Shown: positions 1-42,965 of the stretch, piece after piece
Layout: the number at the start of each line of letters is the position of its first letter
How positions within the stretch are numbered: the first letter of the stretch is position 1
Assembly: GCA_902806175.1 (NCBI GenBank)
Contig: CADCVQ010000171.1
Location: 1 to 42,965 of the forward strand
Length of the DNA: 42,965 nt
Direction of reading: 5' to 3'
Source: an uncultured Solirubrobacteraceae bacterium
Lineage (GTDB): Bacteria; Actinomycetota; Thermoleophilia; Solirubrobacterales; Solirubrobacteraceae
Translations under genes and position numbers: made by a program
The notes under the pieces: model-generated
Database searches by the model: none
What the model was told of the DNA's origin: nothing
The model's input: the letters and a program-made list of their open reading frames with translations, nothing else

Positions 1-461
1 CGCCCGAACGCGCCGGAGTAGCCGCGCGCCATCGACCAGGGCACCTGGTAGTCCGTCCACGCCTCGAGCACGCGCGCGCTGCGGTCGTCGATCAGCACCT
101 GCGCGATCTCCTTGCGCGGCGTGCCGGGCCTCGTCTTGGCGAAATAGGAGACCTGCCAGCGGTCGGTCCCCTTGAGATAGACCTCGCGCGTCGCCCCGGG
201 GTACTCGCGCCGCTCGCGGCGCACCTTCGCGGCGCCGTCGGCGACGGCGCCGACGCGCAGCGCGGTCAGCCCGCGGCCCGGCGGCGGCGCGTCGTCGCGC
301 GGGGGCCGCACGAGCGCGTTGGGGTCGGCCGGCGCGCGGGGAAGGTTCGTCGGCAGGCCACCCGAGTTACCCGGTGAGCGCTGCTGCGCCGCGGCCGCTC
401 CGGCGCCCAGGAGAACGATCAGCAGTGCGGCAGCGCACGCCGCCCCGCGCGCTCGGAGCAT
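1..461 (-). CDS. Secreted protein of unknown function, C-terminus cut by window edge
   Basis: Reading leftwards from an ATG at 461, the frame stays open to the window edge (about 153 residues seen). The N-terminus has Arg residues, then a hydrophobic run (ALLIVLLGAGAAAA) and a likely cleavage region before QQRS, so it looks like a signal peptide. A Pro-rich linker (about residues 27-65) follows, then a folded part with motifs VYLKGTDRWQVSYF and VLEAWTDYQVPWSM. The start lies directly after the stop of the GtrA-family gene, so the two are probably cotranscribed and this gene is downstream. I do not recognise the family. The second half resembles a small extracytoplasmic domain, possibly ahead of membrane segments lying outside the window. 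Function not assigned. Confidence 0.7.
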   Translation of the reverse strand, partial: MLRARGAACAAALLIVLLGAGAAAAQQRSPGNSGGLPTNLPRAPADPNALVRPPRDDAPPPGRGLTALRVGAVADGAAKVRRERREYPGATREVYLKGTDRWQVSYFAKTRPGTPRKEIAQVLIDDRSARVLEAWTDYQVPWSMARGYSGAFG

Positions 462-947
462 CTACGGCCGGAAGCTCCAGAGCTTGTTGCCGATGAAGCT
501 CAGCGGCGTCGCCGAGGCGATCGCGATCGCCTGCGCCGGAACGGTGCCCATGCCGAGCACCTCGTCCATCCCGGCTCCCTCTACGAGGGCGTAGAGGACG
601 ATGAGGTTGAAGCCGAACGCCACCAGCGAGACGACGCAGAAGCGCGCCGCCTGAAAACCCGGGTGTCCGTCGCTGGCGCGAAACGTCCACAGCCGGTTCC
701 AGACGAAGTTGTTGCTCAGCGCGACGGCGAACGCGCCGGTCGCCGCGACGGGGTACGTCGCCGACAGGCCGTGCTCGAGCAGCGTGTAGACCAGCAGGTT
801 GACGAGGTAGCCGCTCGCCCCGACCGTGGCGAAGCGCACGAGCTGCAGCCAGTTCGACGGCTTGCGCAGGCCCGCGCGTAGGCGTTCTTGGCCGCGCAGG
901 CGCGGCGCGTCGATCGAGCTCTCGGCCACGGCCTCGTCGGCGCTCAT
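462..947 (-). CDS. GtrA-family membrane protein
   Basis: 161 residues. A roughly 35-residue polar N-terminus is followed by four hydrophobic segments, the usual GtrA/DPMS-like layout. It carries the family-type motifs RFATVGASGYLVN in the first segment, SNNFVWNRLWTF after the second and FIGNKLWSFRP at the C-terminus. GtrA-family proteins are thought to help move polyprenyl-linked sugars across the cytoplasmic membrane for cell-surface glycosylation. The substrate here cannot be told from sequence. Its ATG is 12 bp after the stop of the phosphatase-family gene, and its stop touches the start of the secreted protein, so the minus-strand genes look like one transcript. Confidence 0.85.
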   Translation of the reverse strand: MSADEAVAESSIDAPRLRGQERLRAGLRKPSNWLQLVRFATVGASGYLVNLLVYTLLEHGLSATYPVAATGAFAVALSNNFVWNRLWTFRASDGHPGFQAARFCVVSLVAFGFNLIVLYALVEGAGMDEVLGMGTVPAQAIAIASATPLSFIGNKLWSFRP

Positions 948-959
948 CTGCAGGACAGG

Positions 960-2450
960 TTACGCAGCACCGAAGTGCTCGATGATCATCGGCGCGACGT
1001 CGGCGATCGACCAGTTGCCGTCCGTGCGCTGCGGCGGCGCGGGCACGCCGCAGAACAGCAGCGCGCCGAGCGAGTCGACGCGGTGAAGCGACCCGTGGCT
1101 GCCGCCGCGCACGTGGGCGCGGTTGCCCCAGTCCGGGAACTCGTAGGCGGGCTCGGCGGAGAGCAGCACGTCGCCCGACGTCGGACAGTTCATCGCGGCC
1201 CATACGCGCGTGAGCCCGTCGGGGTAGTTGTCGCAGTGCAGGACGCCGTCCTCGACATGCGCGAGCAGCGTGTCGAGCTCGCCGTCGACCGACCAGCGCC
1301 GGCCGCGCGCGTCGGCGACCTCGTCGCCCGGCGCGAAGGACAGCTCGCCGCGCTCACCGCCGATCCGCACGCGCTCTGCGTCCCACCACATCACGAGGTC
1401 GACGCCCTCGATCGCCCGCGCCCGCTCGACGACGGACGTCAGCGCGCTCTCGCGCGCCTCGAGCAGCAGGTAGATCATCGCGGAGCGCTGCGCCGGGCAG
1501 AGCGCGAGCTCGGCATGGCGCGCGCCGGCACCGGACGGCGGCAGCACGCGCCAGTCGGCAAACGCGCCGGTCAGATCGATCCTGCGCTCGATGCTCGAGT
1601 GCGAGTGGTCCGCCATGACGATCATCGCGTGCTCGTCGAGAAACGCATCGGTGCCGCCGCCGGCCTCCATCACGCGCCACAGCTCGGCGTCGGCGGCCGC
1701 GATCGACTGGATCTGCGCGTGCGGCCCGTTCTTGTGCGAGTGCGCGTCGTTGTCGGGCAGCGACAGCAGCATGAAGTCGAAGAGGTCGTTCTCGACGAGG
1801 TAGGAGCCGACGCAGCCGGCGTGCTGGTCGCGCATGCCGGGGAGCCCCATCCGCGACCAGCAACTCGTCTTGCGGCTGGCGAAGATGTCGGCGTAGAAGA
1901 GCTCGCGCGGCCCGAGCGCCGAGCGCTTGAACAGCTGCGAGGCGGCACGCGTCAGCGCGAAGTCGCGTGAGATCTCGTGCTCGTGGCGGCCGCGATAGAT
2001 GAGGTACGTCGTGCCCGCGGTGCGCACCTGCTCGGTGTCGTCGAGCGTCTCGAAGACCGTCGGCACGTCGGGCGACAGGTGCGTCGCGTTCATGTTGAAG
2101 ATCGTGTCGACGAGCTGGCGGTTGAGGCCGAACCTGCGCGACGCCGAGAACGAGGAGCCGTACTCGACATAGCGCTGCTCGGCGCGCGAGTACCAGTTCA
2201 TCGACGGGATCTCGTGCACGTCCTGCAGCACGCCGGTCGCGATCGTCGCCGCGCAGACGGGCGTCACCGAGGGAAACGCGGCCGCGCAGCCGGGCACGTA
2301 CTGGCCGCGGTCGGCGATCGCCTTCAGCGCGGGCGCGTCGCCCGAGCTCATGGCGCGCTGCACCATCGTCGGCTTCATCCCGTCGATGACGGTGAGGATC
2401 AGCTTGGCCGGCGTGGGATTGGCCGGATCGGACGGCTTGGCGGTGCTCAC
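960..2450 (-). CDS. Alkaline-phosphatase-superfamily (nucleotide pyrophosphatase-like) enzyme
   Basis: 496 residues from a GTG start that overlaps the stop of the upstream DUF4126 gene by 4 bp (GTGA), which is why this start was chosen over longer readings into that gene. Metal-site motifs of the type I phosphodiesterase/nucleotide pyrophosphatase group are visible: LTVIDGMKP (metal Asp) near the N-terminus, PSVTPVCAATIATG (nucleophile Thr), LPDNDAHSHKNGP, MADHSHSS and a C-terminal GGSHGS (metal Asp/His ligands). Such enzymes hydrolyse phosphodiester, phosphomonoester or related bonds. The substrate is not predictable. No signal peptide or membrane anchor is seen, so it is probably cytoplasmic. 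It probably forms an operon with DUF4126, GtrA and the secreted protein. Confidence 0.8.
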   Translation of the reverse strand: MSTAKPSDPANPTPAKLILTVIDGMKPTMVQRAMSSGDAPALKAIADRGQYVPGCAAAFPSVTPVCAATIATGVLQDVHEIPSMNWYSRAEQRYVEYGSSFSASRRFGLNRQLVDTIFNMNATHLSPDVPTVFETLDDTEQVRTAGTTYLIYRGRHEHEISRDFALTRAASQLFKRSALGPRELFYADIFASRKTSCWSRMGLPGMRDQHAGCVGSYLVENDLFDFMLLSLPDNDAHSHKNGPHAQIQSIAAADAELWRVMEAGGGTDAFLDEHAMIVMADHSHSSIERRIDLTGAFADWRVLPPSGAGARHAELALCPAQRSAMIYLLLEARESALTSVVERARAIEGVDLVMWWDAERVRIGGERGELSFAPGDEVADARGRRWSVDGELDTLLAHVEDGVLHCDNYPDGLTRVWAAMNCPTSGDVLLSAEPAYEFPDWGNRAHVRGGSHGSLHRVDSLGALLFCGVPAPPQRTDGNWSIADVAPMIIEHFGAA

Positions 2451-3025
2451 CGCAGGATGCGCAGGCCGGCGTACTTCTCGCCCTCGCGGCGCTTGCCGCC
2501 GCGCAGGAGGAAGGCGAAGAACCCCAGCGCGAGGACCGAGATCGGCGCCGCGACGACCGACAGGCCCGCGAGCAGGACCGCGGTCCCCTCGAGGTAGACC
2601 GGCAGTGCGGCGCGCGCGTCGGCGTCCAGGCGCGCGCGAACGCGCGTGATCAGCGAGCGCGCGGCGGCGACCGCGAGCGCGGCGCACAGGCCGCCGGCGA
2701 GCAGGCCCGGCCACCAGATGTCGGTGTTGTCGGCGAGCGTCGCCGCGAACAAGACGGCGCCCAAACCGATCGCGAGACCCTGCGTGGCGGACTCGAGCTG
2801 CCCGGCGATCGCCTCGCGGCGCATGAGGATCACGACGGCGATCAGGGCGACCGCGACCGCGATCAGCCAGGCCGGCTGCTCGAGGAACTGAAACGGCGTG
2901 TCCTCGTAGTCGATGCCGATGTCGCCGATCGCCAGCGCGCCGGCCACGAGCGCGGGAAGAAACGGGCGCACCCCGGCCGCGCCGGAGAGCCCCATGCCCT
3001 GGAGAATGTCGATCAGCAGCTGCAA
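2447..3025 (-). CDS. DUF4126-family membrane protein
   Basis: 192 residues, strongly hydrophobic, with about four to five predicted membrane segments. The N-terminus (LLIDILQGMGLSGAAGVRPFLPALVAG) resembles DUF4126 proteins, whose role is unknown. The C-terminus is basic (RGGKRREGEKYAGLRILR) and probably cytoplasmic. The gene is divergent from the aminotransferase gene with only 24 bp between starts, so the two promoters must lie close together or inside the genes. Its stop overlaps the GTG of the phosphatase-like gene (4 bp), suggesting translational coupling. Confidence 0.75.
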   Translation of the reverse strand: MQLLIDILQGMGLSGAAGVRPFLPALVAGALAIGDIGIDYEDTPFQFLEQPAWLIAVAVALIAVVILMRREAIAGQLESATQGLAIGLGAVLFAATLADNTDIWWPGLLAGGLCAALAVAAARSLITRVRARLDADARAALPVYLEGTAVLLAGLSVVAAPISVLALGFFAFLLRGGKRREGEKYAGLRILR

Positions 3026-3049
3026 CGCGTCCGGTACCTTGGAGGGCGC

Positions 3050-4492
3050 ATGACGATAGACGACAGGGACGGGCGCGTACCCGGCGAACCTCGATCGATG
3101 ACATCGGCGCCCGGGACCCGTCAGACGTCGCGTGACCTCGAGCGCTACGCCGCGCTCTTCGCCGCGCGCACGAAGGTCATGAAGTCCTCGGCGATGCGCG
3201 ACCTCATGGCGCTCACCGAACGCAGCGACATCATCTCGCTGGCCGGCGGGCTGCCCGACACGGCCTCCTTTCCCGCCGAGTCATTCGCCGCGATCATGGG
3301 CAGCGTCGCCGTCGACTCGACCGCGCGCTCGCTGCAGTACGGGCCGACCGAGGGCCTGACGGTGCTCAAGAGCTGCATCGCAGAGGTGATGGCCGAGGAG
3401 GGAACGATCGTCGACGCCGACGACGTGCTCGTCACGACCGGCGGCCAGCAGGTGATCGACCTCGTCTGCAAGACGCTGATCGATCCCGGCGACATCATCA
3501 TCGCCGAGGCGCCGACCTACCCCGGCGCCGTGCCGACGTTCTGCTCCTACCAGGCCGAGGTCATCCAGATCGGCCTCGACGAGGACGGGATGCGGATCGA
3601 CGAGCTCGAGCAGATGCTCGACCGGCTGGACCGCGAGGGGCGCCGGCCGAAGTTCATCTACACCGTGCCGACCTTCCAGAACCCGGGCGGGACGACGATG
3701 TCGCTGCCGCGCCGGCGCCGCCTCGTCGAGGTCATCCGCGAGCGTGAGCTGCTCGTGCTGGAGGACAACCCGTACGGGCTGCTGCGCTACGAGGGCGACC
3801 CGCTGCCGACGCTGTACTCGCTCGACGGCGGCGACTTCGTCATCTACCTCGGCACGTTCTCGAAGATCCTCTCGCCGGGCGTGCGGCTGGGCTGGAGCGT
3901 CGGGCCGCGGCCCGTGCTCGAGAAGATGAACATCGGCAAGCAGGCCTCCGACCTGTGCTCCTCGTCGCTGACGCAGCTCTTCGTCGCCGCCTACTTCGAC
4001 AGCGGCCGCTGGCAGGACTACGTGCACTCGCTCAAGGAGATCTACCGCCGCCGGCGCGACGTCATGCTCGACGCGCTCGCCGAGTGCCTCGGCCCGGAGT
4101 CGAGCTGGACGCACCCGCAGGGCGGCCTGTTCATCTGGGTGACGCTGCCCGACTACATCGACACGACCGACCTGCTGGCGCTCGCACTGGACGAGCATGT
4201 CGCCTTCGTGCCCGGTCGAGCGGCGTTTCTGGACGGGCGCGGCGCGAGCTCGATGCGGCTGAACTTCTCGGGCGTCGGCGAAGCCGACATCCGCGAGGGC
4301 GTGCGGCGCATCGGTGAGGTCGTGCGCGAGCAGGTGCAGCTGTACGGGACCCTGACCGGCACGTACCGCGCGATCGCCGCGCCGGACGAGCCGACGCCGG
4401 ACGAGCCCGACGCGGAGCTCGCCGACGTGCTGCACCTGCCGCCCGCGCCCGCGCGCCGCCACGCGGGCGGGCTCGGGTTCCGCGAAGGATGA
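3050..4492 (+). CDS. PLP-dependent class I/II aminotransferase
   Basis: 480 residues. A ggagg ribosome site sits about 5 nt before the ATG at 3050. Another ATG at 3098 would remove 16 residues. The fold-type I aminotransferase core is intact: SLAGGLPDTASFP, TTGGQQVIDL, EAPTYPG, TVPTFQNPGGTTMS, and the PLP-binding lysine in GTFSKILSPGVRLGW (K272). The sequence resembles the 2-aminoadipate/aromatic aminotransferase subgroup related to MocR C-terminal domains, but has no N-terminal GntR domain. A Pro/Asp-rich tail of about 40 residues is extra. It overlaps ddl by 4 bp (ATGA), so the two are cotranscribed. Whether it supplies D-Ala metabolism or amino acid catabolism is unknown. Confidence 0.85.
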   Translation: MTIDDRDGRVPGEPRSMTSAPGTRQTSRDLERYAALFAARTKVMKSSAMRDLMALTERSDIISLAGGLPDTASFPAESFAAIMGSVAVDSTARSLQYGPTEGLTVLKSCIAEVMAEEGTIVDADDVLVTTGGQQVIDLVCKTLIDPGDIIIAEAPTYPGAVPTFCSYQAEVIQIGLDEDGMRIDELEQMLDRLDREGRRPKFIYTVPTFQNPGGTTMSLPRRRRLVEVIRERELLVLEDNPYGLLRYEGDPLPTLYSLDGGDFVIYLGTFSKILSPGVRLGWSVGPRPVLEKMNIGKQASDLCSSSLTQLFVAAYFDSGRWQDYVHSLKEIYRRRRDVMLDALAECLGPESSWTHPQGGLFIWVTLPDYIDTTDLLALALDEHVAFVPGRAAFLDGRGASSMRLNFSGVGEADIREGVRRIGEVVREQVQLYGTLTGTYRAIAAPDEPTPDEPDAELADVLHLPPAPARRHAGGLGFREG

Positions 4493-5418
4493 CGCGGGTC
4501 GCGGTCCTGAAGGGCGGCCGGTCGCTGGAGCGCCAGGTCTCGCTGAAGTCCGGTGTGCGCGTTCAGGAAGCCCTGCACCGGCTCGGCCACGACGTCGTCG
4601 CGATCGACGTCGGCCACGACCTCGTGCGGCGCCTGCGGGGCGAGGATCCGGAAATCGCGTTCGTCGCGCTGCACGGCCGCGACGGCGAGGACGGCACCGT
4701 GCAGGAGCTGCTCGAGGCGCTCGCGATCCCCTACACCGGAAGCGGCGTGTCGGCCTGCATCCGCTGCGCCGACAAGGTCATCGCGAAGAACCACATGCTC
4801 GACGCGGGCATCCCGACACCCGACTTCTTCGCGTTCAACGAGACGGCCTTCAAGGAGCTCGGCGCGGCCGACGCGCTGCCCGCGATCGAGCAGCGGCTCG
4901 GCTTTCCGCTCGTCGTCAAGCCGGCGGGCCAGGGCTCGGCGCTCGGGATCAAGTTCGCGGCGTCGGTGACCGAGGTCCCGGGCGCGCTCGTGGCGGCGTT
5001 CTCCTACGGCGACAAGGTCCTGCTCGAGCGCCACGTGCGCGGCCGCGACCTCGCCGTCTCCGTGCTCGACGGCGAGGCGCTGCCGGTCGTCGAGGCGGTT
5101 CCGACCGAGGAGGCGTTCTACGACTTCGAAGCGCGCTACGAGATCGGCCGCACCCGGTTCGTGTGCCCCGCCGAGCTACCCGAAGAGGTGACGGCGCGCG
5201 CGCAGGAGCTCGCGCTGCAGGTCTGGGACCTGCTGGGCTGCCGCGCCTTCGCCCGGATCGACCTCATGCTCGCCGACGAGACCGGCGAGCTGACCGTGCT
5301 CGAGGCCAACGCGATCCCCGGGATGACCGAGACCTCGCTGCTGCCGATGGCGGCCGAGGCCGCGGGGATCGGCTTCGACGAGCTGATCGCGCGGATCGTG
5401 CAGCTCGCGCATTTGTGA
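4489..5418 (+). CDS. ddl: D-alanine--D-alanine ligase
   Basis: 309 residues, typical of the short Ddl class. The ATP-grasp enzyme joins two D-alanines for the peptidoglycan stem peptide in the cytoplasm. Visible motifs: VAVLKGGRSLERQVSLKSG at the N-terminus, VALHGRDGEDGTVQELLE with the YTGSG that follows, KPAGQGSALGIKFA (ATP/glycine-rich loop), EEAFYDFEARYE, RIDLMLADETG and the C-terminal EANAIPGMTETSLLPMAA, the usual N-x-x-PGMT block. It starts within the end of the aminotransferase gene (4 bp overlap). The gene is convergent with the bifunctional-nuclease gene, with about 100 bp between them. Confidence 0.92.
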   Translation: MTRVAVLKGGRSLERQVSLKSGVRVQEALHRLGHDVVAIDVGHDLVRRLRGEDPEIAFVALHGRDGEDGTVQELLEALAIPYTGSGVSACIRCADKVIAKNHMLDAGIPTPDFFAFNETAFKELGAADALPAIEQRLGFPLVVKPAGQGSALGIKFAASVTEVPGALVAAFSYGDKVLLERHVRGRDLAVSVLDGEALPVVEAVPTEEAFYDFEARYEIGRTRFVCPAELPEEVTARAQELALQVWDLLGCRAFARIDLMLADETGELTVLEANAIPGMTETSLLPMAAEAAGIGFDELIARIVQLAHL

Positions 5419-5519
5419 CGCCTGTCATCGGTTTCGCCGTCCGGTCGTCGCAAGCGGCGCCGGCCATCGGGTGAGGACGGGCGCGCGCGATTGCCGCCTG
5501 CGCCGACCTACCGGCGACG

Positions 5520-6008
5520 TCACTCCTCGCCCGCGAAGTCCTCCGGGCTGACCTGGTCGAGAAAGTCCTTGAACTTCTCGACGACCTCCTCGGTGTCCTC
5601 GACGTCGTGCTCGAACTCGATCGCCGACTCTGCGATGACCTCTTCGGCGGCGAAGATCGGCGCGCCGGAGCGCACCGCCAGCGCCAGCGCGTCGCTGGGC
5701 CGCGAGTCGATCTCCATCTCCTTGCCGTCGACCGCGAGCGTGATCGAGGCGAAGAACGTGTTGTCGCGCAGTTCGGTGACGGCGACCTGCGTGCAGCGCA
5801 CCTCGAGCTCGCCGAGCATGTCGCAGAGCAGGTCGTGCGTCATCGGCCGCGGCGTGGTCGCCCCCTGCAGCTTCATCAGGATCGCGGCCGCCTCCGGGTG
5901 GCCGATCCAGATCGGGAGGAACTTGTTGCTGTCGACGGTCTTCAGCAGGACGATCGGTTGCTTGCCGACCATGTCGAAGCTGACGCCGTAGATGACCATC
6001 TCCTGCAT
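5520..6008 (-). CDS. Bifunctional nuclease family protein (DUF151/BFN)
   Basis: About 162 residues. The family core is clear: VIYGVSFDMVGKQPIVLLK, FLPIWIGHPEAAAI, the central TRPMTHDLLCDMLGELE and SRPSDALALAVRSGAPIFAAEEV. An acidic C-terminus (EDTEEVVEKFKDFL) follows, as in other actinobacterial members. BFN-domain proteins are described as having DNase/RNase activity. The cellular role here is not established. Possible starts are ATGs at 6020, 6008 and 5999. I chose 6008 because a TATGCT -10-like box ends 7 nt upstream, which fits a leaderless transcript. Nothing resembling a ribosome site precedes 6020 or 6008. It is divergent from a TetR gene. Confidence 0.85.
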   Translation of the reverse strand: MQEMVIYGVSFDMVGKQPIVLLKTVDSNKFLPIWIGHPEAAAILMKLQGATTPRPMTHDLLCDMLGELEVRCTQVAVTELRDNTFFASITLAVDGKEMEIDSRPSDALALAVRSGAPIFAAEEVIAESAIEFEHDVEDTEEVVEKFKDFLDQVSPEDFAGEE

Positions 6009-6015
6009 TGGCTGG

Positions 6016-6021
6016 AGCATA
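6016..6021 (-). promoter_or_regulatory. Candidate -10 box of the bifunctional nuclease gene
   Basis: The minus strand reads TATGCT, 7 nt before the ATG at 6008, which would give a leaderless message. No convincing -35 element is seen at 17 bp. Inference only. Confidence 0.4.
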
Positions 6022-6026
6022 GCTAC

Positions 6027-6041
6027 GGCCTGTGGCAGGCC
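6027..6041. promoter_or_regulatory. Palindrome in BFN/TetR divergent region, possible TetR operator
   Basis: The perfect inverted repeat GGCCTG-tgg-CAGGCC sits just upstream of the BFN -10 box, within the 127-bp gap between the divergent BFN and TetR genes. TetR-family repressors often bind palindromes of this size in their own divergent intergenic region. Binding here is inference. A tandem 10-bp repeat (gcgccgtgcg, two copies at 6051-6070) lies next to it. Confidence 0.4.
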
Positions 6042-6123
6042 CGAGAATCGGCGCCGTGCGGCGCCGTGCGGCGCGCGGGCCTGGCGAGGAGGATGTTCTT
6101 CCCGCGGCGCCCGTGCCCGGCCG

Positions 6124-6129
6124 TATAGT
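6124..6129 (+). promoter_or_regulatory. Candidate -10 box of the TetR gene
   Basis: TATAGT ends 6 nt before the ATG at 6136, a spacing that would place transcription start at or next to the start codon (leaderless mRNA). No clear -35 is visible. A/T-rich hexamers are rare in this GC-rich sequence, which supports it modestly. Confidence 0.45.
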
Positions 6130-6135
6130 CGTGGC

Positions 6136-6741
6136 ATGGCAGCAGCCGACACACGGGCGCCCGATCGGAGCCGCAGTGGGCGCGATCGCATCCTCGACGC
6201 GGCGTACGGCCTGTTCAGCCGCTCCGGCGTGCGCGCGATCGGCGTCGACACCATCACGGCCAGGGCCGATGTCGCGAAGATGACGCTGTATCGCAACTTC
6301 GCCTCCAAGAACGACCTCGCGCTCGCGTTTCTGGCGCTGCGCGAGGAGCGCTGGACGAGGGGCTGGGTGCAGGCCGAGGCCGGGCGCCGCGGCGACACCC
6401 CGGCCGAGCAGCTGCTGGCGATCTTCGAGATCTTCTCGGAGTGGTTCGAGCGCGCGGACTTCGAGGGCTGCGCGTTCATCACGTCGCTGCTGGAGTTCGA
6501 GGATCGCGCCGATCCCGTCCGCCAGGCCTGCGTGACGCATCTGGCGAACATCCGCGCGTTCGTCTGCGAGCTTGCGGCCGCGGCCGGCGTCGCCGACCCG
6601 GAGTGGTTCGCCGGCCAATGGCACATCCTCATGAAGGGCTCGATCGTCGCCGCGCACGAGGGCGACGCGACGGCCGCGCAGAAGGCCCGCGAGATGGGCG
6701 TGCTGCTGCTCGCCCGCGAGGGCGTCGCAGTCCCGGCGTAG
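6136..6741 (+). CDS. TetR/AcrR-family transcriptional regulator
   Basis: 201 residues. The N-terminal DNA-binding domain (about residues 10-60) has the TetR helix-turn-helix pattern GRDRILDAAYGLFSRSG, then ITARADVAKMTLYRNFASKNDLA. The C-terminal ligand/dimer domain (about 75-195) contains GCAFITSLLEF, seen in several TetR-type regulators with WHG-like C-terminal domains. The inducer is unknown. The start at 6136 follows a TATAGT box by 6 nt, suggesting a leaderless message. It is divergent from the BFN-family gene and may control it and itself through the palindrome at 6027-6041 (inference). Its stop is 4 bp from the stop of map on the other strand. Confidence 0.88.
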   Translation: MAAADTRAPDRSRSGRDRILDAAYGLFSRSGVRAIGVDTITARADVAKMTLYRNFASKNDLALAFLALREERWTRGWVQAEAGRRGDTPAEQLLAIFEIFSEWFERADFEGCAFITSLLEFEDRADPVRQACVTHLANIRAFVCELAAAAGVADPEWFAGQWHILMKGSIVAAHEGDATAAQKAREMGVLLLAREGVAVPA

Positions 6742-6745
6742 CCCG

Positions 6746-7486
6746 CTACGTCGTCAGGACGACCGGCCCGCGCTCGCGGACCACGAGCGTGTGCTCGGCG
6801 TGCGCGGACCACGAGCTGTCGGCAGTGCGCACGGTCCAGCCGTCGCGGGCCATGCGCACCCGCGGGCCGCCGCTCGCGACGAGCGGCTCGATCGTGATGA
6901 CGAGGCCCTCGGTCAGCGGCGTCGTCAGCTCGGCGTCGAAATGGTTGGGCACCTCCGGCGACTCGTGGATGCGCCGGCCGATGCCGTGCCCCATGAGCCC
7001 GTCGCACAGCGAGAGGCCGCGCCCGTGGACGACGTGCTGCACGGCCGCGCCGATCTCGTTGAGCGCGGCCCCGGTCCGCACGACCTTCAGCGCCGCCGCG
7101 AGCGCCTGCTCGGCCGTGCGCACGAGCTTGAGCGCCTGCGGGCGCGCGTCGCCGACGGCGACGGTGCGGCAGGCGTCGGCGTAGAAGCCGTCGAGCTCGG
7201 CGGTGACGTCGAGCTTGACGAGGTCGCCGCGTCGCAGGACGCGCCTGCCCGGGATCCCGTGCACCGCCTCGTCGTTGACGCTGATGCAGGTCGTTCCGGG
7301 AAAGTCGTAGTCCAGCTGCGGCCCGGAGCGGGCGCCGGCGCGCCTGAACTCACGCGCGGCGATCGCGTCGAGCTCGCCCGTCGTGATCCCGGGGCGCACG
7401 GCGCGGCGCATGGCGCGGATCGTCTGCGCGACGACGCGGCCTGTGGCACGCAGCGCCTCGAGCTCTTGGGGTGAGTCGACCGACAT
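6746..7486 (-). CDS. map: Type I methionine aminopeptidase
   Basis: 246 residues from the ATG at 7486. It removes the initiator methionine from nascent proteins in the cytoplasm. All five dimetal ligands can be placed: the two Asp in KLDVTAELDGFYADAC, His in GLMGHGIGRRIHE, Glu in VITIEPLV and Glu in SAHAEHTLVV. The His in AVHGIPG of the substrate pocket is also present. It has no N-terminal zinc or SH3-binding extension, so it is the short Ia type. It is a free-standing gene here, away from the ribosomal protein cluster where map often lies, and is divergent from the retron-like locus. TACCCT on the minus strand about 12 nt upstream of the ATG could be its -10 box. Confidence 0.93.
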   Translation of the reverse strand: MSVDSPQELEALRATGRVVAQTIRAMRRAVRPGITTGELDAIAAREFRRAGARSGPQLDYDFPGTTCISVNDEAVHGIPGRRVLRRGDLVKLDVTAELDGFYADACRTVAVGDARPQALKLVRTAEQALAAALKVVRTGAALNEIGAAVQHVVHGRGLSLCDGLMGHGIGRRIHESPEVPNHFDAELTTPLTEGLVITIEPLVASGGPRVRMARDGWTVRTADSSWSAHAEHTLVVRERGPVVLTT

Positions 7487-7525
7487 CCTGGTGCCCTGAG
7501 GGTAGCCGCGCCGGCCCGCGCGGGT

Positions 7526-7531
7526 TATGGT
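7526..7531 (+). promoter_or_regulatory. Candidate -10 box of the retron-like transcript
   Basis: TATGGT lies 6 nt before position 7538, where the 5' repeat (a1) of the proposed ncRNA begins, so transcription would start at a1. The hairpin-forming ccgcgc-cggccc-gcgcgg (7506-7523) lies just upstream. No consensus -35 is visible. Confidence 0.4.
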
Positions 7532-7537
7532 CGCGGC

Positions 7538-7707
7538 GGCGACGTCGCGCGACCGAGGCGGGAACGCGTGCCTGCGTGCACGCGTCCCTCTCCGGGGCCA
7601 CCCCGGGGACACCCGAACACCTGGCCAGCGCATCGCGAGCCCGCGCCTGCCCCTCCGAGGCAGGCCGGGGCGCGCACGACGAAGAGCAGTCGGTGCGCGG
7701 CGTCGCC
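7538..7707 (+). ncRNA. Candidate retron msr-msd RNA upstream of the reverse transcriptase
   Basis: About 170 nt between map and the RT gene. The ends form a near-perfect inverted repeat: GGCGACGTCGCGC (7538-7550) and GCGCGGCGTCGCC (7695-7707), 13 positions paired with one G-U wobble, like a retron a1/a2 pair. Between them are three hairpins: 7560-7588 (8-bp core ACGCGTGC/GCACGCGT, extended by GGG/CCC across one bulged A), 7589-7609 (9 bp, CCA loop) and 7645-7665 (7-bp core GCCTGCC/GGCAGGC, extendable outward imperfectly to about 7634-7674). Retrons carry a folded RNA of this size directly 5' of the RT, and a2 ends 13 nt before the RT start. The branching guanosine cannot be fixed by eye. In GC-rich DNA some pairing occurs by chance. 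Confidence 0.6.
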
Positions 7708-7720
7708 ATGATCTCGGCTG

Positions 7721-9052
7721 ATGGCCCGACGCATCAGCACGGACGTCGCGCGCGGTCTGGCGTACGCGTTCCTCGCCGGCGTGTGGAACGAGGCGGCGCT
7801 CGTGCGACGGGGTGCGGCAGCGCTCGGCGAGCGACCGCCGTGGCTGCGGCCAGTCGTCCGTGAGCTGCTGCTCGCCTACCACCGCCCGCCCGCCGACCGG
7901 CCGCGCGAGCTGACGGCGTTCGTCGCAGCCGTGCTCGAGCGGCGGCCATATCGCCGGGACCCGCCGCCGCACATCAGGCGCTGGTTCATCCCCGAACCGC
8001 AGATGGGACGCCTACGCTGGCCGGTGGCGCAGCTCGCGTCGGTCGGTGAGCTTGCGACCTTCCTCGCGCTGACCCCGGGCGAGCTCGGCTGGCTCGCCGA
8101 CACCCGCGGGCTGGAGCGCACGGCGCGCGACGAGCGCCTGCGCAACTACGCCTACACCTGGCTGCCGCGCGGCGAGCACCCTGCGCGCGTCATCGAGCGG
8201 CCGAAGGGACGGCTGAAGGCGGCCCAGCGGCTGGTGCTGCACGAGATCCTCGACTGGATCCCGGCCCACCCGCGGGCGCACGGGTTCACGCGTGGGCGCT
8301 CGGCGCTCAGCAATGCGGCGGCGCACACCGGCCGCCGCGTCGTCGTGCGGGTGGACCTCGAGGACTTCTTCGCGTCGATTCAGGCAGCGCGCATCTACGG
8401 GATCTTCCGCACGTCCGGCTACCCGGAGGCCGTCGCGCACGTGCTGACGGGGCTGACGACGAACGCCCTGCCCGCCGCGCAGTGGGAGGCGGTGCCGCGG
8501 CCGCGCGACCCGCGCGAGATCGCGGCGCACCACCGGCTCGACCGCCGGCTGGCGACGCCGCACCTGCCGCAGGGGGCACCGACGTCGCCGGCGCTGGCGA
8601 ACCTCGCGGCGTTCGGCCTCGATCGCCGGTTGCACGGCCTCGCGGCCGCGTTCGGCGCGACGTACACGCGCTACGCCGACGACATCGCCCTCTCGGGCGG
8701 GAGCCTGCTGCTCTCGCGCGCGGGCGACGTGCAAGCGGCGATCAGCGCGATCGCGCATGACGAGGGCTTCACCGTCAACGCGCGCAAGTCCGCGCTCATG
8801 ACGCGCGCCGGACGCCAGCGCGTCTGCGGCATCGTCGTCAACGCGCACCCGAACGTCGCGCGCGGCGAGTACGACCGCCTCAAGGCGATCCTGCACAATT
8901 GCGCGGTCCGCGGGCCGGCGCAGCAGAACCGCGACGGCGTGCCGGACCTGCGCGCGCACCTGCTCGGCCGCGTCACGTGGGTCGAGTCGGTCAATCCGGC
9001 GCGCGGGGCGAAGCTGCGCGCGCGCTTCGAGCAGATCGACTGGAAGGCGTAG
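7721..9052 (+). CDS. Retron-type reverse transcriptase with long N-terminal extension
   Basis: 443 residues. Polymerase motifs: the catalytic Asp in VDLEDFF (D212), LPQGAPTSP (from L282), the active-site YADD at 318-321, then NARKSALM. Two retron-linked signatures are present: NAxxH (N198-AAA-H202) just before motif 3, and VCG (V368-G370), corresponding to the usual VTG. About 185 residues precede the RT core, beginning GLAYAFLAGVWNEAALVRRG. The C-terminus (LLGRVTWVESVNPARGAKLR) recalls RTs of the Mx162-like myxobacterial group (recollection). There is no maturase X/HNH domain, so it is not a group II intron, and no diversity-generating repeat pair is seen. No effector gene is adjacent. The histidine kinase gene starts 10 bp after the stop on the same strand. 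Confidence 0.88.
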   Translation: MARRISTDVARGLAYAFLAGVWNEAALVRRGAAALGERPPWLRPVVRELLLAYHRPPADRPRELTAFVAAVLERRPYRRDPPPHIRRWFIPEPQMGRLRWPVAQLASVGELATFLALTPGELGWLADTRGLERTARDERLRNYAYTWLPRGEHPARVIERPKGRLKAAQRLVLHEILDWIPAHPRAHGFTRGRSALSNAAAHTGRRVVVRVDLEDFFASIQAARIYGIFRTSGYPEAVAHVLTGLTTNALPAAQWEAVPRPRDPREIAAHHRLDRRLATPHLPQGAPTSPALANLAAFGLDRRLHGLAAAFGATYTRYADDIALSGGSLLLSRAGDVQAAISAIAHDEGFTVNARKSALMTRAGRQRVCGIVVNAHPNVARGEYDRLKAILHNCAVRGPAQQNRDGVPDLRAHLLGRVTWVESVNPARGAKLRARFEQIDWKA

Positions 9053-9062
9053 GCTCGCCCAT

Positions 9063-10450
9063 ATGCCCAACGAGAGGCCGCCGATTCTTCTCGGGATCCT
9101 CGTCGCGACTGTTGCCGTCGCGCTGACGACGCTGCTCGTCTACCCGCTGAAGTCCGTCGCGGCCGACATCTCGCTGAGCGTCGTGTACCTGCTGGCGGTG
9201 CTGCTGATCGCGTCGCTGTGGGGCGGCTGGCTGGCCGCCGCGACCGCCGTGGCGAGCGCGCTGGCGTTCAACTTCTTCCACATCGCGCCGACGGGGCGCC
9301 TGACGATCGCCGACGGCGAGAACTGGGTCGCGCTCGGCGTCTTCCTCATCACGGCGCTCGTCGCCGGCGCGCTCGCGGACGCCGCGCGCAGCCGCGCAGC
9401 CGAGACCGAGCAGCGCCGCCGCGAGGCGGGCCTGGCGGCGGAGATGTCGCGCACACTGCTGCGCGGCGGCGACCTGCGCAGCGCGCTGCCCGTGGCCGCC
9501 GAGCGCCTGTCGGCGGCGCTGGATCTGCCCTCGGCCGCGATCGAGCTCGAACCGGTGCAGAGCGATGAGCGCCGCGTCGCCTTCCCGCTGCGCGAGGGGA
9601 CGCGGCAGATCGCGACGCTGGTGCTTCCCGCCGGGCTCGCGGAGGCGACCCTGCGGCGCGTGCAGGAGCGCATGGTGCCGTCGCTCGAGGCTCTGCTCGC
9701 GGCGGCGCTCGAACGCGACGCGCTGCTCAACGACGTCGTCGAGACGCGCGCGCTGCGCCGCAGCGACGTCCTCAAGACCGCGCTCCTGCGCGCGGTCAGC
9801 CACGACCTGCGCTCGCCGCTGACGGCGATCATCGCCGCCGCCGAGCCGCTCGGCAGCGAGCACATCTCCGACGACGAGCGGCGCGAGCTCGCCGCCGGCG
9901 TCTCACAGGAGGCACGGCGCCTGTCGCGGCTGATCGACCAGCTGCTCGACCTCTCGCGACTCGAGGCGCACGCGGTCGAGGCGCACCCCGACTGGTGCTC
10001 GATCGACGAGGTCCTGCGCGCCGCCGTCGACGAGGTCGCGGCCGCGGCGCAGTTCAACCTGTCCCTGGATCCCGACCTGCCGCTGATCCAGGCCGACGCG
10101 GCGCAGCTCGAGCGCGCGTTCGCGAACCTGCTCGAGAACAGCGCGCGGCACGCCGGCGGGCACCCGGTCTCGGTGCGCGCGCGGTCGGTCGGAAGGCGGC
10201 TGCTCGTGCGGATCGTCGACCGCGGGCCGGGCATCCCGTCGACGCAGCTCGAGCGCGTCTTCGAGCCGTTCTACCGGTCGGGCAACGAGCGCAGCGGCCA
10301 CCGCGGCTCGGGCTTGGGTCTCGCGATCGCGCGCGGCTTTCTGGAGGTCAACGGCGGCAGGGTGTGGGCGGAGTCGCTGCCCAACCAGGGGACGTCGTTC
10401 GTCGTCGAGTTGCCGCTCGAGCCGACGCCGGCCCCCGTCGTCTCGGTCCG

Positions 10451-10454
<4 letters not shown>
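9063..10454 (+). CDS. KdpD-like sensor histidine kinase (C-terminal half of a split KdpD)
   Basis: 463 residues. Residues about 1-110 hold four membrane segments of the DUF4118 type, including the KdpD-like FNFFHIAPTGRLTIAD. A GAF-like region follows at about 120-235, then HisKA with the phospho-acceptor H247 in AVSHDLRSPLTAI, and a HATPase domain with LLENSARHAGG (N box), DRGPGIP (G1) and GSGLGLAIARGF (G2). This is the transmitter half of KdpD. The cytoplasmic KdpD/USP half is encoded separately at 11151. It overlaps kdpE by 4 bp (ATGA). It starts 10 bp after the reverse transcriptase stop, so read-through from the retron promoter is possible (inference). Confidence 0.88.
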
Positions 10455-11140
<686 letters not shown>

Positions 11141-11150
11141 CCTCCCGCTC

Positions 11151-12254
11151 GTGCCCGGGCGCTACAAGATCTTTCTCGGCATGGCCGCCGGGGCTGGCAA
11201 GACCTACCGGATGCTGCAGGACGGCCACGCCGAGGCCGATCTCGGCCGCGACGTCGCGATCGGCCTCGTCGAGACGCACCGCCGCGCCGCGACCGCGGCG
11301 CTCGTCGAGGGGCTCGACATCGTGCCGCGCAGGCGCGTCGACTACCGCGGCACGATCCTCGAGGAGATGGACCTCCCCGCGGTCCTGGCGCGGCGCCCCG
11401 AGCTGTGCCTGATCGACGAGCTCGCCCACACGAACGCGCCGGGCGTCGAGCACGCCAAGCGCTACGAGGACATCGCCGACGTCCTCGCCGCCGACATCGA
11501 CGTGTTCTCGACGCTGAACGTGCAGCACCTCGAGAGCCTCAACGACGCGGTGTTCGAGCTCACCGGCGTGCGCGTCCGTGAGACGGTGCCCGACGGCGTG
11601 CTGTCGGATGCCGACGAGGTCGTCCTCGTCGACCTGACGCCGGAGACGCTCGTCCAGCGGCTGCGCGAGGGCAAGATCTACCCCCCGGCGCGGGTCGCCG
11701 CGGCGCTCAACGGGTTCTTCAAGATCGAGAACCTGCAGGCGCTGCGCGAGGTCGCGCTGCGCCAGGTCGCCGAGGACGTCGAGGCCAAGCGGCTCGTCGT
11801 CGACGACCTCGACCTGCGCGAGGAGCGGCTCTTCGGCAGCGCGCCCGCCAAGCCCATCGCCGAGCACCTGCTCGCGCTTGCCAAGCTCGCGCCGAGCTCC
11901 GAGCGCGTGGTGCGGCGCGCGTGGCGCTCGTCACAGCGGCTCGGCGCCGCCCTCGACATCCTCGTCGTGCGCGATCCGCGCAGCGAGCCGTCCGCATCCG
12001 AGCGCGAGCAGCTCGAGAACCTGCGCCGGATCGCGTCGGCGCTCGGCGCGCTGCTGCTCGTCGAGCCCGGCGACGACCTCGTCGACGCGGTCGTCCGCGT
12101 CGCCCGCCAGCGCGGGACGACGTACATCCTGATGGGCGCACCGAGCGGGCGGGCGGGCTTCCTGGGGACCAGGCGGCCGGCCGCGATCCGGCTCATGCAC
12201 GCGCTGCCGGGCGTCGACGTGCGCCTCGTCGCGCAGCGCAGCGCGTCGGGCTAG
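11151..12254 (+). CDS. KdpD N-terminal sensor domain plus USP domain as a separate protein
   Basis: 367 residues from a GTG, 10 bp after kdpE. Residues about 1-210 are the cytoplasmic KdpD sensor domain, with a Walker A-type GMAAGAGKT (10-18), LIDELAHTNAPGVEHAKRYED (Walker B region) and FSTLNVQHLESLND. Residues about 235-362 form a universal-stress-protein-like domain ending in the nucleotide-loop-like ILMGAPSGRAG. In most bacteria this domain is fused to the kinase; here it is a free protein. It presumably pairs with the kinase encoded at 9063 to sense K+ limitation or nucleotide signals (inference). The gene converges on kdpB with a 17-bp gap. Confidence 0.88.
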   Translation: MPGRYKIFLGMAAGAGKTYRMLQDGHAEADLGRDVAIGLVETHRRAATAALVEGLDIVPRRRVDYRGTILEEMDLPAVLARRPELCLIDELAHTNAPGVEHAKRYEDIADVLAADIDVFSTLNVQHLESLNDAVFELTGVRVRETVPDGVLSDADEVVLVDLTPETLVQRLREGKIYPPARVAAALNGFFKIENLQALREVALRQVAEDVEAKRLVVDDLDLREERLFGSAPAKPIAEHLLALAKLAPSSERVVRRAWRSSQRLGAALDILVVRDPRSEPSASEREQLENLRRIASALGALLLVEPGDDLVDAVVRVARQRGTTYILMGAPSGRAGFLGTRRPAAIRLMHALPGVDVRLVAQRSASG

Positions 12255-12271
12255 TACACGCGGCCGGACGG

Positions 12272-14359
12272 TCAGAAGCCGATCAGGTTGTGCACCACGA
12301 GGTCGACGAGCTTGATCGCGATGAACGGCGCGATGAGCCCGCCGAGGCCGTAGATGAGCAGGTTGCGGCGCAGCAGCGCGGTCGCCCCCACGGGGCGATA
12401 GCGCACGCCGCGCAGGGCCAGCGGCACGAGCATCGGGATCAGCAGCGCGTTGAAGACCAGCGCCGAGATGATCGCCGACTCCGGCGTTCCCAGGCCCATG
12501 ACGTTGAGCTTGTCCAGCGGGCCCGTGTCACTGCCGGACGCGGCGTAGGTCGCGGCGAAGATCGCCGGCAGGATCGCGAAGTACTTGGCGACGTCGTTGG
12601 CGATCGAGAAGGTCGTCAGCGCCCCGCGGGTGATGAGCAACTGCTTGCCGACCTCGACGATCTCGATGAGCTTCGTCGGGTTGGAGTCCAGGTCGACCAT
12701 GTTGCCCGCCTCGCGCGCGGCCTGCGTGCCCGTGTTCATCGCGACGCCGACGTCGGCCTGCGCGAGTGCGGGCGCGTCGTTCGTGCCGTCGCCGGTCATC
12801 GCCACGAGCCGTCCCTGGGACTGCTGCTCGCGGATCAGCGCCAGCTTGTCCTCGGGCGTGGCCTCGGCGAGGAAGTCGTCGACGCCCGCCTCCTCGGCGA
12901 TCTTCGCCGCCGTCAGCCTGTTGTCGCCGGTCACCATCACCGTGCGGATGCCCATCGCGCGCAGGCGCTCGAAGCGCTCGCTCATGCCCTCCTTGACGAC
13001 GTCCTTGAGGTAGATCACGCCGAGCACGTGGCTGTCGCGCGCGACGGCCAGCGGCGTCCCGCCCTCACGCGCGACGCGGTCGAGCGTCGCCGACAGCTCC
13101 GGCGGGGCCTGGCCGCCCTCGCCGTCGACCCAGCCGAGGATCGCGTCGCCTGCGCCCTTGCGCAGGCGCGTGCCGTCCATGTCGACGCCGCTCATGCGCG
13201 TCTGCGCGGTGAACGCCACGAACTGCGGCTGGTGGCCCGTGAAGCTGTGCTCGCGAATGCCATAGCGCTTGGCGAGCACGACGATCGAGCGGCCCTCCGG
13301 CGTCTCGTCGGCCAGCGAGGACATCTGCGCGGCCGCCGCGAGGTCGCCCTCCTGCACGCCGGGCATCGGGATGAACTCGGTCGCCTCGCGGTTGCCGAGC
13401 GTGATCGTGCCCGTCTTGTCGAGCAGCAGCACGTCGACATCGCCCGAGGCCTCGACCGCGCGGCCGGAGAGGGCCAGCACGTTGCGCCGTACGAGCCGGT
13501 CCATGCCGGCGATCCCGATCGCCGACAGCAGCGCGCCGATCGTCGTCGGGATGAGCGCCACGAGCAGCGCGATCAGCGTGGCGATCGACGCGCCCGTGCC
13601 CGCGAACTCCGCAAACGGCCGCAGCGTGACGACGACGACGAGAAAGACGATCGTCAGCCCCGACAGCAGGATGCCGAGCGCGACCTCGTTCGGGGTCTTG
13701 CGCCGAGCCGCCCCTTCGACGAGCGCGATCATCCGCTCGATGAAGCTCTGGCCGGGCTCCTGGGTGATCTCGACGACGATGCGGTCCGACAGCACGCGGG
13801 TGCCGCCGGTCACGGCGCTGCGGTCACCGCCGGCCTCGCGGATGACGGGCGCCGACTCGCCGGTGATCGCGGACTCGTCGACCGAGGCGATGCCCGCGAT
13901 GACCGTTCCGTCACCGGGGATCGCCGCGCCGGCCTCGACGACCACGACATCGCCGCGTTGCAGTTGCGCGGCCGCAACCTGCGAGCCGTCCTGCAGCGTC
14001 GCCATCGTCTCGCTGCGCATCGCGCGCAGCGTCGCCGCCTGGGCCTTGCCGCGGCCTTCGGCCAGCGCCTCGGCGAGGTTGGCGAACACGACGGTCAGCC
14101 ACAGCCACAGCGCGACGACGAAGGTGAACGTCGCCGACTCGTCGCCGCCGCCGAGCGGCTGCGCGCCGAACGCCTGCATCAGCCAGCCGGCCGTCGTGGT
14201 CGCCGCGCCGACCTCGACGACGAACATCACCGGGTTGCGCAACTGCACGCGCGGGTCGAGCTTGCGCAACGACGCGGCCAGCGCGGGGCGCACGATCGAC
14301 GCGTCGAGCAGCGAGCGCTGAGAGCGGTTCTCGAGCGACCGTGACGGGCTGTCGGTCAT
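12272..14359 (-). CDS. kdpB: K+-transporting ATPase subunit B
   Basis: 695 residues, standard for KdpB. This P-type ATPase subunit hydrolyses ATP to drive K+ uptake through KdpA. The phosphorylated Asp is D314 in [13 protein letters not shown]. Other P-type motifs: [15 protein letters not shown] (actuator TGES), KGAGDAILG (nucleotide domain), [10 protein letters not shown] and [19 protein letters not shown]. The helix [21 protein letters not shown] is as in other KdpB. Its start overlaps the stop of kdpC (ATGA, 4 bp). The order here is the unusual A-C-B rather than A-B-C: reading leftwards from the promoter end, the genes are kdpA, kdpC, kdpB. Confidence 0.96.
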
Positions 14360-14991
14360 CGAGCGGGAAGTTCGCGGTCGAGGGCGAGGTTGAGCTCGAG
14401 GACGTTGACGCCGGGCTCGCCGAGGACGCCCAGGGCGCGGCCATCGGTGCTCTTCTCGACGAGCGCCTGGACGCGATCGACGGAGGCGCCGCGCGCGCGG
14501 GCCACGCGGCGCGCCTGGATCGCGGCGTTCTGCGGCGAGATGTGCGGGTCGACTCCGGAAGCTGAGGTCTGCACGGCGTCGACCGGCACGTCGCTCCTGC
14601 GCAGGCCGGGGTTGTCGGGTCCCTCCAGCGCGAGGTAGGCGTCGAGGTTGGCGACGAACAGGTCGCGCAACTCGGCGTTGTTGGGGCCCAGGTTGTTGAA
14701 GTACGTGCCGGCCGCGTTGTAGCCGGTCGCCGAGGGACGGCTCTGAACGTAGACCGGGTCGGCCTCGAGGATCGGCTCGCCGTCGGCGTCCGCGCGACCG
14801 CTGTCGCGGCGGAAGTCCTGGCCGATCAGCGACGAGCCGACGACCTTGCCGGCGCGCGCGATGCGGCTGCCGTCGGCCGCGCCGGGGAACGCGACCTGGC
14901 CGATCGCGGTCATGACGAGCGGATAGACGAGGCCGAGCAGGACCGTGAAGACGGCGATGGCGGCGATCGAGCTGGTGAGGTCCTTGCGCAT
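14356..14991 (-). CDS. kdpC: K+-transporting ATPase subunit C
   Basis: 211 residues from the ATG at 14991. A single N-terminal membrane anchor (about 8-30, [20 protein letters not shown]) is followed by a soluble extracytoplasmic domain with KdpC motifs [33 protein letters not shown] and the C-terminal [16 protein letters not shown]. KdpC stabilises the KdpABC complex. The gene lies between kdpA (start 2 bp after kdpA's stop) and kdpB (4-bp overlap). In the well-known enterobacterial operon the order is kdpFABC, so here kdpC and kdpB are swapped. Confidence 0.95.
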
Positions 14992-14993
14992 CG

Positions 14994-16724
14994 TCAGAAG
15001 AGCTGGGTCGAGAGGCCCTGCACGACCGGCCCGAGCAGGAGGGAGGGGACGAAGGTCAGCAGCGCGACGATCAGGATCGTGGCGATCAGCAGCACGACGA
15101 AGGTCGGCGTGTCGGTGCGCATCGTGCCCGGACCCGCGGGGGTGACCCGCTTGCCCGCCAGGGACCCCGCGACGGCCAGGGCGAGCACCATCGGCACGAA
15201 CCGGCCGCCTAGCATCGCGAGGCCGCCGAGCACGTCGGCGAAGGTGATGCCGGAGGAACCCGCGTTGCCCGCGTCGGGCTGCACGAAGCCGCTGTAGCCG
15301 GCGAAGGCCGAGCCGTTGTTGTTGGCCTGCGAGACGTAGGCGTACAGCGTTTCGGAGAAGCCCTGCGGGCCGGGGTTGTAGATCGACGGCGCGCCGTACT
15401 TCGTCGCCAGCGCGAGCGCCGTCGCCGCGAGGGCGAGCAGCGGCACGGCCAGCGTCGCCATCACCACGAGCTTGATCTCGCGGGCCTCGATCTTCTTGCC
15501 CAGAAACTCCGGCGTGCGCCCGACCATCAGCCCGGCGAGGAACACCGCGAGCAGGACGAAGAGCAACATCCCGTAGAGGCCCGACCCGACGCCGCCGAAG
15601 ATCACCTCGCCGGTCATCATGTTCGCCATCGGCACCGCACCGCCGATGCCCGTCAGGGCGTCGTGGGCGGAGTTGACCGCACCGCAGGAGGCGACGGTCG
15701 TGACCACGACCCACAGCGCCGAGCCCGCATCGCCGAAGCGCACCTCCTTGCCCTCCAGGTTGCTGCCCGCCAGGCCGGCCAGCTGTTGGGCGGGGCTGCC
15801 GTTCGTCTCGGCGGCGTAGACGATCCCGACCCCCACGACGAACATCAGCGTCATCGCGCCGTAGAGCGCCCAGCCCAGCCGGCGGTTTGCGGCCATGCGC
15901 CCGAACGTCGCGGTCAGGCCGGCGGGGATCGCGAGGATCAACAGCATGTTGATGAAATTCGTGAGCCCGTTGGGGTTCTCGAACGGCATCGCCGCGTTGA
16001 CGTTGAAGAAGCCGCCGCCGTTGGTGCCGAGCTGCTTGATGGCCTCCTGCGAGCCGACAGGCCCGAGCGCCAGCGTCTGCTCGCCACCGGTCAGCGTGGC
16101 GAAGGTCACGTAGGGCGCGAGCGTCTGCAGCGTGCCCTGGGAGATCAGCAGCAGCCCGCCGACGACCGAGATCGGCAGCAGGATGTACAGGAGGGTGCGC
16201 GTGAGGTCAGCCCAGAAGTTTCCGAGCTCGCCGCCCGAGCGCGCGACGAAGCCGCGGATCACCGCGATGAGAACCGCGATGCCGACCGCCGCCGAGATGA
16301 AGTTCTGCAGGGCGAGCCCGGCCATCTGCGAGAAGTACGTCATCGTCGTCTCGCCGCCGTAGTACTGCCAGTTCGTGTTCGAGACGAACGACGCGGCGGT
16401 GTTGAAGGAGACGTCCCACGGCGCCGACGCGAAGTCCTGCGGGTTGAACGGGTGGATCGGCTGGCTGCGCAGGATCGCGTACAGCGCGATGAAGGACAGC
16501 GCGCTGAAGACGAGGGCCGTGCGGGCGTAGCCCTTCCAATCCTGCCGGTGCTCCGGGTCGTTCCCCAGCAGGCGGTAGACGATCCGCTCCAGCGGACCCA
16601 GCACGCGCGTGAGCAGCACCCGCTCGCCGCTGTACACCCGGAACATGTACGCGCCGACGACGGGCGTCAGCGCGGTCAGGATCGCGACGTAGAGCGCGAT
16701 CTGCAGCCAGCCCTGAACGGTCAT
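14994..16724 (-). CDS. kdpA: K+-transporting ATPase subunit A
   Basis: 576 residues with about ten membrane segments. KdpA is the K+-selective channel-like subunit. Selectivity-loop-like motifs are visible: [45 protein letters not shown] and [11 protein letters not shown]. The start at 16724 immediately follows the kdpF stop, with no base between (TAG then ATG), so the genes are cotranscribed and probably translationally coupled. Confidence 0.96.
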
Positions 16725-16814
16725 CTACAGGCGCTCGCCGCGCAGCAGGGCGTAGGTCAGGTATCCGAGCAGGGCCAGCGCGACGATCAGCGCAACGAGC
16801 TCCGCAGCGCTCAT
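16725..16814 (-). CDS. kdpF: KdpF, small membrane subunit of the K+-ATPase
   Basis: 29 residues: MSAAELVALIVALALLGY then a short basic end (LLRGERL). It is a single membrane helix of the size and place expected of KdpF, a lipid-like stabiliser of KdpABC. The ATG overlaps the stop of another micro-ORF upstream (ATGA), and its TAG abuts the kdpA ATG. Confidence 0.85.
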   Translation of the reverse strand: MSAAELVALIVALALLGYLTYALLRGERL

Positions 16815-16891
16815 ATCCGCTCGATCGCGCCGAGCAGCAGGAGCGCGAGGGCGAAGAAGACGAGCCCGGCGGCGAGTGCGACCAGATCCAT
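16811..16891 (-). CDS. Second single-helix micro-ORF at the head of the kdp operon
   Basis: 26 residues beginning MDLVALAAGLVFFALAL and ending GAIERI, a single hydrophobic helix with a short charged tail. The ATG at 16891 opens the operon and the TGA overlaps the kdpF ATG by 4 bp, the same coupling used through the rest of the operon. It is too short for certainty from sequence alone, but the exact coupling, hydrophobic pattern and place argue that it is translated. It could be a second KdpF-like subunit or a leader that tunes kdpF translation. No named family is recognised. Confidence 0.6.
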   Translation of the reverse strand: MDLVALAAGLVFFALALLLLGAIERI

Positions 16892-16993
16892 GCGATGACT
16901 ATCGGTCGCGGGTCATACAGGCGCCGTGAAGATCCGTTGCGCCGCCATCAAGATCGTGTCAAGGCCCGTGTCGCGGCCGGGCGAGAGCGCGTT
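16892..16993 (-). promoter_or_regulatory. kdp operon upstream region
   Basis: A 102-bp gap between the first kdp micro-ORF and the 3' end of the methyltransferase gene must hold the kdp promoter unless the operon reads through. On the minus strand a consensus TTGACA lies at 16962-16957, but no good -10 sits 17 bp after it. A TATGAC at about 30 bp before the first ATG is another weak candidate. A KdpE site is expected here but not recognisable by eye. Confidence 0.35.
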
Positions 16994-17842
16994 TTAGCCG
17001 TGCTTGTGCGCGACGCCCTTGAAGAACGTGTAGCAGAACACGCCGTCGCGCTCCGTCGTGCGATGCAGGTCTCGCACGCCTTCGTCGAAGCGAGCGGGAT
17101 CGGTTAGGCCGGCCGCGATCGCGGTCTCGCGCGTGCCCTCGATCATCGCGGTGAACGTCCGTCTCGTGAAGCCGTCGACGAGCTCGGGGCGGCTTGCGTC
17201 CACGTACACCATCCGCGGCGAGACGGCGACGGCGTCAAAGCCTGCGTCGACCATCAACGGGTACAGGCGCCGGCCGATCAGCGCGTCGCCGCCGGCCTGC
17301 GCCTGCAGCGCCACCTGGCAGCCGATCGCCGCGTTCGCCGCGGCGCTGTCGGGGTGAAAGAACGTCGAGCCGTGATCGCCCTCGATCGCGGTGATGCTGC
17401 CGCCGGGCCGCAACAGTGCACGGAGGATCGTCAGCGCCCGCACCGGCTGTGAGACGTGCTCCAGGACGAAGCACACGAAGACGTGATCAAACGATTCGGG
17501 GGCGAACGACAGCGCGAAGATGTCCGCCTGCTGGAAGTCGACGTTCGTCAGGCCGGCGGCGCCGGCCCGGCGGCCGGCCTCGGCGACCGAGTCCGCGGAC
17601 ACGTCGATCGAGGTGAAGCGAGCCTGCGGGCTGCGCCGGGCCAGCGTGATCGTCTGTGCGCCGACGCCGCAACCGGCTTCGAGGACGCGGCTGCCGGCAG
17701 GGTAGGCGGTGTCGCCATGCAGCAGGTCGACCAGCGTCCCCGCCTGATCGCGCAGGCGCTCGTTCTCGCGCGGGCGATAGCCGTGGACGTACATCGGCGA
17801 CGACTTTACGTCGTCGCGCGTGGCGGTCCGTGCGTCCGTCAC
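16994..17842 (-). CDS. Class I SAM-dependent methyltransferase
   Basis: About 282 residues from a GTG at 17842; an ATG at 17794 (16 residues shorter) is the alternative. The family consensus near YVHGYRPRENERL starts just after that ATG, and a hairpin (cgacgac-gtaaa-gtcgtcg) lies between the two starts. SAM-binding motif I is VLEAGCGVGAQT (about 53-64), motif II is FTSIDVSADSV, then NVDFQQADIFAL, DHVFVCFVLEHV and LLRPGGSITAIEGDHG. A C-terminal section with FTRRTFTAMIEG and REGVFCYTF-like residues completes it. The layout fits small-molecule methyltransferases; the substrate is unknown. The gene stands between the kdp operon and a secreted-protein gene on the same strand. Confidence 0.82.
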   Translation of the reverse strand: MTDARTATRDDVKSSPMYVHGYRPRENERLRDQAGTLVDLLHGDTAYPAGSRVLEAGCGVGAQTITLARRSPQARFTSIDVSADSVAEAGRRAGAAGLTNVDFQQADIFALSFAPESFDHVFVCFVLEHVSQPVRALTILRALLRPGGSITAIEGDHGSTFFHPDSAAANAAIGCQVALQAQAGGDALIGRRLYPLMVDAGFDAVAVSPRMVYVDASRPELVDGFTRRTFTAMIEGTRETAIAAGLTDPARFDEGVRDLHRTTERDGVFCYTFFKGVAHKHG

Positions 17843-17935
17843 TTCCGGCGGGCCGCGAACCTGATCGCCAAACCGGAGAAGGCCTGCCGCAGCAGACCTT
17901 CTCCCGCACAACTTCTCCCTACGATTCTGCGGCGG

Positions 17936-18469
17936 TTACGGGATCGGCTCGACGTTGATGCGCTCGGCCGTCTCGGTATCGCGGCGCGTGTTGCTGCCGG
18001 GGAGCAGGGTTCCGTTGGCGTCGCGCAGCTCGCTCACGGAGACGGCCGTGAACGACTCGCCGTCGCGCGCGAGCTGCAACGTTCTCCTGAGCTTGAGCGT
18101 GCCGATGTACGCGCCGCTTGCCGGGTCGTACCTGAAGAACACGATCGTCGAGGCGTACGTGCGGCCGCCGGTGCGCGCCCACGCTCCGTGTGCGGGACTG
18201 CGAGCCGCTGCCCCGCCGTTGGAGATCTCGAGCACGCTGTGGCCCTTGGTGAACGTCTGCAGCGACTTCAGCGCAGGAAGCGGCCCGCGATCGACCGTCA
18301 CCATCCAGGAGCCGACGAGCTGATTGGAGTGGCCTTCGCCACCACCGGCCGACGCCGACATCGCGCCGACGCCGGTCGTCATCAGCGCGATCAGCCCGAT
18401 CGCTGCGAGTGACGTCCTCAGCCTCCAGGACAAGATCGTCCGCCGGGTGCCCCTGACCGCATTGAACAT
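17936..18469 (-). CDS. Secreted protein, lipocalin-like/β-rich, unknown function
   Basis: 177 residues from the ATG at 18469 (a GAAGGG stretch about 8 nt upstream could serve as ribosome site); a longer reading from 18511 is possible. The first about 40 residues form a signal peptide with Arg-rich start and hydrophobic core (TSLAAIGLIALMTTGVG) before SASAGGG. The mature part begins LVGSWMVTVDRGP and has alternating β-type stretches such as GAWARTGGRTYASTIVFFRYD and GAYIGTLKLRR, suggesting a small β-barrel. No enzyme motif is seen. It is preceded by a 322-bp gap, so it probably has its own promoter, possibly under the LuxR-type regulator next to it (inference). Confidence 0.75.
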   Translation of the reverse strand: MFNAVRGTRRTILSWRLRTSLAAIGLIALMTTGVGAMSASAGGGEGHSNQLVGSWMVTVDRGPLPALKSLQTFTKGHSVLEISNGGAAARSPAHGAWARTGGRTYASTIVFFRYDPASGAYIGTLKLRRTLQLARDGESFTAVSVSELRDANGTLLPGSNTRRDTETAERINVEPIP

Positions 18470-18791
18470 GATTTGACCCTTCGTTTTGGGAGATGCCGGC
18501 GGTGCCGTCAACGTGTCGCCACGACCGGCCGGTTCGCATACACAACTGCCTCGCAGCGCGCCGGAAGACGTCGTGAGGGACGCGAGCCGATCGCCGGTGC
18601 GTTGATGAACAGGACGCTAGGTGCGCGCCGGAGGCGGTACATCGGCCAGATGGCCTATTTCGTCGCCGCCAGCGGCCGCAATTCGGCGTCGAGGCCATGG
18701 CCATCGCAAGACAGCCGTCACATGGCTGCGCAGCTGCTCACGGCGCGCCGCAGAGCGACCCGTCGACGCCACCGACAGTACTGCCGCCTGT
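18470..18791. other. Gene-free stretch between LuxR-type regulator and secreted-protein gene
   Basis: 322 bp without a credible gene. It includes the region 3' of the regulator and the promoter region of the secreted protein (both minus strand). A plus-strand open frame crosses it (18473-18931) but is Arg-rich and runs into the regulator gene, so I reject it. No clear -35/-10 pair, terminator or repeat is seen. Confidence 0.5.
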
Positions 18792-21683
18792 TCACTGCGG
18801 AGCTGCGTCCACCGTGCCGGGCGCGTCGAGGCCGCGCCGGGTGGCCTCGGCTGCCAGCTCCGCACGTGACGAGGTCCCGAGCTTGGCGAAGATGTGCGAG
18901 AGGTGGGCCTTCACGGTCGACCGCGAGATGAACATGCGCTCGCCGATCTGAGGGTTCGACAGCCCGGCGGCGGCATGGCGCACCACCTCTACCTCGGTGG
19001 GCGTCAGGCTCTCCCAGCCGCGCGCGGGGCGCCTGCGCTTGCCGCGCGTGCGAGTGGCGTAGCCGACGGCCTCCTCGATCGGGAGCGTCAGGCCCTCCTC
19101 CCATGACGCGGCGAAGCCATCGTCGCCGAGCATCACGCGCAGGTCCTCCTGCACTCCGGTCCAGACCTCGGCCTGCGGTGGCCAGCGCACCGTCCGAAGA
19201 TCGGCGCGGGCGGTGTGGACGGCGGCGAGCAGGCGCGTCGCCGCTGCCGGGCTGTCGGTCAGCGCTGCCACGCGAGCGAGCAACTCCAGCGCGTTGACGG
19301 TCTGCAGCCGAAAGTCGCGCCGCGCGGCGATCGCGAGCGCCTCGTGCACGTGGCCCTCGGCCTCGACCACTGCGCCGCGCGCCAGCGCGGCGCGGGCGAG
19401 CAGATCCCGCGCGAGCGTCTCGACATGCTCGTTGCGACCGACGTGCGCGTGGGCGAGCAGCAACTGCGCTTCGCGCTCGGCGCCGTCGACGTCGCCCAGC
19501 AGCAGCAGCGCGACCGCGAGCGGCCGCCGTGCCCGTGCGAACTGGTCATAGGCCAGCGAGCCCTCGAGCAGCGCGAGCGTCGCCTCGATCCGCGCGCGCG
19601 CGCCGTGCGGGGAGCCCTCCGCCACGTCCGCCAGCGCGAGCGCGCCCTCCACCCAGACCGCCGCGCTGCGGGCGCCCGTGCTGCGCATGAACTCCACGTA
19701 CGGCGCGGCTCGGGCCCTGCCCTGAGCGGGCAACCCCTGCAGCACGTCACACTCGATCAGCATCGCGGTAGCGAGCCCGAGCGTGACCGGCTCGCCGATC
19801 TCGGTCGACAGCGAAACGGCTTGCTCGGCCAGCTCTCGCGCGGCAATCGGCCGACCGTGGTCGAGCTCCATCCAGGCGCGCATGTTGAAGTACCAGGCGT
19901 AGTGAGGCCGGTAGCCCAGCGCGCGCGCGAGCGCGTAGAAGTCCTCCACGAGCGGCCTGGCCAGATCGTGCTCGCTCTGCCGGACGTAGCTTGCGGCCAG
20001 CGAGCGCGTGGCGTCCGCGCGGCACCATTCGTCGTTCGCCTCCGTCGCGAGCTCGAGGCTGCGCTCGAGTGGCGCCCGCTGCAGGTGATCGGTGAGGCTG
20101 TGGATGAACCCTTGCGCCAGGAGCGCCCGGGCCATCACACTGCGGTCGCCGAAGGCCTCGCCGTCGGCGAGCGCGCGCTTCGCGTACTTCAAACAGGTCT
20201 CGAACTGGGCGCGGTAGATGTTCAGGTAGGCCAGGCCCCAGAGCACCTTCCCGCGTACGACCGATGGTTGCGGCGCCACCTCCAGAACGCGGGCGAACGT
20301 CGCCGCACCCTCCTCGAGGCGGCCACGCATGAGCCAGAAGAAGGTGAGCGCCGATGCGATGCGCACGGCCGCGTCGCTGTCACCCGCCACCGCTCGTGCG
20401 AGCGCCGTGCGCAGGTTGCCCGCCTCCTGCTCGAGTCGCATCATCCAGTGACCGGCGTTGTGTCGCACGAGCTCGGGCTCGGCGCGCTCGGCCAGCTGCA
20501 GACACCACGCCATGTGGCGCGCTCGCGTGGCGTCGACCTCGCCGGCCTCTGCCAGGTGCTCCGCGGCGTACTGTCGAATCGTCTCGAGCATCCCGTAGCG
20601 GATCTCGCCCGCGCGCTCCTCGGTCTCCACCAGCGACTTGTCGATCAGTGCGGTGAGGAGGTCCAGGACCGCACGGCGCTCGATGCCGTCGCCGGCGCTG
20701 ACCGCCTCGGCTCCCTCCAGCGTCCAGCCGCCCGTCCACACCGAGAGCCGGCGCAGCAGCATCCGCTCGGGCTCGGAGCACAGGTCGTGACTCCAGTCGA
20801 TCGAGGCGCGCAGGGTCTGGTGGCGCGGCGCCGCCATGCGGCCCCCCTGGGTCAGCAGGTGAAAGCGATCGTCCAGCGCGCGCGCTATCTGCTCGGCAGA
20901 CAACACACGCGCGCGCGCGGCCGCCAGTTCGATGGCCAACGGGATGCCGCCAAGCCGTTCACAGATCGTAGCCACCGCGGGCGCGTTGTCCTCGGTGACC
21001 GTGAAGCTCGGGTTCGCCTGGCCCGCCCGATCGACGAACAGCGTCGCCGCGTCGGATTGCGCCACCGCACGCAGCGAGCCGGACTCCGCGGTGAGACTCA
21101 GCGACGGCACGCGAAAGGGCGACTCACCCGGAACGCCCAGGGCTTCCCGGCTGGTGGCCAGAACGACAAGGCCGTGGCATGAGCGCAGCAGCGTGTCGAC
21201 GAGCTTCGCGCATGCGCCCAGCAGGTGCTCACAGTTGTCGAGCACAAGCAACGCGCGGCGTGGGCGCAGGTGCTCGAGCAGTACCTCCAGCGGCGCCTGG
21301 CCGCGGCGATCACGCAGCCCCAAGGCGGCGGTCACGGCGCTCGGCAGCAACTCGGCGTTCTCGAGCGCCGCGAGCTCGACCCACCACACCCCGTCGGGAA
21401 AGCCCGCGGCGCCGTCGGACCCACTCTGGATGGCCAGGCGCGTCTTGCCGCAGCCACCGGCGCCCACGAGCGTGAGCAGGCGAACTTCACCCAGCAGCTC
21501 TCGCACGCGTGCGAGCTCGCCGGAACGCCCGACAAAGCTCGTCAGCTGCTCGGGGAGGCTGCCGCGCCGCGCGTCCGCCGAGCGCCGCCGTGCGATGTCG
21601 CTGAACTGCTCGGCACTCGTTCGGTCCACTGAGATCTCCACCGTCGTGGCGGCCCGTATTGAGCCGTTGCTGCGTTCGCCCAT
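18792..21683 (-). CDS. Large LuxR-family regulator with NB-ARC/AAA ATPase and TPR-like region
   Basis: 963 residues. After a short N-terminus comes a STAND-type ATPase: TSFVGRSGELARV, Walker A GAGGCGKT (74-81), Walker B-type ALLVLDNCEHLL and the sensor LATSREALGVPGE. A long helical, TPR-like middle (about 350-870) has features typical of ligand or partner-binding repeats. The C-terminus (about 893-950) is a LuxR/GerE helix-turn-helix: LTPTEVEVVRHAAAGLSN, then QIGERMFISRSTVKAHLSHI. Such regulators act as ATP-dependent activators responding to unknown signals. The gene is divergent from the ABC importer operon (about 50 bp between) and upstream of the secreted-protein gene, so either could be a target (inference). 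Confidence 0.88.
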   Translation of the reverse strand: MGERSNGSIRAATTVEISVDRTSAEQFSDIARRRSADARRGSLPEQLTSFVGRSGELARVRELLGEVRLLTLVGAGGCGKTRLAIQSGSDGAAGFPDGVWWVELAALENAELLPSAVTAALGLRDRRGQAPLEVLLEHLRPRRALLVLDNCEHLLGACAKLVDTLLRSCHGLVVLATSREALGVPGESPFRVPSLSLTAESGSLRAVAQSDAATLFVDRAGQANPSFTVTEDNAPAVATICERLGGIPLAIELAAARARVLSAEQIARALDDRFHLLTQGGRMAAPRHQTLRASIDWSHDLCSEPERMLLRRLSVWTGGWTLEGAEAVSAGDGIERRAVLDLLTALIDKSLVETEERAGEIRYGMLETIRQYAAEHLAEAGEVDATRARHMAWCLQLAERAEPELVRHNAGHWMMRLEQEAGNLRTALARAVAGDSDAAVRIASALTFFWLMRGRLEEGAATFARVLEVAPQPSVVRGKVLWGLAYLNIYRAQFETCLKYAKRALADGEAFGDRSVMARALLAQGFIHSLTDHLQRAPLERSLELATEANDEWCRADATRSLAASYVRQSEHDLARPLVEDFYALARALGYRPHYAWYFNMRAWMELDHGRPIAARELAEQAVSLSTEIGEPVTLGLATAMLIECDVLQGLPAQGRARAAPYVEFMRSTGARSAAVWVEGALALADVAEGSPHGARARIEATLALLEGSLAYDQFARARRPLAVALLLLGDVDGAEREAQLLLAHAHVGRNEHVETLARDLLARAALARGAVVEAEGHVHEALAIAARRDFRLQTVNALELLARVAALTDSPAAATRLLAAVHTARADLRTVRWPPQAEVWTGVQEDLRVMLGDDGFAASWEEGLTLPIEEAVGYATRTRGKRRRPARGWESLTPTEVEVVRHAAAGLSNPQIGERMFISRSTVKAHLSHIFAKLGTSSRAELAAEATRRGLDAPGTVDAAPQ

Positions 21684-21736
21684 AGTATGAGACCGCTTTT
21701 CTGTGCGGCTTGGAGCGAGGGGCTCGAATCACAACG

Positions 21737-22525
21737 GTGGCGCGGCGCCGACGTCTCCCAAACTGGTCGTACGGATCGCTGGGCGTGCTCGCTGCGCTCT
21801 CGGTGCTCGAATCAGTGACTCGAACCGAGCTCATCTCGAGCCGTCACTTTCCGCCACCGACCAAGATCTTCAGCACCCTCGCCCGCGAGCTCGGCAGCGC
21901 GACGCTGTGGAGTGATCTCGCCAACACGCTCGGCGGCTGGGCGCTCGGGCTGGCGCTCGCGTTCGCGATCGCCGTACCGCTCGGCATCGTCGTCGGCTCG
22001 AGTGCGCTGCTGCACCGGTTGCTGGCGCTCCCGATCGAGTTCCTGCGTCCGATCCCGTCGGTGGCGCTCGTCCCGCTCGTGGTGCTCGTCTACGGGACGG
22101 GCTTTCAGAGCAAGCTGTTCCTCGTCGTCTTCGCCTGCTTGTGGCCGCTCCTGATCCAGACGATCTACGGGGTTCAGGACACCGATCCGGTGGCCATGGA
22201 CACCGCCCGCTCCTTCGGGCTCGGGCGCACCGAGCGCCTCGTGCTCGTCACGCTGCCGGGCGCCGTCCCGTACATCGCCACCGGGCTGCGGATCTCGTCG
22301 TCGGTTGCGCTGATGCTGGCCGTGACCGCCGAGCTCGTGATCGGTTCGGCGGGCCTCGGGCGCTCGATCAACCTCGCCGGGGAGGGCGGCGCCGTCGAGT
22401 TGATGTACGCGCTCATCGTCGTCATCGGAGTCACGGGCTGGGCGCTGAACAGCGTGTTCGCCCGGATCGAGCGCCGGGTGCTGCACTGGCACGTCTCCGT
22501 GCGGCGCCTGGAGCACGCGCGCTGA
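21737..22525 (+). CDS. ABC transporter permease (SsuC/TauC-like)
   Basis: About 262 residues from a GTG; a TTG at 21710 would add nine residues and cannot be excluded, and neither start has a well-placed ribosome site. Six membrane segments are predicted, with the permease EAA-type loop MDTARSFGLGRTERLVLVTLPGAVPYI that docks with the ATPase. RPIPSVALVPLVVLVYG is typical of nitrate/sulfonate/taurine-type importers. It overlaps the next permease by one base (TGATG), and the pair presumably forms a heterodimeric channel. It is divergent from the LuxR-type regulator. Confidence 0.88.
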   Translation: MARRRRLPNWSYGSLGVLAALSVLESVTRTELISSRHFPPPTKIFSTLARELGSATLWSDLANTLGGWALGLALAFAIAVPLGIVVGSSALLHRLLALPIEFLRPIPSVALVPLVVLVYGTGFQSKLFLVVFACLWPLLIQTIYGVQDTDPVAMDTARSFGLGRTERLVLVTLPGAVPYIATGLRISSSVALMLAVTAELVIGSAGLGRSINLAGEGGAVELMYALIVVIGVTGWALNSVFARIERRVLHWHVSVRRLEHAR

Positions 22526-23301
22526 TGCGCAGGGTGACCGCTGCAGCGATCGAGCTCGCCATGGCGCTGGCGCTGCTCGCGGTCTGGTGGATCTGGTCGG
22601 CCGGCAGCGACTCCTTCTACTTCCCGCCGCTGCCGGACATCCTCGCGACGTTCGGCGACACCTGGGTCTTCGCGCGCGCCGGCAGCGACGTCGTTCCAAG
22701 CCTCGCGCGCCTGACCGCGGGTTTTTCGATCGCCGTCGTGATCGGGATCGGGGGCGGGATCCTGCTCGGCGGCTCGCGCACCGCGCGGGGGGCGGTGGGG
22801 CCGATCGTCGAGTTCCTGCGGGCGATCCCGCCACCCGCGCTCATCCCGGCGGGAATCGTCGCGCTGGGGATCGGCGACGTGATGAAGGTCTTCATCATCG
22901 CGATGGCCTGTATCTGGCCGATCCTGCTGAACGCCATCGACGGCGTTGCGGGCGTCGAGACGACGCTCGTGGAGACGGCGCGCTCCTACGGCATCCGGCG
23001 CCGTGATCGTCTTCGCTTCGTCATCCTGCCCGCGGCCCTGCCCCAGATCTTCGCGGGCATGCGCATCAGCCTGTCGGTCGCGATCATCGTCATGGTGGTC
23101 AGCGAGATGGTCGCCAGCTCAAACGGCATCGGGTTCTTCATCCTCCAATCCCAACGCTCGTTCGCGATCGCTGAAATGTGGTCGGGGATCCTGCTGCTCG
23201 GCCTGCTGGGCTACGCGCTGAACCGCGGCCTCACCCGCATCGAGCGCCGCATGCTGCATTGGCATCGCGCGACCCGCTCCAGCGCCCTCGCGCGAACGTG
23301 A
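22525..23301 (+). CDS. Second ABC transporter permease
   Basis: 258 residues. Similar in layout to the preceding permease: RAIPPPALIPAGIVALG, the ATPase-docking loop VETARSYGIRRRDRLRFVILPAALPQI, and six hydrophobic segments. It is more hydrophobic at the N-terminus (LAMALALLAVWWIW). Its stop overlaps the GTG of the ATPase gene by 4 bp, so the three importer genes are one operon. The two permeases share sequence patterns and probably arose by duplication (inference). Confidence 0.9.
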   Translation: MRRVTAAAIELAMALALLAVWWIWSAGSDSFYFPPLPDILATFGDTWVFARAGSDVVPSLARLTAGFSIAVVIGIGGGILLGGSRTARGAVGPIVEFLRAIPPPALIPAGIVALGIGDVMKVFIIAMACIWPILLNAIDGVAGVETTLVETARSYGIRRRDRLRFVILPAALPQIFAGMRISLSVAIIVMVVSEMVASSNGIGFFILQSQRSFAIAEMWSGILLLGLLGYALNRGLTRIERRMLHWHRATRSSALART

Positions 23302-24098
23302 GCCTGCTCGAGGTCCACGAGCTGAGCAAGGTCTACGGCGAGGGCGCCGCGGCCACCCCCGCGATCAGCGAGCTCACGTTCGCCGTCGAGGAGCGCGAGT
23401 TCGTGTGCGTGATCGGCCCGTCCGGCTGCGGCAAGACGACGCTGCTGCGCTGCGTTGCGGGACTGCTGGCGCCGACGGCGGGATCGGTCGTCCTGCGCGG
23501 CAAGCGCGTGGCCCGCCCGCCCGACGAGATGGCCCTGGTGTTCCAGGAATACAACCGCTCGTTGTTTCCGTGGATGACGGCCCGCCAGAACGTCGCGTTC
23601 CCGCTTCGCCGCAAGCGGCTGGGCAAGCAGGGCGCGGCGCGCGCCGAGACGGCGCTCGACGAGGTCGGCCTCGGGCGCTTCGTCGATCACTATCCATGGC
23701 AGCTCTCGGGCGGCATGCAGCAGCGGGTCGCGATCGCACGGGCGCTGGCGTACCAGCCCTCGGTCCTGCTGATGGACGAGCCGTTCGCGTCTGTGGACGC
23801 CCAGACGCGCGCGGACCTCGAGGATCTGATCCTGCAACTGAGGCAGCGCTTCGGAGTGACCGTCGTCTTCGTCACCCATGACATCGACGAGGCGGTCTAT
23901 CTCGGCGACCGGATCGTCGTGCTGACGCGGGCGCCCGGTCGCATCCGGGAAACGGTGCTGGTGGGCTTGCCGGAGCCGCGCGACCAGATCGAGACCAAGG
24001 CCCTGGCGGAGTTCACCCGGCTGCGCACCCATGTGAACCGCGTGATCAAGCAGGAGGCCGCTCGCCAGCCCGCGAGCCCGGATGCTCAGGGCTCGTAG
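23298..24098 (+). CDS. ABC transporter ATPase (nitrate/sulfonate/taurine type)
   Basis: 266 residues from a GTG overlapping the permease stop. Complete nucleotide-binding domain: Walker A GPSGCGKTTLL, Q-loop LVFQEYNRSLFPWMTA, signature LSGGMQQRVAIARAL, Walker B VLLMDEPFASVD and switch His in VFVTHDIDEAV. It energises the two permeases encoded upstream at the inner face of the membrane. The last 13 bp overlap the 3' end of the convergent binding-protein gene. Confidence 0.93.
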   Translation: MSLLEVHELSKVYGEGAAATPAISELTFAVEEREFVCVIGPSGCGKTTLLRCVAGLLAPTAGSVVLRGKRVARPPDEMALVFQEYNRSLFPWMTARQNVAFPLRRKRLGKQGAARAETALDEVGLGRFVDHYPWQLSGGMQQRVAIARALAYQPSVLLMDEPFASVDAQTRADLEDLILQLRQRFGVTVVFVTHDIDEAVYLGDRIVVLTRAPGRIRETVLVGLPEPRDQIETKALAEFTRLRTHVNRVIKQEAARQPASPDAQGS

Positions 24099-25084
24099 AG
24101 CAGCGCGGCGATGTCGGGCTCCTTCTCGAGGTAGCCGTACTTCTTGGCGAGCCGCGCGGTGAGCGCGAGCGTCGACGTATCCGTGTAGCGCGAGAAGTCC
24201 GGCAGCCGCATCTTCTGTGCGATCGCGGGAGGGACCTCCGTATAGGTCGGCAGCACGCGCCGCACCTCCTCGGGGTGCGCGGAGGCGTAGTCGAACGACC
24301 TGTTGACGGCCTTGTCGAAGCGTGCGACCACGTCGCTGTTGTCGGCGATGTAGCTGTCGGTCGTGAAGTACGTCGCGACGATGTAGTCGCGGGCGGTCTC
24401 CAGGATCGGACGACTGATGGACCGGTGACCGGCGCGCACGCCGAGCGTGGCGAACGGTTCGGCGACGTACGCGGCGTCGACGCGTCCGCTGTCGAGCGCG
24501 GGAACCGCCTGGGGGAACGGAATCTCGAGAAATCTGAGCTTCGAGACGTCGACGCCCCGCTTCTCGAGTGCCGCGTTCGCGGTGAGGGTGGAGACGCTTC
24601 CGAGGCCGGCGACGCTGATCGTCCTTCCCTCGAGGTCCTGCGGACGCCCGATCGGAGCGCCCTTCCTGACCAGGATGTCCGCCGAGGACTCGGACGGGCG
24701 CGACCCGCCCCGGACGCCGCGCCGCAGGATTCGCAGCGGCAGGCCCTTGGATCGCGCGACGATCAGGGAGGTCGTGTTCGACCAGCCGAACTGGAGGTCA
24801 CCGCTGACGACCGAAGGGACGATCTCGCCGCCGCCGATCACGCGCGGCCTCACCTCGAGCCCCTCGTCCGCGAAGAACCCCCGCTCGCGTCCGAGGTAGA
24901 GGGGCGCCACGTCGGCGATCGGCAGGACGCCCACCTGGACGGTGACGCGGCTTGTGCCGGCGCCGCCATCCTCGTCGTCGCCGCAGGCGCCGAGCGCCAG
25001 AGCGCCGGCCGCCAGCGCGATGATCGCAGGCACGATCCTCGCGCTCCGCGGTCTTGAGCGGCCCATCGTGCTTCTGAAAGTCAT
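24086..25084 (-). CDS. ABC transporter substrate-binding lipoprotein (SsuA/NMT1-like)
   Basis: About 332 residues from an ATG at 25084; a GTG at 25090 or ATG at 25066 are alternatives. A lipoprotein signal is clear: basic N-terminus, hydrophobic run and lipobox ALGAC (Cys34), then an acidic linker. The mature part has the periplasmic-binding fold of the SsuA/NMT1 group: VGVLPIADVAPLYLGRERG near the start, FGWSNTTSLIVA and the hinge-region DSGRVDAAYVAEPF. The substrate is probably a small organic or sulfur/nitrogen compound; the exact ligand is unknown. It is encoded on the opposite strand to its likely importer and converges with the ATPase gene (13-bp overlap), an uncommon layout for a single importer. 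Confidence 0.88.
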   Translation of the reverse strand: MTFRSTMGRSRPRSARIVPAIIALAAGALALGACGDDEDGGAGTSRVTVQVGVLPIADVAPLYLGRERGFFADEGLEVRPRVIGGGEIVPSVVSGDLQFGWSNTTSLIVARSKGLPLRILRRGVRGGSRPSESSADILVRKGAPIGRPQDLEGRTISVAGLGSVSTLTANAALEKRGVDVSKLRFLEIPFPQAVPALDSGRVDAAYVAEPFATLGVRAGHRSISRPILETARDYIVATYFTTDSYIADNSDVVARFDKAVNRSFDYASAHPEEVRRVLPTYTEVPPAIAQKMRLPDFSRYTDTSTLALTARLAKKYGYLEKEPDIAALLYEP

Positions 25085-25264
25085 GCCCACACCCCGCGTG
25101 AGACTCCCGTCCCGGGTCGGATCAGCGCCGACGCGAACCTACAACAGCGCGCGGCGGCGAGCGAACGTGCTCGCCCGCGGTACGGTGCACCGGCGTGGAG
25201 GGTTGGGCCACCGCGTTCATGCTCGGGCGCGTCAACTCCAGCAGTGCCAGCAGCGCCTCCCACC

Positions 25265-25310
25265 GACGCCGAGGCACAGCTGCCCGAGGCGTCAGCTACG
25301 ACCTGCTGAC
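25265..25310 (-). terminator. Hairpins just 3' of tRNA-Ile, possible terminator
   Basis: Two inverted repeats lie in the 232-bp space between tRNA-Ile and the lipoprotein gene: GTCAGC/GCTGAC (25291-25310) starting 7 nt after the tRNA 3' end, and GACGCC/GGCGTC (25265-25293), which overlap and could be alternatives. There is no U-run, so a Rho-independent terminator is not certain. The rest of the gap shows nothing further. Confidence 0.3.
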
Positions 25311-25316
25311 TCCGAG

Positions 25317-25390
<74 letters not shown>

Positions 25391-25416
25391 GTGACGGCCG
25401 TCGAGTCTAGCGCCGG

Positions 25417-26304
25417 CTACGCGACCGCGCGAGGGCGCAGGCGGCGAGCGAGGGCGAGCGCCTCGGCGGGATCGTCGAAGGCGAGCTCGACGCGATAGCC
25501 GCTGCCGCGCGACTTCACGGTGACCTCGATCCCGAGCGCGCCGCCGAGGGCGTCGGCGATCTGCTCGGCCGCGGCCTGCTGGTCGGGGTGCGGCGCGGCG
25601 GCGGCCTTTGCCGTGCCGGGCGCGCCGGCCGGCTCGTTGGCGGCACGGGCGCGTGTCTCGAGCACGCGCACCGACCAGCCCTCGTCGGCAGCCGAGCGCG
25701 CCAGCCGGCGACGATCGCCGTGATCGGCCGCCAACAACAGCGCGCGGCCGTGCCCCTCCGAAAGGTCGCCGCGCTCGAGCAGCGCGAGCGCCTCGTCGGG
25801 GAGGTCGAGCAGGCGCAGGAGGTTCGTCACCGCCACGCGGCTGCGCCCGACGCGCAGCCCGACGGACTCGCGCGTGAGCCCGAGCTCCTCGACCAGTGCG
25901 GCGCAGGCGCGCGCCTCCTCGACCGGATTGAGGTCCTCGCGCGCCATGTTCTCGATCAGCGCTGCCTCGAGCGCCTCGGCGTCGTCGCGGTCGCGCACGA
26001 TCGCCGGCACGCTCTCCAGGCCTGCGATCTGCGCGGCGCGCCAGCGCCGCTCGCCGGCGACGAGCTCGTAGGTGCCGCCCGCGCTGGGGCGCACGAGCAC
26101 GGGCTGCAGGACGCCGCGCTCGCGCAGCGAGCCCGCCAGCGCGGCGAGCGCCGCTTCGTCGAAGGATCGTCGCGGCTGCCTCGGGTTGGGCGCGATCAGC
26201 TCGACGGGCACGTTGCGCAGATCGTCGCCGGTCACCGCCGGCGTGCCCGACACCCTGAGGATCTCCGCCAGCCCGCGCCCCATCCCTCGCGACGTCGGGC
26301 TCAT
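25417..26304 (-). CDS. parB: ParB chromosome-partition protein
   Basis: 295 residues. The N-terminal CTPase domain has NPRQPRRSF, LVAGERRWRAAQIAGL (the GxRRxRA CTP motif) and ENMAREDLNPVEEARA. The central HTH domain (about 125-200) has RESVGLRVGRSRVAVTN. The C-terminal dimerisation segment is linked by an Ala-rich stretch. ParB binds parS near the origin, clamps DNA with CTP and recruits segregation factors. It overlaps parA by 4 bp and is at the 3' end of the leftward origin cluster. Confidence 0.94.
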   Translation of the reverse strand: MSPTSRGMGRGLAEILRVSGTPAVTGDDLRNVPVELIAPNPRQPRRSFDEAALAALAGSLRERGVLQPVLVRPSAGGTYELVAGERRWRAAQIAGLESVPAIVRDRDDAEALEAALIENMAREDLNPVEEARACAALVEELGLTRESVGLRVGRSRVAVTNLLRLLDLPDEALALLERGDLSEGHGRALLLAADHGDRRRLARSAADEGWSVRVLETRARAANEPAGAPGTAKAAAAPHPDQQAAAEQIADALGGALGIEVTVKSRGSGYRVELAFDDPAEALALARRLRPRAVA

Positions 26305-27068
26305 GGCGCCGACCCCGCCCGCACGACCTCCTTGGCCAGCTCGAAGTACGCGTCCGCTCCCGCGCAGTGCGGATCGTGATGCGTCACCGGGCGGCCGAAG
26401 CTCGGCGCCTCGCCCACGCGCACGTTGCGCGGGATGACCGTGTCGAAGACGAGCGCGGGGAAGTGCTCGCGCACCTCGCGCTCGACGTCGCGCGCCAGCC
26501 GCGTGCGGCCGTCGTGCATCGTCAGCAGCATGCCCGCGACCGTCAGCCGCGGGTTGAGCTCGCGCTGGATCAGCGCCAGCGTGTCGAGCAGCCCGGCGAG
26601 CCCCTCCAGCGCGAAGTACTCCGTCTGCACCGGCACGATGACGCGGTCGGCCGCGACGAGCGCGTTGACGGTCAGCGGCCCCAGCGACGGCGGACAGTCC
26701 AGCAGCACGTAGTCAAAGCGCTCCCGCGCTCCCGCGAGCGCCTCGCGCAGGCGCGTCTCCGAACCCGGCTCGCGCGGCAGCTCGATGTTCGCGCCGGCGA
26801 GGTCGGGGTGCGCAGGCACGAGCTTGAGCGAGTCGATCGCGGTCTCCGTCAGCGCCTCGTCGAGCGTGCAGCGGCCGGCGAGGACGTCATAGACGTTGGG
26901 CTCGGTGTCCTTCGCAACGCCGAGGCCGAGCGTCGCGTTGGCCTGCGGGTCGATGTCGACGAGCAGCGTCGCGAAGTCCGCCTCGGCGATGCACGCCGCG
27001 ACGTTGACCGCGGTCGTCGTCTTGCCGACTCCGCCCTTCTGGTTGGCGATCGCGTAGACGGTTCCCAT
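26301..27068 (-). CDS. parA: ParA chromosome-partition ATPase
   Basis: 255 residues, the short chromosomal (Soj-like) type. Deviant Walker A: IANQKGGVGKTTTAVN; Walker B-type: LLVDIDPQANATLG and YVLLDCPPSLGP. It forms ATP-dependent patterns on the nucleoid and moves ParB-bound origins. Its stop overlaps parB's ATG by 4 bp. It starts 72 bp after the rsmG stop, so a separate promoter may lie in that gap, though none is clear. Confidence 0.95.
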   Translation of the reverse strand: MGTVYAIANQKGGVGKTTTAVNVAACIAEADFATLLVDIDPQANATLGLGVAKDTEPNVYDVLAGRCTLDEALTETAIDSLKLVPAHPDLAGANIELPREPGSETRLREALAGARERFDYVLLDCPPSLGPLTVNALVAADRVIVPVQTEYFALEGLAGLLDTLALIQRELNPRLTVAGMLLTMHDGRTRLARDVEREVREHFPALVFDTVIPRNVRVGEAPSFGRPVTHHDPHCAGADAYFELAKEVVRAGSAP

Positions 27069-27140
27069 GCGCGACAGACGGTAGCGGTGCGAACGGTCGG
27101 AGCGCGTGAACGTTCGGCGGCGAAGCCTCGACGGTGGCTG

Positions 27141-27848
27141 TCAGGCTGAGGCTCGCAGTGGCCGTTTGCTGGCGATTCCCGGGCGCCGCGGGAAACGGTT
27201 CGGCGTCGTACGAACCTTCACGTAGAGGTGCAGATGCAGCCGTTCGGCCCCGTTCCAAGGCGTGACCGGGCGGACCTCGCCGAGCACGAGACCCGTCGCT
27301 GCGGCGGCCGCCGCCCCGTCGGCCTCCTCGGCGTCGTCGCGTGCGCCCTTCCAGGCCAGCAGCGCGCCGCCCTCGACGAGCAGCGGCGCCGCGTACTCCA
27401 CGAGTACCGCGAGCGGCGCGAGGGCGCGCGCCGTCACGAGATCGCGCGTCCCCAGGCCGGCCGGCCAGGACTCGGCGCGCTCCGCGACGACGACGGCGTT
27501 CGCGAGGCCCATCTGCGCGGCGGCGCGCTCGAGGAACTCGCACTTGCGCCGGTTGGACTCGACGAGCGCGACCTCCGCGGCCGGCAGCGCCGCCGCGAGC
27601 ACCAGCCCGGGGAAGCCCGCGCCGGCGCCGAGGTCCGCCACGTGCCGAGCAGCGCGCACCCGGTCCAGTTCAAGTGCGACCAGGGCGTCCGCGACATGGG
27701 CATCGACCGCGACCGCGGGATCGCGCACGGTCGTCGGGGCCGCCGGATCGCTCGACACGAGCCCGAGCAGACGGTCAAGCGCCTGCGCGGCCCCAGGCGG
27801 CAGCGCGTGCAGGGCGGCGAGTTGCTCGAGCCGTCGCGCGACGTTCAT
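27141..27848 (-). CDS. rsmG: 16S rRNA (guanine527-N7)-methyltransferase
   Basis: 235 residues. The SAM site is DLGAGAGFPGLVLA, followed by VALVESNRRKCEFLERAAAQ and later VTARALAPLAVLVEYAAPLL, all typical of RsmG/GidB, which methylates G527 of 16S rRNA. The C-terminus (VKVRTTPNRFPRRPG) is the usual GidB end. Its ATG overlaps the stop of the LAGLIDADG-like gene by 4 bp, so the two are translationally coupled. Its location between the jag/yidC genes and parAB is the classical order. Confidence 0.94.
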   Translation of the reverse strand: MNVARRLEQLAALHALPPGAAQALDRLLGLVSSDPAAPTTVRDPAVAVDAHVADALVALELDRVRAARHVADLGAGAGFPGLVLAAALPAAEVALVESNRRKCEFLERAAAQMGLANAVVVAERAESWPAGLGTRDLVTARALAPLAVLVEYAAPLLVEGGALLAWKGARDDAEEADGAAAAAATGLVLGEVRPVTPWNGAERLHLHLYVKVRTTPNRFPRRPGIASKRPLRASA

Positions 27849-28201
27849 GTGCCGCTGCGCGCCTGCACGCGCGCGATGTACGGGGCGTAGCGCTCGCGCA
27901 GCTCCGCCAGCCGCGCGGCCGCGTGGGCGTCGAGCTCGGGCACCACCAGCTCGTCCAGCACCGGCAGCACGTCCTCCACGAGCGCCGCGCCGCGCGCGAC
28001 CCACTGATAGTACGAGCGATCGCCGTGGTGGTAGGGGCCGTAGAGGCGCGACCGAGGAAAACGCGCGACGAGCCAGCGCATCAGCGACTCGTGGCGGATG
28101 TGCTTGCGCAGCATGATGTGCGGCTGCTTGCCGTCGCCGCCGAAGGACCCCTCGCTCATGAGGATCCCCGCGACGAGGCCGCGCTCCGTCTCGCTCAGCA
28201 T
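27845..28201 (-). CDS. LAGLIDADG-like small protein in the origin operon
   Basis: 118 residues. One LAGLIDADG-type motif near the N-terminus: RGLVAGILMSEGSFGGDG, with the acidic residue in the usual place. Later motifs LYGPYHHGDRSYYQW and LPVLDELVVPELD match the β-sheet and helix pattern of homing-endonuclease folds. A single motif means it would act as a homodimer. It sits between jag and rsmG and overlaps rsmG by 4 bp. I see no intron, intein or inserted target around it. The coupling to housekeeping genes argues for a domesticated role, such as DNA or RNA binding, as WhiA carries a LAGLIDADG domain. A free-standing active endonuclease is the alternative. The leader holds an unusual inverted repeat (28211-28239). 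Confidence 0.78.
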   Translation of the reverse strand: MLSETERGLVAGILMSEGSFGGDGKQPHIMLRKHIRHESLMRWLVARFPRSRLYGPYHHGDRSYYQWVARGAALVEDVLPVLDELVVPELDAHAAARLAELRERYAPYIARVQARSGT

Positions 28202-28210
28202 CCGCGAAAG

Positions 28211-28239
28211 TGTTTCACCGAGGAGAAAAACGTGAAACG
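28211..28239. promoter_or_regulatory. parS-like palindrome split by 13 bp
   Basis: TGTTTCAC (28211-28218) and GTGAAACG (28232-28239) are the two halves of the bacterial parS consensus TGTTTCACGTGAAACA (15 of 16 bases match when joined), separated by 13 bp (28219-28231, A-rich on the plus strand). It lies in the 68-bp gap between jag and the LAGLIDADG-like gene, about 1.1 kb from parA. Whether ParB binds is unknown; the spacing differs from a normal site. No intact parS was seen elsewhere in the window. Confidence 0.5.
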
Positions 28240-28269
28240 CTCCCGGCGCCGGACGGCGGCGAGCGGCGG

Positions 28270-28728
28270 CTACGGCGCGAGCGGTGCGACGACGAGGTGG
28301 CGGTCGGGCTCGTCGCCCTCGGAATACGTCTGCACCTCGCCGTGCTCGCGCAGGTACTCGTGCACGAGGCGCCGCTCGCTGGCGGTCATCGCGTCGAGCG
28401 CGACCGGGCGGCTCCCGCGCAGGGCATCCTCGGCGGCACGGTCGGCCTGGCGGCGCAGGATCGCCTCGCGGCGCTCCCGGTAGCCCTCGGCATCCACGAC
28501 GATGCGCCGGCCATGCTCCGAGCGTGCGCCGGAGACCCGCTGCGCGAGGTGCTGCACGGCATCGATCGTCTGGCCGTGGCGGCCGATGAACAGGCCCAGA
28601 TCCTCGCCGTGCACCGTGCCGGTGCAGGTTTCGCCGTCGTCTGTGATCTCGACGGTCGCGTCGAGCCCCAGCGCGGTGACGACGCGCTCGAGCAGTTCCT
28701 CGACGGCCGCGCCGGGATCGTCGGCCAT
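28270..28728 (-). CDS. jag: Jag/KhpB-like single-stranded RNA-binding protein
   Basis: 152 residues. It has the KH domain (about 50-95) with GLFIGRHGQTIDAVQHL (GxxG loop) and the R3H domain (about 95-140) ending EREAILRRQADR-like and MTASERRLVHEYL. There is no Jag_N domain, so it is the short actinobacterial form. Jag/KhpB binds RNA and in some bacteria affects cell envelope growth and division. Its ATG overlaps yidC's stop by 4 bp, the usual yidC-jag pairing. A 68-bp gap with the split parS-like repeat follows. Confidence 0.9.
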   Translation of the reverse strand: MADDPGAAVEELLERVVTALGLDATVEITDDGETCTGTVHGEDLGLFIGRHGQTIDAVQHLAQRVSGARSEHGRRIVVDAEGYRERREAILRRQADRAAEDALRGSRPVALDAMTASERRLVHEYLREHGEVQTYSEGDEPDRHLVVAPLAP

Positions 28729-29645
28729 CAGCGCCTGCGCCCCGAGCGCTTCTTCTTCTTGCGCGGCGGCGGCGGCGGCGGTCCGCCCGGTGCCGGCTTG
28801 GCGGTCGCCGGCGCGGGCTCCTTCGCGGGCGCCGCGACGCCCTGCAGCCTCGCCATGAGGCCACCGCCGACCTTGTCGCCGGCCTCGCCGGCCGGCTTGA
28901 CGGGCATGATCGGCCCAAGCTTCTTGCGGATGAGATAGCCCTGCCCGACGGTCCAGAGGTTCGTCGTGATCCAGTACACGAGCAGCCCTGCCGGGAAGTC
29001 GTAGAGCAGGATGAAGATCGCGAAGACGAGCGGCAGGCCGTACATCAGCATCCGCTGGTTGCGGTCCGGCGAGGACGGTGTCAGCAGGGTCGACAGCAGC
29101 TGCGAACCGACGTAGAGGATCATCAGGACGGCCAGGACCCAGCCGGTGGCGCCCGCCGTGAGGTCGGGGATGAACAGAAACTGCTCGGCGCCCGTGGCAC
29201 CCTCGATCTGCCCGCACGGCGGCAGCTTGCCGTCGGCGTTCGCCACGACGCCCGGGGCGTCACCGCAGATCTCGTCGCGCAGGTCGTTCTGCAGCAGGTA
29301 GAAGAGCCCGATGAAGAAGGGAAACTGCGCGAGTAGTGGCAGGCAGGACGCGAAGGGGTTGATCTTGTTCTCCGCGTAGAACTTCATGATCTCCTGCTGC
29401 TGGCGCTGCTTGTCGTCCTTGTACTTGGCCTGCAGCTCCTTGAGCCTCGGCGCGACCTCCGCCATCGCGCGCATCGACTTGAACTGCTTGACGGTCAGCG
29501 GCGCCATCGCGGCGCGCACGAGCACGGTCAGCAGGACGATCGACATGCCCCAGCCGACGCCGAGCGTGTCATGGATCCAGACGAGGATCGGCTCGAGCAC
29601 GTCCACCAGGAACTGCACGGGCGCGATGAGGGCGAGGTGGGTCAT
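28728..29645 (-). CDS. yidC: YidC/Oxa1-family membrane protein insertase
   Basis: 305 residues. The five-helix Oxa1 core is visible: MSIVLLTVLVRAAMAPLTVKQ with the positively charged groove residues, the coiled cytoplasmic hairpin (LKELQAKYKDDKQRQQQEIM), NPFASCLPLLAQFPFFIGLFYLL, GWVLAVLMILYVGSQLL and LVYWITTNLWTVGQGYLI. The C-terminus has Pro-rich stretches and ends in KKKKRSGRRR, a basic tail that may contact ribosomes. There is no lipobox, so it is an uncleaved form starting in the first membrane segment. It inserts small membrane proteins alone or with SecYEG. Confidence 0.95.
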   Translation of the reverse strand: MTHLALIAPVQFLVDVLEPILVWIHDTLGVGWGMSIVLLTVLVRAAMAPLTVKQFKSMRAMAEVAPRLKELQAKYKDDKQRQQQEIMKFYAENKINPFASCLPLLAQFPFFIGLFYLLQNDLRDEICGDAPGVVANADGKLPPCGQIEGATGAEQFLFIPDLTAGATGWVLAVLMILYVGSQLLSTLLTPSSPDRNQRMLMYGLPLVFAIFILLYDFPAGLLVYWITTNLWTVGQGYLIRKKLGPIMPVKPAGEAGDKVGGGLMARLQGVAAPAKEPAPATAKPAPGGPPPPPPRKKKKRSGRRR

Positions 29646-29649
29646 GAGA

Positions 29650-29904
29650 TCAGCGAGAGCGCGAAGACGTGGCGAACAGGCGCTGGGCGTCGACCGGGTC
29701 GTATCCGCCGTGGCTGAACGGGTTGCAGCGCAGAACGCGCCACACCGCCAGCACCAGCCCGCGAAGTATGCCGAACTCCTGCAGCGCGTCGACGGCGTAC
29801 CCCGAGCACGTCGGCTCGTACTTGCAGCGCCGTGGCAGTGCAGGCGAGATCACGCGCCGGTACAGCAGGATCGGCGCCTGCGCCGCGCGCACCGCGGCCC
29901 TCAT
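29650..29904 (-). CDS. yidD: Membrane protein insertion efficiency factor YidD
   Basis: 84 residues with the family consensus LLYRRVISPALPRRC, YEPTCSGYAVDALQ and WRVLRCNPFSHGGYDPV. It has an N-terminal amphipathic helix. It works at the cytoplasmic face with YidC. Its ATG overlaps the rnpA stop by 4 bp. Confidence 0.95.
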   Translation of the reverse strand: MRAAVRAAQAPILLYRRVISPALPRRCKYEPTCSGYAVDALQEFGILRGLVLAVWRVLRCNPFSHGGYDPVDAQRLFATSSRSR

Positions 29905-30308
29905 ACGCGCCCCGCCTGCTCGAGCAACTCGCGCAGCGCGCTGCGCACGCCTTCCAGGCCCTCGCGCTCGGCGAGCCCGCGGGCGGGCGGACGCGCGACG
30001 ACGACCACGTCGTGTCCCGGCGGGACGACCTGCGCCTCGGCATCGAAGGCCTCGCGCAGCAGGCGCTTGACGCGATTGCGCTCGACGGCGCCACCGACCT
30101 TGCGCGACACCGACAACCCCAGCCGCGAGCCCGCGCCCGACCCGGCGTCGGCGTCGGCGTCGGCGGGACGCGGAAAGGCGTACACGACGAAGTGCCGGTT
30201 GCCGTGCGAGCGCCCCTGACGGTAGGCGCGCTCGAACTCCGCGCTGCGCGACAGCCGCCCGCGGCGCGCACGGCGCGGGCTGGGAACACGTGGGAGCGGC
30301 TCGTCCAC
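29901..30308 (-). CDS. rnpA: RNase P protein component
   Basis: 135 residues from a GTG. The conserved RNR motif lies in GGAVERNRVKRLLREAF and the start in RLSRSAEFERAYRQGRS. A short Ala/Asp repeat (ADADADAGSG) forms a low-complexity insert between β-strands and lengthens the protein slightly. It binds the catalytic RNase P RNA to mature tRNA 5' ends. It follows rpmH by 49 bp in the universal rpmH-rnpA-yidD-yidC order. Confidence 0.94.
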   Translation of the reverse strand: MDEPLPRVPSPRRARRGRLSRSAEFERAYRQGRSHGNRHFVVYAFPRPADADADAGSGAGSRLGLSVSRKVGGAVERNRVKRLLREAFDAEAQVVPPGHDVVVVARPPARGLAEREGLEGVRSALRELLEQAGRV

Positions 30309-30357
30309 GAAGGGGAGCCTAGAGCGTCGGCAGGGCGGGCCCGCGCGGCCGCGCGGG

Positions 30358-30492
30358 TCAGACGGTGAGCTTCTTGCGGCCCTTGGCGCGGCGGCGCTTG
30401 AGCACCGCGCGGCCGGCCTTGGTCTGCATCCGCTCCCGGAAGCCGTGCGTGCGTGCGCGCTTGCGCTTCTTGGGCTGATAGGTGCGCTTCAC
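30358..30492 (-). CDS. rpmH: Ribosomal protein L34
   Basis: 44 residues from a GTG: starts [17 protein letters not shown], with [18 protein letters not shown] and RKKLTV at the end, the standard L34 sequence. Its start is 240 bp from the first canonical dnaA codon, so it marks the left side of the origin gap. TAGCAT on the minus strand, about 10 nt before the GTG, is a candidate -10 box. Confidence 0.97.
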
Positions 30493-30601
30493 GAGAGCGC
30501 CGATGCTAGCGCACGATCACCTCCCCGACCCGCCTGGGAGGTTTTTCCCGCGACGAGCGGGCTCCCTTCACAAGCGCTCCGGAGCGGCGCCGGGGCATTG
30601 C

Positions 30602-30607
30602 TATATT
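30602..30607 (+). promoter_or_regulatory. Candidate dnaA -10 box within an inverted repeat
   Basis: TATATT is one of the best -10 hexamers in the window. The 8-bp inverted repeat (30589-30596 with 30615-30622) brackets it, so a regulator or a folded DNA form could cover the promoter. A start near 30614 would give a leader of about 58 nt to the AUC at 30672. No -35 is evident. Confidence 0.5.
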
Positions 30608-30661
30608 CGCCGCCGCCCCGGCTGTCTCGCGGGGTCCTCGCTCAGTCGCCGCAGCCCCTCC

Positions 30662-30668
30662 GGAGGAG
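30662..30668 (+). promoter_or_regulatory. Strong ribosome site GGAGGAG before a non-canonical dnaA start
   Basis: GGAGGAG lies 3-5 nt before an in-frame ATC (30672) and about 8 nt before an in-frame ACG (30675). No ATG, GTG or TTG occurs in the dnaA frame between about 30540 and 30732. The site is far from the TTG at 30732 (63 nt), so it suggests initiation at the ATC or ACG. Confidence 0.5.
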
Positions 30669-30731
30669 TCGATCACGCCTGCCGTACCCCCGCAGACCGG
30701 AAGCTTCCCCGATGACCTTGCCCGTGACTGG

Positions 30732-32069
30732 TTGCTGATCCGCGCGCGGCTGCGTGAGGCGGTGCCGGACTCCATCTTCGAGCTCTGGCTCGCCGCCCTG
30801 AAGCCACGCGCGCTCATCGGCGACACCCTCGTGATCACCGCGCCCGACGAGATCCGCACCTGGCTCGCCGACCGCTGCGGCGACCTGCTGCAGGCCTGTG
30901 CGGCGAGCGTGCTCGGACCGCAGACGCAGATCGAGATCGCGGCGCCCGGAGCGGCGCTCGACGACCGTCCCTGCGCCACCGCCCTCGCGACGACGCCGAC
31001 GGGCGACGACGACGCCGAGCTGCACCCGAAGTTCACGTTTGACCAGTTCGTCATCGGCGACTGCAACCGCTTCGCCCACGCCGCGGCGCTGTCCGTCGCC
31101 GAGCTGCCCGGCCAGGCCTACAACCCGCTCTTCCTCTATGGCCCGCCGGGCATGGGCAAGACCCACCTGTTGCACGCGATCGGCAACTACGTCCGCACGC
31201 ACGGCGGCGGGCTGCGCGTGCGCTCGACGACCGCCGAGCGCTTCACGAACGCCTTTGTCGCCGCCGTCCAGACGAAGGGCACCGAGGACTTCAAGGCGCA
31301 CTTTCGCGAGACCGACGTGCTGCTGATCGACGACGTCCAGTTCCTACAGCGCAAGGTGAAGACCGAGGAGGAGTTCTTTCACACGTTCAACGCGCTGCAC
31401 GAGACCGGCAGCCAGCTCGTCCTGACCTGCGACCGCCTGCCGGCCGACATGGCCGCGCTCGAGGAGCGCCTGCTCGAGCGCTTTCAGGCCGGCCTCGTCG
31501 CCGAGCTTGCGCCGCCGGACTTCGCGACCCGCCTGGCGATCCTGCGCAAACGCGTCCAACACGACTGCATCGACCTGCCCGACGAGGCTGCGCTGCACGC
31601 GATCGCGCACCGCATCACGGCCAACGCGCGCACGCTGGAGGGCGCGCTGATCCGCGTCGTCGCCTTCCATTCGCTCACGGGCCGATCGATCGACGCAGCG
31701 CTCGCCGAAAAGGTGCTCGCGGGGCTCTATCCGGCGCCCAAGGTGGTCGGCCGGCGCGAGCCGCCGACGATCGATCGCATCCAGGAGCTTGTCTGCGCCG
31801 CCTTCGAGGTCACCCGCGAGGAGCTCCTTTCCGCCACGCGGACCAGTCGCGTGGCCTGGCCGCGGCAGCTCGCGATGTACCTCGCGCGACAGCACACCGG
31901 CGCGAGCCTGCCCGCGATCGGCGAGCACTTCGGCGGGCGCAATCACACGACCGTCCTGTACGCCTGCCGCAAGGCCGCCCAGCGGCTCGCCGCCGATCCC
32001 ACTGCACAGGCACGTGTGCAGGATCTCGAGCGGCGCCTCATGCAGCCTCCTGACGACCGCAGCAGTTGA
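30732..32069 (+). CDS. dnaA: Chromosomal replication initiator DnaA
   Basis: 445 residues from the first canonical codon, a TTG at 30732. Domain I is cut: its conserved Trp is the codon just before (W in ARDWLLIRARL). The frame is open further upstream, and a ribosome site precedes an ATC at 30672, so the true start is probably there (see findings). AAA+ domain III has Walker A GPPGMGKTHLL (from G137), Walker B LLIDDVQFL and the arginine-finger region ERLLERFQAGL. Domain IV has the DnaA signature GGRNHTTVLYACRKAAQR. Domain II is short (about 30 residues, PGAALDDRPCATALATTP). It binds DnaA boxes and unwinds the origin. Confidence 0.95.
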   Translation: MLIRARLREAVPDSIFELWLAALKPRALIGDTLVITAPDEIRTWLADRCGDLLQACAASVLGPQTQIEIAAPGAALDDRPCATALATTPTGDDDAELHPKFTFDQFVIGDCNRFAHAAALSVAELPGQAYNPLFLYGPPGMGKTHLLHAIGNYVRTHGGGLRVRSTTAERFTNAFVAAVQTKGTEDFKAHFRETDVLLIDDVQFLQRKVKTEEEFFHTFNALHETGSQLVLTCDRLPADMAALEERLLERFQAGLVAELAPPDFATRLAILRKRVQHDCIDLPDEAALHAIAHRITANARTLEGALIRVVAFHSLTGRSIDAALAEKVLAGLYPAPKVVGRREPPTIDRIQELVCAAFEVTREELLSATRTSRVAWPRQLAMYLARQHTGASLPAIGEHFGGRNHTTVLYACRKAAQRLAADPTAQARVQDLERRLMQPPDDRSS

Positions 32070-32195
32070 CACACTCTGCACAACCCTGCGCGCGCCGGCG
32101 TCGTCGTGGCGCCCGCGTCTTGCGCGCTTCGCGTACGTTCTGAACATCTCCACACGCCCTATGACTCCCATCCTTCTTTCATCGAGGTCTTCATC
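32070..32195. other. dnaA-dnaN spacer, possible origin segment
   Basis: 126 bp. It contains ATCTCCACA (7 of 9 bases of the DnaA box) and CTCTGCACA (weaker match), plus a slightly more A/T-rich end before the dnaN ribosome site. A few degenerate boxes cannot establish an origin. No repeat or hairpin stands out. Confidence 0.35.
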
Positions 32196-33314
32196 GTGAA
32201 GTTCTCGACCTCGTGCGCGGATCTGCTCGCACAGCTCGGCGTCGTCTCGCGCGTCGCCTCGACGCGCAGCGCGGTGCAGGCGCTGTCCGGCGTCCAGCTC
32301 AACGCGACCTCCACCGGCGCCGAACTGCGCGCGACCGACATGGAGGTCGGCCTGCGCGTTCCCCTCGAGGCGGATGTCGAGCGCGAGGGCGCCGTCGTGC
32401 TGCCCGCGCGCCTCATGCTCGAGGTCGCTCGCTCGCTGCCCGGTGACGCCGCCTCGTTCGAGCTGCGCCCGGCGGAGCAGGACGTCGAGGTCGTCTCCGG
32501 ATCGGCCAGGTTTCACATCCGCACGCTGCGCGGGGAGGACTTCCCGCCGTTGCCCGAGCCCGGCGGAGAGAACGTCGTCGACGTGCCCGCGCATGCGTTC
32601 GTCGAGACGATCAACCGCGTGGCGCGCTCGGCCTCGCGCGACGAGACGCGCCCGATCCTCACGGGAATCCTCGTGTCGGCGAGCGGCGACGAGCTGCGCA
32701 TGGTCGCGACGGACTCCTACCGGCTGAGCGTGAAGGAGACGAAGCTCGACGCGCCGCTGGAGGGCGGCTTCGAGGCCAATGTGCCGGCGCGCGCGCTGCA
32801 GGAGCTCGCGCGCATCGCGCAGGCGGGCGGCGCGACACAGTCCGACAGCCTGACCGTGTCGGTGCGCTCCAACCAGATCGTCTTCGAGATCGGCGGCGAC
32901 GTGCTGTCGTCGCGCCTGATCGACGGTCAGTTCCCGAACTATCGCCAACTGCTGCCCGAGGCCTACGAGCACGAACTGACGCTGGCCTCCGCCGAACTGG
33001 CCGAAGTCGTGCGCCGCATCAGCCTCATGGCGCAGAAGAACGCCCCGCTGCGCCTGGCCTTCCGCGAGGGCGAGCTGACGGTCTCCGCCCAGACACCGGA
33101 CGTCGGCGAGGCGAGCGAGGCGATGCCCGTACCGTTCGCGGGCGAAGCATTCGAAATCGGCTTCAACCCCGAGTTCCTGCGCGACGGCCTCGAGAGCGCC
33201 GCCGACGGCGACCTCGTGCTGAAGCTCATCAGCCCGCTGCGCCCGGGCCTGATCGAGTCCGCCGACGGCAGCGGCTTCCTGTACCTGATCATGCCGATCA
33301 GGCTGAACGTCTAA
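32196..33314 (+). CDS. dnaN: DNA polymerase III sliding clamp (β subunit)
   Basis: 372 residues from a GTG with GAGGT about 7 nt upstream. It reads VKFSTSCADLLAQLGVVSRV at the start and shows the three-domain clamp pattern: ATDMEVGLRVPL, TRPILTGILVSASGDELRMVATDSYRLS, LIDGQFPNYRQLLPE and a C-terminal SGFLYLIMPIRLNV (hydrophobic pocket end). It tethers the polymerase. It lies between dnaA and recF as expected. Confidence 0.97.
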   Translation: MKFSTSCADLLAQLGVVSRVASTRSAVQALSGVQLNATSTGAELRATDMEVGLRVPLEADVEREGAVVLPARLMLEVARSLPGDAASFELRPAEQDVEVVSGSARFHIRTLRGEDFPPLPEPGGENVVDVPAHAFVETINRVARSASRDETRPILTGILVSASGDELRMVATDSYRLSVKETKLDAPLEGGFEANVPARALQELARIAQAGGATQSDSLTVSVRSNQIVFEIGGDVLSSRLIDGQFPNYRQLLPEAYEHELTLASAELAEVVRRISLMAQKNAPLRLAFREGELTVSAQTPDVGEASEAMPVPFAGEAFEIGFNPEFLRDGLESAADGDLVLKLISPLRPGLIESADGSGFLYLIMPIRLNV

Positions 33315-33329
33315 CCCGATCCCGTCAGC

Positions 33330-34435
33330 ATGTTCGCGACCCGTCTGCGGCTGCGCGACTTTCGTAGCTACGAGCGCGCGGACGTCGAGCTCGGGGACGG
33401 CCTGACGGTCGTGCACGGGCGCAACGGCGCCGGCAAGACGAACCTGCTCGAGGCGCTGTACTTCGGCTGCACCGGCCGCTCCTGCCGAACCTCCAACGAG
33501 CGCGAGGTCGTGCGCTTCGATGCGTCGACCGCGCGCGTCGAGGTCGACCTGCGTGACGAGGAGGGCCGCGGCCACGCGCTCGCGGTCGGCTTCAGTCCCG
33601 GCGAGGCCAAGCGGCTGCAGGCCGACGGGGTCGCTGTGGAGCGCCTCGTCGACGTCGAGATGCGCCCGCTCGTCTGCGTCTTCATGCCCGACCGCCTGGA
33701 GCTCGTCAAGGGCCCGCCGGCGCTGCGCCGGTCGCACATCGACCAGGTGATCGCCGCAAGCTGGCCCGCCCGCAGCGCGACGCGACGCGCCTACTCCCGC
33801 GCGCTGGCCCAGCGCAACGCGCTGCTTGCCGCGATCCGCGGCGGTCGGGCATCGCGCGAGTCGCTGCGCGCGTGGGACGCCGAGCTCGCGCGCCACGGCA
33901 TCGCGTTGCGCGACGATCGCGCCGCGGTGGTCGATCTGCTGGCGCGGCGCTTTGGCGCCCTCGCGGGCGCGCTCGGCCTCGGGACGGGCGCCGAGCTGCG
34001 CTACCGGCCGCGCTCGAAGGCCCCCGACGCCGGCGGGCTCACCGCGGAGCTCGCCGAGCGCGTGGAGTCCGACCTCGAGCGCGGCTTCACCGGTCACGGG
34101 CCGCACCGCGACGACGTCGTGTTTCTGCGCGCGGGACGCGAGCTGCGCGCGTACGGCTCGCAGGGCGAGCAGCGCCTGGCCCTGCTCGCGCTGCTGCTCG
34201 CCGAGCGCCAGACGCTTGCCGAGGAACGCGACACGCTGCCGCTCATGCTGCTCGACGACGTCATGAGCGAGCTTGATCCCGATCGCCGCGCGATGCTCGC
34301 CGACCTGTTGCGCGGCGGCGGCCAGAGCGTCATCACGACGACCGACCTCGCGCACGTGCCCGGCTCGGAGGGCGCCAACGTCACGCGGCTGGCCGTCAGC
34401 GGCGGCGCGGTACTGCGCGACACGGCGGCGGCGGC

Positions 34436-34439
<4 letters not shown>
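33330..34439 (+). CDS. recF: DNA repair/recombination protein RecF
   Basis: 369 residues. SMC-like ATPase: Walker A VHGRNGAGKTNLLEALYFG, signature AYGSQGEQRLALLALLLA and Walker B LMLLDDVMSELDPDRR, plus TGHGPHRDD. RecF loads RecA at gaps with RecO/RecR. The start follows dnaN by 15 bp; the stop overlaps dciA by 4 bp (ATGA). Confidence 0.96.
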
Positions 34440-39155
<4,716 letters not shown>

Positions 39156-39157
39156 CG

Positions 39158-41743
<2,586 letters not shown>

Positions 41744-41769
41744 CCCACCCGGGTGCGGGCGACGCGGCC

Positions 41770-42252
41770 GTGACGCAACCGCTGACGTTCGCTCCCTCCG
41801 CCGGCGCCTTCGAGTTGCGCCGCGCGGATGGCGTCGTCGGCCGGATCGTCACAGAGGGAGATCTCGGCGCCCGCGCCGAGGTCGGAGAGTCCAGCTGGCG
41901 GCTGACGATCGAGGGCGACCGGGAGGCGCTCGCCGCGACCTGGCAGGTCGTCGCACGCGACGCCGCCGGCGAGGAGGCCGCGTGCTACTACCACGGCAGC
42001 ATGCGCGGCGGCCGCGTCCGCATCGGCGACCGGACCGCGAGCCTGCGGCGCGAGCTGGGGCTCGCCACCGAGTGGCGCCTTCGCCTGCGACCCGACGCAG
42101 CGCTCACGCTGCGCCCGACGCCGCGGCCGGAGGGCATGCAGCTCGACATCGCCTTCGTGCCTGGTAGCGCGGGGGTCCCGGACCTGCTGCTGCTGGTCGT
42201 GTGCTGGAGCATCGTCGCCGAGGAGGCGGGGCCCGCGCGGCTCGGCGCGTGA
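41770..42252 (+). CDS. Conserved-looking small protein of unknown function
   Basis: 160 residues from a GTG, 26 bp after gyrA and possibly on its transcript. It is β-rich in pattern: FELRRADGVVGRIV, SSWRLTIEGDREAL, RDAAGEEAACYYHG and LATEWRLRLRPDAAL. A hydrophobic stretch near the end (PDLLLLVVCWSIVAEEAG) could be a buried strand or weak anchor. I do not recognise the family. Codon use and GC look like its neighbours. Confidence 0.6.
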   Translation: MTQPLTFAPSAGAFELRRADGVVGRIVTEGDLGARAEVGESSWRLTIEGDREALAATWQVVARDAAGEEAACYYHGSMRGGRVRIGDRTASLRRELGLATEWRLRLRPDAALTLRPTPRPEGMQLDIAFVPGSAGVPDLLLLVVCWSIVAEEAGPARLGA

Positions 42253-42324
42253 CCCTCAGAGCCCGACACGCCAATTCGTCGCGGTAGGTGCGCACGTGTC
42301 GTCGGGGTCCGCTACGCTTTTCTC

Positions 42325-42550
42325 ACCAGAGAAAGGAGGTGGTCCGAATCAGCTCAAGTTCTTGCGGGACCCTGGAGGTGCTCGGCCGCTAGGTCGGGAG
42401 GCTGGCTAGACCAGCGAATCCAAACCGGGCCACCCCTGAGCCAGGCGCCGGATTGGTCCCACCGGCAGTCAGTACGAAGGTCTAGCTCGGGTTAGAAGTC
42501 CAGTCAGAAGTTGCGAAGGGCGCCGTCGATGCGGCGCCCTTCGTGTGTTC
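42325..42550 (+). ncRNA. Candidate structured RNA with anti-16S element and terminator
   Basis: A -10-like TACGCT (42313-42318) precedes about 225 nt without a credible gene and ends in a strong terminator hairpin (42514-42543). AGAAAGGAGGTGGTCC (42330-42345) complements the 16S rRNA 3' end over 16 nt with one G-U pair, an extended anti-SD complement. GGTGGTCC (42338-42345) can instead pair with GGGCCACC (42427-42434), hiding that element. A small hairpin GCTGG/CCAGC sits at 42401-42415. A 17-codon frame from GTG (42339-42392) overlaps the element too closely to have its own ribosome site. The sequence may be a known actinobacterial RNA, but I cannot name a family. It could also be an unannotated leader. 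Confidence 0.5.
42514..42543 (+). terminator. Rho-independent-type terminator hairpin
   Basis: CGAAGGGCGCCG / CGGCGCCCTTCG, a perfect 12-bp stem with a 6-nt loop, followed by tgtgttct. It closes the candidate RNA and faces the convergent collagen-like gene, so it may also block read-through from the other side. Confidence 0.8.
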
Positions 42551-42567
42551 TGGGACGCGGCCGGCCT

Positions 42568-42965
42568 TCAGCGCAGCCGCAGCGCCACGCGCTCGCGGTT
42601 GGACACGGCGCCCGCGCAACGCGCGGTCTGCGACACGCGGGCGCGGTAGACGTAGGTCGCGCGCGGTCGCGTGCGCAGAGAGAGGGACCCAGCGGAGGAC
42701 GTTCGCCGGTCGGCGAACGTCTTGAACGTGACCGAGGCAGGCCGGCGCCGCTGGATCTGCACGAGCTGCCGGGCCTGACAGCCGGCGAGGTCGGCGAAGG
42801 CCTCCAGGCGTACCCTGAGCGTCAGCCGCCGGCGCGCGCGCAGCGTCGCGTGGCTCACGGCAAGCTCGAGCGTGCGGCCGGCTCGCGCGGCGACGACGGC
42901 GTCACCGGGCGGGCCCGGCTGCCCGCCTGGTCCCTGCGGACCGCCCGGTCCCGCGGGCCCGGGCG
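42568..42965 (-). CDS. Collagen-like repeat protein, N-terminus beyond window
   Basis: The frame runs from the right edge to a TGA at 42568 (132 residues seen). The visible part begins with Gly-X-Y triplets (GPA GPG GPQ GPG GQP GPP GD) typical of bacterial collagen-like proteins. After the triplets, a C-terminal domain of about 110 residues has ATLRARRRLTLRVRLEAF, SVTFKTFADRRTSSAG and RATYVYRARVSQTARC, with two Cys (in LAGCQARQ and TARCAGAV) that could form a disulfide. This suggests a surface-exposed or secreted protein with a β-rich end domain. A GTG at 42858 is only an internal codon; the true start lies outside. Convergent with the candidate RNA. Confidence 0.65.
   Translation of the reverse strand, partial: PGPAGPGGPQGPGGQPGPPGDAVVAARAGRTLELAVSHATLRARRRLTLRVRLEAFADLAGCQARQLVQIQRRRPASVTFKTFADRRTSSAGSLSLRTRPRATYVYRARVSQTARCAGAVSNRERVALRLR

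What the first reader, a model, noticed from the sequence alone, without database searches (positions are those of the whole stretch)
30540..30735. dnaA without a canonical start; AUC or ACG initiation suspected
Seen: the dnaA frame is open upstream of the TTG at 30732 with no ATG, GTG or TTG back to about 30540. Starting at TTG would remove the conserved domain I Trp, encoded just before it. A GGAGGAG ribosome site precedes an in-frame ATC at 30672 and ACG at 30675. Known: infC uses AUU for autoregulation by IF3. Inference: rare AUC/ACG start on dnaA that lowers or regulates initiator synthesis.
Basis: partly seen in the sequence, partly recalled or inferred. Interest (0 to 1): 0.6.

Follow-up and report, generated by a model that had tools for sequence, protein, structure and literature searches.

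The report
Replication gene dnaA with ACG start
In this soil-type actinobacterium and several relatives, the gene for the essential replication starter DnaA has no normal start codon and appears to begin at ACG (or possibly ATC), a rare, weak start that would keep this protein scarce.

Summary
In detail: the dnaA frame (open from 30510) has no ATG, GTG or TTG before the domain I Trp codon (30729-30731), and the first, TTG 30732, would cut that Trp off. It is not a base error. Relatives from independent assemblies share it: three more species of the genus, all three species of a second genus (g11), and two species of a third genus (g39) in another family. In these nine species an in-frame ACG lies 3-6 nt behind a GGAG/AGGAGG ribosome site, while the codon before it varies (ATC, ACC, CCC, GTC). 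Only 6 of 73 canonical-start relatives have ACG there. In g11, codon-type conservation spans ACG onward and is absent upstream of the ribosome site. In L025 the next canonical codon is 175 codons past the Trp. I favour ACG 30675 over ATC 30672, though ATC replaces an ATG found there in two basal genus members. One more lineage (g43) probably starts at ATT. Precedents are infC (ATT/ATC) and Streptomyces sigR (GTC); I found no described bacterial dnaA with such a start. The regulatory purpose (low, perhaps IF3-controlled DnaA synthesis) is plausible but untested.

The parts
30602..30607 (+). probable -10 element TATATT (extended TTGCTATATT) of the dnaA promoter; implies a leader of roughly 60 nt
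   Evidence: Motif TG-N-TATATTCGCC recurs at similar distance in genus relatives; the generic consensus scan found no two-hexamer promoter, so inferred only.
30662..30668 (+). ribosome-binding site GGAGGAG
   Evidence: Sequence; AAGGAG/GGAG conserved at the same distance from the domain I Trp across the family.
30672..30674 (+). ATC codon: alternative start candidate, at the place of ATG in L049 and L050
   Evidence: Alignment of genus; not conserved in L048 (ACC) or g11 (CCC).
30675..30677 (+). ACG codon: favoured start codon of dnaA
   Evidence: Invariant in all nine dnaA genes of three genera lacking a canonical start behind the ribosome site.
30675..32069 (+). dnaA coding sequence (replication initiator), about 464 codons if started at ACG
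   Evidence: Pfam Bac_DnaA and Bac_DnaA_C; 67-80% identical proteins in genus.
30699..30722 (+). 24-nt in-frame insertion (8 codons, approximate borders) between start and domain I Trp, unique to this species
   Evidence: Codon comparison with L046; a multiple of three, flanked by synonymous differences.
30729..30731 (+). conserved domain I Trp codon
   Evidence: Present at the expected place in nearly all relatives.
30732..30734 (+). TTG, first canonical codon in frame; not conserved (GCG, ACG, TCG in relatives), so unlikely start
30358..30492 (-). divergent rpmH (ribosomal protein L34), ordinary GTG start: marks the usual rpmH-dnaA junction

Best explanation
dnaA is translated from an ACG codon (30675) placed by the strong ribosome site GGAGGAG (30662-30668) and read by the ordinary initiator tRNA as fMet. 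The weak codon-anticodon pairing makes initiation slow and probably sensitive to IF3, which keeps DnaA synthesis low per mRNA. Shown: no canonical codon; the N-terminal stretch and domain I are coding; ACG is the shared codon in three genera; a ribosome site is present. Inferred: that ACG rather than ATC is the start; that translation is reduced; that IF3 or growth state controls it.
For: Nine dnaA genes in three genera (g1: window, L047, L048, L051; g11: L022, L025, L192; g39: L290, L291) have no canonical start between the ribosome site and the domain I Trp. All have in-frame ACG 3-6 nt after GGAG/AGGAGG, while the preceding codon varies (ATC, ACC, CCC, GTC). Among 73 canonical-start relatives with GGAG only 6 have ACG there, and 5 of those 6 are in g1 or g22. 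In g11, variable sites by codon position are 0/11, 0/11, 4/11 from ACG to the Trp but 17/26, 13/26, 12/25 upstream of the ribosome site, so translation begins near ACG. In L025 the next canonical codon is 175 codons past the Trp. In L291 an in-frame TGA lies 15 nt before ACG and the next canonical codon is past the Trp. Codon differences in domain I are strongly enriched for synonymous ones in frame compared with the other frames. The initiator tRNA has CAU and the GGG/CCC stem, so an ordinary initiator is available. The leader fold is weaker than its shuffles, consistent with an open ribosome site.
Against: ACG is not among the usual list of natural rare bacterial starts (GUG, UUG, CUG, AUU, AUC, AUA; as listed in PMC6397469), whereas AUC is. 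In g1 ATC sits where two basal members have ATG. g1 and g11 may have inherited ACG from a common ancestor without it being a start. L046 has ATC, ACG and also a GTG four codons on (three after ACG). No proteomic, ribosome-profiling or reporter data exist, and all g1 genomes appear to be metagenome bins.
Confidence: 0.6

Rival explanations
1. Translation starts at ATC (30672), the AUC codon, by single-base replacement of an ancestral ATG at that very place; ACG is simply the second codon.
For: L049 and L050, basal in the dnaA tree of the genus, have ATG exactly there. Four of the five crown species keep ATC, L046 among them. AUC starts are established: infC in Streptomyces (PMC5472188) and rnhC in Listeria (PMC13068326).
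Against: L048 has ACC and g11 has CCC at this place, so these would need another start; ACG serves all of them. The spacing from GGAG (3 nt) is short, although L049 uses it with ATG. When ATG is present at this place ACG is absent (2 of 2).
Confidence: 0.26
2. Both ATC and ACG (or further weak codons) are used by the same ribosome site, giving a mixed N-terminus.
For: The two codons are adjacent and in frame, both within reach of the ribosome site.
Against: No direct evidence; L048, g11 and g39 have only ACG as a near-cognate behind the site, apart from AGG inside it.
Confidence: 0.07
3. Translation starts at TTG (30732), giving a shortened DnaA without the first part of domain I.
For: It is the first canonical codon in the frame and would be chosen by annotation software.
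Against: The TTG is unique to this species (GCG in its nearest relatives). Codons before it differ from L046 mainly by synonymous changes (GTA/GTG, CAG/CAA, CTT/CTC, CGT/CGC), plus an in-frame 24-nt insertion. It has no ribosome site and would remove the conserved Trp. Relatives with the same lack have no such TTG.
Confidence: 0.04
4. A sequencing or assembly error removed an ordinary ATG or GTG.
For: The genome is a 183-contig assembly; ATC differs from ATG by one base.
Against: The same lack is seen in eight other species from independent assemblies, with conserved context, including a one-contig genome (L192).
Confidence: 0.03

Closest known systems
infC (IF3) with AUU start in E. coli, AUC in Streptomyces
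   Same: Essential gene whose rare start codon limits translation; AUC is one of the two candidates here (PMC5472188).
   Different: There the product is IF3 itself, closing a feedback loop. Here the product is the replication initiator, and infC in this genus has ordinary GTG/ATG starts.
Streptomyces sigR with GTC start, repressed by IF3
   Same: Actinobacterial regulator with an odd start behind a very strong ribosome site; changing it to a canonical codon overproduces the protein (PMC5472188).
   Different: Another gene and codon; IF3 dependence is proven there and untested here.
E. coli dnaA with GUG start and weak ribosome site
   Same: dnaA translation is kept very low, about one protein per mRNA, partly through the start codon; GUG to AUG raises DnaA (PMC5835720).
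   Different: GUG is a canonical alternative start; here the codon is outside ATG/GTG/TTG and the ribosome site is strong.
Caulobacter dnaA leader with a CUG upstream of the AUG
   Same: A non-canonical codon on dnaA mRNA can bind the initiation complex in vitro (PMC8443254).
   Different: That CUG is not used in vivo and an AUG exists; here no canonical codon exists.

Membership tests
DnaA (bacterial replication initiator) | AAA+ domain plus C-terminal DnaA-box-binding helix-turn-helix | tested here: met
   PF00308 5.5e-64 and PF08299 1e-28.
DnaA (bacterial replication initiator) | N-terminal domain I with conserved Trp, encoded and under coding constraint | tested here: met
   DnaA_N match (E 0.00017, just below the curated cut-off) begins at the Trp; in-frame synonymous excess in domain I.
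genes with non-canonical bacterial start codons (infC, sigR, pcnB type) | no ATG/GTG/TTG at the conserved N-terminus, shared by relatives | tested here: met
   Nine species of three genera, plus an ATT case (L292).
genes with non-canonical bacterial start codons (infC, sigR, pcnB type) | good ribosome site at workable spacing | tested here: met
   GGAGGAG, 3-6 nt before the candidates.
genes with non-canonical bacterial start codons (infC, sigR, pcnB type) | start site mapped experimentally | not testable with these tools
   Needs N-terminal proteomics, ribosome profiling or toeprinting.
genes with non-canonical bacterial start codons (infC, sigR, pcnB type) | translation lowered and repressed by IF3 | not testable with these tools
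   Needs reporters and IF3 mutants or overexpression.
genes with non-canonical bacterial start codons (infC, sigR, pcnB type) | ordinary initiator tRNA | tested here: met
   Initiator-type tRNA with CAU anticodon and GGG/CCC stem in the genome.

The most novel reading that the evidence does not exclude
ACG is a genuine, conserved start codon of an essential bacterial gene, adopted in at least two separate lineages of Solirubrobacterales (with ATT in another) as a built-in device that keeps DnaA synthesis low and couples replication initiation to IF3 or the state of the translation machinery.
Probability: 0.35. Interest if true: 0.75.

Novelty: new variant of a known kind. Interest (0 to 1): 0.6.

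Why it matters
Rare start codons that limit translation are known for a handful of bacterial genes. A repeated, conserved case on the master replication initiator would link the fidelity of translation initiation directly to when chromosomes replicate. It would also add ACG to the natural start codons of bacteria, and it means annotation software must truncate or misplace dnaA in these genomes.

Tried and rejected
1) A hairpin hiding the ribosome site (CTCC-loop-GGAG) seemed visible by eye across the family. Pairing of the GGAG core was 0.69 against 0.66 in sequences with the upstream part shuffled, higher in only 51 of 103, so not supported as a general feature. The window's own leader folds less well than its shuffles. 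2) A start further upstream: codon-position variability upstream of the ribosome site shows no coding pattern in g1 or g11, and stops lie close upstream in L025 (34 codons before the Trp) and L291. 3) Altered initiator tRNA: ordinary. 4) infC of the genus using a rare start as well: no, GTG/ATG. 5) L284/L293 first looked like another case but has an ATG further upstream. 6) A DnaA-box-like pattern TTNTNCACA: none in the window. 7) The general search for published ACG starts in bacterial genes found none in the held library; that library lacks most subscription papers, and the 64-codon E. coli study was not held.

Full report
What is there. The window belongs to a 183-contig assembly of 4.1 Mb whose named relatives are Solirubrobacteraceae metagenome bins. 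dnaA lies divergent from rpmH (30358-30492, minus strand) and is followed by dnaN, as usual (dnaN read by eye from the sequence). Its frame is open from 30510, but the first ATG/GTG/TTG is TTG 30732, directly after the domain I Trp. A GGAGGAG ribosome site (30662-30668) precedes in-frame ATC (30672) and ACG (30675).

Relatives. In the genus (seven genomes) the codons after the ribosome site AAGGAG-TCG are: window ATC ACG CCT GCC GTA; L046 ATC ACG CCT GCC GTG; L047 ATC ACG CCT GCC GTA; L051 ATC ACG CCT GCC CCG; L048 ACC ACG CCT GCT CCG; L049 ATG ACC CCC; L050 ATG CCG CCT GCC GTA. Four of seven therefore have no canonical start between the ribosome site and the Trp; two have ATG in place of ATC, and one has a GTG three codons after ACG. 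L051 has a TTG in frame upstream of the ribosome site, without a recognisable site of its own. In the wider family the usual start is GTG eight or nine codons before the Trp, or TTG twelve before it.

Second genus. All three species of genus g11 (L022, L025, L192) also lack a canonical start there: CCGGAG-TCN-CCC-ACG-CCT-GCY-CAC. In L025 the next canonical in-frame codon is 175 codons after the Trp, inside the ATPase domain, so a non-canonical start is effectively forced. Variable sites by codon position from ACG to the Trp are 0/11, 0/11, 4/11, against 17/26, 13/26, 12/25 upstream of the ribosome site. Coding constraint therefore covers the stretch from ACG and not the leader.

Third genus, another family. 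Both species of g39 (L290, L291) have AGGAGG-NNC-ACG-GTT (GTC ACG and ACC ACG). In L291 an in-frame TGA ends 15 nt before the ACG, and the first canonical codon is beyond the Trp. L290 has a GTG far upstream, in the promoter region, without a ribosome site. A single species of g43 (L292) has AGGAGG-TCAGAG-ATT and no canonical codon before the Trp, a probable AUU start.

Which codon. ACG is the only near-cognate codon shared by all nine genes of the three genera; the codon before it is ATC, ACC, CCC or GTC. Of 73 family members with a canonical start and a GGAG, 6 have in-frame ACG 3-8 nt after it, and 5 of those are in g1 or g22. The species are not independent: g1 and g11 may share ancestry (the dnaA tree leaves this open), so the effective number of events is two or three. 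For the window itself ATC remains a serious rival, because ATG occupied that place in the two basal members of the genus and AUC starts are documented elsewhere.

Is domain I translated? Yes by comparison. Differing codons in the 66 codons after the Trp are synonymous more often in the dnaA frame than in the other two frames in every pair of species tested. Before the Trp, window and L046 differ by synonymous changes (GTA/GTG, CAG/CAA, CTT/CTC, CGT/CGC) and an in-frame 24-nt insertion. The TTG at 30732 is private to this species, so a start there is unlikely.

Machinery. The genome has an ordinary initiator tRNA (CAU, GGG/CCC stem), and infC in the genus has GTG or ATG. The 16S and other initiation factors were not examined. 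The leader is less structured than its shuffles.

Mechanism (inference). A strong ribosome site recruits the 30S subunit, and weak pairing of the initiator tRNA with ACG (or AUC) makes productive initiation rare and likely IF3-sensitive, as shown for sigR (PMC5472188). This fits what dnaA needs: in E. coli it is translated about once per mRNA, with a GUG start contributing, and GUG->AUG raises DnaA (PMC5835720). Mutational switches to such starts are very rare genome-wide (2 to CUG and 1 to AUU among 61,358 ancestral AUG starts; PMC5622118), so several fixed cases on one gene in one order suggest selection. That last step is untested.

Verdict. A real, conserved non-canonical start of dnaA, most likely ACG. 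A new variant of a known kind; the regulatory role is unproven.

Noticed in passing
L292 (genus g43), in-frame ATT behind AGGAGGTCAGAG: Another dnaA of the order without canonical start before the Trp, here probably AUU, the codon used by E. coli infC.
   Followed up: partly
family-wide dnaA leaders, e.g. L026, L061, L032: In many relatives the conserved AAGGAG ends about 15 nt before the GTG start (GGAG ends 39-40 nt before the Trp codon in 54 of 103), much longer than normal spacing; the ribosome site stays fixed while the start codon moves between 12 and 8 codons before the Trp.
   Followed up: partly
G000 contigs C70:180-683 and C179:11700-12203 (L194, L199): Two infC (IF3) genes in this assembly where genus relatives show one; one lies at a contig end, so it may be a paralogue or a contaminating contig.
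   Followed up: no
L192 (one-contig 5.06 Mb genome, genus g11): dnaA is split between two frames in this assembly, suggesting a frameshift (possibly a sequencing indel) in the ATPase domain.
   Followed up: no
L244, L245, L258-L269 (family f3, genus g45 and others): dnaA start GTG sits just after a CGCTATGGTCGCC motif that resembles a -10 element, as if the mRNA were leaderless.
   Followed up: no
window 30699-30722: An 8-codon in-frame insertion in the DnaA N-terminus found only in this species of the genus.
   Followed up: partly

What the first reader, a model, noticed from the sequence alone, without database searches (positions are those of the whole stretch)
42313..42550. Candidate RNA with extended anti-16S 3' end complement
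Seen: 16-nt complement to the 16S rRNA 3' end (AGAAAGGAGGTGGTCC, one G-U), with a possible sequestering partner at 42427-42434 and a strong terminator. No credible start codon follows at the right distance. Inference: an RNA that contacts ribosomes or a riboregulator whose SD is hidden; or a relic of a leader. The extended match is longer than normal SD sites.
Basis: partly seen in the sequence, partly recalled or inferred. Interest (0 to 1): 0.55.

Follow-up and report, generated by a model that had tools for sequence, protein, structure and literature searches.

The report
Structured actinobacterial RNA hides a mini-gene
A small RNA long listed as non-coding carries an unusually strong ribosome-binding site that leads into a tiny reading frame, whose end point, but not its peptide, has been kept across much of the Actinomycetota; this suggests that being translated is part of how the RNA works.

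Summary
The 16-nt complement to the 16S rRNA 3' end is real (window 42330-42345) and beyond chance. It lies near the 5' end of a roughly 220-nt RNA gene with its own promoter (-10 TACGCT) and terminator. The RNA is a divergent homologue of Rfam RF02471 (Ms_IGR-5), found in 113 of 296 sampled genomes of the phylum, nearly always as one copy. In 93 of 100 aligned members the 16 nt pair unbroken with 16S, and most changes keep a wobble pair.

The claim that no start codon follows is not borne out. In 208 of 208 distinct members tested, a start codon (ATG, GTG, TTG, or CTG, ATC, ATT, ATA, ACG) lies 7-13 nt after GGAGG and opens a 10-17 codon frame that ends at one structural site with TAG, TGA or TAA (shuffled loops: mean 50). 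In the window this is AUC 42348 to UAG 42392. The peptide, and in eight members even the frame of the conserved core, changes; the stop site does not. Covariation supports a new helix P1a and a pseudoknot, and not the pairing that Rfam draws.

Best reading: a translated, structured RNA in which the act of translation matters. Its output is unknown.

The parts
42313..42318 (+). -10 box TACGCT of the RNA's own promoter
   Evidence: TANNNT starts 19 or 20 nt before AAAGGAGG in 164 of 241 distinct upstream regions; no other offset exceeds 3. The sigma-70 scan listed no promoter here
42325..42546 (+). inferred transcript, about 220 nt, divergent Ms_IGR-5 (RF02471) homologue
   Evidence: promoter position and terminator; RF02471 23 bits, E 0.002 in the window; linking relatives G273 45.5 bits and G025 43.5 bits; ends not mapped experimentally
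42326..42329 (+). P1a 5' strand CCAG
   Evidence: pairs with 42372-42375; 99.5% of cells paired, 3 of 4 pairs with changes on both sides in 100 sequences
42330..42345 (+). 16-nt complement to the 16S rRNA 3' tail: extended Shine-Dalgarno (GGAGG at 42335-42339)
   Evidence: 93 of 100 members unbroken over 16 nt with G-U allowed
42348..42392 (+). short reading frame, AUC start (inferred), 14 codons ISSSSCGTLEVLGR, stop UAG 42390-42392
   Evidence: start and fixed stop site in 208 of 208 distinct members tested; shuffled loops mean 50.1, max 66
42366..42371 (+). pseudoknot strand GGGACC, inside the reading frame
   Evidence: five pairs of it counted against the P5 loop: 3 of 5 with changes on both sides, 28 cells, 94.4% of cells paired
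42372..42375 (+). P1a 3' strand CTGG
42377..42380 (+). P2 5' strand GGTG
   Evidence: 98.8% of cells paired with 42431-42434; the next pair is A-T 35, G-C 21, C-G 9, G-T 9, T-A 4, T-G 1 and unpaired 21 of 100
42431..42434 (+).
42435..42441 (+). P6 5' strand CCTGAGC
   Evidence: pairs with 42485-42491; own partners give longer helices than swapped ones, mean 7.8 (n 100) against 6.0 (n 500)
42447..42451 (+). P5 5' strand GCCGG
   Evidence: all 5 pairs with 42462-42466 have changes on both sides in 100 sequences
42455..42460 (+). P5 loop GGTCCC, pseudoknot partner
42462..42466 (+). P5 3' strand CCGGC
42485..42491 (+). P6 3' strand GCTCGGG
42514..42543 (+). terminator hairpin, 12 bp
   Evidence: T-poor tail, not listed by the scan

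Best explanation
This is a stand-alone structured RNA that is translated. Shown by comparison: its own promoter; a 16-nt extended SD for the 16S tail; a start codon 7-13 nt downstream, a weak one in 47 of 208 members and AUC in the window; and a 10-17 codon frame that stops at one fixed site inside the fold. P1a, P2 and the pseudoknot strand lie in or close over that frame. Inferred: 30S subunits load through the very strong SD, a ribosome runs the short frame, and its passage and arrest at the fixed stop open P1a, the pseudoknot and P2. The RNA thus exists in a folded, untranslated state and an open, translated state that report how readily initiation happens. What is selected is the act of translation to that point and not the peptide. 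The target or output of the switch is not known.
For: Reading frame: 208 of 208 distinct elements, shuffled-loop mean 50.1 and max 66; canonical starts 161 against a null mean of 22. In the overlapping set of 227 the triplet at the site is TAG 172, TGA 39, TAA 11, other 5, with no TGG; the frame is open in 222 of 227 against 63 and 105 in the other two frames. Peptide not conserved: SSSSCGTLEVLGR, IASRTCEVAAR, YEYRTREVAAG after the start; 8 of 208 read the AGGTG core in another frame yet end at the same site shifted by one base. 16S pairing: 93 of 100 unbroken; 47 A-to-G changes, which keep pairing, against 3 A-to-C/T, all at the outermost base. Structure. Extended SD with non-canonical AUA/AUU starts is reported in Staphylococcus aureus, where G-U could replace A-U (PMC13009471, passages). 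Ribosome-protected reads on Ms_IGR-5 in M. abscessus and M. smegmatis (PMC4974804, section 9).
Against: No expression or ribosome data exist here for this organism. The AUC start is inferred, not shown. Ribo-seq reads on sRNAs are not specific: the same section reports them for 6C and F6 and says most E. coli ncRNAs show footprints. Position 13 of the motif is G in 97 of 100, although A would pair better with 16S, so something beyond pairing strength holds it. One pseudoknot pair is unpaired in 22 of 98, and Rfam's helix still pairs in 92.0% of cells. No output of the switch is known, and neighbours differ between lineages. 183 of 296 genomes had no match under strict filters. The counts are not corrected for shared ancestry, and the start set of eight codons is permissive, which the null of 50 of 208 reflects.
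Confidence: 0.68

Rival explanations
1. Dual-function gene: the micropeptide itself is the product and the structure regulates its synthesis.
For: The frame is kept in all 208 members tested, and residues are alike within lineages, such as GTLEV in Thermoleophilia-like members and RTREVAA or WTCEVAA in others.
Against: Between lineages the peptide changes almost completely, the core is read in two frames, and the shared residues fall on the P1a, pseudoknot and P2 strands, where the RNA itself is constrained.
Confidence: 0.15
2. Non-coding ribosome-masking RNA: the 16 nt clamp the anti-SD of 30S subunits and lower SD-led initiation, favouring leaderless mRNAs.
For: 16-bp pairing kept across the phylum; very stable duplex.
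Against: Does not explain the start codons and the fixed stop site in 208 of 208 or the absence of TGG at the site in 227.
Confidence: 0.1
3. Leader-peptide attenuator of a downstream gene, or a relic of one.
For: Short frame, alternative pairings and a terminator resemble attenuators.
Against: In 13 loci viewed the next likely coding frame downstream is often convergent, and neighbours differ between lineages; in the window it is on the minus strand; conservation is far too high for a relic.
Confidence: 0.04
4. Decoy for C-rich sRNAs such as 6C: the G-rich segment titrates them.
For: The segment is G-rich, and 6C RNA has C-rich stem-loops (PMC8388888, passage).
Against: Complementarity fits the 16S tail over 16 nt including its UUUCU end; the frame is not explained. 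Pairing with 6C was not computed.
Confidence: 0.02

Closest known systems
Ms_IGR-5 sRNA family (Rfam RF02471)
   Same: Homologous: shared motif, order of elements and P5; the same-family genome G273 reaches the family's cut-off.
   Different: Window member is well below the cut-off (23 against 45 bits). Rfam draws the SD's GGTCC paired with the GGAC strand; here that pairing shows no compensatory change and 30 of 99 breaks at one pair, while P1a and the pseudoknot covary. Rfam types it as an sRNA gene.
Extended SD with non-canonical start codon (S. aureus infC, cvfC1, ccpN; PMC13009471, passages)
   Same: Start-proximal extended SD pairing together with AUA/AUU starts.
   Different: Those drive ordinary protein genes; here a 10-17 codon frame with no conserved peptide in a separate RNA gene.
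Leader-peptide attenuators (recalled)
   Same: Short frame whose translation would decide between RNA folds.
   Different: No shared downstream gene seen; RNA ends at its own terminator in the window.
Dual-function sRNAs (recalled)
   Same: One RNA with structure and a small reading frame.
   Different: Peptide sequence is not conserved.

Membership tests
Ms_IGR-5 (RF02471) | score over the family's gathering cut-off of 45 bits | tested here: not met
   23 bits in the window; none of 12 close relatives listed at cut-off
Ms_IGR-5 (RF02471) | homology by linking members | tested here: met
   same-family G273 reaches 45.5 bits; R1, built from 29 close relatives, matches high-scoring RF02471 genomes G133, G290 and G331 but under strict filters not G098, G207 or G155; searched directly, the elements of G098 and G207 (L038, L039) match at 40.3 and 43.7 bits
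Ms_IGR-5 (RF02471) | Rfam first helix (GGTCC with the GGAC strand) | tested here: not met
   no pair with changes on both sides, 30 of 99 unpaired at one pair, though the alignment was fitted to it
Ms_IGR-5 (RF02471) | expressed as a small RNA | not testable with these tools
   reported in M. smegmatis, S. lividans and S. avermitilis (passages); not tested in this organism
Leader-peptide attenuator | conserved regulated gene downstream on the same strand | tested here: not met
   13 loci viewed, mixed orientation of frames judged coding by GC bias; of 10 neighbour proteins from 7 loci, nine hit nine different kinds of domain and one none
Dual-function sRNA | conserved peptide | tested here: not met
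Dual-function sRNA | reading frame translated | tested here: inconclusive
   comparative evidence strong; no ribosome data for this organism, unspecific reads in mycobacteria

The most novel reading that the evidence does not exclude
A widely conserved actinobacterial RNA gene that works as a translation-state switch: a reading frame with no conserved message, behind a maximal 16S-complementary SD and often a weak start codon, uses the ribosome itself as the ligand that opens a covarying pseudoknot, so the RNA senses initiation capacity for the cell.
Probability: 0.35. Interest if true: 0.88.

Novelty: new variant of a known kind. Interest (0 to 1): 0.68.

Why it matters
An RNA kept in nearly all sampled members of two genera that are probably Mycobacterium and Streptomyces (38 of 40 and 40 of 41; names inferred) is filed by Rfam as an sRNA gene. 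Showing that it is translated to a fixed point without a conserved peptide would recast it, give a testable role for it, and offer a case in which a ribosome acts as the ligand of an RNA switch. The extended 16S pairing with weak start codons also bears on how start codons are chosen in bacteria where leaderless mRNAs are common, as in mycobacteria (PMC4633059, title and passages).

Tried and rejected
A purely non-coding 16S clamp was my first working model; it was dropped when start and stop codons emerged. Rfam's helix between GGTCC and GGAC was tested and rejected on covariation. The single-sequence minimum-energy fold (z -2.43, 4 of 200 shuffles as low) does not match the covarying structure and was not used. 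Extension of the match into the 16S trailer was checked and is absent. A compensating change of the 16S end in the three genomes whose motif begins with T or C was sought and not found. A first ORF recount with a faulty P1a filter gave 145 of 145 and was replaced.

Exceptions, in full: in the 227 set, five have no stop at the site (L173 with CAG, which stops one codon later; L277, L281, L282, L283, which use another frame) and five have an in-frame stop between SD and GAGGTG (L047, L168, L267 and L280, where it lies before the start; L282). The 208 set holds only elements with an exact 4-nt P1a complement. Selection: A2 used 100 of the loci at hand (17 of 30 close relatives, L205-L276, and 11 others); the 120 pattern-found loci were not used for motif conservation, since the pattern fixes part of it, but were used for the frame and promoter counts, and seven of them in the alignment for model R2. 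R2 rests on sequence; its RNAalifold structure of 3 pairs is not P1a. The pseudoknot columns were chosen after looking at the loops. Of 296 phylum genomes 183 had no match; I did not find out which groups lack it. RF02471 rang in 0 of 14 control genomes, which are not named to me.

Literature: 10 full-text searches; none of the listings or passages that I saw describes a reading frame or a 16S complement in Ms_IGR-5. Thirteen papers were seen as passages, one of them with one whole section (PMC4974804); none was read whole. The original report of IGR-5 (Li et al. 2013) is not held.

Full report
What was claimed and what is there. The complement is at 42330-42345. The 16S end was sought with patterns that fix GGATCACCTCCTTTC. 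In 21 of 61 relatives (22 loci) the next base is T and then AGGG or AAGG; in 21 of 40 further genomes (34 places) it is T and then AAGG in 33 and GGAG in 1. The window's own assembly gave no 16S end. With that tail all 16 nt pair, one as G-U, and pairing ends at the presumed mature 16S end. In the window the next best complements are 12 and 11 nt, and 40 Markov simulations gave maxima of 10 to 14.

Surroundings. Upstream on the same strand lie gyrB, gyrA (39158-41743) and a 160-aa frame (41770-42252) that, among the loci held, has a relative only in G002. Of 250 loci with the element, 47 had a gyrA match, 46 on the same strand; L032 has it on the other strand, and the close relatives L014 and L033 showed none in the stretch held; some loci repeat one place. 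By their titles the named ones among these 47 are mostly Solirubrobacterales and kin. The next frame downstream in the window is on the minus strand. A -10 box (TANNNT) lies 19 or 20 nt before AAAGGAGG in 164 of 241 distinct upstream regions, and at no other offset in more than 3, which puts the 5' end at about 42325; a 12-bp hairpin ends the unit.

Family. Rfam's RF02471 (Ms_IGR-5) matches the window at 23 bits against a cut-off of 45, and none of 12 close relatives was listed at the cut-off. In 296 phylum genomes RF02471 matched 68 at E up to 0.01, 25 of them over the cut-off, among them the same-family genome G273. A model from 29 close relatives matched 89 of the same 296, and a model of the 5' domain from 88 members matched 113 of 296, with one match each except two in G279, a genome of 7% contamination. 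In the window's family it matched 56 of 61 genomes and 25 of 25 genera; in the genera of G098 and G248, which I take from their RF02471 scores and genome sizes to be Mycobacterium and Streptomyces, 38 of 40 and 40 of 41.

The 16S complement is under selection. In 100 members 93 have an unbroken 16-nt complement with G-U allowed, six have 15 (three of these through a gap or a cut end) and one, L045, has 12. At the five A positions 47 changes are A to G, which keeps a wobble pair, and three are A to C or T, all at the outermost base. G, T and C positions hardly vary. One point speaks against pairing strength as the only force: position 13 is G in 97 of 100, though A would pair better.

Structure. 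P1a (42326-42329 with 42372-42375) has 99.5% of cells paired and three of four pairs with changes on both sides. A pseudoknot between GGGACC (42366-42371) and the P5 loop (42455-42460), counted over five pairs, has three with changes on both sides in 28 cells and 94.4% of cells paired, although the alignment was not fitted to it; one of its pairs is unpaired in 22 of 98. P5 has all five pairs changed on both sides. For the whole structure 97.3% of 1768 cells pair, shuffles give 80.1%, and slid versions 31 to 49%. The helix that Rfam draws between the SD's GGTCC and the same GGAC strand has 92.0% of cells paired but no pair changed on both sides and 30 of 99 unpaired at one pair, although the alignment was fitted to it. 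P2 ties GGTG (42377-42380) to CACC (42431-42434); the next pair is A-T 35, G-C 21, C-G 9, G-T 9, T-A 4, T-G 1 and unpaired in 21 of 100. P6 is supported by longer helices with own than with swapped partners.

A reading frame. In 227 distinct elements the triplet at a fixed site after GAGGTG is TAG 172, TGA 39, TAA 11, AGG 4, CAG 1, never TGG; the frame back to the SD is open in 222, against 63 and 105 in the other frames. In-frame canonical starts 4-17 nt after GGAGG occur in 178, CTG/ATT/ATC/ATA in 44, neither in 5; two of those five have ACG at spacing 8 and three use another frame to the same stop site. A recount on 208 distinct elements that keep an exact P1a complement gave 208 of 208 with a start 7-13 nt after GGAGG and a stop at the site (9 nt after AGGTG in 199, 8 in 8, 12 in 1), against a shuffled-loop mean of 50.1 and maximum of 66; starts were TTG 94, ATG 53, CTG 20, ATC 19, GTG 14, ATA 3, ATT 3, ACG 2. 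Eight read the AGGTG core in another frame and still end at the site. Eleven loci of divergent members were fetched; ten showed the element. Of these, L319-L322 and L329 are in the 208, and L328 repeats L283. L323-L326 were read by eye only: each has a start 8 or 10 nt after GGAGG and an open frame to a stop 8 nt after the core, or 11 nt in L324. L327 was not resolved. The window has AUC 42348-42350 and UAG 42390-42392, ISSSSCGTLEVLGR. These counts are not corrected for common descent; but all three stops occur within the window's own family (L001 TAG, L019 TGA, L029 TAA).

How it works. Shown by comparison: extended SD, start, fixed stop, P1a, pseudoknot, P2, P5, promoter. Inferred: ribosomes load by the extended SD, run the frame, and by doing so open P1a, the pseudoknot and P2, whose strands lie in or over the frame. 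Because the peptide is not kept and the stop site is, I think the act of translation is what is selected. Precedent for the initiation part: in S. aureus start-proximal extended SD pairing goes with AUA and AUU starts, and G-U can replace A-U there (PMC13009471, passages). Ribosome-protected reads were reported on Ms_IGR-5 in M. abscessus and M. smegmatis, but the same section reports them for 6C and F6 and says that most known E. coli ncRNAs show footprints (PMC4974804, section 9). Transcripts are reported in M. smegmatis, S. lividans and S. avermitilis (passages). Output and target are unknown.

What it is and is not. It is homologous to Ms_IGR-5 but below that model's cut-off, with a different first helix and a reading frame. 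It does not look like an attenuator of a fixed gene: neighbours and orientation differ (13 loci; of 10 proteins from 7 loci, nine with different domains and one with none). In 10 paper searches I saw no description of this frame or of the 16S complement, with the limit that the original IGR-5 paper is not held.

Noticed in passing
window 34752-39155 (+): The gyrB frame of 1467 aa carries a long insertion before [13 protein letters not shown] that looks like an intein (family recalled, no search run).
   Followed up: no
window 41770-42252 (+): A 160-aa frame between gyrA and the RNA; among the loci held a relative was found only in G002 (L011, 73% identity).
   Followed up: partly
window 42568-42963 (-): Convergent frame, open at the window edge, with collagen-like GPPG repeats at its N-terminal side.
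   Followed up: no
L129: A contig labelled Acidobacteriota MAG carries the element; mis-binning or transfer not examined.
   Followed up: no
L251, L264 (variable loop): In one lineage the start ATG lies in a possible local hairpin (CAATGA...TCATTG), a possible extra control of initiation; seen by eye.
   Followed up: no
L058 1501-1515: The window's own assembly holds one GGATCACCTCCTTTC match, which I judged by eye to lie outside rRNA, and no 16S end by pattern; the 16S gene seems missing from this assembly.
   Followed up: partly
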